Assembly (NCBI RefSeq): GCF_001428895.1
Contig: NZ_LMJA01000003.1
Span: 1,560-65,559, forward strand
Direction of reading: 5' to 3'
Length of the DNA: 64,000 nucleotides
Origin: Mycobacterium sp. Root265
GTDB taxonomy: Bacteria; Actinomycetota; Actinomycetes; Mycobacteriales; Mycobacteriaceae
The position numbers were made by a program, and so were the translations under genes. Shown here piece by piece: positions 1 through 64,000 of this stretch (position 1 is the stretch's first letter; every line of letters starts with the position of its first letter). A model generated the notes under the pieces. The model was not told where the DNA came from. It was given only the letters and a program-made list of their open reading frames with translations, and made no database searches.

Positions 1-117
1 CTCAGTTGGCAGCTCAAAGGCCAAGCCACCGGCCGCCAAGTCGAAAACGCCACCGTCGGCGTCACCGCCAACCAAGGCCTCTTCGGCCACGGATCCTCGG
101 TCATCGTCGCGCGGTAG
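1..117 (+). CDS. Thiolase / lipid-transfer protein, C-terminal fragment
   Basis: Frame 1 is open from the window edge to the TAG at 115-117 and encodes the last 38 residues of a larger protein. The sequence contains GVTANQGLFGHGSSVIVAR, the glycine-rich C-terminal signature of the thiolase superfamily, where the GHG motif carries the second active-site region. Mycobacterial SCP2-type thiolases and lipid-transfer proteins end this way and act in beta-oxidation of acyl-CoA or steroid side chains. It converges with the Mce-associated genes on the minus strand, 26 bp away. The substrate and exact subfamily cannot be judged from this fragment. Confidence 0.8.
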   Translation, partial: LSWQLKGQATGRQVENATVGVTANQGLFGHGSSVIVAR

Positions 118-143
118 CGCTTGCGGGACAGGTGGTTACGTGA

Positions 144-716
144 TCACACCGGGTCGAGCGCTGAGATCAGCCACTTTCCGTCGACCTTGGTCACGCTCAC
201 GACCACGCTGCTCGCAACAAGTGAAGGCTCAGGGCGGTCGCGACTGATCGTTTCCTGGTTGAGGAACACCAGTACTTTGGCGTTGTCGGGCTGCATCTCC
301 ATTACCGCCGAGTTCATCACCTGCGCGCTGGCCTTGATTCCTTTGTCCCGCACCGCCGGCGCCACCACATCGGTGGTGAACTTGCCGTAGTAGGTCAGGA
401 ATTCACCCGTCATCAAGGACTGCGCGCGTTCCATATCCCGGTCGAGCGTTTCGGGCGAGTAGGACAGCAGCGCGACCGTCGCCGATGACGCTTCATCCAC
501 CACAACCTGTTCAACCGCTGCACCCGTCTGCATGATCGGACGGAAGTCGTTGACGTACAGCGCCGCCGTCAGAACCGAAGCGATGAGTACCAATCCCCCG
601 ACGGCAATCCCTCTCCAGCGCACGACGACTCTCGATACGAGCGGTGCCGTATCAGCTTTCTTTCCAGCCGTTTCCGGGTCGTCGGCCACCTCAACCGTCA
701 TGTCACTGATCGTCAC
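144..716 (-). CDS. Mce-associated membrane protein (second Mam)
   Basis: This 190-residue protein has a cytoplasmic N-terminus, one transmembrane helix at about residues 35-54 and an extracytoplasmic domain. That is the architecture of the Mam proteins found downstream of mce operons, which are thought to stabilise the Mce lipid importer. The GTG start at 716 overlaps the stop of the preceding gene by 4 nt (GTGA), so the two are translationally coupled; an internal ATG at 701 is an alternative. The pair lies 3' of mceF on the same strand, separated from it by small secreted-protein genes. Family assignment rests on layout and sequence character; no catalytic motif is expected. Confidence 0.75.
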   Translation of the reverse strand: MTISDMTVEVADDPETAGKKADTAPLVSRVVVRWRGIAVGGLVLIASVLTAALYVNDFRPIMQTGAAVEQVVVDEASSATVALLSYSPETLDRDMERAQSLMTGEFLTYYGKFTTDVVAPAVRDKGIKASAQVMNSAVMEMQPDNAKVLVFLNQETISRDRPEPSLVASSVVVSVTKVDGKWLISALDPV

Positions 717-1369
717 GGAACAAACTCCACCTTCGCCATCTTGATCTGATCACCCTCCCGCTGCAGGTCCACAGTGAGGCGCCAGCTTCTCGGTGCCTCG
801 TCTGCGCCCGCCGCGTTGGTCACGGTGGATGAGACAGACACCAGCGCCACGGCAGAATCCACAGTGATCGACTCGACTGCCGCCGCGGTAGCGGTTGCCT
901 TGGTGGTGACCTTGGCGTCTTTCGCCATCTTGATGAAATCGTCTGCCGCGCCTTCGAACTCCTGGCGGAACGAACCGGTCGAGTTGTCGACGATCCGCTG
1001 CACGCTTTCTTGAGGATTGTTGAAGTCGATGGACATCAGGGTCACCGCGGCCTGCCGTGCCGCGGCGACGAACTCGGCGCGGTTGCGATCGCCGGCCTGC
1101 ACGTTGTGCCCCTGCTGGATCATGTATCCACTCGCGGTGAACAAGGCAACGCTGCCCAGCACAGCCAGGACGGTGGCGATCCGCGCCCATCGCAGCGTGG
1201 ACAGCCGCAACCGGGCACGTGTGCGCCACGACGCGTCCGACGTGCCGCCGCGCTTATGCTGCAGCTGATCTACGCGAGCTCGCGCCTCGGCCGCCCGCCG
1301 CTCTGCTTCAACAACCTCGAGCTCGGCCTGGTCGGCCGTGAGGTCCGACGACGCTTCGGTTACCGACAT
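713..1369 (-). CDS. Mce-associated membrane protein (first Mam)
   Basis: This 218-residue protein has a charged helical N-terminal segment (about residues 13-38, rich in Glu, Ala and Arg, probably coiled coil), one transmembrane helix at about residues 61-83 and an extracytoplasmic domain ending in a VEFVP-type tail common in Mam proteins. It is inferred to be an accessory of the Mce transporter encoded upstream. It starts at ATG 1369 with only a weak upstream purine stretch and overlaps the next Mam gene by 4 nt. A function independent of the mce operon cannot be excluded. Confidence 0.75.
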   Translation of the reverse strand: MSVTEASSDLTADQAELEVVEAERRAAEARARVDQLQHKRGGTSDASWRTRARLRLSTLRWARIATVLAVLGSVALFTASGYMIQQGHNVQAGDRNRAEFVAAARQAAVTLMSIDFNNPQESVQRIVDNSTGSFRQEFEGAADDFIKMAKDAKVTTKATATAAAVESITVDSAVALVSVSSTVTNAAGADEAPRSWRLTVDLQREGDQIKMAKVEFVP

Positions 1370-1445
1370 ACCGGCACGCTATTCCGAAGACCCGGCCGCC
1401 CCGGGGCACGTTCCCATCCAGTGGGCCACGTCACAGATCTGCCGG

Positions 1446-1853
1446 TCACCAGTGACGTATGGCGCAGAGTGCGCCTTTGGCGCCTTCTGCAGTCGCGACA
1501 ACGACACCGTCGATCGCCAGCTCGCATCGAAACATCGGGTCCACGGGGTGCCGTCCGCTGGTGGCCGAGACCATGGCCCACCTGTCCGGATCGACCAATG
1601 CGGCTCGCAGGACCCAGGGCCGGTCGGGCCCCAGCTCGACGCTGACCTTCGGACTGAACATGTATGGGTTGTGGCTGTAGTCCGCCCAATTCGGCGGGTC
1701 GACATCGCGGAAATAGATGTCTGCAGACACTGGATTCGCGGTGGTCACGGTGTAGGTGACAGCACGAAGAGTCGGCGGGTCGGATTGGGCGGGAACGGCT
1801 GTCGCGAGCGCGGCGGCCCCGGCACACAACGCCGCGATGAATCTCCTATTCAT
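1446..1853 (-). CDS. Small secreted protein, mycobacterial
   Basis: From ATG 1853 this encodes 135 residues that begin with a classical signal peptide (MNRRF, then an Ala-rich hydrophobic core, then AQSD), so the mature protein of about 110 residues is probably exported. I prefer this start to the one 19 codons upstream because it places the positive n-region directly before the hydrophobic core. It overlaps the upstream secreted-protein gene by 8 bp, so the two are likely co-translated. Two Cys residues in the C-terminal half could form a disulfide. I do not recognise the family; co-location with mce and Mam genes suggests, but does not show, a cell-envelope role. Confidence 0.65.
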   Translation of the reverse strand: MNRRFIAALCAGAAALATAVPAQSDPPTLRAVTYTVTTANPVSADIYFRDVDPPNWADYSHNPYMFSPKVSVELGPDRPWVLRAALVDPDRWAMVSATSGRHPVDPMFRCELAIDGVVVATAEGAKGALCAIRHW

Positions 1854-2232
1854 CCCCGCGACCCCACAGTGCGCTCCCGTTCCGGGCATGGCAGCTGAGG
1901 AACAGGCCATCGGGCGCTTGCGCCACCCAGTTCTCGTAACCGGCGCAGCTGGCGCCGAGTTCCTTCACTCCGGCCATCGACGGCGAACGGAAGTATCGGG
2001 GCTCGTATCGGCGCGGTGAGCCGCAGAACACCATCCGGCCCCACGAGGTCGTTCCGAAGACGAAGGTGGCGGTGTCCGAGCAGGTCGCGCCGAGAATCAC
2101 GCCGGGAGTGATACCCGGTGTGCATGTCGGACCGTCGCAGGTTGGTATGTCCGCCTGAGCCGGGGCGGACATCATCAGCCCAGCGGCCAGCGATACCGCC
2201 GCCAGCACCGCACTCTTTCGCACGTTCGGCAC
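1846..2232 (-). CDS. Small Cys-rich secreted protein
   Basis: Starting at GTG 2232, the product is 128 residues: a short Arg/Lys n-region, a hydrophobic stretch and an APAQA cleavage site, then a mature domain with several Cys (CDGPTC near its N-terminus, three more Cys towards the C-terminus). An ATG at 2283 would add 17 residues with no signal-peptide character, and a GTG at 2223 is also possible; no start has a strong ribosome-binding site. It overlaps the downstream secreted-protein gene. The family is not recognised. It is divergent from the secreted-protein gene at 2365, sharing a 132-bp promoter region. Confidence 0.6.
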   Translation of the reverse strand: MPNVRKSAVLAAVSLAAGLMMSAPAQADIPTCDGPTCTPGITPGVILGATCSDTATFVFGTTSWGRMVFCGSPRRYEPRYFRSPSMAGVKELGASCAGYENWVAQAPDGLFLSCHARNGSALWGRGDE

Positions 2233-2364
2233 TCTGTCAGGAAGTGGGCAGCGTCGGACGAAGGTGGCCCACTCAGCGGACACGTTGGCGGCCGCCGTCT
2301 CGAGGCGGGTATTTACTTTGTGCGCTGCTGATTCCGGGCAGCAGGCCAGTCATAGGAGCAGGCA

Positions 2365-2868
2365 ATGCTGCGTGTACCCGCAATCGTCCTCGCCGCCGCC
2401 ATCACCGGCGCGGCGACGACGCCCACCGCACACGCCGACAATCCGGACTGGGGCCTCAACGGCACCTACACCGCGACCTCGAACGGGGAGTGGGCGCGTA
2501 AGAACGAGGTCTTTTACGACCAGGCCAGCCTACGCAGCACCTGGACAGTCGAGACTCAGTGCAGCTACCCCGGCGAGTGCACCGGCACCGTCGAAAGTGA
2601 TTGGGGCTGGGCGGCGCCGATCTATCAAAAAAGCGGCGTCTGGTACGTCAAGCACACCGTCGACGGGTGGATCCCCTGCCCCGACGGCAGCACGGCACCC
2701 GGGCTGCAGGTGTTCCGCTTCAAGCCGATGACGCCCGAGGGCGCCAACTTCGATCTCACCTCGACCACTCTCGTGGGCGAGGACGTCACCACCGGGCCCA
2801 GCGGTGCCTGCGGCGTGAACAAACCGGTGTACATCAACATGCCGTTCAAGCTGGTCAAGATCACCTGA
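2365..2868 (+). CDS. Secreted protein of mycobacterial unknown family
   Basis: This encodes 167 residues with a signal peptide ending in AHA at about residue 24 and a mature domain with four Cys, many aromatic residues and a repeated W-x-Y character. The start ATG 2365 has a good ribosome-binding site (AGGAGCAGG, about 5 nt upstream). Similar small secreted proteins with a GTYTATSNGEWA-like opening are common in mycobacteria, but I know of no assigned function. It converges on mceF, with only 9 bp between the stop codons, and is the only plus-strand gene inside the mce region. Confidence 0.7.
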   Translation: MLRVPAIVLAAAITGAATTPTAHADNPDWGLNGTYTATSNGEWARKNEVFYDQASLRSTWTVETQCSYPGECTGTVESDWGWAAPIYQKSGVWYVKHTVDGWIPCPDGSTAPGLQVFRFKPMTPEGANFDLTSTTLVGEDVTTGPSGACGVNKPVYINMPFKLVKIT

Positions 2869-2877
2869 CCAGCGAGA

Positions 2878-4410
2878 TCATTTGGGCATCAACTCTTCCC
2901 AGCTCTGCGCGGCCGGCTGAACCAGATCTGGCTGGCTGTAGACCTTGCCGTCGGGGGCGGCGTACTGCCCGGTCGCAGTGTTGTAGGTCGCGAAGGCCAC
3001 CGAGGGTCCGTCATCTCCTGTGGAGTGCGCGCTACTGGGAACCGCCGGTGCGGCACCTCCCTCGACAGGCGGGGGCACGACTTCGGCTGCCGCCGGTGGC
3101 GGCATCGGGGTTCCCGCCACGGGCCCGAAGATCTGCTCGTCGAGGGTGATTCGATCATCGGGGGGAACGCCCTGAGCGATCAGGCTGGGATCGATCGGGT
3201 ACGGGCCGGTGGCGTGCTGACGCATGGCAAGCGGTTCATACGGGCGGTCACTCTCACAGATCTCGACCGTTGGCGCGCGCTTCCCGGGCTTGTCCATGCA
3301 CGGGAAGTTCCTCGCCCCGCGCACGCCGATCGGGGAATCCTGGGGAAGCTTGCAGTACAGCCCGTCCGGGGTGTCCACATCGGTCAGGTCCGACGGCGAG
3401 CGCCACGAAGAGGGTGGCAGGAAGCCCACCGAACAGGCCGGAGGATCACCAAGGGTCAGGGTGAACTCCGACAATGCCATCCCGGTCGGGTTCTGCAGGG
3501 ATGACCCGTAGGACTGGGTGGCTGCCAGATACGGCGGCAGAAGTACCAGGAGTTGCTCGATCGAGGGATGATAGGTGACGGCGATCTGGCCGACAGTGGT
3601 GAGATTGGCGAGCAGCACCGGCAGCGTCGGCTTGATCTGATTGAGCAGCCGCGACGCCTCATTCGCGGCACCCGAACCGGTCTGCAGGATTGTGCGCACT
3701 TCCTGGTCCCGGTCGGCGATCTGACCGGTGATGCCGGCCAGGCTCCGTGCCCATAACCGGATCGAATCGACCTTCTCGGCCTGACCGTCCAGCAACGGGC
3801 GGCCGTCCTCGATCAGGTCGCGGGCGTTGCCCGACGCATCGTTGAGCCCGGCCGCCAGCTCACCCGAGGCGTCGAACAGGGCGCCGAGATCATCGCCGGT
3901 TCCGTTGAGCGCCTTGAATGATTCATCGAGCAGGTCGCCGAGTTTTCCCGTCGGGACGCTGTCGACCAAGGCACTCATCTGATCGAGCATGGGCCCGACG
4001 GCTTGGGGCAGCGACGCATTCTCCACGGTGATGACCGAGCCGTCCTCCAGGTAGGGCTCGTCCTCGGTGCGGGGCACCAGATCCACGTACTGCTCACCGA
4101 CGGCCGACACACTGCGGACATTGGCCTGAAGGTCGGCGGGGATCTTCGGTGACCGCTGCAGCGACATCGTCACCTCGGCGCCGGCGCGGGTGGGCCGGAC
4201 CTCGGTGACCTTTCCGACCTCGACGCCCCGATAGGTCACGTTCGAGAATTGGTAGAGGCCGCCCGTCGCGGGAACCTGCAACGTGACCCCGATCCGCCCG
4301 AGACCGAGCAGCATCGGAGCCTGCAGGTAGACGAAGATCATCGTGCCGACGCCGATCACCGAGGCGATCGTGAAGATGATCAACTGGTTTCGGACGAAGC
4401 GTGTCAACAT
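2878..4410 (-). CDS. mceF: MCE family protein MceF
   Basis: This is the last Mce subunit of the operon, 510 residues. An N-terminal membrane anchor (about residues 10-32) is followed by an MCE domain with a GVEVGKVTEVRPT-type strand near residues 60-80, a long helical region (about 130-300) and a Pro-rich tail (about 425-470). Mce proteins form a hexameric extracytoplasmic tube that passes lipids to the YrbE permeases. It starts at ATG 4410, whose A is shared with the mceE stop (TGATG), giving tight translational coupling. Six consecutive mce genes plus two yrbE genes make the assignment secure; which numbered mce operon it corresponds to is not clear. Confidence 0.93.
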   Translation of the reverse strand: MLTRFVRNQLIIFTIASVIGVGTMIFVYLQAPMLLGLGRIGVTLQVPATGGLYQFSNVTYRGVEVGKVTEVRPTRAGAEVTMSLQRSPKIPADLQANVRSVSAVGEQYVDLVPRTEDEPYLEDGSVITVENASLPQAVGPMLDQMSALVDSVPTGKLGDLLDESFKALNGTGDDLGALFDASGELAAGLNDASGNARDLIEDGRPLLDGQAEKVDSIRLWARSLAGITGQIADRDQEVRTILQTGSGAANEASRLLNQIKPTLPVLLANLTTVGQIAVTYHPSIEQLLVLLPPYLAATQSYGSSLQNPTGMALSEFTLTLGDPPACSVGFLPPSSWRSPSDLTDVDTPDGLYCKLPQDSPIGVRGARNFPCMDKPGKRAPTVEICESDRPYEPLAMRQHATGPYPIDPSLIAQGVPPDDRITLDEQIFGPVAGTPMPPPAAAEVVPPPVEGGAAPAVPSSAHSTGDDGPSVAFATYNTATGQYAAPDGKVYSQPDLVQPAAQSWEELMPK

Positions 4411-5630
4411 CAGTTGCCCCCTTCGATCGGCGCCATGGCATGGTCGACCGGCGCGGACTGGACCGGATCTGTCGGCGCGGCGTCGATCAGCGGCGGAATG
4501 GCGGCCACCTCGTTCGGAATCGGGGTGAAGGGCGCCGTCAGCGGATCGCGGGTATACGTCGAATACCAGGGATCGCCGGGGGCCGGAACCAGCGACGCAT
4601 CAGGGTCTCCCCACCTGGTGCCCAGGAGCATCCCCTTTTTCAGTCGCGGAATCGTGAAGTCGAACACGATGAACTGATTCATGTAGTCGCCGCGGATACC
4701 GCGATCGATGAATTCCTGGGTGTAGGGGTAGGTCGGCAGGTAGGTCAGTGCCGTCGCCAGGTCGGGTCCCACATCGGCCAGTGCGCGCACCGTCGGTTCG
4801 AGGTTCCGGAGGTTGCGCACGATATCGGCCTGCGACTCGTCGATCAGTTGTGAGGCGGTATCGCTGAAGGTGCCCAGCTTCGTCAATGCACTGGTGATTC
4901 GGGGTCGCTGTTCGTTGAGTACGTCCAGTGCCGCCGGGATGCGGTTCAGTGCGTTTGTGAGCACACCACGCTGGCCGGCGAACGTCCCCGCGAGTCGATT
5001 CAGCGCCGAGATCGTCGCGATGATGTTGTCTTTCTGGCTGTCCAGCAGACCGATCACCGTGTTCATCCGGGTGAGCAGGTCGCGGATCTGGACTTGGCGG
5101 CCGTCGAGTGCAGCGTTGAAATTGCGGACGATGTCACCGATCTGAGTGAGTCCGCCACCGTTCGCCACCACCGACAGGGAGGAGAGCGTCTCTTCGGTCG
5201 AAGGGTAGGTCGACGCCCTGTTCAAAGGAATCGTGGCGCCCGGCTCCAACCGGCCCGCGGGCTCCTGGCCCAACGGCGGATCGAGCGCCAGATGCATCGA
5301 CCCGAGCAGGCTCGTCTGGCCCACGGTGGCTATGGCGTTCGCCGGGACCACTGCGCCGGGCTTGACGGAGATCTCGACGTTGGCAGTCCAGTTGTCCACC
5401 GTCATCCTGCGGACCGTTCCGATGACGACATCGTCGACCATGACAGGCGAATTGGATTCAAGAGTAGCCACATTGGCGATCTGCACCCGGTAGGTCGTCG
5501 CGTCCGACGCGGTACCCACGGTGCCGGGCAAGGGCAGTGAGTTGATGCCGTCAAACGAGCACCCGGACGTCACCAGCACCGCGCAACAGGCGATCGCGGC
5601 TGACCTGCGCGTTGCCTTCGGTGTCATCAC
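4410..5630 (-). CDS. mceE: MCE family lipoprotein MceE
   Basis: This 406-residue Mce subunit has a lipoprotein signal: an Arg/Lys n-region, a hydrophobic core and the lipobox VTSGC with the acylated Cys at about residue 24. MceE is the lipidated subunit in mycobacterial mce operons, and that is seen here. The MCE domain follows (IANVATLESNSPVMVDDVVIG), then a helical stretch and a short Pro-containing C-terminus. The GTG start at 5630 overlaps the mceD stop (GTGA); the ATG at 5627 is equally plausible. It acts with the other five subunits in lipid import. Confidence 0.93.
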   Translation of the reverse strand: MMTPKATRRSAAIACCAVLVTSGCSFDGINSLPLPGTVGTASDATTYRVQIANVATLESNSPVMVDDVVIGTVRRMTVDNWTANVEISVKPGAVVPANAIATVGQTSLLGSMHLALDPPLGQEPAGRLEPGATIPLNRASTYPSTEETLSSLSVVANGGGLTQIGDIVRNFNAALDGRQVQIRDLLTRMNTVIGLLDSQKDNIIATISALNRLAGTFAGQRGVLTNALNRIPAALDVLNEQRPRITSALTKLGTFSDTASQLIDESQADIVRNLRNLEPTVRALADVGPDLATALTYLPTYPYTQEFIDRGIRGDYMNQFIVFDFTIPRLKKGMLLGTRWGDPDASLVPAPGDPWYSTYTRDPLTAPFTPIPNEVAAIPPLIDAAPTDPVQSAPVDHAMAPIEGGN

Positions 5631-7090
5631 GGAGTGCCTCCTGGATGGGGTGCCGCGACGCCGGCCTCGGCGGGGAGCAGCAGTTCCGTCAGGTTGGACG
5701 CAGCAGGTGCCGGCGGCGGCACGGGCACACCGGGCGGGACGGGCGCACCCGGATAGAGCGCAGGCGTGCGGGCAGCCGGAAGTCCGTTCGGGGCATACGC
5801 GCCCGGCGGCTGCGGTGGATCGCTCCAGCCCGGCGGTGGCGGCACATCGCCGGCGCCGGTGTAGGCCGATACGGCAGGTGCTATCTCGGCCGGGAGGGGG
5901 GCTGCACCGCTACCGCCGGGCGCCAGGTTCGGATCGGAATAGATCACGTTCTTCGGCGCCGGCCCCAGATAGGCGTTGAACGGGAATGGCAGATGGTTGA
6001 AGTTCATCAGCCGCAGCGCGGGCCCCAGATACTGCGCGCAGGCCTTGCCCGACTCTGCGGCGGTGACGTTCTCGACGGCCGCGATCGCCGAACAGACCGT
6101 CGCGACGGGGTTGGAGAAGTTGTTCATCGCAAACGATCCGCGGGGGCCGCCGGAATCGGGGTTGTAGATGTTGTAGCCGTTGACCAGAGCGTTCGGCGCC
6201 GCGTGCAGAATGTTCTTGACCGCCATGCTGTTGTCGGAGAGCACCTGCGTCACATTTGCGAGACGTTCGATCTGCTCCGCGGTCTGGTCACGCGACCCGG
6301 CGACAAAGCGCTGGACTTTACCGACGGCCGTGGACAGCTCCTTGATGGCCGAATCCAGATCGCCACGACTGCCGTCGACCACACTGGTCACGTCGGCGAG
6401 ACGATCCTGAAATTGCACGATCTGGGTGTTGCTGTCACGCAGGGCGGTGACGAACACCTGGAGGTTCTTGATGACATCGACGATGTCTCCGCTGCCCTCA
6501 CCGAGAATTCTGCCGACATCTGACAGCTGGGTGATGGTCTCGCGCAGCCGATCCCCGTTGCCCGCCATGGCATCTGCCGTGCTGTCGATGAAGCGTCCCA
6601 ACGAGGTGTCCGCTACGCCGCTGGCCGGGCCGAGTTCGGCTGCGAGCCGGGTCAGTTGCTCCTTGATGTCGTCCCACTCGACCGGGATCGCCGTGCGGTC
6701 CTCGCCGATCTCGGCACCATCTGACATGGTGGCACCGCTGGACTCCGGTGACGCGCCGTAGGCGGGTGTCAGCTGCACATAACGGGCAGAGACGAGGTTG
6801 GGCGCCACGATGATGGCGTTGGCGTCCGCCGGCACCGGGACATCGCGGTCGACCTTCAGCGTGACCCGGGTCCGGGTGCCCAGCGGTTCGATCGCGTCGA
6901 TGGTGCCGACGCGGACGCCGACGACACGGACCTCATCGCCGGGGTAGATGGCGGTCGCGGACGTGAAGTAGGCAGTGATCGTCTTCGGGCTCAGGAACTG
7001 CCGATAGGCAACGAAGCCGAGGCCGGCTACCAGGGTCGCGACAATCGCGACGACGGTCACCTTTCTGGTCCGCGGACCGAGAGCCATCAT
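5627..7090 (-). CDS. mceD: MCE family protein MceD
   Basis: This encodes 487 residues: a membrane anchor at about 10-30, an MCE domain (YPGDEVRVVGVRVGTIDAI near residues 50-65), a long amphipathic helical region to about 290, and a strongly Pro/Ala/Gly-rich C-terminal tail (about 390-470) typical of MceD and MceF, which may span the outer layers of the envelope. Start ATG 7090 overlaps the mceC stop by 4 nt (ATGA). It is a subunit of the Mce tube; the transported lipid is not evident from the sequence. Confidence 0.92.
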   Translation of the reverse strand: MMALGPRTRKVTVVAIVATLVAGLGFVAYRQFLSPKTITAYFTSATAIYPGDEVRVVGVRVGTIDAIEPLGTRTRVTLKVDRDVPVPADANAIIVAPNLVSARYVQLTPAYGASPESSGATMSDGAEIGEDRTAIPVEWDDIKEQLTRLAAELGPASGVADTSLGRFIDSTADAMAGNGDRLRETITQLSDVGRILGEGSGDIVDVIKNLQVFVTALRDSNTQIVQFQDRLADVTSVVDGSRGDLDSAIKELSTAVGKVQRFVAGSRDQTAEQIERLANVTQVLSDNSMAVKNILHAAPNALVNGYNIYNPDSGGPRGSFAMNNFSNPVATVCSAIAAVENVTAAESGKACAQYLGPALRLMNFNHLPFPFNAYLGPAPKNVIYSDPNLAPGGSGAAPLPAEIAPAVSAYTGAGDVPPPPGWSDPPQPPGAYAPNGLPAARTPALYPGAPVPPGVPVPPPAPAASNLTELLLPAEAGVAAPHPGGTP

Positions 7091-8169
7091 CGCGAACCTC
7101 CGGGGATGCCGTTGTAGGGGAACGGGAATTCCGCGCGGGGGCCGGCGTTGTCCGGTGGTTGCCCCGCGTCGACACCGCGACGGAACCCGAGTGCGTAGTC
7201 GAGAAACGGCTGAATAGCCGGTCCCGGCAGCAGGTTGGATGCGAAACCGTAGTAGTAGAACCCGTTGTTGACCGCTTCACCCTGGGTCAGCTGGTACTTG
7301 GCCAGGCCGTTGAGCGATTTGGTCAGATTGTCCCGATTGCGTTCGAGCACCTCCGAGACACGGTTGAGCTGTTCGAGGGTCGGTGCAAGTTCCTGCTCGT
7401 TCTCGTCGACCAGGGCGGATAACTGCTGAGCCACTGCTGTGGTGTTGGCGAGCAGGTTGACGATCGCGTACCGACGATCCTGCAGCACGCCGAGCAGATC
7501 GTTGGCGTTCAGTAGCAAGCTGTTCACCTGTTGACTTCGTTCCGAGAGTATTCCGGTGACATCGGCAGCGGTGGAGAGCAGACCGCTCAGCGACTCGTTG
7601 CGGCTGTTCAGCGATTTCGACAGCCGGCTCACACCGTCGAACGTCGGGCCCAGCTGCGGCGCAAGACGTTCGACGGTCTCCGACAGCACATCCAGCGATT
7701 GGTTGATGGCAGCAGTATCGGTCTCGGCGGTATTGGCGGTGAACTCATTGAGCGCCTCCGTCAACGAGTACGGAGACGACGTGCGCGCCAACGGAATCAC
7801 TCCGAGGGCCCGCATGCGGTCGTTGCCACGCGGCTCGACCACCAATACCCGCTCGCCGAGCAATGTGCCGATGCCGATCTGCGCGATGGTGTCTGTGCCG
7901 AGTCGAACCTTGCTGTTGACGGCGAAGGTCACCAACGCCGCTCCCTTGTCGAGTTCGACATCGGACACGGTGCCGACGGTGACACCGGAGATCTTGACGT
8001 TGTTACCGGCGGTCAGTCCGCCTGCTTCGGCGAAGACGGCCTGGTACCGAACCGAGGTGGCCATGGCCACCAACTGCTGGGGCTGTAACCCAACAGCGAT
8101 GATCAGCACGATCAGCACCAGTCCGATGAATCCTGAACGCACCAGGGATGATTGACGATATTTCAGCAT
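7087..8169 (-). CDS. mceC: MCE family protein MceC
   Basis: From ATG 8169 the protein has 360 residues, beginning MLKYRQSSLVRSGF and running straight into the membrane anchor. That start also gives a TGATG overlap with the mceB stop, so I prefer it to the in-frame start 13 codons upstream. The MCE domain carries GNNVKISGVTVGTVSDVEL near residues 45-65, followed by the helical region. It is a core subunit of the lipid-import complex, translated as part of the operon. Confidence 0.92.
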   Translation of the reverse strand: MLKYRQSSLVRSGFIGLVLIVLIIAVGLQPQQLVAMATSVRYQAVFAEAGGLTAGNNVKISGVTVGTVSDVELDKGAALVTFAVNSKVRLGTDTIAQIGIGTLLGERVLVVEPRGNDRMRALGVIPLARTSSPYSLTEALNEFTANTAETDTAAINQSLDVLSETVERLAPQLGPTFDGVSRLSKSLNSRNESLSGLLSTAADVTGILSERSQQVNSLLLNANDLLGVLQDRRYAIVNLLANTTAVAQQLSALVDENEQELAPTLEQLNRVSEVLERNRDNLTKSLNGLAKYQLTQGEAVNNGFYYYGFASNLLPGPAIQPFLDYALGFRRGVDAGQPPDNAGPRAEFPFPYNGIPGGSR

Positions 8170-9200
8170 CAGGGTTCCCCGCACCTTCCGGTGTTCTGGA
8201 TGACCCATGGGAAGTGGGCTGTACGTCCCTGCAGATCGGACACTCGAATCGAGATTCCACAGAGATAGAGATTCAGCCAGCTCCCATAGGAGCCGAGCCG
8301 GACCAGTTTCCGGTAGTTCTGCGGGGTCTTCTGCAGGACGAGGTCGAGACGGGCCAGGTCGGTGTCGTTGGCCAGCAGCGGGGCAAGTCGGGTGAGCTGG
8401 TCCACGGTGCCCGACAACGGCGGGCGCGCCTCGGTGAGCAGGCCTGCCAGCGAGGCTGTCCCGTTGTCCAGTGCGGTGACGGCCTCACCGATCGGGTCGC
8501 GCTCCTGCGCGAGGCCCGTGACCAGACGCTCCAGCCCGTCCACCGCGCCGGAGAACTTCTCGCCGTCCTTGGACAGCACGGTCAGTGTGTCATTGAGATT
8601 GTCGATGAGGCTCTCCACGGTCTGCCCGTTGTCGGCCAACGCGTTGGTGAATGACGATGTCCGAGCGAATAACGACTCCAGGTCACCGCCCTGGCCCTGC
8701 AGGATCTGGATCAGCGAACTGGTCAGCGCATTGACATCGTCGGGGTTGAGTCCTTGGATGACCGGTTTGAGACCGCCGAGCAGAAGATCGAGGTTCAGCG
8801 CCGGTTCGGTCTGATCGACCCCGAATCGCGTGCCGGGTGGCCGGATTCTGGTCGATCCAGGTTGATCGAGGAGTTCCAGGTAACGGTCACCGACCAGGTT
8901 CAGATAGCGCACGGCCACCTTGGTGTTCTCGGTGAGGCGGATGTTGTCATCCGCGTCGAAAGCGACCAGGACAGTGTTGTCCGACTGCAGGTCGACATCT
9001 TGCACCGTGCCTACCCGAATCCCGGAGATCCGCACCGAGTCACCGGATTTGAGGCTCGATGCATCCCGGAACAGAGCCGAGTAGCCCACGGTGGATCCTG
9101 ATCGATATTGACTGAAGATGGCGAAGAGCCCTGCGGTCAACACGACCATCGTGAGGGCGAATGCTCCGAACTTGATTGCCGTCCTGGTCATTGCACTCAT
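8169..9200 (-). CDS. mceB: MCE family protein MceB
   Basis: This encodes 343 residues: N-terminal hydrophobic anchor, MCE domain (LKSGDSVRISGIRVGTVQDV around residues 50-70) and helical C-terminal half, with no Pro-rich tail, as is usual for MceB. Start ATG 9200 overlaps the mceA stop by 4 nt (ATGA); an ATG three codons later is possible. It is a subunit of the Mce lipid transporter. Confidence 0.92.
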   Translation of the reverse strand: MSAMTRTAIKFGAFALTMVVLTAGLFAIFSQYRSGSTVGYSALFRDASSLKSGDSVRISGIRVGTVQDVDLQSDNTVLVAFDADDNIRLTENTKVAVRYLNLVGDRYLELLDQPGSTRIRPPGTRFGVDQTEPALNLDLLLGGLKPVIQGLNPDDVNALTSSLIQILQGQGGDLESLFARTSSFTNALADNGQTVESLIDNLNDTLTVLSKDGEKFSGAVDGLERLVTGLAQERDPIGEAVTALDNGTASLAGLLTEARPPLSGTVDQLTRLAPLLANDTDLARLDLVLQKTPQNYRKLVRLGSYGSWLNLYLCGISIRVSDLQGRTAHFPWVIQNTGRCGEP

Positions 9201-10390
9201 CCGGGTTGTCCGACCTGCGCGGAGTTGCGGGGAGGCCCGTCAATCGGGCCGAACAGTGCCTGTTTGAGGCCGTCGGAGTTCAGCAGGATCCCTTCATTGC
9301 CGTACTGGGCAGGGTTGGCGTTGACATCGGCGATCACGAACGGCGGGCTCTTCTGGAAGGGCACCTTGGGGAGGTCGGTGCACTGCGGTCCGCCGGTGGC
9401 CGCCACCTTGGGCAGGTTCTGCGGATAGCGGTAGCGTTCCTGACCGAGGACGATCGTCTGGAGGAGCACGCCACCGGGCAACGGCGTACCTGGTGCTTTG
9501 GCCAACTGCACCGCGCCGCCGAGCCCGCAGGTCAACGCCGGGTTGTATTCGTTGGTCAAATCGGTGGTCGGGACGAGCAGGTGCATGACGTCGGTGATCG
9601 CCTGTCGGTTGACACCGACCACTTCGGTCCCGGTGTCGGCCAGGCCGATGACGCTCACCAGCAGCGCGTCGAGGTTTTGCCGTTCGTCGACCAGCGTGTC
9701 GCTCATCTGCGTTGCGGCGTCGACGGTGGTGATCAGATCAGGGGATGCATCGGCGTAGGCGGTGATGACCTCGGGTGCCGTGCCGATCTCGTGCTCCATG
9801 GTCGGCAGACTCGGGTCGATCTTGGCGAGAAACCCGTCGAAATCCGCCAGCATCTGGCCGATCTGGTCGCCCCGGCCGTCCAGCGCGGTGGCCAATGCAC
9901 CCAGGGTCTCGTTGAGTTTGGTGGGTTCGATCTTCTTCAATACGGTCGACAGCTGTTCGAAGACCGTGTTGATCTCGACGGTGACATGGCCGGCGTCGAG
10001 CACTTGTCCAGGACGCAGCGCCTGCGCCGAGGGGTCTGGCGGAGACACCAGTTCCACGAATTTCGAGCCGAAGACCGTGGTGGACGAAATGTCCACCCGA
10101 ACGTTGGCGGGGATGATCTCCATATACGACGGATCCATGGCCAGGTGCAGCGCGGCACGGCCGTCGTTGAGAGATTCGATCGATTGAACCGAACCTACCT
10201 GCGCACCATTGAGTTTGACCTTGGCATCGGCGTTCATCACCAGACCCGCGCGTTCGGACAGCACGGTGACCGGAACCGTCGTGGTGAAGCTCCCCCGGAA
10301 CAATCCGACCGAGAGTGCGACGACAGCCAGGCCCACGCCCACCGTCACCAGGCCCACGAGGGGACGTCTGACTTTCGAACTGATCGCCAT
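9197..10390 (-). CDS. mceA: MCE family protein MceA
   Basis: This 397-residue protein is the first Mce subunit after the permeases. It has a membrane anchor (about residues 9-30), an MCE domain (NADAKVKLNGAQVGSVQSI near 52-70) and the conserved helical segment containing KLNETLGALATAL that is characteristic of MceA. It follows yrbEB with a 12-nt gap. MceA proteins are thought to contact substrate at the outer end of the tube. The numbering of the operon is not resolved: the YrbE sequences look similar to YrbE4, but I cannot compare them with all paralogues. Confidence 0.92.
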   Translation of the reverse strand: MAISSKVRRPLVGLVTVGVGLAVVALSVGLFRGSFTTTVPVTVLSERAGLVMNADAKVKLNGAQVGSVQSIESLNDGRAALHLAMDPSYMEIIPANVRVDISSTTVFGSKFVELVSPPDPSAQALRPGQVLDAGHVTVEINTVFEQLSTVLKKIEPTKLNETLGALATALDGRGDQIGQMLADFDGFLAKIDPSLPTMEHEIGTAPEVITAYADASPDLITTVDAATQMSDTLVDERQNLDALLVSVIGLADTGTEVVGVNRQAITDVMHLLVPTTDLTNEYNPALTCGLGGAVQLAKAPGTPLPGGVLLQTIVLGQERYRYPQNLPKVAATGGPQCTDLPKVPFQKSPPFVIADVNANPAQYGNEGILLNSDGLKQALFGPIDGPPRNSAQVGQPG

Positions 10391-10402
10391 CTGCGTTCCG
10401 CC

Positions 10403-11251
10403 CTATCCCGACAGGTTGAAGTTGCCGTGGGAGCCGTAGATCGACAGGGACACCAGCAATGTCACGGAGATCACGACGATCAGGGATGTTCGGACGGCGT
10501 TGCCCACTGCGACGCCGACACCGGAAGGTCCACCGCTGGCGAAGTACCCGAAGTAGGTGTGCACCAGCAGCACCGCGATCGCCATCAGGATCGCCTGCAG
10601 GAAAGACCACAGCAGATCAACCGGGTTGAGGAACGTCGAAAAATAGTGGTTGTACAGGCCCGCCGACTGCCCGAACAACCCCACCGTGGTCAGCTTGCTG
10701 GCCATGAACGACAGAATCACCGCGATCGAGTAGAGCGGCGTGATGGCGATCATGCCGGCGATGATGCGGGTGCTCACCAGGTACTCGACGGGACGAATTG
10801 CCATGGCATCCAATGCGTCGATCTCTTCATTGATCCGCATGGCACCCAATTGGGCCGTGACGCCGGCGCCGAATGTGGCAGCCAGGCCGATGCCGGCGAC
10901 GACGGGCGCCGAGATCCGGACGTTGATGAATGCCGCCAGGAATCCGGTCAGAGCTTCGATCCCGATGTCACCCAACGAGCTGTAGCCCTGCACGGCCAGG
11001 GTGCCGCCGGCGGCCAGGGTGAGGAACCCGACGATCACCACCGTCCCGCCGATCATCGCCAGCGTGCCTGCGCCCATGCTGATCTCGGCAACGAGACGGA
11101 TGACCTCACGCCGGTAATGGACAACTGCATGCGGCACACCGGCCAGCGAGCGGCCGTAGAACATCGTGTGATCACCGATTCTCCCCAGGGTGCTCACGGG
11201 TCTGTTCAGTTCCCGCGCAAGGTGCGGGCGGAGCGTTCGTGTGGGGGTCAT
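10403..11251 (-). CDS. yrbEB: YrbE-family ABC permease (second)
   Basis: This is a 282-residue MlaE/YrbE-type integral membrane protein with about five or six hydrophobic segments. It contains the EEIDALDAMAIRPVEYLVSTRI motif, the cytoplasmic EQ-loop-like coupling element that contacts the ATPase (Mkl/MceG, encoded elsewhere in mycobacteria). Start ATG 11251 lies 3 nt after the stop of the first yrbE gene. Together the two YrbE proteins form the permease on which the Mce subunits dock. Confidence 0.94.
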   Translation of the reverse strand: MTPTRTLRPHLARELNRPVSTLGRIGDHTMFYGRSLAGVPHAVVHYRREVIRLVAEISMGAGTLAMIGGTVVIVGFLTLAAGGTLAVQGYSSLGDIGIEALTGFLAAFINVRISAPVVAGIGLAATFGAGVTAQLGAMRINEEIDALDAMAIRPVEYLVSTRIIAGMIAITPLYSIAVILSFMASKLTTVGLFGQSAGLYNHYFSTFLNPVDLLWSFLQAILMAIAVLLVHTYFGYFASGGPSGVGVAVGNAVRTSLIVVISVTLLVSLSIYGSHGNFNLSG

Positions 11252-11254
11252 CGG

Positions 11255-12067
11255 CTAGTCCGATGTCATCTGGATGCCGATGGCCGTGACCAGAACATTC
11301 ACCACGAACAGCGCCATGAAGGCGTACACCACGGTCTCGTTGACGGCGTTCCCCACTGCTTTCGCTCCCCCGCCACTGATCATCAGACCGCGGTAGCAGG
11401 CCACCAGGCCGGCGATCAGCCCGAACAACCCGGCCTTCACGCACGAGATGATCACCTCGGGTACACCTGTCAGCAGCGTGATGCCGGCAGCGAACGCACC
11501 CGGGTTGACGCCCTGGATGAAGATGGAGAAGACGTAGCCACCCAGGATTCCGATGATGACGACGAGACTGTTGAGCAGCAGCGCCACCAGTCCCGAGGCG
11601 AGCATCCGGGGTGTGACCAAACGCTGCACGGGGTTGATGCCCAGCACCTCCATGGCATCGATCTCCTCGCGCACCGTTCGCGATCCGAGGTCGGCGCACA
11701 TCGCCGTCGCGCCGGCACCGGCGACGATCAGCACGGTGACCATGGGTCCCACCTGGGTGACGGCGCCAAAAGCCGCACCCGCTCCCGACAGGTCCGCCGC
11801 TCCCAATTCGCGCAACAGGATGTTCAGCGTGAAGCTGACCAGCACGGTGAACGGAACCGCGACGAGGATTGTCGGCATCAACGACACCCGGGCCACGAAC
11901 CAGGACTGCTCCAGGAATTCCCGGCCCTGAAAAGGGCGCTGGAACAGAAACTTGACGGCATCGGCGGACATGGCCAGCAGACCGCCGATGGCGCGCATCG
12001 GTCCCGGAGCGCCCGCTCTGAAGACCGGCAATCCGGAGGACCAGCGGTCCTGAGTCTTGCTCACCAT
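11255..12067 (-). CDS. yrbEA: YrbE-family ABC permease (first), operon head
   Basis: From ATG 12067 this encodes 270 residues with the MlaE/YrbE permease fold. The EEIDAMEVLGINPVQRLVTPR motif is the ATPase-coupling loop, and GNAVNETVVYAF is conserved near the C-terminus. The frame is open 50 codons further upstream, but that part is Cys/Trp-rich, unlike YrbE N-termini, so I chose the later start; a GGAGGGTCC purine tract sits about 10-15 nt upstream. It is the first gene of the mce operon and diverges from an SDR gene across a 208-bp promoter region. A partner ATPase is not encoded in this window. Confidence 0.92.
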   Translation of the reverse strand: MVSKTQDRWSSGLPVFRAGAPGPMRAIGGLLAMSADAVKFLFQRPFQGREFLEQSWFVARVSLMPTILVAVPFTVLVSFTLNILLRELGAADLSGAGAAFGAVTQVGPMVTVLIVAGAGATAMCADLGSRTVREEIDAMEVLGINPVQRLVTPRMLASGLVALLLNSLVVIIGILGGYVFSIFIQGVNPGAFAAGITLLTGVPEVIISCVKAGLFGLIAGLVACYRGLMISGGGAKAVGNAVNETVVYAFMALFVVNVLVTAIGIQMTSD

Positions 12068-12275
12068 GTACCGAAGGACCCTCCACGACTGGCTCTGACG
12101 AACCTCACAAGCGACCTGTCGGCACGCTGACCACAGAACGGTGACAGCCATGCATGATGTGGGACACACCGCGTCCCATCCACCGGGAACCATCACACCG
12201 GCCGAGGCCAGTTGCACGGGAACGTGATTCCTGTCGATACGTGTAAGCGTTCATCCACCCGCAAGGAGCTGTGCT
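12068..12275. promoter_or_regulatory. Divergent promoter region between mce operon and SDR gene
   Basis: These 208 bp must hold the promoters for the yrbEA-mceF operon (leftward) and for the SDR at 12276 (rightward). AAGGAG at 12263-12268 is the ribosome-binding site for the SDR. I looked for a KstR-like AACnnGTT palindrome and found none, so there is no sequence support for cholesterol-type control of this operon. No other clear operator was seen. Confidence 0.5.
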
Positions 12276-13103
12276 GTGTCTGTATCCACCCCACCGTCGC
12301 CCGACCTCTCGCGTTATGCCGAGCGGCGCGTCCTGATCACCGGTGGCGGTTCGGGTATCGGTCAGGCGTGCGTGCTGCGGATCCTCGCCGAGGGTGGCCG
12401 CGTGGTCGCCGCCGATATCAGTGCAGAGGGCTTGAGCGACACCATCGACAAAGCGGGCGGATCTGCGGCGCGGCTTTCGCCTCTGGTGATGGATATCGGC
12501 GACGAAGCATCGGTGCGGACCGGCGTCGCGGAGGCGATCTCGGTTCTCGGCGGACTGGATACTGTTGTCAACGCGGCAGGCATCCTGCGGTCATCGCACC
12601 TTGCAGAGACCACGCTCGCAGACTTCGAGCAGGTGCTCCGCGTCAATCTCGTCGGGACTTTCCTGGTCACGCGAGAGGCCCTCGGGGCGTTGCGGACGGG
12701 CAACGGCCCGGCAGTGGTCAACTTCAGTTCGACCTCAGCCCACTTCGCGCACCCGTACATGGCGGCCTATGCGGCTTCCAAAGGCGGCGTGCTGTCGATG
12801 ACGCACGCCTGGGCATCGGAGTTCGCCAAGGCCGGCATTCGGTTCAATTGCGTTCAGCCCGGATCGATCTCATCCGGGATGACTGACGGCACGGGTGCCG
12901 CGAGGCAGAGTATCGGCCCTGGTCTGCCCGAGGACGCCGACTTCGGCCTGTTCGGCAAGGTCGCACCGATGTTGCCGCTGGCCGACGGCGCAATCTTTGC
13001 CAAGCCGGATGCAGTCGCCGGAGTCGTGGCGATGTTGGGAAGCGACGATGCGTACTTCATCACGGGCACGGAGGTCCGGATCGACGGCGGATCGCACATG
13101 TAG
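12276..13103 (+). CDS. Short-chain dehydrogenase/reductase (SDR)
   Basis: This 275-residue classical SDR has the cofactor-binding TGGGSGIG at residues 22-29, NAAG at 99-102, a Ser in the FSSTS strand at about 151-154, and the catalytic Tyr165-x3-Lys169 (YAASK). Asp at about 48 after the second strand (VVAADIS) suggests NAD(H) rather than NADP(H). GTG 12276 is supported by AAGGAG 7 nt upstream. It likely oxidises or reduces an alcohol/ketone; its divergent position next to a lipid-import operon fits a role in lipid or steroid metabolism, but the substrate is not readable. Confidence 0.88.
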   Translation: MSVSTPPSPDLSRYAERRVLITGGGSGIGQACVLRILAEGGRVVAADISAEGLSDTIDKAGGSAARLSPLVMDIGDEASVRTGVAEAISVLGGLDTVVNAAGILRSSHLAETTLADFEQVLRVNLVGTFLVTREALGALRTGNGPAVVNFSSTSAHFAHPYMAAYAASKGGVLSMTHAWASEFAKAGIRFNCVQPGSISSGMTDGTGAARQSIGPGLPEDADFGLFGKVAPMLPLADGAIFAKPDAVAGVVAMLGSDDAYFITGTEVRIDGGSHM

Positions 13104-13143
13104 CGCGCCTGTTTCGGACGGCGTCGCGAGGAAAGGGATCGGT

Positions 13144-13596
13144 ATGAAGGTCGCGAGAATGGTGTACGTATGTGCTGCGCTGGCGGTGGCCACCCTGGTG
13201 GGTCCGCCCGCAAGCCAGGCAGAGGCGTTCTTCGCCAACTATCAACTGATCATTCCGGAGCGATACGATTTTCACACGTGGACCTGGGCAATTACACACT
13301 GCATCCCAGCTGCGGAGAATTGCGCCACTGTCAACGCGATCCCGATGCCGGTCGCCAAGGCGTTCGAGTACATCGGCGATGCCCGATTGGCCGACGGCCG
13401 GTACACGCTGACCGTCGACGTCCCGGACGGATTACGTTGCGGCAACCTGTATTACGGTCCGGTCGTCCCCACGCGGGATGTCTACTTCTGGGATGCGGTG
13501 ACGCTACAGGGCATCCTCACATCGTCATTCGCGGAGGGCTGCGACGGGGCGCCGGGTGGCCCGTTCACCTACCCGTTCTCACTGGTGCGGCTGTGA
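13144..13596 (+). CDS. Small secreted protein
   Basis: This encodes 150 residues from ATG 13144, preceded by GAGGAAAGGG about 9 nt upstream. A signal peptide (MKVARMVYVCAALAVATLVG, then PPASQAEA) implies export. The mature part has four Cys and is rich in Tyr and aromatic residues, resembling small secreted mycobacterial proteins that share a FEYIGDARLADGRYTLTVDVPDGLRC-like region. No function is known to me. It lies 40 bp after the SDR on the same strand and may be co-transcribed. Confidence 0.7.
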   Translation: MKVARMVYVCAALAVATLVGPPASQAEAFFANYQLIIPERYDFHTWTWAITHCIPAAENCATVNAIPMPVAKAFEYIGDARLADGRYTLTVDVPDGLRCGNLYYGPVVPTRDVYFWDAVTLQGILTSSFAEGCDGAPGGPFTYPFSLVRL

Positions 13597-13692
13597 CGAC
13601 GGACAACGTCCATTCACCGGAACATGCAGTGCACTAAGTCGTTTCAACACTTCATTGTGGTGGTGATCACACCTCACACTGAAGGGTCCTCG

Positions 13693-15300
13693 ATGATGCC
13701 ACGAGCCATATCCACTCAGACGCAGACCGAAGGTAGAACGACACGGTCGCAACAGATGTCGCGCATCACCAAGACCACCGCTCGGGTCGGTGGATACGGG
13801 GGCGCCGCGGTGTCCGCGTGGCTGGTAGCCGCGGTGGCCACCGGATACGGCATCTCTGCCGCCGACGACTCGTCGTCGGCTACATCCTCCGACAACACGT
13901 CAGCCTCCTCGACCGCCGAGCCGGCGCCATCGGCGACCAGCACCACCCAGCGGAGCGGGCCGAAGCGGCCCATGACGGCTTCGACTCGAAAGACGCACCC
14001 CAGGTCGGCGACGACGGGCTCACCATCATCGCGGACCGGCGTCGCCGCATCGGTGACGAGCCTGCAGGAGCCAGCCGACTCGGAGCCGAACCCGGCGCCG
14101 GCCGGCGATCCGGTCACTTCGTCGGCCTCGCCGGTCACCGGCAGGACTGAGCCCGCCACGTCTCGGCGGTCAGCGATGACGGCCCGTTCCTCGGCGGCCG
14201 CCGGAGCTGCACGCCGCCTGACCGCGGTTCCGACTCCTTCGGCACCGCTGGAGAGCAACACGAGCGCCATCACCACCTCGGTCGCAACCTCCCCCGGGTC
14301 GCCCGCGGCCCAGTCGACAGCTCCTGTCGCGTTGTCCACCACCACGACAACGAAACTCGCGCTGCCCGCGGCGCTCCCGACATCGGGACCGCTGGCCATC
14401 ATCAACAAGATGGTGACCGGATTCTTCAACGCGGTCCTGGGCCCCGTCATCGGTTCGTCGCCGACGACCCCGTCCGGGCAATCGCCGTTCGCCTGGGCCC
14501 TGTTGGCCTTCGTGCGGCGCGGATTCTTGAACAAATCACCGGTCATCACGTCCGTGCAGATCGGCGAGCAGAGCGCCACCGGTGTCATCACCGGCAACAT
14601 CGACGCCGTCGATCCCGATGAACTCGGCAAGACGGTCCAGATTCGCTCGAGCGTCTATGCCGGGGCCGCCGTACCGACCGACTGCGGCTGCGCGCCGGAA
14701 CCCGGCCTGATCGGACTGTCGTTCACCAACCCGGCGATCCTCGGCGGAGCGCCGGGCGACAACTGGCATGCTCCAGCCGCGGTGGACAATACCTGCGCTT
14801 ACCTGAACCCCGAGGACTACAGCGTCGCCTTCTACCGCGGAACCGAGACGGGTGAGGTGACCATCGACGGCCTCGGAACCGGTGTTGTCGCCCTCAGATT
14901 CGAGGGCACGCTGCTGGAAGGCGGCGCAAGCGAGCAGTCTTTCGCGACATTGGTGCCAGAACTCGGTACAGGCGACCTCAGGGGCGTGACCGGAACAGTG
15001 ACCAGCGTGAGCAGCTTCAACCCTGACGGCTCACTCAACGGCGTACTCACCGGGACCGTTGTCCGGCCCGAGGTGCGCTATATCGTCGTCGGATCGCCCA
15101 CACACGGGACGGTGACAGTCGACGAGCTCACCGGATCGTTCACCTACACGCCCGATTCCGAGTTCGCCGCGCAGGGCGGGACGGATTCGTTCAAGGTGGT
15201 GGCGACCGACAATCGGCTCAACCTGCTGAAGTTGTTCACGCCCCACAACGGCGATCCCGTGAAGACGATCAATCTCAACGTCGTCGGCACCGTGGTCTGA
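13693..15300 (+). CDS. Large surface/secreted protein with low-complexity linker and beta-rich C-terminus
   Basis: From ATG 13693 (GAAGGG 6 nt upstream) this encodes 535 residues. An N-terminal hydrophobic segment (GGAAVSAWLVAAVATGYGI) looks like a signal or anchor; an in-frame ATG at 13759 would sit closer to it. Then comes about 190 residues of Ser/Thr/Ala/Pro low complexity, a conserved region around LAIINKMVTGFFNAVLGPVIG and LLAFVRR seen in mycobacterial PE-like and Ig-like surface proteins, and a beta-rich C-terminus. The stretch VPELGTGDLRGVTGTVT recalls the DUF3224/allene-oxide-cyclase-like barrel, and the last about 80 residues (GTVTVDELTGSFTYTPD) recall cadherin/VCBS-type repeats. 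Domain names are by resemblance only. Confidence 0.7.
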   Translation: MMPRAISTQTQTEGRTTRSQQMSRITKTTARVGGYGGAAVSAWLVAAVATGYGISAADDSSSATSSDNTSASSTAEPAPSATSTTQRSGPKRPMTASTRKTHPRSATTGSPSSRTGVAASVTSLQEPADSEPNPAPAGDPVTSSASPVTGRTEPATSRRSAMTARSSAAAGAARRLTAVPTPSAPLESNTSAITTSVATSPGSPAAQSTAPVALSTTTTTKLALPAALPTSGPLAIINKMVTGFFNAVLGPVIGSSPTTPSGQSPFAWALLAFVRRGFLNKSPVITSVQIGEQSATGVITGNIDAVDPDELGKTVQIRSSVYAGAAVPTDCGCAPEPGLIGLSFTNPAILGGAPGDNWHAPAAVDNTCAYLNPEDYSVAFYRGTETGEVTIDGLGTGVVALRFEGTLLEGGASEQSFATLVPELGTGDLRGVTGTVTSVSSFNPDGSLNGVLTGTVVRPEVRYIVVGSPTHGTVTVDELTGSFTYTPDSEFAAQGGTDSFKVVATDNRLNLLKLFTPHNGDPVKTINLNVVGTVV

Positions 15301-15404
15301 GCTGTCGCCACCTGGGCCAGTGCTCGGTGGCGACGGTGTTCTCATGTCGAAAATGCAGAACCACCCACAGCGAATTGCCAGTGCCGCGTTCTAGCGTCGG
15401 CGCG

Positions 15405-16043
15405 ATGAGCGAGGGGCAAGCGCCACGACCGGCCCTGCGTCCGATCCTGCTCGGAGTTCTGCTCGATATCGGGCCGCCGCTGGGCGCCTACTACGGTCTG
15501 CGTGCCGCGGGGTTGTCCGATTACATCGCACTGCTGACCGCGACGGTGCTGGCCGGGATCAAGGTGAGCGTCGACGCCATCAGAGCCCGCCGGCTCGACC
15601 CGTTCGCCGGCTACCTGATGCTCAACTTCGGCCTGAGTCTGGCGGTGGGACTGGTGACGTCCGACGCCCGGATGCTGATGGTGGGCGACACGCTGGTCGG
15701 CGGGATCGGCGCGTTGATCTTCCTGGGCAGCTGTGTCGTCGGTAGGCCGCTCACCCAGGTGGTGGCCGAACGCCTGCACGGCGCACCGGAACCCGGCGAG
15801 CAGGACTTCACCCGCCGCGTCCACATTCTGCTCTCAGCGATGTGGGGAGTCGGCCTGCTGTTCGGCATGTTAGTCAGTCTGGCGATCATCTTTTCGCTGT
15901 CCGTGGACGTCGGGAAGGGCGTGAACACCGTGGTGTCCCTGGCGTTGACCGGGTTGCTGATCCTGGCGACGGCGGTGGTGGCCAGGCGGGCGCAGGCGAT
16001 GCGGACGACTCTTGAGGAACAAAAGACCGCCCCCCTGAGTTGA
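15405..16043 (+). CDS. VC0807-like integral membrane protein
   Basis: From ATG 15405 this encodes 212 residues with about six transmembrane segments. The opening LGVLLDIGPPLGAYYGLRAAG and the interior LIFLGSCVVGRPL match what I recall of the VC0807-type membrane family, which has no established function. The frame extends 26 codons upstream to a GTG, but those residues are Cys/Arg-rich and unlike a membrane-protein start; neither start has a clear ribosome-binding site. It precedes lon by 28 bp on the same strand. Confidence 0.7.
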   Translation: MSEGQAPRPALRPILLGVLLDIGPPLGAYYGLRAAGLSDYIALLTATVLAGIKVSVDAIRARRLDPFAGYLMLNFGLSLAVGLVTSDARMLMVGDTLVGGIGALIFLGSCVVGRPLTQVVAERLHGAPEPGEQDFTRRVHILLSAMWGVGLLFGMLVSLAIIFSLSVDVGKGVNTVVSLALTGLLILATAVVARRAQAMRTTLEEQKTAPLS

Positions 16044-16071
16044 GTGCATCAGAATCAACTTTGGAGGATTG

Positions 16072-18393
16072 ATGTCTGAACCCATCTCCGTCCCGGTCTT
16101 GTTCGTCAGCGAGCCCATCCTGCTGCCTGGAATGGTGGTGCCCATCGAGCTCGACGACGCCGCCCGGGCCGCGGTCGACGCTGCCCAGTCCAGCGACTCG
16201 GGCCAGCTGCTGATCGCCCCTCGCCTGGACGACCGGTACCCCACCTATGGTGTGCTCGCCTCGATCGTGCAGGTCGGGCGCATTCCCGGCGGTGGCGCGG
16301 CCGCCGTCGTCAAGGGCGAACGACGCGCCCACATCGGCACCGGGACCACCGGACCGGGTGCGGCGCTCTGGGTCGAGGTCACCGAGGTGGCCGACGCCGA
16401 GTCGACCGAGGAAACCCGCGCACTGGCCGCCGAGTACAAGAAGCTGCTGCTGGCGATGCTGCAGCGGCGCGAGGCCTGGCAGATCGTCGACGTGGTCAAC
16501 AAGATCACCGACCCGTCCGCCGTGGCCGACACCGCCGGCTACGCGTCGTACCTCACCGATGTGCAGAAGCGTGAACTGCTGGAGACCGAGGACGTGTCGC
16601 AGCGGCTGCGCCAGCTCATCGAATGGACCGGCGAGCACCTGGCCGAGGTCGAGGTCAACGACAAGATCGCTGAGGACGTCCGTTCCGGTATGGACAAGCA
16701 GCAGAAGGAATTCCTGCTGCGCCAGCAACTCGCCGCAATCCGCAAGGAACTGGGCGAGGGTGAACCGGAAGGGTCGGACGACTACCGGGCCCGCGTCGAG
16801 GCGGCCGACCTTCCCGAGAAGGTCCGCGAGGCTGCCCTGCGTGAGGTCGGCAAGCTGGAACGCTCCAGCGACCAGAGCCCCGAGGGCGGCTGGATCCGTA
16901 CCTGGCTGGACACCGTCCTGGAGCTGCCGTGGAACGTCACCACCGAGGACTCGGCCGATCTGAAGGCGGCCCGCGAGATCCTGGATGCCGATCACCACGG
17001 GCTGGACGACGTCAAGGACCGCATCGTCGAGTACCTGGCCGTGCGGGCCCGACGGGCGCAGCGCAACATGTCGGTCGTCGGCGGCCGCGGCTCCGGCGCC
17101 GTCATGGTGCTCGCCGGTCCGCCCGGTGTCGGTAAGACCTCGCTGGGTGAATCGGTGGCACGGGCTTTGGGCCGCAAGTTCGTTCGCGTCGCCCTCGGCG
17201 GTGTGCGCGACGAGGCCGAGATCCGCGGTCACCGGCGCACCTACGTCGGCGCGCTGCCCGGCCGTATCGTGCGGGCCATCGGCGAGGCGGGTTCGATGAA
17301 CCCCGTCGTGCTGCTCGACGAGATCGACAAGGTCGGCTCGGACTACCGCGGCGACCCGTCGTCGGCCCTGCTCGAGGTGCTGGACCCGGCGCAGAACCAC
17401 ACGTTCCGGGACCACTACCTGGAGCTGGATCTGGACCTCAGCGATGTGGTGTTCCTGGCGACGGCCAACGTCATCGAGAACATCCCGTCGGCGCTGCTGG
17501 ACCGGATGGAACTGATCCAGATCGACGGCTACACCGAGGACGACAAGGTGGCCATCGCGCGGGATTACCTGCTGCCCAGGCAGGCCGAACGGGCGGCGCT
17601 GACCTCTGACGAGGTGACGCTGACCGATGCGGCACTGCGCAAGATCGCCGCGGACTACACCCGCGAACCGGGCGTGCGGCAGTTCGAGCGGTTGCTGGCC
17701 AAGGCGTTGCGCAAGGTCACCACGAAGCTGGCTTCGTCGACCGAGGCGTTGACCATCGATGAGCCCGATCTCGTTGAGTACCTGGGCCGTCCGCGGTTCA
17801 CGCCGGACTCCGACGAGCGCACCGCGGTGCCGGGCGTGGCGACCGGACTGGCCGTGACCGGGCTGGGTGGCGACGTGCTCTACATCGAGGCCGGGGCCGT
17901 GGATGCCGAACCGGGGTTGAAGCTGACCGGCCAGCTGGGCGATGTCATGAAGGAGTCCGCGCAGATCGCGCTGTCCTACGTGCGGGCCCACGCCGAGCAG
18001 TTGGGTGTCGACCCGAAGGCCCTGGACCGCCAGATCCACGTGCACGTGCCCGCGGGTGCCATCCCCAAGGACGGTCCGTCGGCCGGCGTCACCATGGTGA
18101 CGGCCCTGGTCTCGATGGCCACCGGGCGACAGGTCCGCGGTGACGTCGGCATGACCGGTGAGGTCACGCTGAACGGCCGGGTGCTGCCGATTGGCGGGGT
18201 CAAGCAGAAGTTGCTTGCCGCGCAACGGGCAGGGCTGAAGACGGTGTTCATCCCGCAGCGCAACGAACCGGACCTCGACGAAGTCCCGGCCGAGGTGCTG
18301 AAGGCCCTGGAGGTCAGGCCGATGACCGATGTCGCCGAGATCGTCGCGCTGGCACTGGAGCCGGCGGCTGAAGCGGCGACCGTCGCCGCCTGA
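16072..18393 (+). CDS. lon: ATP-dependent protease Lon
   Basis: This 773-residue Lon has an N-terminal substrate-binding LAN domain (about 1-200), a helical region, the AAA+ module with Walker A GPPGVGKT at 349-356 and Walker B VVLLDEID at 412-419, and the C-terminal peptidase domain with catalytic Ser670 in PKDGPSAG and Lys713 in GGVKQK. The 43-residue spacing matches E. coli Ser679/Lys722. It degrades misfolded and regulatory proteins in the cytoplasm. ATG 16072 has GGAGG 4 nt upstream. M. smegmatis has lon whereas M. tuberculosis is known to lack it, which points to a non-tuberculous species. A long hairpin follows the stop codon. Confidence 0.97.
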   Translation: MSEPISVPVLFVSEPILLPGMVVPIELDDAARAAVDAAQSSDSGQLLIAPRLDDRYPTYGVLASIVQVGRIPGGGAAAVVKGERRAHIGTGTTGPGAALWVEVTEVADAESTEETRALAAEYKKLLLAMLQRREAWQIVDVVNKITDPSAVADTAGYASYLTDVQKRELLETEDVSQRLRQLIEWTGEHLAEVEVNDKIAEDVRSGMDKQQKEFLLRQQLAAIRKELGEGEPEGSDDYRARVEAADLPEKVREAALREVGKLERSSDQSPEGGWIRTWLDTVLELPWNVTTEDSADLKAAREILDADHHGLDDVKDRIVEYLAVRARRAQRNMSVVGGRGSGAVMVLAGPPGVGKTSLGESVARALGRKFVRVALGGVRDEAEIRGHRRTYVGALPGRIVRAIGEAGSMNPVVLLDEIDKVGSDYRGDPSSALLEVLDPAQNHTFRDHYLELDLDLSDVVFLATANVIENIPSALLDRMELIQIDGYTEDDKVAIARDYLLPRQAERAALTSDEVTLTDAALRKIAADYTREPGVRQFERLLAKALRKVTTKLASSTEALTIDEPDLVEYLGRPRFTPDSDERTAVPGVATGLAVTGLGGDVLYIEAGAVDAEPGLKLTGQLGDVMKESAQIALSYVRAHAEQLGVDPKALDRQIHVHVPAGAIPKDGPSAGVTMVTALVSMATGRQVRGDVGMTGEVTLNGRVLPIGGVKQKLLAAQRAGLKTVFIPQRNEPDLDEVPAEVLKALEVRPMTDVAEIVALALEPAAEAATVAA

Positions 18394-18404
18394 CAACCAA
18401 ATAC

Positions 18405-18466
18405 CGCGAGCAGACACAAATGGCCCCAGATCCAGTGGATTTGTGGGCCATTTGTGTCTGCTCGCG
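18405..18466. repeat. Long perfect intergenic hairpin after lon (dispersed family, copy 1)
   Basis: Two perfect 22-nt arms, 18405-18426 and 18445-18466, flank an 18-nt loop. The arm core is CGCGAGCAGACACAAA. It starts 12 nt after the lon stop and lies 19 nt before the next gene. A 17-nt piece of the left arm recurs exactly at 41674-41690 in a second hairpin after gnd. There is no U-tract, so it may be a mycobacterial-style terminator or RNA 3'-end stabiliser, or a small palindromic repeat element. Confidence 0.85.
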
Positions 18467-18485
18467 CAGAGAAAGGTGACGCCCG

Positions 18486-19508
18486 ATGCCACGACGCGGT
18501 GAACGGCTGCGCAAGCTCGGTTTCCTGACCATCGGCCGTTTCGACGCCGACAATCCACGGCCCGGCATCGAGGAGACCCTGCAGGTCATCGAGCACGCCG
18601 AGGACCTCGGCTTCGACAGCGTGTGGCTGCGATGCCGGCATCTGCAGCCGGGCATCTCCTCGCCGGTGACCATCATGGCCGCCGCCACGCAGCGCACCTC
18701 GCGCATCGAGCTCGGCACCGCGGTGATTCCGCTGGGCCTGGAGAACCCGCTGCGGCTGGCCGAGGACCTCGCCACCGTCGACCTGCTCTCCGGCGGGCGG
18801 ATCAATCCCGGCGTATCGGTGGGCACCCCGATGCTCTACGACCACTACAAGACCGCCCTGTACCCCGACACGCACATGAGCGAGGACTTCTCCAAGGAGC
18901 GGGTGTCCCGGCTGCTGCGCGCCCTGCGCGGCGAACCGGTCAGCGACTTCGAAGGCACCGTCGGTATCGAGCAGTTCACCAACCGGGTCCAGCCGCACTC
19001 CCCCGGGCTGGCCGGACGCCTCTGGTACGGCGGCGGACGGGAGTCGGCGGTCTGGGCCGGCCGGCAGGGCATCAACTATCTGACCAGTTCGGTGGTCAGC
19101 ACGGAGGGCACCGAATCCCGCGATTTCGCCACCATTCAAGCCGAGCAGATCGACGCCTACCGCGCCAGCCATCCCGACCCCGAAAAGGCGCGGGTGTCAC
19201 AGGGTTTGGTGGTCATCCCGACCGATTCGGCCAGCAACGACCAGGTGCAGCGCTACCGCGACTACGCCGCGAGCCGGTTCGAGCGGACCACGACACCCCA
19301 GGGTCCCCGCGGCATGATGTTCTCCCCCGATTACGTCGGCCCCTCCGACGAACTCGCCGACCAGCTGTTCGCGCACGCCGGTTTCCAGCGCGCCGACGAG
19401 ATCACCTTCGCGTTGCCATTCACGTTCGCCGCCGAGGACTACACGCAGATCATCGGCGATATGGCCGCCCGACTCGGACCCGCCCTGGGGTGGGCTCCTA
19501 CCGTGTGA
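18486..19508 (+). CDS. LLM-class (luciferase-like) flavin/F420 oxidoreductase
   Basis: This 340-residue luciferase-like TIM-barrel protein has features of the family: an early beta strand (LGFLTIGRF), HAEDLGFDSVWLR, and RIELGTAVIPLGLENPLRLAEDLATVD, where the strand ends close to the flavin or F420 site. Such enzymes use FMN or F420 to oxidise or reduce small organics. ATG 18486 has AGAAAGGTGA upstream. The next gene (OsmC) begins at or just after its stop. The substrate is unknown; FMN versus F420 cannot be decided here. Confidence 0.85.
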   Translation: MPRRGERLRKLGFLTIGRFDADNPRPGIEETLQVIEHAEDLGFDSVWLRCRHLQPGISSPVTIMAAATQRTSRIELGTAVIPLGLENPLRLAEDLATVDLLSGGRINPGVSVGTPMLYDHYKTALYPDTHMSEDFSKERVSRLLRALRGEPVSDFEGTVGIEQFTNRVQPHSPGLAGRLWYGGGRESAVWAGRQGINYLTSSVVSTEGTESRDFATIQAEQIDAYRASHPDPEKARVSQGLVVIPTDSASNDQVQRYRDYAASRFERTTTPQGPRGMMFSPDYVGPSDELADQLFAHAGFQRADEITFALPFTFAAEDYTQIIGDMAARLGPALGWAPTV

Positions 19509-19510
19509 AC

Positions 19511-19987
19511 ATGGCCGACAAGACCCATCACTACGAACTCGACATCACCTGGACCGGCAATACCGGCTCCGGCACCAGCGGCTACCGCGACTACGAACGC
19601 GCCCACGACATCAGCGCACCGGGCAAACCCACGATCCCCGGCACCGCCGACCCCGCGTTCCGGGGCGTGCCCGAGCGCTGGAACCCCGAGGAGCTCCTGG
19701 TGGCGTCGCTGTCGCAGTGCCACATGCTGTGGGTCCTGGCGTTGTGCGCCCAGGCCGGTGTCACGGTGACCGGCTACACCGACCAGCCGTCGGGCACCAT
19801 GGCCCAGACCGCTGACGGCGGAGGCTATTTCACCGAAGTCGTGCTGCGCCCGACCGTGCACATCACCGATGCGCACCAGGCCGAGACACTCACCGAGATC
19901 CACGAACGCGCGCACGAACTCTGTTTCATCGCCAACTCGGTCAATTTCGAGGTCCGCTGTCAACCGCGGGTCGTCGCCCAGGTCTGA
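19511..19987 (+). CDS. OsmC-family protein
   Basis: This encodes 158 residues from ATG 19511, 2 nt after the stop of the luciferase-like gene (a GTG overlapping that stop at 19505 is possible). The motif NPEELLVASLSQCHMLWVL holds the first peroxidatic Cys of OsmC/Ohr proteins, and the second conserved Cys lies in ERAHELCFIANSV, so both catalytic Cys are present. OsmC proteins reduce organic hydroperoxides with thiols. The coupling with a flavin oxidoreductase suggests a small redox-stress unit. Confidence 0.88.
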   Translation: MADKTHHYELDITWTGNTGSGTSGYRDYERAHDISAPGKPTIPGTADPAFRGVPERWNPEELLVASLSQCHMLWVLALCAQAGVTVTGYTDQPSGTMAQTADGGGYFTEVVLRPTVHITDAHQAETLTEIHERAHELCFIANSVNFEVRCQPRVVAQV

Positions 19988-20035
19988 GAGTCGGCCACCG
20001 CCTAAACTCGACTGACCAGCGACCCGGGGAGCCCG

Positions 20036-20425
20036 ATGACCGACTTCAACACCGCCAAGCGCCGCGTCGTGCACGCGGTGCAGCGCCGCGTCGTCAACCC
20101 GATCGGGCGCAAGCTGCCCGTCACCATGCTGGAGACAACGGGCCGCAAATCCGGTCTGCCACGGCGCACCGCGGTCGGCGGACGGGTCATCGACGGCCAG
20201 TTCTGGATGGTATCCGAGCACGGTGAGCACTCGCACTACGTGCAGAACATCAAGGCCAATCCGGCTGTCCGGGTACGTATCCGCGGACGGTGGCGCACCG
20301 GCACCGCGCACCTGCTGCCCTCCGATGACCCCATTGCCCGGCTGGCCCATCTGCCCCAGCTCAACAGCTCCATGGTCCGGGTGATGGGCAGCGACCTGCT
20401 CACCGTTCGCGTCGATCTGGACTAG
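20036..20425 (+). CDS. Deazaflavin (F420)-dependent nitroreductase family protein
   Basis: This 129-residue split-barrel protein has LETTGRKSGLPRRTAV near residues 40-55 and HYVQNIKANPAVRVRIRGRW, the hallmark of the Ddn/DUF385 family that binds coenzyme F420. Members reduce quinones or nitro compounds at the membrane. The ATG at 20036 has GGGGAGC upstream. It sits in a run of small plus-strand genes with 4-48 bp gaps, so co-transcription with OsmC and the TfoX-like gene is likely. The substrate is unknown. Confidence 0.85.
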   Translation: MTDFNTAKRRVVHAVQRRVVNPIGRKLPVTMLETTGRKSGLPRRTAVGGRVIDGQFWMVSEHGEHSHYVQNIKANPAVRVRIRGRWRTGTAHLLPSDDPIARLAHLPQLNSSMVRVMGSDLLTVRVDLD

Positions 20426-20429
20426 GCCG

Positions 20430-20762
20430 ATGGCCTACGACGAAGACCTCGCCGAGCGGATCCGGGAACTGCTCGCGACCACCGCCGGCATCGACGAGAA
20501 ACGCATGTTCGGCGGTCTGGCCTTCCTCGTGCACGGGCATATGGCCGTCTGCGTGTCCGGCCACGGGGGTCTGATGGTGCGCGTGCCAGCCGAGGAGACC
20601 GCCGCGCTTCTCACCCGCGCGCACGTCGAACCGATGGTGATGGCGGGCAGGGAAACTCGTGGCTGGATCCGGGTCGCGGCGGCCGGTGTGACCACCAAAC
20701 GCCAACTACAGCCGTGGGTGACCCGCGGCCTCGGGTACGCATCGGGCCTGCCGCCCAAGTAG
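20430..20762 (+). CDS. TfoX/Sxy N-terminal-domain protein
   Basis: This encodes 110 residues that match the TfoX N-terminal domain: KRMFGGLAFLVHGHMAVCV near residues 25-45 and a conserved C-terminal region around VTRGLGYASGLPPK. In gamma-proteobacteria TfoX is a competence regulator with an extra C-terminal domain, which is missing here; in actinobacteria this stand-alone domain has no proven role. It begins 4 nt after the preceding stop, indicating co-translation. Confidence 0.85.
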   Translation: MAYDEDLAERIRELLATTAGIDEKRMFGGLAFLVHGHMAVCVSGHGGLMVRVPAEETAALLTRAHVEPMVMAGRETRGWIRVAAAGVTTKRQLQPWVTRGLGYASGLPPK

Positions 20763-20801
20763 GACCGGTTAGCCCTCGAAGCCCCGGGGTATGCCCACCC
20801 C

Positions 20802-21437
20802 ATGGCAGGCTCCTCCACATCGATCAGCCGCCTGCTCAAGCAGGCGGGCACCACCTACGCCGACGAGGCCGGCATCACGCTGGACAACAAACCCAAACCG
20901 CTGTTCCAGCTGCTGAACCTGACCATGCTGGCCAGCAAGCCCATCGCCGCTTCGGTCGCGGTGGCCGCGGCACGCGAACTGTTCGGCAGCGGACTTCGCA
21001 CGCCCGCAGACGTGCTGCGCGCCGACCGGCCGACCATGATCAAGGCCTTCGGCCGTGCCGGTTACGCCCGGTACGACGAGAGCTCGGCGACCCGGCTCAC
21101 CGAAATCGCCACCGCGGTGCAGGACCGCTACTCCGGTGACCTGCGCAATCTGGCCGACGAGGCGGGGCACGACGTCCGCGCCGCTGCTCGGGCCCTGCAA
21201 CAATTCGACGGTATCGGCCCCACCGGAGCCGATATCTTCCTGCGGGAAGCGCAGAACGTGTGGCCCTGGGCGCAACCGTATTTCGACAAGCGGGCGCTGA
21301 AGACCGCACGCGAGCTGGGATTGCCCGGCGAACCCGACGAGTTGCTCGCGCTGTCCAAGGGAAGGCCGGCCGAACTGGCCGCCGCACTGGTGCGCGTCTC
21401 TCTCGACGACGAACTACGCGAACAGGTGTCCGCGTAA
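20802..21437 (+). CDS. HhH-GPD-like endonuclease/DNA glycosylase-fold protein
   Basis: This 211-residue, mostly helical protein contains LQQFDGIGPTGADIFLRE at about residues 128-145, a helix-hairpin-helix DNA-binding motif (GIGPTGA) as in the HhH-GPD base-excision glycosylases. The usual catalytic Lys/Asp region after the HhH is not obvious: the segment continues WPWAQPYFDKRAL, where the Asp of DKRAL may take the GPD aspartate position. It is likely a DNA-repair or DNA-binding protein; activity is uncertain. It converges with the thiolase-like gene 40 bp away. Confidence 0.7.
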   Translation: MAGSSTSISRLLKQAGTTYADEAGITLDNKPKPLFQLLNLTMLASKPIAASVAVAAARELFGSGLRTPADVLRADRPTMIKAFGRAGYARYDESSATRLTEIATAVQDRYSGDLRNLADEAGHDVRAAARALQQFDGIGPTGADIFLREAQNVWPWAQPYFDKRALKTARELGLPGEPDELLALSKGRPAELAAALVRVSLDDELREQVSA

Positions 21438-21477
21438 ACCCTTGACCAGGGTCGTCGCAGCGCCCGCAGTGTCGTCG

Positions 21478-22953
21478 TCAGCCCAGCGTGGCGGTGCCGT
21501 CGGCGTGCACGGTGACCTTGGCACCGGCGATGTCCTCGGCGACGCTGGCCGCGGCCTCGGAGCGGTCGTTGAGTACCGCCAGGGCACGGGTGTCCGCCGG
21601 TGTCCAGACCGCCAGGTAGGCCTTTTCCGGCGCCCCTTCGCGGTCGAACGGTGTCGTCCAGGTTTCGACGGTGCCGACACCTTCCCATTCGACCTCGGCG
21701 GCGCGGGTCGGTTCGGCGTCGACGCTGGATTGCACGTCTTCCCAACGGAACCCGTCGGTGGGCGGCTGGGTGCCGTAGACGCCGAAGCTGTGTTTGGTGA
21801 GGTAACCGCCGTTGGCCGTGATCAGGCCGACCGCCCCGGGCGCCGCGGTCAGACGCTCGGCCATGGTGGCGATGGAATGGGTGACGTAGTTGTTCCACGG
21901 TCCGCCGGCGAAGGTCAGGCCACCGGTCACGGTCAGCGGGCGCTGCGGATCATCGAGTGCCAGGCCGAGTTCGTTGGCCGCCACCTGCACCGCGGACGGG
22001 AAGCACGAGTAGACGTCGACCAGACCGATGTCGTCGACGCCCAGCCCGGCGAGTTCCAGTGCCCGCTTGCCGCCGATGCGGATGGCCGGCGACCCGTGGA
22101 ACTCGGCGCGGTGGCTGATCTCGTAGGTGTCGTGTGCGTCGGTGCCCGCGTACGGGAAAACCCAACGCTCCTGCGGGATCTGAAGATAGGTGGCCTTCTC
22201 CGCCGACATCAGGATCAGGGCCGCGCCCTGATCGACCATGTTGTTGGAGTTCATCAGCTTGGTGTACGGGGCGCTGATCATCCGGTTCTTCGGCCCGGGC
22301 TGAGCGATCTCCTCGGCGGTGAGCGCCTCCTGGTTCCAGGCGTGCGGATTGCCGGTGGCGACCGCGCTGAACCGGGACCACAGCGCACCGATGCGCTGCT
22401 GGTGGTCCTGCGGGGTGGCGCCCGCCGCGATCCGTAACGCCTGCTCGAACATCGGGTACACGAACGCCGGTCGGTCCAGATGGATGCGCAGCTCGCCCGG
22501 TCCGGCCAGCTGGAATTCGTCGTCGGAACCGGGCGCCGGCGGAACCGACTCGTCCTGCTTGGTACCGACCAGCTTCTCACCGCGCGCACGCAGCCGGGTG
22601 CGCGAGCGCCACGTCTCGCCGCCGCTGATGAGCACCACATCGTTGCGGCCCTGCTGGATATCCAGGCAGGCCTGGTTCACCAGCGACTGCGGCACGTTGC
22701 CGCCGATCGGTGTGTACCGGGTGGCCGCGTCCTGGGCGCCGATGCGCTGCGCGAGCAGCAGACCCGGATCGCGGTAGCGCCAGGACAGCAGGTTGACCAC
22801 GCGCACCGAGTCCACGGCGGCGAGCACCCGGGGGTCGGCGGCGGCGCGGGCGGCGGCCTCCATCAGATCCACGGGTTCGGTCGTCGAACTCTCGTCGCGC
22901 TGGTTGACCTGTCCGTACCCGACGAGCACCGGGGTTCTGGGGTCGATGGTCAC
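21478..22953 (-). CDS. Thiolase-like protein (TLP1 type), acetyl-CoA acetyltransferase superfamily
   Basis: This 491-residue protein has the thiolase fold plus a C-terminal beta-rich extension (about 410-491, ending VTVHADGTATLG), as in mycobacterial thiolase-like protein 1. It is the positional counterpart of M. tuberculosis Rv1867. The usual nucleophile motif (C-x-S/A-G before an Ala-rich helix) is replaced by GGNVPQSLVNQAC, so the normal active-site Cys is missing. GHG near the C-terminus is also absent; there is NGGYLTKHS instead. It may bind acyl-CoA without classical thiolase chemistry. The start is GTG 22953, with a GAGAGGA purine tract upstream. A hairpin separates it from the aldehyde dehydrogenase. 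Confidence 0.82.
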   Translation of the reverse strand: MTIDPRTPVLVGYGQVNQRDESSTTEPVDLMEAAARAAADPRVLAAVDSVRVVNLLSWRYRDPGLLLAQRIGAQDAATRYTPIGGNVPQSLVNQACLDIQQGRNDVVLISGGETWRSRTRLRARGEKLVGTKQDESVPPAPGSDDEFQLAGPGELRIHLDRPAFVYPMFEQALRIAAGATPQDHQQRIGALWSRFSAVATGNPHAWNQEALTAEEIAQPGPKNRMISAPYTKLMNSNNMVDQGAALILMSAEKATYLQIPQERWVFPYAGTDAHDTYEISHRAEFHGSPAIRIGGKRALELAGLGVDDIGLVDVYSCFPSAVQVAANELGLALDDPQRPLTVTGGLTFAGGPWNNYVTHSIATMAERLTAAPGAVGLITANGGYLTKHSFGVYGTQPPTDGFRWEDVQSSVDAEPTRAAEVEWEGVGTVETWTTPFDREGAPEKAYLAVWTPADTRALAVLNDRSEAAASVAEDIAGAKVTVHADGTATLG

Positions 22954-22969
22954 TGTGTGGTCCTCTCCA

Positions 22970-23028
22970 CGAGCGTGCGGAAACTTGGTGTCGCGCGCGG
23001 CGTGTCAGGCAACAGACACGCACGCTCG
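22970..23028. repeat. Intergenic inverted repeat between ALDH and thiolase-like gene
   Basis: Arms CGAGCGTGCG (22970-22979) and CGCACGCTCG (23019-23028) are perfect; inside is a second stem, CGTGTC (23001-23006) pairing with GACACG (23015-23020). It lies in the 82-bp gap between two minus-strand genes. Its outer GCGAG end resembles the start of the hairpins after lon and gnd. It could be an RNA stability or termination signal. Confidence 0.7.
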
Positions 23029-23035
23029 CGCCGGG

Positions 23036-24460
23036 TCAGGCCGGTCCGACCCGGTAGATCGATTTGAGCGTCTGATAGGCGGCCAGCCCCTCGGGGCCGA
23101 GTTCGCGGCCCAGTCCGCTGGCCTTCACGCCACCGAACGGGGCGTTGACATCCAACTGGTATTCGTTGACGCCGATCGTGCCGGTGTGCACGGCGCGGGC
23201 GATATCGGTGGCGCGATCCACATCGGGTGACCACACCGTGCCGCCCAGGCCGAACTCACTGTCGTTGGCGATGTCGACGGCTTCTTGATCCGTGCCGTAG
23301 GGAATCACCGTCAGCACCGGGCCGAAGATCTCCTCCTGGGCGATACGCGACGAGTTGTCGACGTCGGCGAACACCGTCGGGGAGACGAACCAGCCGCGCG
23401 GCTGATCAGCCGGGATGGTGCCGCCGGCAACCAGTTTGGCCTCGGACTTACCGACTCCGATGTACTCGAGCACCCGCTCCTGCTGGCGGCGGCTGACCAG
23501 GGGCCCGATATCGGTGGATTTCTGCAGTGGGTCACCCACCACCAGACCGTCTGCCAGCGCCGCCACCGCGTCGACCACTTCGGCGTAGCGCGACCGCGGT
23601 GCCAGGATCCGTGAGCTCAGGTGACAGGTCTGCCCGTTGTTGACGAACGAGGCCGACCGTAGCCCTTTGACGGTGGCGTCCAGATCCGCGTCGTCGAGGA
23701 TGATCGCGGCCGACTTGCCACCGAGTTCCAGGGTCACCGGCCGCAGTAGTCGGCCGCAGGTCTCGGCGATGATGCGTCCGGCGACCGTCGACCCGGTGAA
23801 GGCCACCTTGTCCACCCCGGGATGTGAGACCAGATGGGCACCCGCCTGTGCGCCGCCCGCGATGATGTTCAGTACGCCGGCCGGCAGCCCGGCCTCCTCG
23901 GCCGCTTCGGCGAAAACCAAGGCGTCCAAGGCGGTCTCGGGTGCTGCCTTGAGCACCATGGCGCACCCTGCGGCCAGCGCGGGCGCGATCTTCATGATGG
24001 CAAGTGCCTGCGGGTAGTTCCACGGGGTGATGGCGGCGACGACGCCGACGGGCTCGCGGCGCACGATGGTGTGGCCGATCGCGGCCGGGCGCACCTCCTC
24101 CTGGTCGGTCTTGTCCAGCAGGTCGGCGTAGTACCGCAGTAGCACTGCGGGGAACATGCCGTTGGCGCCCTTGGACAGCCGGATCGGCATACCGTTCTCG
24201 CGCGAGCAGAGTTCCAGGGTGCCGGCCGCCCGTTTCTGCAGCGCATCCGCCATCAGCCGCAGCACGCCCGCGCGCTCGGCGGCCGGAGTCGCCGCCCAGC
24301 CCGGCAGGGCCGTCCGGGCCGCGGTCACAGCGTCATCGATCTCGGATTCTGTTGCCGCGGCGCCCAGCCCGAGCTGCTCCTCGGTGGCGGCCTCGATGAC
24401 AGCGATGCTGTCGGACGCGGGACGGAACTGTCCGGCAATGAAGACTGATGCGGTGCTCAC
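23036..24460 (-). CDS. NAD(P)-dependent aldehyde dehydrogenase
   Basis: This 474-residue ALDH-superfamily enzyme has an intact catalytic set: Asn148 (PWNYP), Glu245 (TLELGGKS) and nucleophile Cys279 (NNGQTCHLSS), with the cofactor motif FTGSTVAG near 221-228. It oxidises an aldehyde to the acid in the cytoplasm. The GTG start at 24460 overlaps the stop of the CoA-transferase gene (GTGA) and has GAGGAG upstream. Neighbours handle acyl-CoA, so the substrate may be an aldehyde from lipid or side-chain breakdown; this is inference. In M. tuberculosis the corresponding Rv1866-Rv1867 pair, as I recall, has no ALDH between them. Confidence 0.93.
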   Translation of the reverse strand: MSTASVFIAGQFRPASDSIAVIEAATEEQLGLGAAATESEIDDAVTAARTALPGWAATPAAERAGVLRLMADALQKRAAGTLELCSRENGMPIRLSKGANGMFPAVLLRYYADLLDKTDQEEVRPAAIGHTIVRREPVGVVAAITPWNYPQALAIMKIAPALAAGCAMVLKAAPETALDALVFAEAAEEAGLPAGVLNIIAGGAQAGAHLVSHPGVDKVAFTGSTVAGRIIAETCGRLLRPVTLELGGKSAAIILDDADLDATVKGLRSASFVNNGQTCHLSSRILAPRSRYAEVVDAVAALADGLVVGDPLQKSTDIGPLVSRRQQERVLEYIGVGKSEAKLVAGGTIPADQPRGWFVSPTVFADVDNSSRIAQEEIFGPVLTVIPYGTDQEAVDIANDSEFGLGGTVWSPDVDRATDIARAVHTGTIGVNEYQLDVNAPFGGVKASGLGRELGPEGLAAYQTLKSIYRVGPA

Positions 24461-26850
24461 GGGGCGCTCCTCTGGTCGGTGGTGCTCTCGGAAGGCACGC
24501 TGCTGGTGAACGGAACGTCGCTTTCGAACAGGACACCGTCGGCGATGAGCCGGTCGATCTCGGCGTTGTCCAGTCCGAGTGCCCGGTGTGCGATATCGCG
24601 GGTGTGCTCCCCTGCCACCGGCGCCGGGCGGAGTTCGCCGCGCGGAATCGTGCGGTAGGGCGCCGGACCGGTCTCACTGGGCATCGGCTCGTCGAAGAGC
24701 GGATGTTCCAGATCGGTGTAGAGCGAACGGAACTGGAGCTGAACATCGTCGAGCACGTCGCCCGGCCGGTTCATCGGCCCGGCCGGGATGCCGACGCCCT
24801 GGAGTTCCTCGGTGATGACGTGCTTGTCCCGGCTGCTGGTGTAGGCCCCGAGGATGGCGGTCAGTGCGGTGCCGTCGGCGGGCAGGTCGATACCGATGAG
24901 CGCCGCCAGTGCGTCGCGGTCGGCCTGGTGGCGCACCGAGACGACGCACCATTCGTCCTCTCCGGCGCACGGGCAGACCGCGTGCACGGCCGGATCCTCG
25001 GTGAGCGGCAGACCGGCCTGCGCCGCGGCCTCGGCGACGTATGCCACAGCAAGTTGATTGACCGCGACCTCGGCCTGCGAGATGTGCACGTGCGCACCGG
25101 TTCCGGTGCGTTCCCGGCGAATCAATGCGGCGAGGGTGGCGATCGCGGTGATCCTGGCTGCCACGTGATCGGGGAAGATCGTGGTCGCATCGAAAAACTG
25201 CGAGAATTGGTCCTTCTCGGCGCCCACGCCCCGCCACAACCGCGTGACGCCGGTGGTGGCACGCACCAGTGGGCCGTAACCCATCCGGTCGCTCCATGGG
25301 CCGGTGTCCCCGAAGGCGCTGCTCTCGGCCAGCACCACCGTGGGATTCAACGCGCGCAGCGCGTCGTAGGAGAAGCCCAGTGCAGCAAGTGTTCCCGGCT
25401 TGAAGTTGGCGAACACCGCATCGGTCCTGCGCACCAGCCTGCCGAAGATCTCGGCACCTTCTGGCCGGCGCAGGTCCACCCCGAAGCTCAGTTCGTTGCG
25501 GTGGGTCAGCGCCCAGGACGAACTCATCGCCTGCCCCGGCGCGGTCTGGCGCAGCCCGTCGGGGTAGGCCGCGCTCTCCACCTTGACGACCCGGGCTCCC
25601 AGATCGGCGAACAACCGGCCGAGTTCACCGCCGGCGACGATCACCCCGAGATCCAGGATCCGCAGTCCGTCGAACGGCCGCCGCCCGTTTTTCTGCGGCC
25701 GGCCCAGCGCGTTGCTCGGGCCCAGCCACTCCGGGGCCGCGCCCGCGGCCGGCGGTGCGGTCACACCGCGGTGGGCGCCGTCGACGACGAACGGGCCGAC
25801 CGGCACCGTCACGGTGTCGCCGCCGGCCACCGGCAACGGTGCCAGGGCGCCCACGGCGCGGAAGTGGTCGGAGGCCAGCGCTTCGGCCGGCGTCTGCACC
25901 GCGGCGATCGGCACGCCCCGCGACTGTCCCTGCGCCACCAGATCGGCCATGGACTCGGCGGCGAACAATGCCCCGATCGCCGCGTTCAGCTGTGTGGATG
26001 CGGCGAATCGCGCCGCGATCGAATCGAATTCGGGCCCGCTGAACTCCTCGGGTTCACCGAGCCAGGCCCGCATCCCGCGCCATTGCCGCGCCGAGAGCAG
26101 ACAGATGCGCACGTACCCGTCGCGGCACGGGAACGTCGGGTAGATCTGCTGGTTGCGCGGGCGGCCGCGCCAACCGCCGGAGCGCTTCAGCCCGGACGCC
26201 GCCTGTCCCTGCGACCCGAACGGCGGATCGAGGGCCTGCACCACGGCCTCGAACCGGGAGAAGTCGATGTAGTCACCGCCGCCGTGACGCAGCCGGTGGT
26301 AGTAGGCGGCCAGCACCGCCCACGCCGCCTGCGCCGCCGCCGTGGCCGACGCGATACCGATCGGCGGCAGCACCGGTGTCCCGGCGGCCGGGCCGGACCG
26401 CGACAGCGCGGTGGACATCGCGTAGAACACTGCGTCGGTGCCCAGCCAGGACCGGTAGGGGCCGTCCGTGCCGAAATCGGTGACCGACAGCGCCACCAGG
26501 TCGGGATGACGGTCGGCGAGGTCGGCGCAGGAGGTGCCGAAAGCACCGGTCAGTTGATTCCCGTCGGCGACGAGGATGTCGGCGCCGGCGACCAGTTCGT
26601 CGAACCGGCGCCGGTCGGCCTCGTCGGCCGGATCCAGCGTCGCGCAGCGCTTGTTGGCATTGTCCAAGGTGAACGGCACGCTGGTGGCACCCACCAGCGG
26701 CGCGGTGTGCCGGTCGCGGTCGTCGCCGGGCAGCGCGATCTTGAGCACATCGGCACCCAGATCGGCCAGCAGCCGGGTGATCGCCGCGCCATCGGCACCC
26801 GTGAGGTCGAGCACCCGCACGCCACCCAACAGGGGCCCCTGCGCCGTCAC
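24457..26850 (-). CDS. Tandem CaiB/BaiF-type (family III) CoA transferase, fused double domain
   Basis: This 797-residue protein contains two CaiB/BaiF domains in tandem. The first (about 1-370) opens GVRVLDLTGADGAAITRLLADLGADVLKI and the second (about 385-790) opens GLRILDLGVIVAGGELGRLFADLGARVVKVE. Family III transferases move CoA between acids by an aspartyl-CoA thioester; normal members are about 400 residues, so this is a fused pseudo-dimer like Rv1866. Start GTG 26850 has GAGGA about 8 nt upstream. It is the first gene of a three-gene unit with ALDH and the thiolase-like protein. The acid substrate is unknown. Confidence 0.88.
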   Translation of the reverse strand: MTAQGPLLGGVRVLDLTGADGAAITRLLADLGADVLKIALPGDDRDRHTAPLVGATSVPFTLDNANKRCATLDPADEADRRRFDELVAGADILVADGNQLTGAFGTSCADLADRHPDLVALSVTDFGTDGPYRSWLGTDAVFYAMSTALSRSGPAAGTPVLPPIGIASATAAAQAAWAVLAAYYHRLRHGGGDYIDFSRFEAVVQALDPPFGSQGQAASGLKRSGGWRGRPRNQQIYPTFPCRDGYVRICLLSARQWRGMRAWLGEPEEFSGPEFDSIAARFAASTQLNAAIGALFAAESMADLVAQGQSRGVPIAAVQTPAEALASDHFRAVGALAPLPVAGGDTVTVPVGPFVVDGAHRGVTAPPAAGAAPEWLGPSNALGRPQKNGRRPFDGLRILDLGVIVAGGELGRLFADLGARVVKVESAAYPDGLRQTAPGQAMSSSWALTHRNELSFGVDLRRPEGAEIFGRLVRRTDAVFANFKPGTLAALGFSYDALRALNPTVVLAESSAFGDTGPWSDRMGYGPLVRATTGVTRLWRGVGAEKDQFSQFFDATTIFPDHVAARITAIATLAALIRRERTGTGAHVHISQAEVAVNQLAVAYVAEAAAQAGLPLTEDPAVHAVCPCAGEDEWCVVSVRHQADRDALAALIGIDLPADGTALTAILGAYTSSRDKHVITEELQGVGIPAGPMNRPGDVLDDVQLQFRSLYTDLEHPLFDEPMPSETGPAPYRTIPRGELRPAPVAGEHTRDIAHRALGLDNAEIDRLIADGVLFESDVPFTSSVPSESTTDQRSAP

Positions 26851-26934
26851 CGCATCATCCTCAGCACGCTCGACACCATAGCGTGTCAGTTCGCTAACTT
26901 AGGTAGACAACCACGGCACGTACACTTACAGACA

Positions 26935-27711
26935 ATGTCTGACGCCGGCGCGGTGGCTGCACCGCTCGAAATGCCTGCCCATCCCCTGGTTGGGCAGCTG
27001 TCGGCGTTGCACCATTTCCGGGTCTACGTCGATGTGGGCATCGTGGTGGTGGTGCTCGCGCTCACCAATCTGGTGGCACATTTCACCACGCCGTGGGCCA
27101 ATGTCGTGATCGTGCCCGCCGCCGCGGTCGGCCTGGTGATCCTGGTGCGCTCCCGCGGGCTGGGCTGGTCCGAACTCGGCCTGGGCCGGGAGCAGTGGCG
27201 CTCGGGTGCCGGCTACGCCGCCGTCGTCGTAGGAATCGTGCTGATGGTCATCGCGATCGGCGCGCTGCTGCCGTGGACGCGCCCGATGTTCATGAACAAC
27301 CACTACGCGACGCTGTCGGGCGCGCTGATCGCCTCGATGGTGATCATCCCGCTGCAGACGGTCATTCCGGAGGAACTGGCCTTCCGCGGTGTGCTGCACG
27401 GTGCGCTCGACCGCGCCTGGGGGGTCCGCGGTGTGGCCGCCGCCGGCTCACTGCTGTTCGGCCTGTGGCACATCGCCAGCTCGTTCGGACTCACCAGCGG
27501 CAATGTCGGGTTCTTCCGCATCCTCGGTGGCGGTGTTTTCGGCATGGTGGCCGGTGTCGTCGGCGCGGTGATCGCCACGGCCGCGGCCGGATTCGTGTTC
27601 ACCTGGTTGCGGCGGCGCAGTGGCAGTCTGCTCGCGCCGATCGCGCTGCACTGGTCATTGAACGGCATGGGCGCACTGGCCGCCGCGCTCGTGTGGCACG
27701 CGTCCACCTGA
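26935..27711 (+). CDS. CPBP-family intramembrane metalloprotease
   Basis: From ATG 26935 this encodes 258 residues with about six to seven membrane helices. It has the CPBP/Abi signature motifs: PEELAFRG (motif EExxxR, about residues 146-153), FGLWHI (FxxxH) and LHWSLNG near the C-terminus. Members are CAAX-type or bacteriocin-immunity proteases in the membrane. It matches the Rv1863c position. No ribosome-binding site is seen; TACACT (26921-26926) ends 8 nt before the ATG, so the transcript may be leaderless. It diverges from the CoA transferase and converges on the GlsB-like gene. Confidence 0.85.
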   Translation: MSDAGAVAAPLEMPAHPLVGQLSALHHFRVYVDVGIVVVVLALTNLVAHFTTPWANVVIVPAAAVGLVILVRSRGLGWSELGLGREQWRSGAGYAAVVVGIVLMVIAIGALLPWTRPMFMNNHYATLSGALIASMVIIPLQTVIPEELAFRGVLHGALDRAWGVRGVAAAGSLLFGLWHIASSFGLTSGNVGFFRILGGGVFGMVAGVVGAVIATAAAGFVFTWLRRRSGSLLAPIALHWSLNGMGALAAALVWHAST

Positions 27712-27737
27712 GCGCGGCGCCAATGTGCCGGTAGCCG

Positions 27738-28043
27738 CTAGACCTTCTTCCTGGTCACCAGGCCCACAATCCACAACAGGATCACCGAGCCCAGCACCGC
27801 GGTGAACAGCGTGAACCACCAGCCGCCGCCCGCGGTGTCCAGGAAGAAGCTGAGCAGGAAACCACCGATCAACGCACCCACGATGCCGATGACGATGTTC
27901 ATCAAGATGCCGGATCCACCGCCCTTGACGATCTTTCCGGCGATCCACCCGGCGATGGCGCCGATGATGATGTAACCGATCCAGCCCACGCTCGTCTGCG
28001 TGGAGGAGCGGGCGAGAAACTCCGTAGCGGCCAGCATGTCCAT
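27738..28043 (-). CDS. GlsB/YeaQ/YmgE-type small membrane protein
   Basis: This 101-residue protein has three hydrophobic segments with the Gly-rich pattern GAIAGWIAGKIVKGGGSGILMNIVIG IVGALIGG, typical of the transglycosylase-associated / GlsB stress membrane family. It corresponds by position and size to Rv1861. AGGAGTTCA lies just upstream of the ATG at 28043. Function in mycobacteria is unproven; related proteins are envelope-stress induced. Confidence 0.85.
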   Translation of the reverse strand: MDMLAATEFLARSSTQTSVGWIGYIIIGAIAGWIAGKIVKGGGSGILMNIVIGIVGALIGGFLLSFFLDTAGGGWWFTLFTAVLGSVILLWIVGLVTRKKV

Positions 28044-28160
28044 CAGTGAACTCCTGCCTAGGTGACCCGTGTGCGGGACTCCCGACCGTGCGGCCGGGAT
28101 GTCATCCGGTGTACCCGGCCCGGGTAACGATCATGCCCAAGAAATGGGCACGATCGTCCA

Positions 28161-28266
28161 TCGCCGCCACGACCATGACAACGCAATGTCGCCCCGAGGG
28201 AGCCGCTGCGGATATGTATCCGCGCTGCGGCGCTCAGGGCGACATGGCGATGGTTCGTGGCGATTA
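28161..28266. repeat. Long imperfect inverted repeat downstream of apa
   Basis: The stretch from TCGCC at 28161 to the apa stop codon region is an imperfect palindrome. The clearest arms are ATGTCGCCC (28186-28194) with GGGCGACAT (28237-28245), and an inner stem around GCGGATA-TG-TATCCGC (28208-28223). Outer parts also match with small gaps. It lies right after the apa stop on the minus strand, so it may end or stabilise the apa mRNA. No protein is encoded in the rest of 28044-28263. Confidence 0.7.
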
Positions 28267-29259
28267 GGCCGGCAGCATCCCGGGGGCGCTGTTCGGATCG
28301 ACCGGGACCGGAACACCGACTCCGGGCCGCGGCGGCGGCGCGTTGGGGTCGGGCGGAGGTGCGTTCGGGTCCGGCGGCGGCGGGGGTGCGTTCGGATCCG
28401 GCGGCGGCGGCGGGGGCGGCGGGCTCCACGGCTTGATCGACTGGGCCAGCGCCGTCGCAGCAGCCTTGTCCACCGGGTTGTTGGCGGTACCGAGCCACAC
28501 CACGAACCAGCGCTCGGGTGCGCGCTGACCGCGAGCGGCCGCGGCGGGCGCACCGACCACACCGGCCCAGATCTGTCCGGTCGGCTTGGTGGTGTCGGTG
28601 AACTTCACCTCGTAGTAGGACGCGGTGCCGGTGAGATCGCCCGCTGTCAGCGGTGTGGTCTCCTGGCCGAGCCGGGTCCCCGGGAACGGCATGAAGAACT
28701 CGCCCATATCGGAGGCCAGCCGGGCGGCCGCCTTGGCGTTGTCGGCTTCGGAACCGGCGAAGAGCTTCATGTCGAGCCGACCCAGCAGCACGCTGGTGTC
28801 GTTCGGCGGCTGTTCGGTTCCCGGCGGCGGGATCTTGGTCAGCAGCGCCTGGCCGTAGGACAGCTGGGTGGCGTCGGCCACCTTCCACCCCTCGGGCAGC
28901 AGGTAACTGAAGCCGCCGGGAGCGTTGTTGACGCGGCCCGGCTCCGGAGCCGGTGGCGGCGGCGGAGCGTTCGGATCGACGGGCGGTGCGTTCGGGTCGG
29001 CCGGTGGGGGCGGCACCCCCGGAGGCAGGGGTGCACCCGGGGGCAGCGGGGCGGCCGGCGGCACGGGGGCGCCGGGCGGCAGCGGGGCCGGCGGCACCGT
29101 CGGCTCGGCGGGGGCGGGCACCGGTGCGGGCGGCACCGGCTCCGCGTGCGACACCGCGCCCGGCAGGGCCAGGGCCGCCGCGGACGCCACCGCTGCAGCG
29201 ACCGAAAGCCTCTTGCCGAGCCGCTTGCGGTGTGAGGAATTCACGTCCGACTGATCCAT
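28264..29259 (-). CDS. apa: Alanine/proline-rich secreted antigen Apa (fibronectin attachment protein)
   Basis: This 331-residue protein is close to M. tuberculosis Apa (Rv1860, MPT32): a signal peptide ending about residue 39 (SHAEP), a Pro/Ala-rich region with DPNAPP repeats (about 40-110), a globular domain with [37 protein letters not shown] and [19 protein letters not shown], and a second Pro-rich tail ending in LPA. Apa is an O-mannosylated exported adhesin and antigen. The tail here has long runs of proline and DPNAPPP repeats, more so than I recall for M. tuberculosis. In M. tuberculosis apa follows modABC; here no mod genes lie upstream. Confidence 0.95.
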
Positions 29260-29594
29260 GGTGAAGAAACTACCGTGTTACGGCCGTGACGCAAGTGTGA
29301 GTTGCTCATTGAGTGCAAACCTGAGAGGTTGCTGAACATCACAAAACCCTACGCAGCGACGGGTTCACAGCGTTGCTGATTTTCTGCACCCACGACGGAG
29401 TCCACCGGTGGCGTTCGGGTGTGCCGTGCGCGCCCTCGGTGGAGTTCTGCACCATACGTCGCCCCCGCCCTGCGTTGCGTTACCAGACGTTGCCGACCAT
29501 CCCTGCCGATGGCGCGTCTGATTTCCCCCAGCTAGCTACTGTCCAGTAACATCAAGGTCACTCGCTGGCTTCAGCGCTGAACCAAGGAGGTCCC
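29260..29594. promoter_or_regulatory. Divergent intergenic region between apa and SDR
   Basis: These 335 bp hold no credible reading frame. They must contain the apa promoter (leftward) and the promoter of the SDR at 29595, whose ribosome-binding site AAGGAGG ends 4 nt before its ATG. TACTGT at about 29538-29543 could be a -10 element. In M. tuberculosis the modABC molybdate-transport genes lie at this place; no trace of them is visible here. Confidence 0.5.
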
Positions 29595-30266
29595 ATGGAG
29601 TTGCTCGTCACCGGTGGCGATACCGAACTGGGTCGCGTCATTGCGAGCGGATTCCGCGACGAGGGCCACAGCGTGATGATCGCCGGAGCCCAGCGCGCCG
29701 AGCTCGAAGTCGCCGCCAAGGAACTCGACGTCGACTACGTGGTTTTCGACAACAACGACCCGGCCAGCCTCGAAGCCGCTCGCAGCGCCTTCCCCCAGCA
29801 CCTGGACGGCATCATCAACGTGCCCGCCCCGCGCTGGGACGCCGGCGACCCGCGCACCCACACGCTGACCGACCGCGCGTCGGCCTGGCGCCACGCCCTG
29901 GACACGACGGTGTTGTCCGCAGTCCTGACGGTATCGGTGCTCGGCGACCAGCTGAGCTCGGGCGGTTCGATCATCAACGTGGTGGCCTCGAACCCCGCCG
30001 ACGGCAGCGCGGACGCCGCCATCAAGGCAGCACTGTCGAACTGGACCTCGGGACAGGCCGCACACTTCGGCATCCGTGGTATCACCATCAACCTCGTCGC
30101 CGCCGGCCGCGGCGTCGACCCGGGATACGACGGCCTCGGCAGCTCCCCCACCACGACCGCCGACGAAATCACCCGTCTCGCACTGTTTCTCACGACGCCG
30201 TCGGCTCGGCACATCACCGGTGAGACGTTGCACGTCAGCCAGGGCGCGCTCGCCAGCTTCGGCTGA
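29595..30266 (+). CDS. Atypical short-chain dehydrogenase (Rv1856c-like)
   Basis: This 223-residue SDR-fold protein has an N-terminal nucleotide motif VTGGDTELGR (residues 5-14, a variant TGxxxxLG) and a typical SDR C-terminus (ITGETLHVSQG). The catalytic Tyr-x3-Lys is not present: the matching segment reads GSADAAIKAALSNW, with Asp where Tyr would be and Lys kept. That suggests a binding or regulatory role or altered chemistry. The ATG has a strong AAGGAGG site. It is followed by a luciferase-like enzyme and ndh, the same order as Rv1856c-Rv1855c-Rv1854c. Confidence 0.82.
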   Translation: MELLVTGGDTELGRVIASGFRDEGHSVMIAGAQRAELEVAAKELDVDYVVFDNNDPASLEAARSAFPQHLDGIINVPAPRWDAGDPRTHTLTDRASAWRHALDTTVLSAVLTVSVLGDQLSSGGSIINVVASNPADGSADAAIKAALSNWTSGQAAHFGIRGITINLVAAGRGVDPGYDGLGSSPTTTADEITRLALFLTTPSARHITGETLHVSQGALASFG

Positions 30267-30335
30267 AATATTCCCGTGTTCGCCCCGAGCTAAAACGGGG
30301 TGACCGCTCCGCTTAGTTGTGGTTACGTGAGTCGC

Positions 30336-31262
30336 ATGGCCATTCGACTTGGACTTCAGATCCCCAACTTCTCCTACGGCACCAGCGTCTCCGAACTGTT
30401 TCCGACCGTCATCGCCCAAGCTCAGGAAGCAGAGACCGCCGGTTTCGACTCGGTCTTCCTGATGGACCACTTCTATCAACTGCCCGGGCTCGGCGCGCCC
30501 GAAGAGCCGATGCTGGAGGCCTACACCGCGCTCGGTGCGCTGGCCACCGCCACCGAGCGGGTCCAGCTGGGAACCCTCGTCACAGGCAACACCTATCGCA
30601 ATCCCACCGTGCTGGCCAAGGCCATCACCACGCTGGACGTCATCAGCCAGGGCCGCGCCATCCTGGGCATCGGCACCGGCTGGTTCGAGCTCGAGCACGA
30701 CAGCCTGGGATTCGAGTTCGGCACCTTCACCGACCGCTTCAAGAAGCTCGACGAGGCCTTGCAGATCATCGTGCCGATGCTCAAGGGCGAGCGCGTCACC
30801 GTCGACGGGGCCTACTACAAGACCCAGGAAGCGTTCGCCAATCCCCGTTTCCGCGAACACATTCCGCTGATGATCGGCGGCAGCGGCGAGAAGAAGACCA
30901 TCCCGCTGGCGGCGCGGCACTTCGACCACCTCAACATCATCGCCGGTTTCGACGAGCTGCCACGCAAGCTGGACGTGGTCCGTCAGCGGTGCGAGGAGAT
31001 CGACCGTGACCCGGCCACCCTGGAAACCAGCATGCTGGTCGTGGCCATGATCGGCGAGCAGTTCACCGCGGACATGATTCCCGACGACTTCAAGCAGCAG
31101 GCGGCGTTCGGCACCCCGGAGCAGGTCGCCGAGCAGATCAAGGAAAAGGTCTACGACGCCGGTGTGGACGGGGTGATCATCAGCCCGGTGACGATGGGCG
31201 GATATGTGCCCGGCGGCGTGACCGCGGTGGCCGAGGCGCTGAAACCGGTTATCTCGGGGTAA
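30336..31262 (+). CDS. LLM-class F420-dependent oxidoreductase (Rv1855c-like)
   Basis: From ATG 30336 (MAIRLGLQIPNFSYG) the product is 308 residues, a luciferase-like TIM barrel with AETAGFDSVFLMDHFYQLPGLG, RVQLGTLVTGNTYRNP and the GIGTGWFELEHDSLGF motif common to F420-dependent members. A GTG 12 codons upstream is possible; no start has a clear ribosome-binding site, so a leaderless transcript is plausible. The gene lies between an SDR and the type II NADH dehydrogenase. The substrate is unknown. Confidence 0.87.
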   Translation: MAIRLGLQIPNFSYGTSVSELFPTVIAQAQEAETAGFDSVFLMDHFYQLPGLGAPEEPMLEAYTALGALATATERVQLGTLVTGNTYRNPTVLAKAITTLDVISQGRAILGIGTGWFELEHDSLGFEFGTFTDRFKKLDEALQIIVPMLKGERVTVDGAYYKTQEAFANPRFREHIPLMIGGSGEKKTIPLAARHFDHLNIIAGFDELPRKLDVVRQRCEEIDRDPATLETSMLVVAMIGEQFTADMIPDDFKQQAAFGTPEQVAEQIKEKVYDAGVDGVIISPVTMGGYVPGGVTAVAEALKPVISG

Positions 31263-31368
31263 CCCCCTGCAGATGAACTTTCGGGTGGTGCGCCATCTCA
31301 CCGCGCTGGTGGGATGGCCACCGACTACCCTAGGGTTGTATTAACAAAGTACTTCGCTAGGAGCAGAG

Positions 31369-32769
31369 ATGAGCCACCCCGGAGCTACGGCATCGGATCG
31401 GCACAAGGTAGTCATCGTTGGTTCGGGTTTCGGTGGGCTGAACGCCGCACAGGCGCTCAAGCGGGCCGACGTCGACATCAAGTTGATCGCCCGCACCACC
31501 CACCACCTGTTCCAGCCGCTGCTGTACCAGGTGGCCACCGGAATCATCTCCGAGGGTGAGATCGCCCCGCCGACGCGACTGATCCTGCGCAAGCAGAACA
31601 ACGCGCAGGTGCTCCTGGGCGACGTGACCCACGTCAACCTGGAGAAGAAGACGGTCGACTCGATCCTGCTCGGCCACACCTACAGCACGCCCTACGACAC
31701 CCTGATCCTGGCGGCCGGCGCCGGTCAGTCGTACTTCGGCAACGACCACTTCGCGGAGTGGGCGCCGGGTATGAAGACCATCGACGACGCGCTCGAACTG
31801 CGTGGCCGCATCCTCGGTGCCTTCGAGCAGGCCGAGCGGTCCAGCGATCCGGAGCGCCGCAAGAAGCTGCTGACCTTCGTCGTCGTCGGCGCCGGACCCA
31901 CCGGTGTCGAGATGGCCGGCCAGATCCAGGAGCTGTCCGACCAGACGCTCAAGGGCAGCTTCCGCCACATCGACCCCACCGAGGCGCACGTCATCCTGCT
32001 CGACGCCGCCCCGGCCGTGCTGCCACCCATGGGTGAGAAGCTCGGCCTCAAGGCCAAGGAACGGCTGGAGAAGATGGGCGTCGAGATCCAGCTCAACGCC
32101 ATGGTCACCGACGTCGACCGCAACGGCATCACCGTCAAGAACCAGGACGGCACCCTGCGCCGCATCGAATCGGCCAGCAAGGTGTGGTCGGCCGGTGTGG
32201 CCGCCAGCCCGCTGGGCAAGGATCTCGCCGCGCAGTCCGAGACCGAGATCGACCGCGCGGGCCGCGTGGTCGTCAATCCCGACCTGTCGATCCCCGGACA
32301 CCCCAATGTGTTCGTCATCGGCGACATGGCCTTCGTACCCGGCGTCCCCGGGATGGCGCAGGGCGCCATCCAGGGCGGCAAGTACGTCGCCGCGATCGTC
32401 AAGAACGAGGCCGCAGCGCGGGCGCACGGCACCAAGCCCAAGCCGCGGGTGCCGTTCAAGTACTTCGACAAGGGCTCGATGGCCACCGTGTCGAAGTGGA
32501 ACGCCGTCGCCCAGATTCCGCTCGGCGAGAAGAACAAGTTCGAGTTCAGCGGTTTCTTCGCCTGGCTGGCGTGGCTGGGACTGCACCTGATCTACCTGGT
32601 CGGCTTCAAGACCAAGATCGCCACCCTGCTCTCGTGGGCGGTGACCTTCCTGAGTCGCCAGCGTGGTCAGCTGACGATCACCGAGCAGCAGGCCTACGCC
32701 CGCACCCGGATCGAAGAGTTGCAGGAGATCGCGGCCGCGGCGCAGGAGGGCGAGAAGGCGGCCAGTTAG
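31369..32769 (+). CDS. ndh: Type II NADH dehydrogenase (NDH-2)
   Basis: This 466-residue flavoprotein has two dinucleotide-binding motifs: VIVGSGFGG near residues 15-23 (FAD) and VVVGAGPTGVEMAG near 171-184 (NADH). It also has the HHLFQPLLYQVATG quinone-site region and a hydrophobic C-terminal segment (about 395-430) for membrane attachment. NDH-2 passes electrons from NADH to menaquinone without pumping protons and is the main NADH dehydrogenase in mycobacteria. ATG 31369 has TAGGAGCAGAG upstream. It converges with ureD, with overlapping stop codons (TAGC..; 4 bp). Confidence 0.97.
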   Translation: MSHPGATASDRHKVVIVGSGFGGLNAAQALKRADVDIKLIARTTHHLFQPLLYQVATGIISEGEIAPPTRLILRKQNNAQVLLGDVTHVNLEKKTVDSILLGHTYSTPYDTLILAAGAGQSYFGNDHFAEWAPGMKTIDDALELRGRILGAFEQAERSSDPERRKKLLTFVVVGAGPTGVEMAGQIQELSDQTLKGSFRHIDPTEAHVILLDAAPAVLPPMGEKLGLKAKERLEKMGVEIQLNAMVTDVDRNGITVKNQDGTLRRIESASKVWSAGVAASPLGKDLAAQSETEIDRAGRVVVNPDLSIPGHPNVFVIGDMAFVPGVPGMAQGAIQGGKYVAAIVKNEAAARAHGTKPKPRVPFKYFDKGSMATVSKWNAVAQIPLGEKNKFEFSGFFAWLAWLGLHLIYLVGFKTKIATLLSWAVTFLSRQRGQLTITEQQAYARTRIEELQEIAAAAQEGEKAAS

Positions 32770-33398
32770 CCGCCCAGTCGCCGGCCCTGCCACGTCGACA
32801 GGCTGCCGCCACCGGCCAATTCCAGAACGGTGCCGGCGCTGTCGAATCCGGTTTCCGGATAACGCAATTCGCTGACACACGCGCGCGGGGTGCCCAACTC
32901 GTCGTCGGCCACCGAGCCTTCGCCGAGTTCCACCCGGTGCCGCAGCAGCGGAGTGCCGTCGACGTCGGCGTACAGCGCCGAGGTCCAGAACCCCTGGTCC
33001 TCACCGGTTCTGCCGATCTGTGCGCTCTCTCGCACCCGCGCCGTGGCGGTCCGCCCCACCTGCAGCCGGGTGCTGGTGTGGTGGCGCGCTCCGCCCGCGA
33101 CGACGGTGGGCTGGGGATCGAGGTCCAGTTCACCTGACACCTCAAGATCCCAGAAACTGTGCGACACCACGCTTCCCGCACCAGGGAGCGCGACGCTGGC
33201 CGCGACGCTGTGCACCCGCAAGCGGGCACCTTTCTCCACGACGATCCGCACCGAGATGACATCCCCGCCCAGCGGGGTCGCGGCGGCCGACAACAGATGC
33301 ACGACATCGGGTTGGGTGCGGCGCGCGGCGAGCCCACCCGCACATTCGATGTGCGGGCCGCGGCCGGGCCGCGCCACCAGCAGGACGTCCGACCGCAT
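32766..33398 (-). CDS. ureD: Urease accessory protein UreD
   Basis: This encodes 210 residues from ATG 33398, 2 nt after the ureG stop; upstream codons before this ATG overlap ureG and do not fit UreD. It is short for UreD (usually about 270 residues) but similar to the short mycobacterial form. It carries the family features LLSAAATPLGGDVISVRIVVEKGARLRV and a DPQPTVV strand. UreD/UreH binds apo-urease and, with UreF and UreG, delivers nickel to the active site. It is the last gene of the operon, which runs ureABCFGD. Confidence 0.9.
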   Translation of the reverse strand: MRSDVLLVARPGRGPHIECAGGLAARRTQPDVVHLLSAAATPLGGDVISVRIVVEKGARLRVHSVAASVALPGAGSVVSHSFWDLEVSGELDLDPQPTVVAGGARHHTSTRLQVGRTATARVRESAQIGRTGEDQGFWTSALYADVDGTPLLRHRVELGEGSVADDELGTPRACVSELRYPETGFDSAGTVLELAGGGSLSTWQGRRLGG

Positions 33399-33400
33399 CG

Positions 33401-34081
33401 TCAGCCCAGCACCGGCACCCGGAGTTGCTCGTGCACCCACTGCAGCACCGGGCCGGCGGTCGGGTCGTCGGTGAGCGAGACGAGTACGAAGGGCCGATCG
33501 CCCCGTACCGCGGTGGAGTCCCGCCGCATCACGTCAAGGTCGGCGCCGACCATGGGCGCGAGGTCGGTCTTGTTGATCACCAACAGATCCGAGAAGGTCA
33601 CCCCGGGCCCGCCCTTGCGCGGCACCTTGTCACCGCCCGCGACGTCGACGACGAAGATCTGCACATCGATGAGGCCCGAGGAGAAGGTCGCGGTCAGGTT
33701 GTCCCCACCGGATTCGACCAGGATCAGGTCCAGACCCGGATTGGCGGCGACCAGATCGTCGATGGCATCGAGATTGGCGGTGATGTCATCACGGATGGCG
33801 GTGTGCGGGCAACCCCCGGTCTGCACCGCGGCGATGCGCTCATCGGGCAGTACCGCATGCCTGCGCAGGAAATCGGCGTCCTCGGTGGTGTAGATGTCGT
33901 TGGTCAGCACCGCCAGTGAGATCTCGTCGCGTAACTGACGACACAGCGCGGCCACCAGTGCCGTCTTACCCGAACCCACCGGTCCGCCCACCCCGATACG
34001 CAACGGTTCCCCCGGCTGACGTACCCGCTTGGGCCGGTCGGCGTGGGTGTGCGGTTCACCGTCGATGAAATGTGGTGGCAT
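33401..34081 (-). CDS. ureG: Urease accessory GTPase UreG
   Basis: This 226-residue protein has a SIMIBI-class P-loop GPVGSGKT at 33-40, the metal-binding CPH motif in [12 protein letters not shown] (about residues 91-102), and [12 protein letters not shown] and NKTDLAP (guanine specificity). UreG hydrolyses GTP while loading nickel into urease. The N-terminal segment has scattered His (H4, H11, H13) that could hold extra metal. ATG 34081 lies 30 nt after ureF with AAAGGT upstream. Confidence 0.97.
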
Positions 34082-34111
34082 ATCGGGACCTTTCGACTCA
34101 GCTCATGAACT

Positions 34112-34807
34112 TCAGGAAAAGAACAGCGGCCGCTCGCGTGCAGCGTGACCTTCGGCCAGCACGTCGAGCAGCGGATCGGACAGGTCGGCGAGTTCCTTGA
34201 CGGCCTGCGCCGCGGTCTGCTCGCACAGCGGGGACAACTCGAAGGTCAGCACCGCCACATCGGCGGGATCCAGCGCCAGCAACCGCTGCGCCGCGGTGGC
34301 CGATCCGGTCATGGTGGTGTACACCACGGATAGCGCGGTGTGTTCGGGTGCCACCGCGCTGGCCGTCCCCACCGCACCGGCAGCCACCGCGAGATGCGGC
34401 TTGGACCCGAGGGTGCCCCACTGATGTTCCGGCCACACCCTCTTGGCCAGCCGGAGCAGCCCGCGGCCCTGCGCCCGAGAAGCGGCCCTCGCCGCCGGGG
34501 ACGGTGTGCGGGCATCGGTTTCGGCATCGGCGGCGTCGATGGTGAGGCTGCCGGTGTGCACCGCGGCGGCCAGCGACGCACTCACCAGGCCCTGACTGCG
34601 GATCCGGCGGCACAGGTAGGCCCGCAGCGTCGCGACGCCGGTGACCCGGCCGGCGGTGATGGCCTCTTCGACGCCGCCGGAGTGCACGTGACCGCCGGTG
34701 GGGAGCCGGGAATCGGCCAGCGTGAGAAGTGTCGCCAGTGACCCGGGAGAGCGAAGCGACGGGGAGTTCGGCCCGGGCGAGCGAAGCGACGGGAAATTCG
34801 AATTCAT
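34112..34807 (-). CDS. ureF: Urease accessory protein UreF, with N-terminal repeat insertion
   Basis: This encodes 231 residues. The UreF core starts LATLLTLADSRLPTGGHVHSGG (about residues 24-45) and continues as an all-helical protein with ALSVVYTTMTGSATAAQRLL. UreF activates UreG in the nickel-loading complex. The ATG at 34807 shares its A with the ureC stop (TGATG). Compared with M. tuberculosis UreF, which I recall beginning directly with the core, about 20 residues are inserted after the initial codons, made of two copies of PSLRSPG encoded by a GC-rich repeat at 34742-34794. Confidence 0.92.
   Translation of the reverse strand: MNSNFPSLRSPGPNSPSLRSPGSLATLLTLADSRLPTGGHVHSGGVEEAITAGRVTGVATLRAYLCRRIRSQGLVSASLAAAVHTGSLTIDAADAETDARTPSPAARAASRAQGRGLLRLAKRVWPEHQWGTLGSKPHLAVAAGAVGTASAVAPEHTALSVVYTTMTGSATAAQRLLALDPADVAVLTFELSPLCEQTAAQAVKELADLSDPLLDVLAEGHAARERPLFFS
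34742..34794 (-). repeat. Two tandem copies of a coding GC-rich element in ureF
   Basis: On the plus strand the units read CCCGGGAGAGCGAAGCGACG (from 34742) and CCCGGGCGAGCGAAGCGACG (from 34772), 30 nt apart and in frame, giving SPSLRSPG and FPSLRSPG in UreF. A third copy lies in the MFS gene at 52757-52780. Same reading frame and orientation to its host gene in all cases. Confidence 0.8.
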
Positions 34808-36528
34808 CAGAACAAGAAGTAACGCTGCGCCATCGGCAGTTCGGTGGCGGGCTGCTCCTGCCAGACCTCGCCGTCGATACGCACGGTGAACGTGTCGGCG
34901 TCCACCTCGATACGCGGCAGTGCGTCGTTCAGCGGCATCTGGGCTTTGCCCACCTGCCGTACGTTGCCCACCGCCAACAACTTTCGCCTCACGTCGAGTC
35001 GGTCGGCCAGGCCGTCCTCGAGCGCTTGCGGTGACACGAAGTGCACCGACGTGGCCGCGGCGGCTGCGGGCGCGGCACCGAACATCGGCCGGGGCAGCAC
35101 CGGCTGCGGGGTGGGAATGGAGGCGTTCGCGTCCCCCATCGCGGCCCAGGCGATCATGCCGCCCTTGATCACGGCATGCGGACGGACCCCGAAGAACGCG
35201 GGCTCCCACAGGACCAGATCGGCCAGCTTGCCGACCTCCACCGAACCGATCTCGTGATCCATGCCGTGCGCCACCGCCGGGCAGATGGTGTATTTCGCGA
35301 CGTAGCGGCGGGCCCGGTTGTTGTCGGCCCGCACGTCGCCTTCCAGAAATCCCCTGCGGCGCTTCATGACATGCGCGGTCTGCCAGGTGCGCAGCACCAC
35401 TTCGCCGATACGTCCCATCGCCTGGGCGTCGCTGCCGATCATCGAGATTGCGCCGATATCGTGCAGCAGATCCTCTGCGGCAATGGTCGAGGGCCGGATC
35501 CGGCTCTCCGCGAACGCGAGATCCTCGGGAATCCGGGGGTTGAGGTGGTGGCACACCATCAGCATGTCCAGATGCTCGTCGAGGGTGTTCACGGTGTGCG
35601 GGCGGGTCGGGTTGGTGGAACTGGGCAGCACGTTGGGTTCGCCCGCGACGGTGATGATGTCGGGCGCGTGCCCGCCGCCGGCGCCCTCGGTGTGATAGGC
35701 GTGGATGGACCGGCCCTTCACCGCGGCCAGGGTGTCCTCCACGAACCCCATCTCGTTCAGGGTGTCGGTGTGGATGTTGGCCTGCACACCGGCGGCCTCG
35801 GACACGGTCAGGCAGGCGTCGATCGCGGCCGGTGTGGTGCCCCAGTCCTCGTGCAGCTTGAATCCGGCTGCACCGCCGCGCAATTGCTCCCACAATGCAT
35901 CGGAGCTGACCGTATTTCCCTTACCCAGCAGCGCGATGTTGAGCGGCCAGGTGTCCAGTGCTTCCAGCATCCGTGCCAGATGCCAGGAACCCGGCGTCAC
36001 GGTGGTGGCCTTGCTGCCCTCCGCCGGACCCGTCCCGCCGGCGATGATGGTGGTGATGCCGCCACCCAGGGCCTCCTCCATGATCTGCGGACAGATCAGG
36101 TGGACGTGACAATCGATGGCGCCCGCGGTGACGATGCGGCCGTTGCCGGAGATGATCTCGGTGGACGGACCGACCACCAGGTCGGGGTGCACCCCGGACA
36201 TGATGTCGGGGTTGCCCGCCTTGCCGATCGCGACGATGCGGCCGTCGCGGATCCCGATATCGGCCTTGATGATTCCCCAATAGTCGAGGATGACCGCCCC
36301 GGTGATGACGGTGTCAGGTGATCCGTCGGCCCGGGTCGCCCGGCTCTGGCCCATCGATTCGCGGAGCACCTTGCCGCCACCGAACACCGCTTCGTCACCG
36401 GCCAATCCCGGTCCGCCGCTGCGATCCTCGGTGATCTCGATGAACAGGTCGGTATCGGCCAGCCTGATCCGGTCGCCGGCAGTGGGTCCGTACAGCGCGG
36501 CGTAGCGATCGCGGGAGAGGTAGGTCAC
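34807..36528 (-). CDS. ureC: Urease alpha (catalytic) subunit UreC
   Basis: This 573-residue amidohydrolase-fold enzyme hydrolyses urea to ammonia and carbamate at a di-nickel site. Seen: HVH at 141-143, the carbamylated Lys224 in GFKLHEDWG, His in NIHTDTLNE and [13 protein letters not shown], the flap Cys326-His327 (MVCHHLNP) and Asp367 in GSDAQAMGR. All metal ligands are intact. GTG 36528 overlaps the ureB stop by 4 nt (GTGA). Its product needs UreA and UreB for the active complex. Confidence 0.98.
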
Positions 36529-36842
36529 TGCGAGGAGTCCAATCTGCCCGGTGGATTCAGCGATAGCCCGTACACCTCGCGCGTCCCGCCCAGCGGCACC
36601 AGCGAAACGTGCTGAGCGATGCCGGGTTCGAAGCGCACCGCGGTGCCGGCGGGGATGTCCAGACGGTGCCCGTGTGCGGCCGCGCGATCGAATTCGAGGG
36701 CCGAATTCGCCTGCGGCAGGTGTACGTGACTGCCCACCTGCACCGGCCGGTCACCGGTGTTGACCACCTCCAGCGAGATGCGCGGCGCGCCCTCATTGAG
36801 GCCGATATCGCCGTCACCGAACACGATCTCACCTGGGTTCAT
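36525..36842 (-). CDS. ureB: Urease beta subunit UreB
   Basis: From ATG 36842 ([13 protein letters not shown]) this encodes 105 residues of the small urease subunit, with [21 protein letters not shown], the highly conserved UreB stretch. A GTG at 36857 overlapping the ureA stop would add five residues; homologues start at the MxPGEI position. It packs against UreC to shape the active site. The gene is 11 nt after ureA. Confidence 0.96.
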
Positions 36843-36853
36843 GCCACGCCCTG

Positions 36854-37156
36854 TCACGGAATCGGGTGGTGGACGGTGACGAGTTTGGTGCCGTCCGGGA
36901 AGGTCGCCTCGGCCTGGACGTCGTAGAGCATCTCCGGGACGCCGTCCATGACCTGCTCACGGGTGAGGACCTCGCGGCCGCTGACCATCAGCTCGGACAC
37001 CGTGCGCCCGTCGCGCGCACCTTCCAGGATGTGGTCGGTGATCAGCGCGATGGCTTCGGGATGGTTCAGCCGGAGGCCGCGTGCCTGCCGTCGCCGGGCG
37101 AGGTCGGCCGCGTAGGAGATGAGTAACCGCTCTTGTTCATGCGGCGTTAAACGCAT
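36854..37156 (-). CDS. ureA: Urease gamma subunit UreA
   Basis: From ATG 37156 ([14 protein letters not shown]) this encodes 100 residues, the normal UreA size, with [15 protein letters not shown] and [27 protein letters not shown], both family hallmarks. An upstream in-frame GTG (37174) would add six residues. No strong ribosome-binding site is present. It begins 46 nt after the thioesterase gene, so the urease operon may be co-transcribed with it, as for Rv1847-Rv1848. Confidence 0.96.
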
Positions 37157-37202
37157 AGTGCGCGATACTGCCACGCCTTGGGCGAATCAGCAGCGCTCAC
37201 CG

Positions 37203-37604
37203 TCATTCGGCGACGTTCTGCAACCGCACCTGACCGCGCGCCACCGGGCGGTCGTCCTCGTCGGTGATGGTGATCAGCCACAGCTGCTGCCGCCGGCCGC
37301 GGTGGATCGGCGTCGAAACAGCCGTCACCGTGCCGGATTTGATGGCGCGCAGGAAGTCGGTGTTGTTGTTCACACCGACGACGGTGCCGCCGCCGTGCTC
37401 GGCGAGCCAGACGTGTCCGGACACGCTGGCGAGGCTTTCCACGATGGAGCAGTAGACACCGCCGTGGACGATCCCCCACGGCTGCTTGACCTTGTCGGTG
37501 ATCTCCAGACGGGCACGTCCGCCGTCGGGGGTCACCTCCAGGTACTGCAGTCCCAATTCGCTGTCGAAGCCGGCGCCGAGGCCGGGAGGCAGAGGTGCGG
37601 TCAC
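37203..37604 (-). CDS. PaaI-type hotdog thioesterase (Rv1847-like)
   Basis: A hotdog-fold protein with GIVHGGVYCSIVESLASVSGHVW, matching the HGG-x-Y/D-E active-site helix of PaaI-type acyl-CoA thioesterases, and VGVNNNTDFLRAIKSG and RRQQLWLITITDEDDRPVARGQVRLQN. I place the start at GTG 37604 (133 residues, like Rv1847). The frame is open to a GTG at 37652, but that codon lies inside a perfect terminator-like hairpin. The start is therefore uncertain. It lies directly upstream of ureA, though a link to urease is not known. Confidence 0.78.
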   Translation of the reverse strand: MTAPLPPGLGAGFDSELGLQYLEVTPDGGRARLEITDKVKQPWGIVHGGVYCSIVESLASVSGHVWLAEHGGGTVVGVNNNTDFLRAIKSGTVTAVSTPIHRGRRQQLWLITITDEDDRPVARGQVRLQNVAE

Positions 37605-37639
37605 GAGATTTGTGTCTACACCTACTGAAGCGGGAATGC

Positions 37640-37674
37640 GGAAGGGCCCCACGCGTAATGCGTGGGGCCCTTCC
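37640..37674. terminator. Perfect 15-bp hairpin, likely terminator of the iron-reductase-like gene
   Basis: Arms GGAAGGGCCCCACGC (37640-37654) and GCGTGGGGCCCTTCC (37660-37674) with a 5-nt loop. It lies 85 nt past the stop of the minus-strand gene ending at 37759 and before the thioesterase/urease operon. There is no U-run, as is common for mycobacterial terminators. It would insulate the urease operon from the upstream iron gene. Confidence 0.75.
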
Positions 37675-37743
37675 TTCGAGTGGACCGGGGGTCTCTGCAG
37701 CCCTCAGGACTCCGGCTCGGTCCGTTAGCCTCGCGACTTTAGG

Positions 37744-37762
37744 ATAGGCAAGGCTGCCCTAA
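37744..37762. promoter_or_regulatory. IdeR-box-like sequence at the 3' end of the iron-reductase-like gene
   Basis: ATAGGCAAGGCTGCCCTAA agrees with the 19-bp IdeR consensus TTAGGTTAGGCTAACCTAA at 14 positions by my count, and TTTAGGAT just before it extends the match. It overlaps the stop codon at 37759, an odd place for an operator. It could act on an unmarked promoter for the operon downstream or be a remnant of a lost iron-regulated gene. Confidence 0.45.
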
Positions 37763-38538
37763 TATAGCAAGACCTTCCCCGCGGCAGTTCTGCTGGCGCC
37801 GCGAACCGGCAGGCCGAACCCGACCAACGCGTCGAGGATCGCCTGGCCGCGGCACATGCTCGTCAGCTCGCTGGACCCGGCGAGCAGGGGCACCTGGGTC
37901 GACGCGCCCACCACGGCCGCTCCCACGATGTTCCACATCGAGGCGATCGAGATCGCGCCGTCGCTGACCTCATAGAGCTTGGCGAACAGCGGAGCCAGGG
38001 CCCGATGGCTGCGATGCGCCACCCAGGTCGTCAACGCCGCCTCACTGGGCAGCGCCACGATGCCGTCGCGCGTGGTGCGCACCGTGCCGACAGTGGAACG
38101 TTGCGCCAGGTGCGGATCGTCCGGCAGGGCGCGCAGCGTCGGATCGACCACACCGACCCAGTCGATGGCGCCCTCGGAGTCGACGTGCACCCAGAGGTTC
38201 TCCAGCCCGGTATCCCAGGCGCGCCCCTCCAGCGCGACCAGTGGAGTCACGCGACCGATCACGACATGCGACAGCGTCGCCGCCAGCTGCTGCGCCACCG
38301 CGGCACGGCTGTCGGTCTCGGCGATTGCGGCGTCGAACATGGTGCGCAGGCGGTCGGTGGTCATCACCTCGACCAGCGGCCACCAACGTCGCCGGGACAG
38401 ATCACCCATCACCGCCACGCCGTAGACCCGCGGGCATTCCGGGTAGAGCTCCCGCAGTCGCCGGCTGGATTCGTGCAGCGGCAGTGCCCGCCTAATCGAC
38501 ATGCGTGCAATCAGCGGATCGTCGACCACGACCGTCAT
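37759..38538 (-). CDS. FhuF/IucA-IucC C-terminal-like putative ferric reductase
   Basis: This encodes 259 residues from ATG 38538, which has AAGGAGG 5 nt upstream (the GTG at 38544 would be too close to it). The helical protein with SRRLRELYPECPRVYGVAVMGDLSRRRWWPLVEVMTTDRL and a C-terminal CRGQAILDALV segment resembles the IucA/IucC C-terminal / FhuF-like iron-reductase group. Classical FhuF has a C-terminal Cys cluster for a 2Fe-2S centre; here only one Cys lies near the C-terminus, so the cluster is lacking. An IdeR-box-like site lies 18 nt upstream, supporting a role in siderophore-iron use. Family assignment is tentative. Confidence 0.6.
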   Translation of the reverse strand: MTVVVDDPLIARMSIRRALPLHESSRRLRELYPECPRVYGVAVMGDLSRRRWWPLVEVMTTDRLRTMFDAAIAETDSRAAVAQQLAATLSHVVIGRVTPLVALEGRAWDTGLENLWVHVDSEGAIDWVGVVDPTLRALPDDPHLAQRSTVGTVRTTRDGIVALPSEAALTTWVAHRSHRALAPLFAKLYEVSDGAISIASMWNIVGAAVVGASTQVPLLAGSSELTSMCRGQAILDALVGFGLPVRGASRTAAGKVLLY

Positions 38539-38556
38539 CAGCACCTCCTTCTTCGG

Positions 38557-38575
38557 TTAGGTTAGCCTTACTATA
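38557..38575 (-). promoter_or_regulatory. Putative IdeR box upstream of the iron-reductase-like gene
   Basis: TTAGGTTAGCCTTACTATA matches the IdeR/DtxR consensus TTAGGTTAGGCTAACCTAA at 14 of 19 positions, with the left half-site TTAGGTTAG perfect. It ends 18 nt from the start codon, where bound IdeR-Fe would block transcription when iron is plentiful. Confidence 0.72.
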
Positions 38576-38702
38576 GTCATCGTCGCCAACCGGACCAGTA
38601 CCTGTGACTGGACTCACAGGTACCTCGGAAACGGGCCGTGACCGGCGCGGGAGAGTACGACTCCAGGTAAACGACCTGGTGCATAGATGGGATACGACGC
38701 AC

Positions 38703-38722
38703 GGTAGTAACCGCGTAGTACC
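38703..38722. promoter_or_regulatory. Putative BlaI operator upstream of blaI
   Basis: GGTAGTAACCGCGTAGTACC is an imperfect dyad (GGTAsTA-N6-TAsTACC) 32 nt before the blaI start. BlaI family repressors bind short dyads rich in TAC/GTA, so autoregulation is likely. The exact mycobacterial consensus was not checked. Confidence 0.5.
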
Positions 38723-38754
38723 CTGATTCCATTGCTCAGGAGAGTGAACAGAAC

Positions 38755-39171
38755 ATGGCCAAGTTGACGCGGCTCGGGGAACTCGAGCGCGAAGTGATGG
38801 ACCACCTCTGGATCTCGCGCGAACCGCAAACGGTGCGTCAGGTCCACGAGGCCCTTGCTGCGCGCCGTGACCTGGCCTACACCACGATCATGACGGTCCT
38901 GCAGCGGCTGGCGAAGAAGAACCTCGTCGTCCAGCATCGCGATGACCGTGCCCACCGCTATGCCCCGACCCATGGCCGCGACGAGCTCGTCGCCGGCCTG
39001 ATGGTCGACGCTCTGGACCAGGTCTCGGACTCCGGAAGCCGCGAGGCCGCACTGGTGCATTTTGTCGAGCGAGTCGGCGCCGACGAGGCCGATGCCCTGC
39101 GTCGCGCCCTCGCCGAACTGGAGTCCAAGCACCGGGTTGTCCCACCGGCTGGTAATTCGGGTACCGACTGA
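38755..39171 (+). CDS. blaI: BlaI/MecI-family transcriptional repressor
   Basis: This 138-residue winged-helix protein has the BlaI/MecI DNA-binding domain (LGELEREVMDHLW, TVRQVHEAL, AYTTIMTVLQRLAKKNLV; about residues 7-60) and a C-terminal dimerisation part. In M. tuberculosis, BlaI (Rv1846c) represses the beta-lactamase gene and others, and is released when beta-lactams activate BlaR. ATG 38755 lies after CAGGAGAGTGAAC. The blaR-like gene follows 14 nt later, giving the standard two-gene unit. No beta-lactamase gene is nearby. Confidence 0.92.
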   Translation: MAKLTRLGELEREVMDHLWISREPQTVRQVHEALAARRDLAYTTIMTVLQRLAKKNLVVQHRDDRAHRYAPTHGRDELVAGLMVDALDQVSDSGSREAALVHFVERVGADEADALRRALAELESKHRVVPPAGNSGTD

Positions 39172-39185
39172 GGGAGACTTACGGC

Positions 39186-40133
39186 GTGTCCGCGCTGGCC
39201 TTCTCCATAGTCGCGCTGGTGCTCGTCGGTCCGGTTCCCGCGCTCCTCGCGCGCGCATCCTGGCCACTACGCGCGCCGCGCGCCGCCATCGTGCTCTGGC
39301 AGGCCATCGCCCTCGCCGCGGTGCTCTCGGCGTTCTCCGCGGGTATCGCCATCGCCAGCCGGCTGTTCGTCCCCGGCCCCGACGGCCGCCCCACTGCCAC
39401 TCTGACCAGCGAAATTGCCGTCCTCGGCTGGCCGCTGTGGGCGGTGTACGTCGTCGTCTTCGCGCTCACCCTGATGATCGGCGCGCGGCTGATCGTCGCC
39501 GTCCTGCTGGTGGCCGTCGCCACCCGGCGCCGGCGCGCCCATCACCGCATGGTCGTCGACCTGGTCGGTATGTCACGTGACGAAGTGCCCACTCCCGCCC
39601 GTCGCCCCAGTGGACTGCGCATCCTGGGCGTCGCCCAGCCGATGGCCTACTGCCTGCCCGGCGTCCGCAGCCGCGTGGTCGTCAGCGAAGGCGCCCTGAC
39701 CACGCTCTCGGAATCCGAGATCTCCGCCATCCTCAGCCACGAGAGCGCCCACCTGCGGGCCCGCCACGATCTGGTGCTGGAGATGTTCACCGCCGTGCAC
39801 GCCGCGTTCCCGCGGTTCGTCCGAAGCGGTAACGCACTCGACGCTGTGCGCCTGCTCATCGAACTGCTCGCCGATGACGCCGCCGTGCGGGTCGCCGGGC
39901 CCACTCCCCTGGCCCGCGCCCTGGTCGCCTGCGCCGGCGGGCGCACCCCGTCCGGTGCATTGGCCGCGGGTGGACCGACCACGGTGGTCCGAGTGCAGCG
40001 GCTCTGCGGCAAGGGCAATAGTCTTGGCCTGGCAGCGGCGGCCTACACCGCCGCGGCCGCGATCCTCATCATCCCCACGGTGGCGCTGGCACTTCCCTGG
40101 CTCACCGAGTTGCACCGCCTGTTCAGTCACTAG
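39186..40133 (+). CDS. blaR: M56-family membrane metallopeptidase (BlaR-like), no sensor domain
   Basis: This 315-residue protein has N-terminal membrane helices (about 1-115), a cytoplasmic zinc-peptidase domain with SHESAHLRARHD (HExxH at about residues 183-187) and a C-terminal helix (about 285-310). It belongs to peptidase family M56 with BlaR1/MecR1 but lacks the extracellular penicillin-binding sensor domain that those carry, so it must sense signals differently, as Rv1845c does. GTG 39186 follows GAGGGAG. It probably cleaves BlaI to relieve repression. Confidence 0.9.
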   Translation: MSALAFSIVALVLVGPVPALLARASWPLRAPRAAIVLWQAIALAAVLSAFSAGIAIASRLFVPGPDGRPTATLTSEIAVLGWPLWAVYVVVFALTLMIGARLIVAVLLVAVATRRRRAHHRMVVDLVGMSRDEVPTPARRPSGLRILGVAQPMAYCLPGVRSRVVVSEGALTTLSESEISAILSHESAHLRARHDLVLEMFTAVHAAFPRFVRSGNALDAVRLLIELLADDAAVRVAGPTPLARALVACAGGRTPSGALAAGGPTTVVRVQRLCGKGNSLGLAAAAYTAAAAILIIPTVALALPWLTELHRLFSH

Positions 40134-40199
40134 GGCATAAAACCCCGAGCCGGCGGCGATCTAACCATCGAAGACGTAGACGACACGAAAGGCTGCCGC

Positions 40200-43203
<3,004 letters not shown>

Positions 43204-43283
43204 TTCCGCACACCACATCTGGGCAGTTACCATGTACCGATTCCGTCGCCAATGACATCCGTCGCATGACAGAGAGGGACCCC

Positions 43284-43436
43284 GTGCCACAGGCACCCGT
43301 GGCAGCCCACGGAGATCGAGTGGGCTCCGGGATTCCGCTCGGCACACCGCCCCCGCCCAGCGATCCCGGTGAAGCCGAGCCATCCAGTAGCCGGCCGGGC
43401 ACCAGGCCCGGCAGACCGGCGGTGAGAACACGATGA
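43284..43436 (+). CDS. Possible small Pro-rich protein coupled to CNNM gene
   Basis: A 50-codon frame starts at GTG 43284 with AGAGGG 5 nt upstream (or at ATG 43266 for 56 codons) and ends by sharing ATGA with the start of the next gene at 43433. The peptide is Pro/Gly/Ser-rich with no hydrophobic segment. It may be a leader peptide or a real small protein that couples translation of the CNNM gene; it may also be chance. Confidence 0.35.
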
Positions 43437-44815
43437 GTCTCACCGTGACGCTTCTCAGCCTGCTCGCGTTCGTCCTGCTGACCGCGGGCACCGCGCTGTT
43501 CGTCGCGGCCGAGTTCTCCTTGACCGCACTGGAACGCAGCATCGTCGAGTCCAACGCACGGACCGGCGGGCGGCGCGATCAGTTCGTCCTCAAGGCGCAC
43601 CGCACCTTGTCCTTCCAGCTGTCCGGCGCGCAACTCGGCATCTCCATCACCACCCTGGCCACCGGTTACCTCGCCGAGCCGGTGGTGGCCCGGCTGCTCT
43701 ACGCGCCGCTGACCGCGCTGCGCATCCCGGCCGACTGGGTCAGCCCGATCGCACTGGTGCTGGCGCTGCTGATCGCGACCTCGGTGTCGATGATCTTCGG
43801 TGAGCTGGTGCCCAAGAACCTGGCCGTCGCCAAACCGCTGCCCACCGCCCGTTTCGCCAGCGCGCCGCAGTGGTACTTCGCGAAGCTGTTCACCCCGGTC
43901 ATCAAGGCCACCAACGGCACTGCCAACTGGATCCTGCGAAGGATGGGCATCGAACCGGCCGAGGAACTGCGCTCGGCGCGCTCCCCGCAGGAGCTGGTGT
44001 CGCTGGTGCGCACCTCGGCGCGCAGCGGCGCACTGGACGCCGACACCGCCGTCCTGGTCGACCGTTCCCTGCAGTTCGGCGACCGCTCGGCCGAGGAGCT
44101 GATGACCCCCCGGTCCAAGATCGAATCCCTGGAACTCGAGGACACCGTCTCCGACTTGTTGGACGCCGCGATCCGCACCGGCCACTCGCGCTTCCCGATC
44201 GTCGACGGCGATCTGGACCAGACCGTCGGCATGGTGCACGTGAAGCAGGTCTTCGAGGTGCCGCCGGAACGCCGTGCCACCACCCCGCTGTCCCGGCTGG
44301 CGGTGCCGGTGCCGACGGTGCCCGCCTCCCTGGACGGTGACGCGGTGATGACCCAGATCCGCGGCAACGGCATCCAGACCGCCATGGTCGTCGACGAATA
44401 CGGCGGCACCGCAGGCATGGTCACCTTCGAGGACCTCATCGAGGAGATCGTCGGCGACGTACGCGACGAACACGACGACGCCACACCCGATGTGGTGCAG
44501 AGCCGCGCCGGCTGGCAGGTCTCCGGACTGCTGCGGATCGACGAGGTGGATTCCGAGACACCGTTCCGGGCCCCCGAGGGCGACTACGAGACGATCGGCG
44601 GCCTGGTCCTGGAGAAGCTCGGGCACATCCCCGACGTCGGCGAAACCGTGGAACTGACCGAATTCGACCCGGAACAGCCCGGCGATGACCCGGTGCGCTG
44701 GCAGGCCCGCATCCTGAAGATGGACGGCCGGCGCATCGATCTGCTGGAACTCGTCGAGACCGACGGCGCCGGCGCGTCAACCGCCGAGGGCAAGGAGCAG
44801 ACCGATGGGCGGTGA
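43433..44815 (+). CDS. CNNM/CorC-HlyC-type membrane protein, first of pair (Rv1842c-like)
   Basis: This 460-residue protein has an N-terminal DUF21 (CNNM) membrane domain with about four helices (1-190), containing [12 protein letters not shown] and [15 protein letters not shown], a CBS pair (about 205-330: [33 protein letters not shown]) and a C-terminal CorC/HlyC domain (about 340-440). Such proteins are linked to Mg2+/Co2+ transport or its regulation; older names call them hemolysins. It overlaps the second gene by 11 bp, so the two probably form a heterodimer. Confidence 0.9.
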
Positions 44816-45857
44816 CCTCTTCGCGGTCGCACTGACCGTCCTGCTGCTGGGCGCCAACGCGTTCTTCGTGGGCGCCGAATTCGCGCTGATCTCGGCGCGG
44901 CGTGACCGCCTGGAAGCGCTCGCCGAACAGGGCAAGAAGCGCGCCGTCACGGTGATGCGTGCGGCGGAGAACCTCTCCCTGATGCTGGCCGGCGCGCAGC
45001 TGGGCATCACCATCTGCTCGATCCTGCTCGGCCGGGTCGGCGAGCCCGCGGTGGCCCACCTGCTGGAAAAGCCGTTCGCGCTGGTCGGGGTCGGTGACGC
45101 CGTCCTGCACACCGTGTCGTTCATCGTCGCGCTCGCGGTCGTGGTGACCATGCACGTGCTGCTCGGCGAGATGGTGCCGAAGAACATCGCGATCGCCGGC
45201 CCGGAGGCCACCGCGATGCTGCTGGTGCCGCCGTACCTGATGTACATCCGCGCGGTGCGCCCGCTGATCTCGTTCTACAACTGGGCCGCCAACACCACCC
45301 TGCGGGCCTTGCGGGTGGAACCCAAGGACGAACTCGACGTCACGGTCTCCACCGTCGAACTGTCCGACATGATCGCCGAGTCGTTGTCGGAGGGATTGCT
45401 TGACCGGGAGGAGCACACCCGGCTGACCCGGGCGCTGCAGATCCGCGATCGCAGCGTGGCGGACCTGGCCATCCCGCTGGACCGCATCCACGCGGTGCCG
45501 GCCGCGGCGCCGGGTTCGGGTCCCACCATCGCGGCCGTCGAGCAGGCGCTCTCCGAGACCGGGTACTCGCGCTTCCCGGTCACCAACGCCGACGGCAGCT
45601 ACCTGGGTTACCTGCACATCAAAGACGTGCTGCCGGTGCTCCACGAGGAGCGCACGGCGCTCGACGCGGCGATGGTGCGCCCACTGATCCAGGTGGCGTC
45701 GACGCTGCCGCTGCCCGATGCGCTGACCCGGTTGCGGCGCAACAAGAGTCACCTCGCACTGGTCACCGACGGCGGCCGGGTCACCGCGATGGTGACGCTG
45801 GAGGACCTGGTGGAAGACCTGGTCGGCACCGTGCGTGACGGGACGCACCGGATCTGA
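44805..45857 (+). CDS. CNNM-type membrane protein, second of pair (Rv1841c-like)
   Basis: This 350-residue paralogue of the previous gene has the DUF21 domain ([39 protein letters not shown]) and CBS domains to about residue 345, but no CorC/HlyC C-terminal domain. AAGGAG lies 8 nt before the ATG. Its stop shares bases with the next start (TGATG). Probable partner of the first CNNM protein in divalent-cation handling; transport has not been shown from sequence. Confidence 0.9.
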
Positions 45858-46786
45858 TGGTCGCGGTCCTCACCGAATCGGACTGGCTGGCTCGGGAGTC
45901 CGCACACCAGCGGCGGGTGCAGCGGTTCATCGCACCGCACCAGGATCGCGCGCAGCGCGGCGAGCCGCACCCGGTGTGGGATTTCCTGTTCACCTACTAC
46001 AGCCTGCGGCCCCGCCAACTACGCCGCTGGCATCCCGGTTTCGGCGTCGCGTTGGCCGGACCCGCCGCCGACCGCTTCGCCACCCGCACCGGCTACCACC
46101 GCACCGAGGGCACCGTGTCGGTGACCGACGAGCTACTGGTGGCCCGGCGCGACACCGTGGCATTCATCGCCGATCTGTTGTCGCGTACCGCGCAGCGTCC
46201 CGCCCGTTTCAACTGTTTCGGGCTGCACGAGTGGGCGATGGTCTACCGCTCGCCGGAGGTACGGCACGGTCAGGTGCCGCTTCGGCTCGGGGCCTCCGGC
46301 ACCGACGCCGTCGTCGATTCGATGCCGTTGCGATGCAGCCATTTCGACGCCTTCAGGTTCTTCACCCCGGCCGCCACCGTGCTCAACGGTGAGCAGTTGC
46401 GCCGCGACACCCAGCTGGTCACCGAGCAGCCGGGCTGCATTCACGCGGCGATGGACTGCTACAAGTGGGCGTACAAACTGGGGCCGCTGGTGCCCTCCGA
46501 GTTGGTGATGGACTGCCTGGAACTGGCCGCCGACGCCCGGGCGATCGACATGTGTGCCAGCCCATACGACCTGACCGACTATGGTTTCGAGCCGATTACC
46601 ATCGAGACCGCTGCCGGCCGCGCCGAGTACGTCAAGGCGCAGCAGGGCATCACCGAACGGGCCGCGCCGCTGCGCGCGGAATTGGCCCGCCGGTGTGACG
46701 TGCTGCTCGCGCGCTCCGGCGGGCTGGGGCGTAGCGACCGGGGGGTGACTCCTGCCGCGGGATCACCGGTAGTTACCGGCGGGTAA
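45857..46786 (+). CDS. Conserved actinobacterial protein (often labelled 3-methyladenine DNA glycosylase)
   Basis: This encodes 309 residues with ESDWLARESAHQRRVQRFIAPHQDRAQRGEPHPVWDFLFTYYSLRP near the N-terminus and CFGLHEWAMVYR, CSHFDAFRFFTPAA and GCIHAAMDCYKWAYKLGP in the middle. Several His and Cys residues are clustered there (LRCSHFDAFRFF, GCIHAAMDCYKW) and could bind metal. Homologues in actinobacteria are commonly annotated as 3-methyladenine glycosylase, but I see no HhH or AAG-type motif to support it. It is translationally coupled to the CNNM gene (TGATG). Treat the function as unknown. Confidence 0.75.
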   Translation: MVAVLTESDWLARESAHQRRVQRFIAPHQDRAQRGEPHPVWDFLFTYYSLRPRQLRRWHPGFGVALAGPAADRFATRTGYHRTEGTVSVTDELLVARRDTVAFIADLLSRTAQRPARFNCFGLHEWAMVYRSPEVRHGQVPLRLGASGTDAVVDSMPLRCSHFDAFRFFTPAATVLNGEQLRRDTQLVTEQPGCIHAAMDCYKWAYKLGPLVPSELVMDCLELAADARAIDMCASPYDLTDYGFEPITIETAAGRAEYVKAQQGITERAAPLRAELARRCDVLLARSGGLGRSDRGVTPAAGSPVVTGG

Positions 46787-46812
46787 ACTAGTCCGACTGC
46801 TGAGGAGGAAAC

Positions 46813-48984
46813 ATGACCGAGCGCGTGACGGTGGGAAACCTGCGGGTTGCCAAGGTTCTGCACGACTTCATCACGACCGAAGCGTTGCCCGGCACCGGCC
46901 TGGACCCCGATACCTTCTGGGCGGGTGTGGACAAGGTCGTGACCGACCTGACCCCGCAGAATCAGGATCTGCTGGCGCGCCGCGATGACCTGCAGGCCCA
47001 GATCGACAAGTGGCACCGCGCCCGAGTCATCGGCGGTTTCGACGCCGCGGAGTACAAGCAGTTCCTCACCGACATCGGGTACCTGGCGCCCGAGCCCGCC
47101 GACTTCAGTGTCACCACCTCCGGCGTCGACGCCGAGATCACCAGCACTGCAGGACCGCAGCTGGTGGTGCCGATCCTCAACGCCCGCTTCGCCCTGAATG
47201 CCGCCAACGCCCGCTGGGGCTCGCTGTATGACGCGCTGTACGGCACCGATGTGATCTCCGAGGAGGGCGGCGCCGAGAAGGGTTCGTCCTACAACCGGGT
47301 GCGCGGCGACAAGGTCATCGCGTACGCCCGCACCTTCCTCGACGAAGCCGTCCCGCTGGCCGACGGCTCCTGGGCCGACATCACCGAGGTGACGATCACC
47401 GACGGCGTGCTGGCCCCCGAGCTCGCCGATCCGTCCGCGTTCGTCGGCTACACCGGTGAGCTCGGTTCCCCGGCGTGGTCGGTGCTGCTGGAGCACAACG
47501 GCCTGCACATCGAGATCCTGATCGACCCGGACTCCCCGGTCGGCTCGACCGACAAGGCCGGCATCAAGGATGTCGTGCTGGAGTCCGCGATCACCACGAT
47601 CATGGACTTCGAGGATTCCGTGGCCGCAGTGGACGCCGAGGACAAGGTCGTCGGCTACCGCAACTGGCTGGGCCTGAACCGCGGCGATCTCGCCGAAGAG
47701 GTCAGCAAGGGCGGCAAGTCGTTCACCCGGGTGCTCAACCCCGACCGGGTGTTCACCACCCCGAACGGCGAGGGCGAGCTCACCCTGCCCGGACGCAGCC
47801 TGCTGTTCGTCCGCAATGTCGGGCACCTGATGACCAACGACGCAATCGTGGATGCCGACGGCAACGAGATCCCCGAGGGTATCCAGGACGCGCTGTTCAC
47901 CGGCCTGATCGCCACCCACGGACTCAAGGAGTCCGACGAGAACGGGCCGTACGCCAACAGCCGTACCGGCTCGGTCTACATCGTGAAGCCCAAGATGCAC
48001 GGACCCGACGAGGTCGGGTTCACCTGCGAGCTGTTCAGCCGCGTCGAGGACGTCCTCGGCCTGCCCCAGGGCACGCTCAAGGTCGGCATCATGGACGAGG
48101 AGCGCCGCACCACGCTGAACCTCAAGGCCTGCATCAAGGCCGCCGCGGACCGGGTGGTGTTCATCAACACCGGCTTCCTGGACCGCACCGGCGATGAGAT
48201 CCACACCTCGATGGAGGCCGGCCCGATGATCCGCAAGGGCGCCATGAAGAGCCAGCCGTGGATCAAGGCCTACGAGGACAACAACGTCGACGTCGGCTTG
48301 GCCACCGGGCTGTCCGGACGCGCCCAGATCGGCAAGGGCATGTGGGCCATGACCGATCTGATGGCCGACATGGTCGAACAGAAGATCGGCCAGCCCAAGG
48401 CCGGCGCCACCACCGCGTGGGTGCCGTCCCCGACGGCGGCCACCCTGCACGCCATGCACTATCACCAGGTCGACGTGGCCGCGGTGCAGAAGGAACTCGC
48501 CGGCAAGAAGCGCGCCACCATCGACGAGTTGCTGACCATCCCGCTGGCCGGTGAGCTGGCCTGGTCGACCGACGAGATCCACGAAGAGGTCGACAACAAC
48601 TGCCAGTCCATCCTGGGCTACGTGGTGCGCTGGGTCGACGCCGGTGTCGGTTGCTCCAAGGTGCCCGACATTCACAATGTCGCGCTGATGGAAGACCGTG
48701 CCACGCTGCGCATCTCGAGTCAGTTGCTGGCCAACTGGCTGCATCACGGGGTCATCACCGAAGGTGACATCAAGGCCAGCCTGCGCCGGATGGCCGCGGT
48801 CGTCGATGAGCAGAACGCCGGCGATCCCGACTACCTGCCGATGGCCACCGACCCCGAGGCCAGCATCGCCTTCCAGGCCGCTCAGGAACTGATCCTGTCC
48901 GGGGCCCAGCAGCCCAGCGGCTACACCGAGCCGATCCTGCACCGCCGTCGCCGCGAGTTCAAGGCGCGTGCCGCGAGCCAGTGA
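46813..48984 (+). CDS. glcB: Malate synthase G
   Basis: This 723-residue enzyme condenses glyoxylate and acetyl-CoA to malate in the glyoxylate shunt. The catalytic region [19 protein letters not shown] carries Cys614 and catalytic Asp628, with the same 14-residue spacing as M. tuberculosis Cys619/Asp633; [14 protein letters not shown] holds the active-site Arg, and [18 protein letters not shown] the acidic Mg2+ region. The ATG has GAGGAGG 4 nt upstream. It is monocistronic between the unknown gene and the VWA-protein gene. Confidence 0.97.
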
Positions 48985-49030
48985 CTAGACTTCGGCGGGG
49001 CATTCGACACGACGAGTTAAGAGGGTAGGG

Positions 49031-51079
49031 ATGGGCAGGCACAGCATTCCCGACCCCGACGAAGCCGACGACCGGACCGGGAACGGACAGGACGCCGGTT
49101 ACGGGTCGGAACCCGCCGGGGACACTGACGCGGGACGCGGTGACTCCGGTTACGGCGCTGACGAATACGGTCCCGACGACTACGGGTCTGACGAGTACGG
49201 TTCCGACGACTACCAGTACGAGGTCGACGGCGGGTACGACGAACCCGACCCGGCGCCACGGGGTTTCCCCGCCGTCGCCGACGAGGATCAGCCGACCCAG
49301 GCGTTCTCGGTCACCGGCCGCCAGCGGGCCTTCGAGGACGGCGAGTGGACCGGCAGTCACCGTGCGGTGGAAACGGGGCGTCGCAAGGTCAGCCCCGTCG
49401 TCATCGGCGCGCTCATCACCGTCGTGGTGGTGGTCGGCGCCGTCATCCTGTGGCGCTTCTTCGGTGACGCACTGTCCAACCGCAGCCAGGCCTCGGCGGA
49501 TCGCTGCGTGGAGGGCGAGGTGACCGTCGCGGTCATCGCCGACCCCGCCATCGCCGATCAGGTCGGCACCTTCGCCAAGCAGTACAGCGAGACCGCCGAC
49601 CCGGTGGGTGACCGCTGCGTGCAGGTCGCGGTGAAGGCCGCCGACTCCACCGCGGTGATCAACGGTTTCGCCGAGACGTGGCCCGGTGACCTCGGTGACC
49701 GGCCCGCGCTCTGGATTCCGGCGAGCTCGATCTCCGAGGCACGGCTGGAAACGGCCAGCGGCGGCAAGACCGTCATCGACAGCCGCCCCCTGGTCAGCTC
49801 CCCCGTCGTGCTGGCCGTCCGGCCCGAACTCAAAGATGCGCTGGCCCAGCAGAGCTGGTCGAGCCTGCCGGGACTGCAGAGCAATCCGACCGGGCTGGAC
49901 GGGCTCAACCTGCCGGGCTGGGGCGGCCTGAAACTGTCCCTGCCGCTCACCGGCAACAGTGACGCCGCCTACCTGGCCGCCGAAGCGGTGGCAGCCGCCT
50001 CCGCACCTGCCGGTTCCCCGGGCAGCGCGGGTGCCGGCGCCGCGCAACGCCTGCTCGCCGGGCAGCCCGAGCTGGCCGACGCCGCGGCCTCGACCGCGCT
50101 GGACGCCCTCGTCAACGCCGCCGACCCGGCAACCGCACCCGTGCACGGCGTCGTCACCACCGAACAGAAACTGTTCGAGCGCGGCGCGAACCTGGCCGAT
50201 GCCGACAGCAAGCTCGGTGCCTGGATCCCGTCGGGTCCGGCCGCCGTCGCCGACTTCCCGGCGGTCCTGCTCAGCGGCGACTGGTTGTCCAAGGAACAGC
50301 TCGCCGCAGCAAGCGAGTTCGATCGCTTCATGCGCAAACCCGAGCAGCTCGCCGAACTCGCCAAGGCCGGGTTCCGGGTCGAAGGGGTGGCACCGCCGGC
50401 CAGTCCGGTCACCGACTTCCCGGCGCTCTCGGAGCCGTTGTCCTTCGGTGACGCCGAGTCCCGCTCCACGCTGGCCACCCGGATGACGGCCCCCGCCCAG
50501 AGCGGCACCGTCACCGTGATGCTCGACCAGTCGATGCCGGTCGACGAGGGCGGGCGCAGCCGGCTGGCCAATGTGAGCACTGCACTGAATGACCGGCTGC
50601 AGGTGCTGTCACCGACCTCGTCGGTGGGTCTGTGGACCTTCGACGGTGTGGCGGGCCGGTCGGTGACCACCACCGGACCGCTCGGCGACGATGTCGGCGG
50701 CGGGCCCCGTTCGGCGGCGTTGTCCTCGAATCTGCAATCCCAGGTGAGCTCCGGTGGCGGCGCGGTGTCCTTCACCACGCTGCGCCTGATCTACGCCGAT
50801 GCGCTGGCGAACTTCCGCGCCGGTGAACCGAATTCGGTGCTGGTGATCACGTCGGGCCCGCACACCGACCGCAGTCTGGACGGCCCGGGATTGATCTCCT
50901 ACATCCAGGGCGCGGTGGACACGGATCGGCCGGTCGCGGTGAACGTCATCAATCTCGGTGACGATCCGGACCGCGCGACGTGGGAAGAGGTGGCGCGGGT
51001 CAGTGGCGGCGAGTACCGCAACGTGCCCAGTTCCACGGACCCCGGCCTGGCCGACGCGGTGGCCGCTTTCCTGGGCTGA
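49031..51079 (+). CDS. Membrane-anchored VWA-domain protein (Rv1836c-like)
   Basis: This encodes 682 residues: an acidic, Asp/Gly/Tyr-rich cytoplasmic N-terminus with YGxD(D/E)YG repeats (about 30-70), one transmembrane helix (about 119-141, VVIGALITVVVVVGAVILW), an extracytoplasmic part like a solute-binding fold (about 155-460), and a von Willebrand A domain (about 490-680) opening TVTVMLDQSMPVDEGG. The MIDAS Asp-x-Ser-x-Ser is not perfect (DQSMP). Role unknown; likely a surface-exposed adaptor. ATG 49031 has GAGGGTAGGG upstream. Confidence 0.82.
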   Translation: MGRHSIPDPDEADDRTGNGQDAGYGSEPAGDTDAGRGDSGYGADEYGPDDYGSDEYGSDDYQYEVDGGYDEPDPAPRGFPAVADEDQPTQAFSVTGRQRAFEDGEWTGSHRAVETGRRKVSPVVIGALITVVVVVGAVILWRFFGDALSNRSQASADRCVEGEVTVAVIADPAIADQVGTFAKQYSETADPVGDRCVQVAVKAADSTAVINGFAETWPGDLGDRPALWIPASSISEARLETASGGKTVIDSRPLVSSPVVLAVRPELKDALAQQSWSSLPGLQSNPTGLDGLNLPGWGGLKLSLPLTGNSDAAYLAAEAVAAASAPAGSPGSAGAGAAQRLLAGQPELADAAASTALDALVNAADPATAPVHGVVTTEQKLFERGANLADADSKLGAWIPSGPAAVADFPAVLLSGDWLSKEQLAAASEFDRFMRKPEQLAELAKAGFRVEGVAPPASPVTDFPALSEPLSFGDAESRSTLATRMTAPAQSGTVTVMLDQSMPVDEGGRSRLANVSTALNDRLQVLSPTSSVGLWTFDGVAGRSVTTTGPLGDDVGGGPRSAALSSNLQSQVSSGGGAVSFTTLRLIYADALANFRAGEPNSVLVITSGPHTDRSLDGPGLISYIQGAVDTDRPVAVNVINLGDDPDRATWEEVARVSGGEYRNVPSSTDPGLADAVAAFLG

Positions 51080-51088
51080 GCGCCCGCT

Positions 51089-51937
51089 TCAGCGCCGGCG
51101 CAGCACGCAGCGCACCCCGAAGTGGTCGGACGGGAACACCCGCGGCAGTGCGGCCGAAATCGGCTCGCGGCCCAGTAGTTCGATCGATTCGGGGGTCCAG
51201 CGGTCACCCTTGACGAGCACCCGGTCGAATCGGACGTGGCGGTGCTTGTCCTCCATGTCGTAGCGCATGTGGTTGATCGTGGTGTCCTCGGTGAAACCTG
51301 GTTCGCCGGGGCGCAACGCCGGCCACACGTCGCAGTAACCCGCGGGCAGGATCCCGTTCTCGGCATCGCGGAGGTTGAAGTCGCCCAGGATCACCGCGTC
51401 CCGGTCGTCGCGTACGGACCCGACGATCCTGCGTAGCTGCCGATCCCGCAATTGGACTGCCGCCTTGCCGCTTTCGAGGTGGATACCGAGCACGGTCAAC
51501 GTGTGGCCACCGATCCGGTAGCGCGCCGTCAGATAGCCACGGGACCTCTGCGACGGTAGCCCCGTGTAGGTGACCTCGGTGACCGGCGGCCGTGATAGCA
51601 ACAGCATCCCGTAGTTGCCGGCGTACCCGCCGGTCACCGCCGCGCTGTAATACCCCTCCCGGATCCACTGCTGCTCCAGCAGGACCCTGCGGGCTGTCTC
51701 GGTGACCTCCTGGAACATCATGATGTCCGGGGTGTGCTGGGACAGCAGACCGGCGATGGTGCGGTACCGCTGCTCAGCGTGCAAGCCGTCGCACCAGATG
51801 TTGTAGGTGGCCACGCTGATCCGGTCGGCCAGCACGTCGGCGGCGGTGACCCGACGCGATGTCCACAGAGTCCGGTCGAATCGCCGGACCGGAACCGCCG
51901 CCGGCCGACGGAACATGTCGAGCCACAGCGGTTGCAT
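51089..51937 (-). CDS. Endonuclease/exonuclease/phosphatase-family protein
   Basis: This encodes 282 residues from ATG 51937 (a TTG three codons upstream is less likely). The EEP fold motifs are complete: SVATYNIWCD, MMFQEVTET (catalytic Glu), HLESGK, AVILGDFNLRD (Asp/Asn) and FPSDHFGVRC (Asp-His pair). Members cut phosphodiester or phosphomonoester bonds with Mg2+; the substrate could be nucleic acid, inositol phosphate or lipid. No signal peptide is seen. The gene lies 10 nt after the MFS gene on the same strand and converges with the VWA-protein gene, 9 bp apart. Confidence 0.85.
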   Translation of the reverse strand: MQPLWLDMFRRPAAVPVRRFDRTLWTSRRVTAADVLADRISVATYNIWCDGLHAEQRYRTIAGLLSQHTPDIMMFQEVTETARRVLLEQQWIREGYYSAAVTGGYAGNYGMLLLSRPPVTEVTYTGLPSQRSRGYLTARYRIGGHTLTVLGIHLESGKAAVQLRDRQLRRIVGSVRDDRDAVILGDFNLRDAENGILPAGYCDVWPALRPGEPGFTEDTTINHMRYDMEDKHRHVRFDRVLVKGDRWTPESIELLGREPISAALPRVFPSDHFGVRCVLRRR

Positions 51938-51947
51938 GCCGCCCAAG

Positions 51948-53390
51948 CTACGCGCAGGCGGCAGCGCATTCGCGCGGAGCGCGCCAAGCGCGCGGCAGGG
52001 TCACCGCGATACCGATGAGCCCGACGCCCAGCGGCACCAGCAGCGCCGCGCGGTACGAGTCGAGCAGATCGGCGCCGGACGCCAGGACGGCGACCTGCAC
52101 GGCGGTGGTCACGGCGAGTCCGATCGCCGCACCGAATTGGAACGTGGTGTAGAGCAACCCCCCGGTCAGGCCCTGCGATGACTCCTCGACGCCGTCGGTG
52201 GCGGCAATGGTCAGCGGGCCGTAGGCCAGGGTGAACGCGATCCCGAGAGCCAGGAAGCTGGGCAGCATGCTCAGATACACCCAGTCCTCCTCGACACCGG
52301 TGAACAGCGCGAAGGACAGTGCCGAGAACGCCATCCCGGCCGCGATGACGCGCCACAGCCCGAACCGGCGGACCAGGATCGGGGTCAGGGTGGGGGCCAG
52401 CACGGCGTCGATCGCCACCACCAGCAGCGCCAGCGCCGTGGTCAGCGCCGACCAGCCGCGCAGTTCCTGCAGATAGAGCACCACGATGAACTGGAATCCC
52501 ATGAATCCACCGGCCAGGCAACCGGCGCCGATGTAGGCGTTCACCAGGCTGCCGTTGCGCAGCAGGCCGGGCGGCACGAGCGGGTCGGCGGCGGTGCGCT
52601 GGCGGACGATGAATGCCGCGAACAGGATGACCGCGACAGCCCCGGTGGCTGTCGAGGCGAAAATGGAAGCGTGCGCGGCATTCTCGATCGCGGTGACGGT
52701 CAGGACCACCGCGCCGGTGATCAGGATCGCGCCGGGCAGGTCCAGCGACCTGTTCGCCCGGGGCGAGCGAAGCGACGGGGAATCGGGGCGCGTGGCGGTA
52801 TCACGCGGGATCAGCGGGAAACCCAGCGCCAGCACGGCCAGCGCGAGGACGACGGGGGCGAAGAAGACCCAGCGCCAGCCGAAGGCGGTCAGCACACCAC
52901 CGGCGACCAGCCCGAGCGAGAAGCCGGCGGCGCCGATGCCGGCGTAGATGAGCACCGCGCGATCCCGTTGCGGGCCTTCGGGAAAGCTGGTGGTGATGAT
53001 CGCGAGCCCGGCCGGCATCAGGAACGCCGCGGCGATGCCCGTGATGACGCGGACCGCGATGATCATCGCCCCACTGGGTGCGATACCGCCCAGTGCCGAG
53101 ACACCGATGAAGACCACCAGGGCGATCAGAAACACCCGCCGCCGCCCGTAGACATCGGCGGTGCGCCCGCCGAGCAGCATGAAACCGCCGTAGCCGATGA
53201 CGTATCCGCTGACGATCCATTGGAGTTGGACGGTCGGCAGCGCGAGTGCCTCCCGGATCACCGGCAGTGCGATGTTGAACATCGCGATGTCGATGCCCTC
53301 CAGGAAGGCGGCCCCGCAGAGCGCCATCAGGAGCAGTGCCGAGCGCGCCCGCGAAGGCGTACCGGTGGGACGTGCCGCAACTGTGTCCAT
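51948..53390 (-). CDS. MFS (DHA2-like) drug/efflux transporter
   Basis: This 480-residue transporter has about 14 hydrophobic segments, with the MFS motif A variant GGRTADVYGRRRVFL after the second helix and GIDIAMFNIALPVIREAL in the first, as in the DHA2 drug:H+ antiporter family. The cytoplasmic central loop holds DSPSLRSPRANRS, encoded by a dispersed GC-rich element (52757-52780). It diverges from an HxlR-type regulator, which probably controls it. The exported compound is unknown. Confidence 0.88.
   Translation of the reverse strand: MDTVAARPTGTPSRARSALLLMALCGAAFLEGIDIAMFNIALPVIREALALPTVQLQWIVSGYVIGYGGFMLLGGRTADVYGRRRVFLIALVVFIGVSALGGIAPSGAMIIAVRVITGIAAAFLMPAGLAIITTSFPEGPQRDRAVLIYAGIGAAGFSLGLVAGGVLTAFGWRWVFFAPVVLALAVLALGFPLIPRDTATRPDSPSLRSPRANRSLDLPGAILITGAVVLTVTAIENAAHASIFASTATGAVAVILFAAFIVRQRTAADPLVPPGLLRNGSLVNAYIGAGCLAGGFMGFQFIVVLYLQELRGWSALTTALALLVVAIDAVLAPTLTPILVRRFGLWRVIAAGMAFSALSFALFTGVEEDWVYLSMLPSFLALGIAFTLAYGPLTIAATDGVEESSQGLTGGLLYTTFQFGAAIGLAVTTAVQVAVLASGADLLDSYRAALLVPLGVGLIGIAVTLPRAWRAPRECAAACA
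52757..52780 (-). repeat. Dispersed GC-rich coding element, copy in MFS gene
   Basis: The plus strand reads CCCGGGGCGAGCGAAGCGAC followed by GGGG, nearly identical to the two ureF copies (one extra G). On the coding strand it encodes SPSLRSP in the loop between the two halves of the transporter, a place that tolerates insertions. Confidence 0.75.
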
Positions 53391-53448
53391 CTACCCCAAC
53401 CTTAGGTTCCTATTGGTAACTGACCACATCATCAGGCACCATGGCGGT
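53391..53448. promoter_or_regulatory. Divergent promoter/operator between MFS and HxlR genes
   Basis: Only 58 bp separate the two starts. The stretch contains an ACCTTAGGT palindrome (53399-53407) and GGTTCC-TATT-GGTAAC, likely the HxlR operator and overlapping promoters. Confidence 0.45.
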
Positions 53449-53861
53449 ATGGCGGAAGAAGGCACTTTGAAGTCAGCCAGTACCCCTGAGGTAACCGACT
53501 GCTGCCCGGACGCCTTTCAGTGGGATCGCCGCGAGGACTGTGAGGTGCGCCAGATCCTGGACCGGATCGCGGACAAATGGTCGCTGCTGATCATCGCTCT
53601 GCTCGATGACGGCTCCATGCGGTTCACCGAGCTCAAACGCATGATCGACGGTGTCAGCCAGCGGATGCTGACCGTCACCTTGCGCCAGCTCGAACGCGAC
53701 GGGCTGGTGCGCCGCACCGTGCATCCCGTCGTCCCGCCCCGGGTCGACTACGAACTCACCGATCTCGGGCGCACCCTGCACGAGACCGTCCAGTCACTGG
53801 TTCTGTGGACCGAACGCCACCAGGCCGATATCGCGGCGGCCCGGCAGCAGTTCGACGCCGC

Positions 53862-56690
<2,829 letters not shown>

Positions 56691-56724
56691 GTGATCTCCC
56701 CTGTTCGAGGGCGCGGACAGCCAG

Positions 56725-56930
56725 TCCCTCTCCCTCTGTCGGGGCGCCTGAGAGATTCAGCCGGACCGATCGAATCGGGTCCGGCCTTTCCCCATGGGCG
56801 GGTGCACGAGGCACCGCTTTCCAGAGGCATCGTGGCCGTCCGCGGTCCTGGGTGCCTGAGAGGTTGACGGAGAGGTATTGCTCCTTCGGCGCCCGTGACT
56901 GGCCGTCACGGAACTCTCCCGCGCAAGGGC
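56725..56930 (-). promoter_or_regulatory. Tandem glycine riboswitch (gcvT-type) upstream of gcvP
   Basis: On the minus strand the leader shows two aptamers. The first runs from GCGCGGGAGAGTTCC (near 56924) through CCGAAGGAGCAA to CTCAGGCACC (near 56852); the second continues with GGAAAGCGG, GGGGAAAGGCCGGACC, and TCTCAGGCGCC (near 56745) to GACAGAGGGAGAG. These are the hallmark glycine-binding core elements. Tandem aptamers switch gcv genes on when glycine is abundant. About 30 nt separate the second aptamer from the GTG of gcvP, and the expression platform there could hide the ribosome-binding site. Confidence 0.93.
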
Positions 56931-56945
56931 GATGCGCTGCTGATT

Positions 56946-58076
56946 CTACCGGTCGGCCAGATCCAGCGCCGTCCACGCCAGCGCAGTGGCGCCATCACGC
57001 AGCGCCACCTCGGCCGCCGGACCCACCGCGGCATCGGCGAAAGCCCGCTGATGGTTCACCGCGGGCAATGATCCGATGCCCAGATAGGGGTGGATCGCGG
57101 GCACCACCTGGGACACGTTGCCCATGTCGGTCGAGGCCGTGCGCATGGCCGCGGCCCCCTCGGCGGGCTCGGCGGTCATGTCCCGGCCCAGGTCGGCGGC
57201 GTTGGCGATGAACATGTCCAGGATCTCGTCATCGGTGCGGAACTCCGCATACGGCGGGGATTCGAGTTCGATGTCGAGCTCGCAGCCGGTGCCCAGCGCA
57301 CCCGCTTCGAAACAGTTGCGGATCCGGCGTTCGATGCCGGCCAGGTCGGCGAGGGTGCGGGCCCGCACATACCAGCGGCCGGTCGCCGAATCCGGGATCG
57401 CGTTGGGCGCGGACCCCGCATCGGTGACCACCCCGTGCACCCGGGTGGTCGGGGGCAACTGCTGGCGCAGCAACCCGATCGCCACCTGCGCCACGGTGAA
57501 CGCGTCGGCGGCGTTCACCCCGAGATGCGGATAGGCGCCCGCGTGCGCGCTCACACCGCGGTAGCGGACCCGCCAGTGCGCGACAGCCAGCGGTTCGGCC
57601 CGCGGCGCGTCGACCGGGCCGGGATGCATCATCAGCGCCGCGTCCAGACCGTCGAACTCGCCGGCGTCCAGCATGGCGATCTTGCCGCCGCCGCCCTCCT
57701 CGGCCGGGGTGCCGATGACGTGCACGGTGATCGCCTGTGCGGTGTCGGCGGCGCGCACCATCAGGGCGGCCCCGATCGCGGAGGCCGCGATCAGGTTGTG
57801 TCCGCAGGCGTGCCCGAGGCCGGGCAGCGCGTCGTATTCGGCGATGAACGCGATGTGCAGCGGCCCGCTGCCGGCCCGGGCGTGGAAGGCGGTGTCCAGC
57901 CCGCCGGCCCGCGGGTCGACGCCGAACCCGCGCTCGGTCAGCAGTGTGGTCAGCATCCGGTGGGCACGGAACTCCTGCCACGCCGGTTCGGGATCGGCGT
58001 GCAGCCGGGTGCTGACGCCGCGCACCAGGTCCCAGTTGCGGGCCAGGTGCTCGGCGGCGAGGGCTTTAGAGGTCAC
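56946..58076 (-). CDS. M20-family amidohydrolase / aminoacylase
   Basis: From GTG 58076 this encodes 376 residues of the M20D peptidase/amidohydrolase family (hippurate hydrolase and IAA-amino acid hydrolase type). Metal and catalytic motifs: [16 protein letters not shown] (Cys91, His93), TPAEEGG (Glu126/127) and MMHPG. It hydrolyses an amide or N-acyl bond with zinc or manganese. It overlaps the DUF1028 gene by 11 bp and ends the operon. Its substrate is probably an amide produced by the upstream steps. Confidence 0.87.
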
Positions 58077-58740
58077 CCGGCACCCCGAAGCTCGGGGCGG
58101 CCGACGGGTCCAGGGCCCGGCGGACATAGTCGTCACGCTGCGGTTCCCACACCGTCCACAACTCGGCCAGCCGGGGGTAGGGGTCCTCCGCCCAGTCCAC
58201 CCGCAGCGTGGTCTCGGGCCAGTCGACCTCCCGGTAGACCAGCAGGCCGGCCGCGTGGATCGGACCCTCCTCGCCGCCGGCCGCCAGTGCGGCGGCCAGC
58301 CCGTCGAGCAGGCGGCGTTCGAATTGTGGTGCGGCGGAATGTTCGTAGCCGCGGATCAGCTCGGTGATGGTCGCCGGACCGGCGAGCATGTTGCCCGCGG
58401 CCACCACACCGTCGCCGGCTGTGTGGTGGTGGGTGCCGAGTGCGCCGGCCCCGCTGAACGCCGCGGACCGGCCCTGGCTGTCCAGCACGGTGAGCTGCCG
58501 ATAGTCACGCAGTTCGTGGGTGTCGACGACGGTGTCCAGCGCGGTCCGGGCGTCGTCGCCGGCTGCCAGCCGGTCCAGTAACCGCCCGCCCAGTCGCGGA
58601 TCGGTGACGTTCTGGCTGGCCGCCGCACCGAGTCCGGGCCGGATGTTCAGGCAGCGCGAGGCCACCGCCGGCGACGAGGACGCGATGATCATGCCGAATG
58701 CCCCGGTGTCGCGGTCGAGCGCGGCAAGAGAGAACGTCAC
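58066..58740 (-). CDS. DUF1028 protein (Ntn-hydrolase-like)
   Basis: From GTG 58740 this encodes 224 residues, opening VTFSLAALDRDTGAFGMIIASSSPAVASRC and containing LGAAASQNVTDPRLGGRLLDRLAAG, GAGALGTHHHTAGDGVVAAGNMLAG, both typical of DUF1028. The family has an Ntn-hydrolase-like fold and no proven activity. GTGA overlaps the Rid gene. Conserved neighbourhood with Rid and amidohydrolase proteins is known for this family, supporting a role in hydrolysing or protecting a reactive nitrogen intermediate. Confidence 0.85.
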   Translation of the reverse strand: MTFSLAALDRDTGAFGMIIASSSPAVASRCLNIRPGLGAAASQNVTDPRLGGRLLDRLAAGDDARTALDTVVDTHELRDYRQLTVLDSQGRSAAFSGAGALGTHHHTAGDGVVAAGNMLAGPATITELIRGYEHSAAPQFERRLLDGLAAALAAGGEEGPIHAAGLLVYREVDWPETTLRVDWAEDPYPRLAELWTVWEPQRDDYVRRALDPSAAPSFGVPGDL

Positions 58741-59153
58741 GACGCCCGCTGCCTGACCGCGATGACGTCCACCTCGACGAGCCACTCCGGTCGGGCCAGT
58801 GCGCTGACCACCAACCCGGTCGACACCGGGTGCACCCCCTTGAGCCAGCGGCCGATCACCCGGTACACGCTCTCGCGATAGCGCGGATCGACAAGGTAGA
58901 CAGTTACTTTGACGATATCGTCGAGGGTCGCCTCGGCCTCGGCGAGCAGGGTGGCGATATTGGTCATGGCCTGTTCGGTCTGCGCGCCGACATCCCCGAC
59001 TCCGACGTTCTCGGAGGTGTCGAGGTCCTGTCCGATCTGTCCGCGGACATAGACGGTGTCCCCGGCGACCACGGCCTGGCACAGGTCGTTGTCCAGATTC
59101 TGTTCCGGGTAGGTGTCGCGGGTGTTGAACGGGCGGATGCGCTGATGGGTCAC
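58737..59153 (-). CDS. Rid (YjgF/YER057c/UK114) family protein, atypical
   Basis: From GTG 59153 this encodes 138 residues, the normal size, with VVAGDTVYVRGQIGQDLD and LAEAEATLDDIVKVTVYLVDPRYRE, clear Rid features. In RidA the imine-hydrolysing Arg105 lies in PARS; here the segment reads GVHPVSTGLVV, so that Arg is replaced by Ser. It thus belongs to the Rid groups without classical enamine/imine deaminase activity. It overlaps HpaB (GTGA) and DUF1028 (GTGA). Confidence 0.88.
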   Translation of the reverse strand: MTHQRIRPFNTRDTYPEQNLDNDLCQAVVAGDTVYVRGQIGQDLDTSENVGVGDVGAQTEQAMTNIATLLAEAEATLDDIVKVTVYLVDPRYRESVYRVIGRWLKGVHPVSTGLVVSALARPEWLVEVDVIAVRQRAS

Positions 59154-60610
59154 GCGGGTATGCCGCCGTTCACCCGGTCGGACAGTTCGGCGGCGGCCTT
59201 GACCATGCCAAGCGGACCGTCGAAATCGAAGTTGCGGTAGACCGCCGCATAGTGCGCGAACGGCGGAGCCTGGGCGAACAACTGGAAGGTGAGCCGGTGC
59301 CCGGCGTAGTCGCTGTTGAGCAGATCGCGCGCGAAGGCCAGCAGCTTGCGCCGGTCGTCGGCCTGCCATTCATCGGTGATCGAGTAGTACTTCTCCAGCC
59401 ACTCCGACGCCCCGGGGACGCCGAAGGTGGCCGAGTCCGGGGTGATGCAGATCTGACCGCCGCACAGTTCGCGGGCCCAGTGCATCATCTGCGGCAGCTG
59501 GGTCTGCGCCCACACCCGGCCGGCCATGAGCAGCGACTGGTTGGGCATCAGCAGGCCACCGGGGCTGGTCTCGGCGGTGGCGATCGCCGCGGTCAGGTGC
59601 GCGTCGATGCCCTCGCGGTAGCAGGCCAGCATGGCCAGCTTCTCCTGCACCGCGGGATTGCTGTCCAGACCGGTCTGCCGGACGTTGAACAGCGCGGCAC
59701 CGATCATCAGGTCGGCGTACCGGATCGACCGGTGCACGTAGGGCAGTGCGCTGTAGCGGTGCAGGCAGCTGCGCACGAAGGTGGCGGCCCGGGTGTGCCG
59801 GTAGAACAGGATGTCGTCCCAGGGGATCAGCACATTGTCGAAGATGACCAGCGATTCGACCTCGTCCACCCGGTTGGACAACGGGTAGTCCGCGGCATCG
59901 CGGCGGCCGGCGAAACCGGTGCGGCAGATGAACTTCAGGTTGGGCGCGTTGAGGTCGGCGATGAACCCCACGGCGTAATCGGAGAGCTTGGCGTCACCCC
60001 AGTTGGCGATCGTGGGTTTGGTGTAGGCCTGGGTCGCGTACGGCGCCGCGGTCTCGTATTTCGCGCCGCGAACGATGATCCCGTCGTCGGTCTCCTTGAC
60101 CACGTGCAGCAGCATGTCCGGGTCCTGATCCTGGGGGCGCTTGGAACGGTCGCCCTTCGGGTCGGTGTTGGCCGAGATGTGGAACGGGTCCCCGGTGGAG
60201 GCCTTCTTCACGTGCCGCCGGATGTTCTCGGCGAACCGGGGGTCGACCTCGTTGAGCACGTCCTGGCCGTCGTAGAGGGCCCACATCTCGCCGACGGTCT
60301 CGTCGCCGACGCGGGTGACCACACCGCGCGCCTCGTCCAGGACGAGGTCGATCGCCGCGCGCTTGTCGTGCCAGTCCTGTTGCGTCAGCGGCATCTTGTT
60401 CGCGATCGAGTTGCGCTCGCCGTTCTCGTCGACGTAGCTCATCACGTCCTGGCTGGCGGCCTCGTGCGCCATATCGTAGATCCGGGCCCTGATGTCCACG
60501 ATCGGGGCGAACATCGGGTGCTTGGTGACATCGTGCACCTGCTCACCGTCGATGTAGATCTCGCGTCCGGTGTTGATGGCCTCGCGGTATTCGTCGCCGG
60601 TCCTGATCAT
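59150..60610 (-). CDS. HpaB-type flavin-dependent aromatic monooxygenase, large component
   Basis: From ATG 60610 (GGAAGGA about 9 nt upstream) this encodes 486 residues of the 4-hydroxyphenylacetate 3-hydroxylase family, an acyl-CoA-dehydrogenase-like fold that uses FADH2 from a separate reductase. Seen: TGDEYREAINTGREIYIDGEQV, MYVDENGERNSIANK-like region, RDQDPDMLLHVVKETDDGIIVRGAK, LKFICRTGFAGRR, VLIPWDDILFYR and RELCGGQICITPDS, all family features. It hydroxylates a phenol or heteroaromatic ring. The flavin reductase gene precedes it with a 4-nt overlap. The ring substrate is unknown. Confidence 0.9.
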   Translation of the reverse strand: MIRTGDEYREAINTGREIYIDGEQVHDVTKHPMFAPIVDIRARIYDMAHEAASQDVMSYVDENGERNSIANKMPLTQQDWHDKRAAIDLVLDEARGVVTRVGDETVGEMWALYDGQDVLNEVDPRFAENIRRHVKKASTGDPFHISANTDPKGDRSKRPQDQDPDMLLHVVKETDDGIIVRGAKYETAAPYATQAYTKPTIANWGDAKLSDYAVGFIADLNAPNLKFICRTGFAGRRDAADYPLSNRVDEVESLVIFDNVLIPWDDILFYRHTRAATFVRSCLHRYSALPYVHRSIRYADLMIGAALFNVRQTGLDSNPAVQEKLAMLACYREGIDAHLTAAIATAETSPGGLLMPNQSLLMAGRVWAQTQLPQMMHWARELCGGQICITPDSATFGVPGASEWLEKYYSITDEWQADDRRKLLAFARDLLNSDYAGHRLTFQLFAQAPPFAHYAAVYRNFDFDGPLGMVKAAAELSDRVNGGIPA

Positions 60611-61134
60611 GCGTGGTGTCCTTCCGTGGTGTGGGCAGAGAGCGTGCGGTACGCGCCGCGCAGATGCAGCAGCGGTTCGGCATCGGTGTGCACGACGTGC
60701 CGCACCTCGCCGAGGTAGAGATGGTGGGAGCCGACGTCGGTGACGCTGTGCAAGGCGCATTCGAAGGCCGCCACGCTGTCGATGTAGACCGGGAGCCCGT
60801 TCACCCCGTCGGCCCATTCGCTGTCGGCGAAGGTGAACGGCAGCCGCCCGTCGCGCCGGCGCCCGGCGAAAGCGTCTGCCGCACCGTGGTGTTCGGGGCC
60901 GAGCAGGGAGACGTTGAACGCTCCACTGGTACGGATGGCCGCGTTGATCGGACTGCGCCGGTTGATGCACACACCGAGAACGGCCGGCTCGTCGGAGACC
61001 CGGCTGACCGCGGACACGGTCTGTCCCCAGCGGGTGTCGCCGGTGTGAGTGGTCACGATGGTCACCGGTGTCGCGGCACAGCTGATCGCGCGGATGAACT
61101 CCCGCGTGCCGGTCGGTGTCAGGGTGGATTTCAC
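60607..61134 (-). CDS. Flavin reductase (HpaC/RutF-like), monooxygenase partner
   Basis: From GTG 61134 (GAGGGA upstream) this encodes 175 residues, the usual size; the frame is open 30 codons further, but that start has no good ribosome-binding site. Split-barrel features: FIRAISCAATPVTIVTTHTGDTRWGQTVSAVSRVSDEPAVLGVCINRRSP and GAFNVSLLG. It supplies reduced flavin to the HpaB-type component. The stop overlaps the hpaB-type start (ATGA). Confidence 0.88.
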   Translation of the reverse strand: MKSTLTPTGTREFIRAISCAATPVTIVTTHTGDTRWGQTVSAVSRVSDEPAVLGVCINRRSPINAAIRTSGAFNVSLLGPEHHGAADAFAGRRRDGRLPFTFADSEWADGVNGLPVYIDSVAAFECALHSVTDVGSHHLYLGEVRHVVHTDAEPLLHLRGAYRTLSAHTTEGHHA

Positions 61135-61223
61135 GTCAGATCCCTCGCAATTCGGGTTCGTGGCCAGGATCGCGGAAGGCAGCGTCGAGATCCGCGCCTT
61201 CGATGCTGCCCTGGTCCTGTCCA

Positions 61224-62243
61224 TCAGGCAAAGAGTTGATTCCGTTGTTCTGCATCGGTTTTCGAGATGTCCATGGTCACGACGACCTTGCCGGCGCGGC
61301 CGGGTTCGGAGAACCTGCGGTGGGCCGCCGCCAGGTCGGCGAAGGCGAACGTCGAATCCAGCACCGGTTGCACGCTGTGCGCCAACACCTTCGGCAGCAC
61401 CTCGGCTGCCACTTCACGGCAGATCGCCGTCCGCATCTCGTCGCACAGCCTGCCCAGGCTGGACGACGAGATCTCCACTCCGCCGGCCATCAGCGCCCCC
61501 AGGTCGACGGCGGCACCCGTGCCGGAGGCGACTCCGACGATGACCAGCCGGCCCAGTGGCGCGAGCACGCCGATGTTGGCGGCCACCGTCGCCGCCCCCT
61601 GGTTGTCCAGCACGATGTCGACGCCCGCGGGCGCCAGCCGCTTGACTGCGTCGAAGACATCGCTCTCGCCGTAGTCGATGACCTCATCGCAGCCGAGCGC
61701 CTCACACAGGGCGGTCTTCTCCGCTCCCCGGGCAGTGCCGATGACGGTGGCGCCCAGCCCGCGGGCGATCTGGACCGCCGTCGAGCCGACTCCCCCTGCG
61801 GCGCCGTGGATCAGCACCCGCTCACCGGGCTGCAGGCGGCCGCGGTGCACCAGATTCCACCACGCCGTCGCGGCGGCCTCCGGCAGCGCGGCGGCCACAC
61901 TCAGCTCGAGGTCGTCGGGGATCTCGATGCAGGCGCCGGACGGGACGGCGACGTATTGGGCATATGCGCCGGCCCGGGTCAGTGCCGCCACCCGGTCACC
62001 GGGGCGCCATCCTGCACCCGCCACGACCACCGTGCCCACGCACTCCAGACCGGGAACACCACCGGGCGGCGGTGGCATCACCCCACGACACTGCAGGATC
62101 TCGGCATTGTTGAGCCCGAAGGCATCGACCGCCACCAGTACCTCGCCGGGGGCGGGCTGCGGTATCGGCACCCGCTCGATGCGCAACGGATGCCGTCCGC
62201 CCGGGTCGCGAAGGACCGCCGCGGCCATGGTGGGCTCGGTCAT
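61224..62243 (-). CDS. Quinone oxidoreductase-like MDR protein
   Basis: This 339-residue medium-chain dehydrogenase/reductase has ALNNAEIL-type N-terminal strands, VPGLECVGTVV, and the Rossmann motif HGAAGGVGSTAVQIARGLGATVIGTA (about 145-170). It lacks the Cys/His zinc ligands of alcohol dehydrogenases, so it is of the zeta-crystallin/quinone reductase type that uses NADPH. Start ATG 62243 overlaps the alpha/beta hydrolase stop (ATGA). An 89-bp gap, free of genes, separates it from the flavin reductase. Probably reduces an enone or quinone formed by the monooxygenase. Confidence 0.87.
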   Translation of the reverse strand: MTEPTMAAAVLRDPGGRHPLRIERVPIPQPAPGEVLVAVDAFGLNNAEILQCRGVMPPPPGGVPGLECVGTVVVAGAGWRPGDRVAALTRAGAYAQYVAVPSGACIEIPDDLELSVAAALPEAAATAWWNLVHRGRLQPGERVLIHGAAGGVGSTAVQIARGLGATVIGTARGAEKTALCEALGCDEVIDYGESDVFDAVKRLAPAGVDIVLDNQGAATVAANIGVLAPLGRLVIVGVASGTGAAVDLGALMAGGVEISSSSLGRLCDEMRTAICREVAAEVLPKVLAHSVQPVLDSTFAFADLAAAHRRFSEPGRAGKVVVTMDISKTDAEQRNQLFA

Positions 62244-63049
62244 CGCAGCACCACATCAGCGTGGAAATCCACCACCGCCCGGGCGAACTCGCTCGGGCAC
62301 GTCTCCGGGCTGGCGATGTCACCGTCGGCCAGTACGTATTGCCTGGCCTGCGGGAAGGCCGCCATGATCCGGTCGTGCCGCGGGTAGGCCCGCGGGTCAC
62401 GGGCTGAGGCGACGCACAACACCGGACCCGGATACCGGCCGACGCCGTCCTCGGAGCGATACGCGGCGACTGCGGCGTGCCCGCGGTCGGGATCGGGATG
62501 TGCCAGCACGTCCCGCACATAGCGCCCCTGCACGTCGGGATCGGGATGGGCCAGATACTCGGCGCGGCGCTGCCACAGCCGGGCGAGGTGTCCGCCGTCC
62601 GGTTCGGTGGCAATATCGTTGAACGGCGGCGCGGTTCGCCGCCGGCGACGCTCGTCCTCGTCGATGAACGGTGTCGATGACAGCACCACTGACAACACGC
62701 GTTGCGGTGCCGACACGGCCAGCTCGTAGGCGACGAGCCCGCCGAAATGATGCCCGACCAGATGGGCGCAGGGCACCCGCAGTTCGTCCAGCACATCGAG
62801 GACGGCAGCCGCCGCCGACTCGATCGTGTTGTCGGGTAACGCTTGTGAAGCGCCGTAGCCGGGAAGATCGGGTATCACGATGCGATACCCCTCGATCAGG
62901 CCGGCGACGGCGCGGAACTCATCCCAGCTACGCGGCGTCTGGTGCAGCAGCACCAGGCAGGGGCCGTCGAGGTGACCGCCCACGGTCACGACGTGCATGC
63001 GCCCGGATCGGGTCTGCACGTACATCGGTGTCGGCTCGGTGCCGCTCAC
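62240..63049 (-). CDS. Alpha/beta-hydrolase-fold protein lacking the Ser nucleophile
   Basis: From GTG 63049 (GGAGG with a 4-nt spacer) this encodes 269 residues with the fold's landmarks: LVLLHQTPRSWDEFRAVAG (oxyanion loop), DLPGYGAS and the nucleophile elbow VGHHFGG, where His101 stands at the usual Ser/Asp/Cys place. The C-terminal catalytic His is also not found: LADGDIASPETCPSEFARAV aligns where GH would be. So both triad residues are replaced. It may bind or rearrange an intermediate instead of hydrolysing an ester; E. coli RutD, as I recall, also lacks a nucleophile Ser. First gene of the operon. Confidence 0.85.
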   Translation of the reverse strand: MSGTEPTPMYVQTRSGRMHVVTVGGHLDGPCLVLLHQTPRSWDEFRAVAGLIEGYRIVIPDLPGYGASQALPDNTIESAAAAVLDVLDELRVPCAHLVGHHFGGLVAYELAVSAPQRVLSVVLSSTPFIDEDERRRRRTAPPFNDIATEPDGGHLARLWQRRAEYLAHPDPDVQGRYVRDVLAHPDPDRGHAAVAAYRSEDGVGRYPGPVLCVASARDPRAYPRHDRIMAAFPQARQYVLADGDIASPETCPSEFARAVVDFHADVVLR

Positions 63050-63125
63050 ATGGCCTCCAATACGGGTCAAGGTCCTTGACTCGATCCAAGACGCGTCCGG
63101 CTTGCGGAGCAAACAGTGAATAGTG

Positions 63126-63159
63126 CTGCATCACATCGGATTAACAGATGCAGTGCATC
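63126..63159. promoter_or_regulatory. Putative LysR operator upstream of the catabolic operon
   Basis: The sequence holds a dyad CTGCATC (63126-63132) / GATGCAG (63147-63153) and, overlapping it, the palindrome GATGCAGTGCATC (63147-63159). It lies 77-110 nt upstream of the alpha/beta hydrolase start and 30-63 nt beyond the 3' end of the LysR gene, where a LysR activator could bind to drive the operon. The gap from 63050 to 63188 has no gene. Confidence 0.55.
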
Positions 63160-63188
63160 TACGGAAGCGATCGATCCGGGTGGGTGGA

Positions 63189-64000
63189 TCAGCTCGCGCC
63201 GGTCACCACGGTGCGGCACCGTTCGGCGAAGGCCCCGGCGCGGCGACTCATCCGCATGGACTGCAGTGAGGCCACCACCACCCGCAGCGGTCGCACCTCG
63301 TCGGCGAGCGGGACGGCCACCACCCGGCCGCCCGCATAGGTGCTGTCGGTGGCCGGGCGCTGGTGCAGCAGGCTGTAGCCGTGGTCCTGGGCCACCATCG
63401 CGCGCACCGTCTCGTAACTGCTGGAGCGGTACTGCACGTTGGGCTGCAGTCCGCGTTCGGTGAAGACGCCGATGAAGTAATCGCGACTGAAGGGCAGATC
63501 GACCAGGATCATCGGTTCGTCGACCAGGTCGGCGAGTTTTACGCTGTCCTCTCCGGCCAGCCGGTGCGCGGCCGGAAGTGCTGCGTAGGGGTGGATTTCG
63601 GCCAACACGTCGCGATCGATACCGTCACCGAGCGCCAGGTCGTAGGTCAGGGCCACCTCGGCCCGGCCCGATTCCAGGTACTCGCTCACCTCACCGGCGA
63701 CGGCCTCGGTGACGTGCACTTCCAGGCCGGGGTGGTCCCGTTTCAGCCCCGCCAGGATCGACGGGAGGTAGAACGGCGCGATCGGGCTGAAACACACCAC
63801 GTGCAGCGGACCCCAGAATGCCTGCGCCTCACCGGCGATCGATTCCAGCGATTCGGCAAGTGCGGTGAGCGTCTGGCGGGCGCGGAGCAGCAACTCTTTG
63901 CCGGCCGCGGTGAGGATGAGCCCCTTGGCATGCCGCCGGATGAACAGCTGGACGCCCAGCTCCTTCTCCAGGTGGGCGACGGCCGAGGACACCGCCGACT
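63189..64000 (-). CDS. LysR-family transcriptional regulator, N-terminus cut by window end
   Basis: This encodes at least 270 residues running off the right edge. The first visible residues SAVSSAVAHLEKELGVQLFIRRHAKGLILTAAG are the end of the LysR winged helix (recognition helix and wing), so only about 30 N-terminal residues are missing. The remainder is the ligand-binding domain. It lies directly upstream of the catabolic operon in the same orientation and most likely activates it in response to a pathway intermediate, as LysR regulators of aromatic catabolism do. Confidence 0.9.
   Translation of the reverse strand, partial: SAVSSAVAHLEKELGVQLFIRRHAKGLILTAAGKELLLRARQTLTALAESLESIAGEAQAFWGPLHVVCFSPIAPFYLPSILAGLKRDHPGLEVHVTEAVAGEVSEYLESGRAEVALTYDLALGDGIDRDVLAEIHPYAALPAAHRLAGEDSVKLADLVDEPMILVDLPFSRDYFIGVFTERGLQPNVQYRSSSYETVRAMVAQDHGYSLLHQRPATDSTYAGGRVVAVPLADEVRPLRVVVASLQSMRMSRRAGAFAERCRTVVTGAS

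Follow-up and report, generated by a model that had tools for sequence, protein, structure and literature searches.

What does an operon do that couples an HpaB-type oxygenase and a flavin reductase to a Rid-family protein, a DUF1028 protein and an M20 amidohydrolase? The question is raised by a stretch of 64,000 nucleotides from Mycobacterium sp. Root265 (hereafter the window), in which a sequence-only reading had recognized seven coupled genes behind a LysR gene and had proposed them as a Rut-like set that might serve a new pathway of N-aromatic or N-heterocycle breakdown.

Layout of the gene unit

Pfam searches returned all eight genes at the places and in the families given by the sequence-only reading, and the seven genes are intact and tightly coupled on the minus strand (Table 1). 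That most of the junctions are ATGA/GTGA overlaps was borne out: four of the six (alpha/beta-MDR, flavin reductase-HpaB, HpaB-Rid and Rid-DUF1028) are 4-base overlaps and one, between the MDR and flavin reductase genes, is a 1-base overlap, while the DUF1028-M20 junction measures 11 bases given an M20 start at GTG 58076. The sole gap, of 76-163 bases depending on the start codon, separates the LysR and alpha/beta genes. The start codons behind these lengths are proposals. The full unit comprises 12 genes, and a TRAP transporter and an arylmalonate-decarboxylase (AMDase)-like gene form its beginning beyond the edge of the window; these four genes (dctP, AMDase-like, dctQ, dctM) precede the LysR gene and are joined by 4-base overlaps. 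The transporter half was thus invisible from the window sequence alone.

Table 1. Genes of the 12-gene unit; coordinates without a locus prefix are window positions
Feature	Coordinates	Strand	Evidence and remarks
dctM, dctQ, AMDase-like gene, dctP	L004:669-4400	-	Outside the window, upstream
AMDase-like gene	L004:2521-3321	-	PF17645, 1.5e-27
LysR gene, whole	L005:10749-11672	-	4-base overlap with dctM
LysR-type regulator, 3' part	63189..64000	-	Pfam; gene start 64112 (extended window coordinate), outside the window
Alpha/beta-hydrolase-fold protein	62240..63112	-	Pfam; start TTG 63112, GTG 63049 or ATG 63025
MDR family, PIG3-type NAD(P)H:quinone oxidoreductase-like	61224..62243	-	TIGR02824 (quinone_pig3), 302.5 bits, cut-off 296.8
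Flavin reductase	60607..61224	-	PF01613, 4e-34
HpaB-type two-component monooxygenase	59150..60610	-	PF11794, 3e-81 (N); PF03241, 2e-51 (C)
Rid-family protein (Ribonuc_L-PSP)	58737..59153	-	PF01042, 3e-24
DUF1028 protein	58066..58740	-	PF06267, 2.3e-55
M20 amidohydrolase	56946..58076	-	Start GTG 58076 proposed; TIGR01891, 191.6 bits, cut-off 153.75

Comparison with the Rut pathway

The Rut pyrimidine pathway likewise brings flavin reductase, Rid and alpha/beta-fold genes together. However, the proteins of the window fall far under the three equivalog cut-offs (RutF 81.6 of 254.75, RutC 35.5 of 169.1 and RutD 49.9 of 238.5 bits), and the operon is therefore not a Rut variant. Its oxygenase belongs to a different family; as had been proposed, it is HpaB-type rather than RutA, with both the N- and the C-terminal HpaB domain and a reductase of its own. 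We propose that this flavin reductase, which scored under the RutF, HpaC and HsaB equivalog cut-offs, supplies HpaB with reduced flavin. The alpha/beta-fold protein has lost the triad: all 15 rows compared, which come from 12 distinct genomes, have His at the nucleophile position and Asp at the position of the C-terminal catalytic His. The label RutD-like is doubtful since the usual nucleophile is absent, and these replacements suggest that the protein is probably not an ordinary hydrolase.

Correspondence with the hin pathway

Imidazole-4-acetate (ImAA) is the acid made from histamine. In Pseudomonas it is converted to aspartate by hinFLHG, and the sections of the two papers used here give HinF as an FAD monooxygenase (EC 1.14.13.5), HinL as an enamine deaminase, HinH and HinG as amidases (HinG: EC 3.5.1.8), HinI as an aspartase and HinK as a LysR protein responding to ImAA (PMC6467879, PMC8231116). 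By gene order and kinds of enzyme, HpaB-Rid-DUF1028-M20 corresponds to hinFLHG of Pseudomonas putida U and of P. aeruginosa (PA5393-PA5390), and here too a LysR gene belongs to the unit. The view that no described pathway holds this set has to be given up, since Rid-DUF1028-M20 matches hinLHG of the Pseudomonas histamine/ImAA route. What survives of the proposed chemistry is the probable oxygenation and opening of an N-heterocycle, followed by imine and amide hydrolysis, but not the newness of the pathway.

The Rid and DUF1028 proteins of the window are 67% (over 132 residues) and 45% identical, respectively, to those of a hin-type Pseudomonas operon (L205), which also has an aldehyde dehydrogenase (D), a permease-like ORF (A) and an aminotransferase (C). 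From gene order and kind of enzyme, not from HinF or HinH sequences, we infer that HinH is a DUF1028 protein and HinF a Pyr_redox_3-type enzyme. Rid is proposed as the HinL equivalent, an imine/enamine deaminase, and the DUF1028 protein as the HinH equivalent, an amidase of the pathway. This would tie DUF1028, which was not found by name in the literature searched, to a defined pathway slot.

The unit differs from hinFLHG in that its oxygenase is HpaB-type and paired with a flavin reductase, unlike the HinF-type FAD enzyme, its M20 protein is of the TIGR01891 type rather than ArgE-like, and it carries additional genes for a TRAP transporter and for AMDase-like, alpha/beta-fold and MDR proteins. 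The HinF-type enzyme of L205 found no match in the window's genome at E<=1e-60. Equivalents of HinA, C, D or I are absent from the 12-gene unit, and in units of the window type this holds for histamine-to-ImAA genes and an aspartase as well (best aspartase match in the window's genome, 43%). A Cu amine oxidase, a candidate histamine oxidase, is encoded by two genes in that genome; since seven of the eight genomes checked across both types carry one, its presence says little.

No blastp match was obtained between the M20 protein of the window and the ArgE-like M20 of L205 or of a second Pseudomonas locus, L063, at E<=1e-3. We propose it as a HinG equivalent from another M20 subfamily, and as a putative N-formylaspartate deformylase. 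Within 8 kb of HpaB, the window's M20 type occurs at 20 of 23 actinobacterial and 0 of 57 Pseudomonadota loci, and the ArgE-like type at 1 and 28 of these, respectively, a distribution that suggests how actinobacteria might run the ImAA route with a different M20 enzyme. The best PDB sequence matches of the LysR protein are 6m5f (E 6e-63), titled only 'Probable transcriptional regulator' and taken by us to be HinK, and 3fzv (7e-63), followed by 2ql3 (9e-33) and OxyR/CysB (about 1e-20); a PDB code for HinK was not found in the texts searched. A HinK-like sensor is the role that we propose for this protein.

The HinF slot in Pseudomonas and beyond

We examined 20 DUF1028 loci from 19 Pseudomonas genomes, most of them from the top of the DUF1028 match list. 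Eight hold the FAD enzyme, Rid, DUF1028 and an ArgE-like M20 in the full F-L-H-G order, one of them being interrupted by about 1.6 kb; in three, F-L is divergent from H-G; four are split by transporter genes, with a HinF-type gene in view in two; and five have only a distant DUF1028 (36-40%). At the Pseudomonas loci L063 and L093, HpaB occupies the HinF slot, in an HpaB-Rid-DUF1028-M20 order accompanied by an aldehyde dehydrogenase and an aminotransferase, and the HinF-type enzyme is unmatched in either genome at E<=1e-60. This arrangement suggests that HpaB with its flavin reductase most likely replaces HinF. In the Rid+DUF1028 tree (103 rows, from loci with Rid at least 40% and DUF1028 at least 42% within 9 kb), the two loci are nested within a 17-row Pseudomonas group with a support of 98. 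They are close relatives (HpaB 96% identical) and the HpaB clade turned up in only 2 of 149 Pseudomonas and 2 of 398 Pseudomonadaceae genomes, so that the swap may be one event. The idea that HinF is itself this HpaB was dropped in view of that rarity, since DUF1028 is present in 106 of the 149 genomes and hin genes are common in the genus according to the part of a review used here (PMC8231116).

HinF-type genes were also found alongside the HpaB clade. Two of the 11 window-type mycobacterial genomes, G227 and G208, have one (66 and 67%); the G227 copy has an in-frame stop, and that of G208 lies beside Rid, DUF1028, M20 and aldehyde dehydrogenase genes. The other nine are without a HinF-type gene above 43% identity. 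Such a gene is also present in G041, a genome of the permease type (below), and both oxygenases stand at L011 and L012 and, more loosely, at L024. Since some genomes have both, HpaB may serve a different imidazole acid.

Conservation and spread of the neighbourhood

The ten additional genomes of the genus that were retrieved for the window type all keep the 12 genes, so the cluster is not a product of chance. The comparison of neighbourhoods that the sequence-only reading had called for extended to 80 named genome loci of the HpaB clade, with Rid at 73, DUF1028 at 70 and a flavin reductase at 64 of them within 8 kb (the table behind these counts omits the short loci L099-L121 and L140-L195, and also L001-L003 and L005). 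An M20 of either kind lies within the same distance at 49 of the 80; 31 have no M20 and 10 no DUF1028, counts that include contig ends, by which several of the loci are cut. An aspartase is near HpaB at 12 and an aminotransferase at eight; the non-Pseudomonas aminotransferases are just 34-38% identical to that of L063. HutD genes are also among the neighbours. An Amycolatopsis locus (L086) unites aminotransferase, aldehyde dehydrogenase, LysR, reductase, HpaB, Rid, DUF1028, M20 and aspartase genes, and seven mycobacteria carry permease-HpaB-DUF1028-M20-aspartase, with Rid too in six.

The clade was seen in actinobacteria, proteobacteria and one Bacillus plasmid. The best 15 plasmid records listed have an HpaB 54-74% identical over 99%, the next among the matches listed being 37.6%; the tally at 60-80% identity is 14 records, 13 of them among the matches listed. 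Eleven of the 15 records were inspected, three of them without annotation, with H1, H3, H5 and H9 left out. The window's variant makes up a single clade in the HpaB tree. Of 109 loci, 15 have the AMDase-like gene and alpha/beta and MDR genes of the window's kind close to HpaB; they are the 12 rows of that clade and three duplicate loci. The HpaB of the permease-type mycobacteria is long-branched and falls outside the actinobacterial group. Both trees were built by quick searches, with SH-aLRT as the only branch support; in the HpaB tree long branches lead to L011, L012, L013 and L014, and L019, L020 and L021 are omitted from both as copies of L139, L130 and L127. According to the review, hin genes were missing from those Gram-positives whose sequences were available at the time of the hin paper (PMC8231116); another paper reports hin homologues in Brevibacterium (PMC6467879). 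The clade, carried by 18 of 397 genomes of the genus, would extend a hin-type route to mycobacteria.

Proposed pathway

We consider it likely that the operon takes up an imidazole acid and degrades it via the ImAA route, with an HpaB-type oxygenase replacing HinF. The TRAP transporter would import the acid. HpaB, proposed here as the monooxygenase for ImAA or a near analogue, would use reduced flavin from the reductase to add one oxygen to the imidazole ring, presumably giving an imidazolone. The DUF1028 amidase and the Rid deaminase, in that presumed order, would carry the ring through an N-formimino to an N-formyl amino acid, from which M20, in the role of HinG, would strip the formyl group to leave aspartate and formate. 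The LysR protein would sense the acid, as HinK senses ImAA. The substrate of the window variant may be ImAA itself or a related compound, because a HinF-type gene is also present in two such mycobacterial genomes. Overall, this is most likely the known hin route with a different, two-component oxygenase, its own uptake system and extra enzymes. If true, it would provide a second, unrelated enzyme for the ring-oxidizing step of histamine and ImAA breakdown, and a two-component HpaB-type oxygenase acting on a non-phenolic ring.

The oxygenase and its substrate

Hydroxylation of a phenol or aminophenol, the usual HpaB activity, would agree with the strong scores of the HpaB domains and with the closest solved structure by sequence, that of 4-hydroxyphenylacetate 3-hydroxylase (HpaBC). 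The clade resembles that enzyme in family and two-component make-up, and it keeps Arg100 and, in the place of Ser197, a hydroxyl residue. T. thermophilus HpaB binds its substrate through Arg100, Tyr104 and His142 at the phenol hydroxyl and through Ser197 and Thr198 at the carboxylate (PMC6506529). In our alignment, however, the first three positions are Arg, Glu and Ser, each in 106 of 106 rows, so that two of the three phenol-binding residues are altered throughout; the last two are Thr (105 of 106) and Ile (106 of 106), with one of the two carboxylate-binding hydroxyls kept. The Glu, Ser and Thr do not single out the clade, since the single outgroup row L014 (38%) shares them. Moreover, the scores stayed under the NCBIfam HpaB equivalog cut-offs (222.7 of 480.2 and 146.6 of 885.2 bits) and no ring-cleavage dioxygenase was found in the 12-gene unit; a phenolic substrate is hardly credible. 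A pyridine-type pathway, in which HpaB would open a pyridine or hydroxypyridine ring and Rid and M20 finish the amide, recalls the PyrA/PyrE system, where a two-component flavin oxygenase opens the pyridine ring and an amidohydrolase acts in the route. We think it highly unlikely: the order of the genes as in hin, the presence of HpaB at the hin position in two Pseudomonas, and the aspartase, aminotransferase or HutD neighbours all point to imidazole, and no succinate-semialdehyde step was found in the 12-gene unit. Ring opening of the PyrA or nicotinate-like kind was set aside when no such gene set emerged from the literature searched and the gene neighbourhood indicated another route, as were homarine and trigonelline, raised by Pot-type ABC genes in relatives, for which the literature searched gave nothing on the present gene set.

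It is possible, though not probable, that the TRAP-type operon degrades another imidazole acid, such as an N-methylated imidazoleacetate or an imidazole dicarboxylate, which the AMDase-like, alpha/beta and MDR proteins would convert to the substrate of the HpaB-Rid-DUF1028-M20 core. The occurrence of these three genes in one clade and the separate HinF-type gene of G227 and G208 favour it, as does the AMDase-like protein. Arylmalonate decarboxylase relies on one catalytic Cys and has Gly in the place of the first Cys; the AMDase-like protein follows this single-Cys/Gly pattern, and its active-site layout (the GTSxSF loop and SC) is kept in 15 of 15 rows from 12 distinct genomes, also when aligned with 3dg9. 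It resembles arylmalonate decarboxylase/EutA in its PF17645 match, GTSxSF and second-site Cys, but stays below both equivalog cut-offs (106.4 of 225 bits for arylmalonate decarboxylase, 124.6 of 318 for the other). Against such an acid, no paper on its entry into the ImAA route was found in the literature searched, HpaB could simply serve ImAA in the nine genomes without a close HinF-type gene, and TRAP and MDR genes of other kinds are also near L050 and in an Aminobacter cluster. A non-ImAA imidazole or azole acid might be prepared by the AMDase-like, His/Asp alpha/beta and quinone-oxidoreductase-like proteins, its ring then being oxidized by the HpaB with Glu for Tyr, a chemistry so far undescribed in such a context; we regard this too as possible rather than probable. 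The unit places an arylmalonate-decarboxylase-like protein in a natural context, which would be a physiological one if the acid is not ImAA.

Layout and genomic site of the unit

The genes named in the sequence-only reading are all present on the minus strand and belong to the families it gave. Behind the LysR gene, genes for an alpha/beta-hydrolase-fold protein, MDR, flavin reductase, HpaB, Rid, DUF1028 and M20 follow in the order of transcription. The tight coupling claimed for these seven was also confirmed: of their six junctions, four overlap by 4 bases and one by a single base, and the remaining one comes to 11 bases with the M20 start proposed here. The window covers the downstream portion of a 12-gene unit opening with a TRAP transporter, whose DctP has 4p47 as its nearest solved relative by sequence (E 3e-50). 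Going upstream from LysR, the genes outside the window are dctM, dctQ, an arylmalonate-decarboxylase (AMDase)/EutA-like gene and dctP. They are joined by 4-base overlaps, dctM/LysR included, and from the overlaps we infer a single transcript; a gap of 76-163 bases precedes the alpha/beta gene.

Coordinates of the unit, its flanks and genes discussed in the text
Feature	Location	Strand	Remark
LysR	window 63189 to 64112	minus	first in the window part of the unit; start beyond the window edge
dctP, dctQ, dctM and AMDase/EutA-like gene	L004:669-4400 (extended window about 64109-67840)	minus	first part of the unit, outside the window
Alpha/beta gene	window 62240-63112	minus	altered catalytic positions
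gcvP (presumed name)	window 53862-56690		flank
MerR-type, GarA-like, GcvH-like block (presumed names)	L004:4769-7965		flank
M20 paralogue	within 9031-10400 of L006 (G000:C8)		own genome; accounts for a second match in the DNA search
HinF-type gene, L221	G227:C3:173898-175190		one in-frame TGA
Flavin reductase fused to LysR-type ligand-binding domain	L009:16950-18122		Paracoccus aminophilus
FAD-synthetase-like gene	L007:8529-9503		Aminobacter
FAD-synthetase-like gene	L009:18789-19592		Paracoccus
FAD-synthetase-like gene	L013:13487-14059		Bacillus badius plasmid

The window lies on contig C3 of a 6.67 Mb genome (G000). The unit's neighbours are a MerR-type gene on one side and gcvP on the other; these names, like GarA-like and GcvH-like, are presumed from resemblance. 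Both flanks (gcvP and the nearest MerR-type gene) are kept in each of the 10 further mycobacterial loci of the window's TRAP/AMDase type that were fetched, so within the genus the unit is an island with a single site. It also occurs in Mycolicibacterium vaccae (L019), Mycobacterium aurum (L020) and Mycolicibacterium bacteremicum (L021). Nocardia carnea has a TRAP-AMDase-LysR-alpha/beta-MDR-HpaB block, with flavin reductase, Rid, DUF1028 and M20 lying upstream of it on one contig at a distance of about 4.5 kb.

The HpaB clade was found in 18 of 397 genomes of the genus. Eleven of these, G000 included, are of the window's type (HpaB 92-100% identical), and the 12 genes are complete in all 10 others. 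Seven are of a permease type (HpaB 59-60% identical), in which an amino-acid permease, HpaB, DUF1028, M20, aspartase and LysR occur in 7/7 and Rid in 6/7; no match to TRAP, AMDase-like, alpha/beta, MDR or flavin reductase genes was found in this stretch in the seven genomes. A scan of genome contigs for HpaB gave at least 595 pattern matches, 555 of them confirmed. Among the best 80 loci, Rid was found within 8 kb of HpaB in 73, DUF1028 in 70 and both in 66, flavin reductase and LysR in 64 each, M20 of either kind in 49, aspartase in 12 and aminotransferase in 8. Against plasmid records, the best 15 listed matches to HpaB have 54-74% identity at 99% query coverage; the one listed next falls to 37.6% and the remainder of the list to about 27-30%.

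Correspondence with the hin pathway

In the accessible parts of the hin literature on histamine catabolism, hinFLHG (PA5393-PA5390 in P. aeruginosa) leads from imidazole-4-acetate (ImAA) to aspartate, and HinK is a LysR protein responding to ImAA (PMC8231116). HinF is an FAD monooxygenase (EC 1.14.13.5) and HinL an enamine deaminase; HinH and HinG are amidases, the latter EC 3.5.1.8, and HinI is an aspartase (PMC6467879). Since these parts gave no Pfam families, we traced the Hin families by a DUF1028 search in Pseudomonas, which matched in 106 of 149 genomes. FAD enzyme, Rid, DUF1028 and ArgE-like M20 stood in full order at 8 of the 20 places read; three others were arranged as two divergent pairs, four were split by transporter genes and five had a distant DUF1028 only. 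The Pseudomonas FAD enzyme is 67% identical to a Parasedimentitalea enzyme (L011) matching Pyr_redox_3. From gene order and enzyme kinds at these places, we read HinF as a Pyr_redox_3-type enzyme, taken as single-component from its EC class, HinL as Rid, HinH as DUF1028 and HinG as ArgE-like M20. One of the eight fully ordered loci, L205, runs on with an aldehyde dehydrogenase, a permease-like ORF and an aminotransferase, which would correspond to HinD, HinA and HinC. Some Pseudomonas genomes have two DUF1028 genes. Four loci (L196, L197, L200 and L209) show a second hin-like arrangement of Rid and a type II dehydroquinase-like gene with transporter genes in between, two of them with a quinone-oxidoreductase-like gene.

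The imidazolone, N-formimino and N-formyl intermediates of our proposed scheme are taken from the hin enzyme names and from classical work on imidazoleacetate monooxygenase. The TRAP transporter would take up ImAA or a close relative, which HpaB with reduced flavin would convert to the imidazolone. DUF1028 and Rid would open the imidazolone, releasing ammonia, via N-formimino- and N-formylaspartate, and the M20 step would yield aspartate and formate.

The sequence-only reading had proposed an undescribed N-aromatic or N-heterocycle pathway. N-heterocycle catabolism with an HpaB-type oxygenase is supported, but the pathway kind is known, most likely hin. As far as our searches reach, novelty lies in the exchange of the oxygenase and of the M20 and in the TRAP/AMDase variant. 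No report of an HpaB-type enzyme for the imidazoleacetate step was found among the titles and abstract openings of the papers listed for histamine, HinF and imidazoleacetate in a largely open-access literature. The term DUF1028 did not occur in this literature.

Probable exchange of the oxygenase

In two Pseudomonas hin-type operons (L063 and L093; HpaB 96% identical to each other), HpaB occupies the HinF position in the order HpaB-Rid-DUF1028-M20, with a divergent flavin reductase. Both also have aldehyde dehydrogenase and aminotransferase genes; in L063 these share 78% and 86% identity with the L205 genes. At E<=1e-60, neither draft genome gave a match to the HinF-type enzyme. In a joined Rid and DUF1028 tree, both loci fall inside a Pseudomonas group of 17 rows (support 98), 13 with the HinF-type enzyme, two with HpaB and two with neither in view. 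The simplest reading of these sequence comparisons is that HpaB and its reductase replaced HinF within the operon, perhaps in a single event.

Both oxygenases occur in L011 and L012, and in L024 a HinF-type gene lies about 9 kb from HpaB. Among 21 genomes searched, three have a HinF-type gene (66-68%), two of the window's type (G227 and G208) and one of the permease type (G041); none was found in G000, and five others had 40-43% paralogues only. The G208 locus (L219) has HinF-type enzyme-Rid-DUF1028-M20 beside an aldehyde dehydrogenase, a second, canonical-looking system. The G227 gene contains one in-frame TGA; this is the genome whose HpaB is nearest the window's (99%).

According to PMC6506529, Arg100, Tyr104 and His142 of Thermus HpaB hold the phenol hydroxyl of 4-hydroxyphenylacetate, and Ser197 and Thr198 bind its carboxylate. 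The equivalent residues of the window's HpaB in a phmmer alignment are Arg100, Glu104, Ser146, Thr200 and Ile201, each found in all 106 clade rows (Thr in 105), a count that takes in near-copies. The clade lacks two of the three phenol-binding residues of the Thermus enzyme and keeps one hydroxyl at the carboxylate end, a pattern that fits a non-phenolic aromatic acetate as substrate. Glu, Ser and Thr are also present in the single outgroup row (L014, 38%) and are therefore not clade-specific.

By Pfam, a flavin reductase fused to a LysR-type ligand-binding domain adjoins the Paracoccus aminophilus HpaB cluster, and L010, L016 and L018 have adjoining matches to the two domains. FAD-synthetase-like genes lie in or beside three HpaB clusters; in Aminobacter and Paracoccus, HutD-family genes adjoin them.

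The TRAP/AMDase variant and its M20 hydrolase

All 12 TRAP/AMDase-type rows form one clade in the HpaB tree (support 100), nested in an actinobacterial group of 31 rows (support 97) that also takes in loci with aspartase or aminotransferase. The seven rows of the permease-type mycobacteria are placed outside this group, on a long branch. The tree supports an ImAA-type ancestry of the window's variant, whose present substrate may be ImAA or a relative of it. No aspartase was found within the unit; the best match in G000 (43%) is probably a fumarase. In the AMDase-like protein, GTSxSF and the second-site Cys are kept in 15/15 rows (12 distinct genomes). Compared with ordinary family members, the alpha/beta protein has, in 15/15 rows (12 distinct genomes), His at the nucleophile position, where serine or aspartate is expected, and Asp at the catalytic-histidine position. 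The MDR protein shares 42.6% identity with a quinone-oxidoreductase-like gene in the Aminobacter cluster.

The window's M20 is a TIGR01891 member, and comparison with the ArgE-like M20 of L205 and L063 found nothing at E<=1e-3. Among 23 actinobacterial loci, the window's M20 type was found within 8 kb of HpaB in 20, the ArgE-like type in one and neither in two; over the same distance, the 57 Pseudomonadota loci have the ArgE-like type (28) or neither (29). As the types divide by lineage, the deformylase step seems to have been filled on two occasions by different M20 types. A paralogue 46.7% identical to the window's M20 adjoins another M20 gene elsewhere in the genome.
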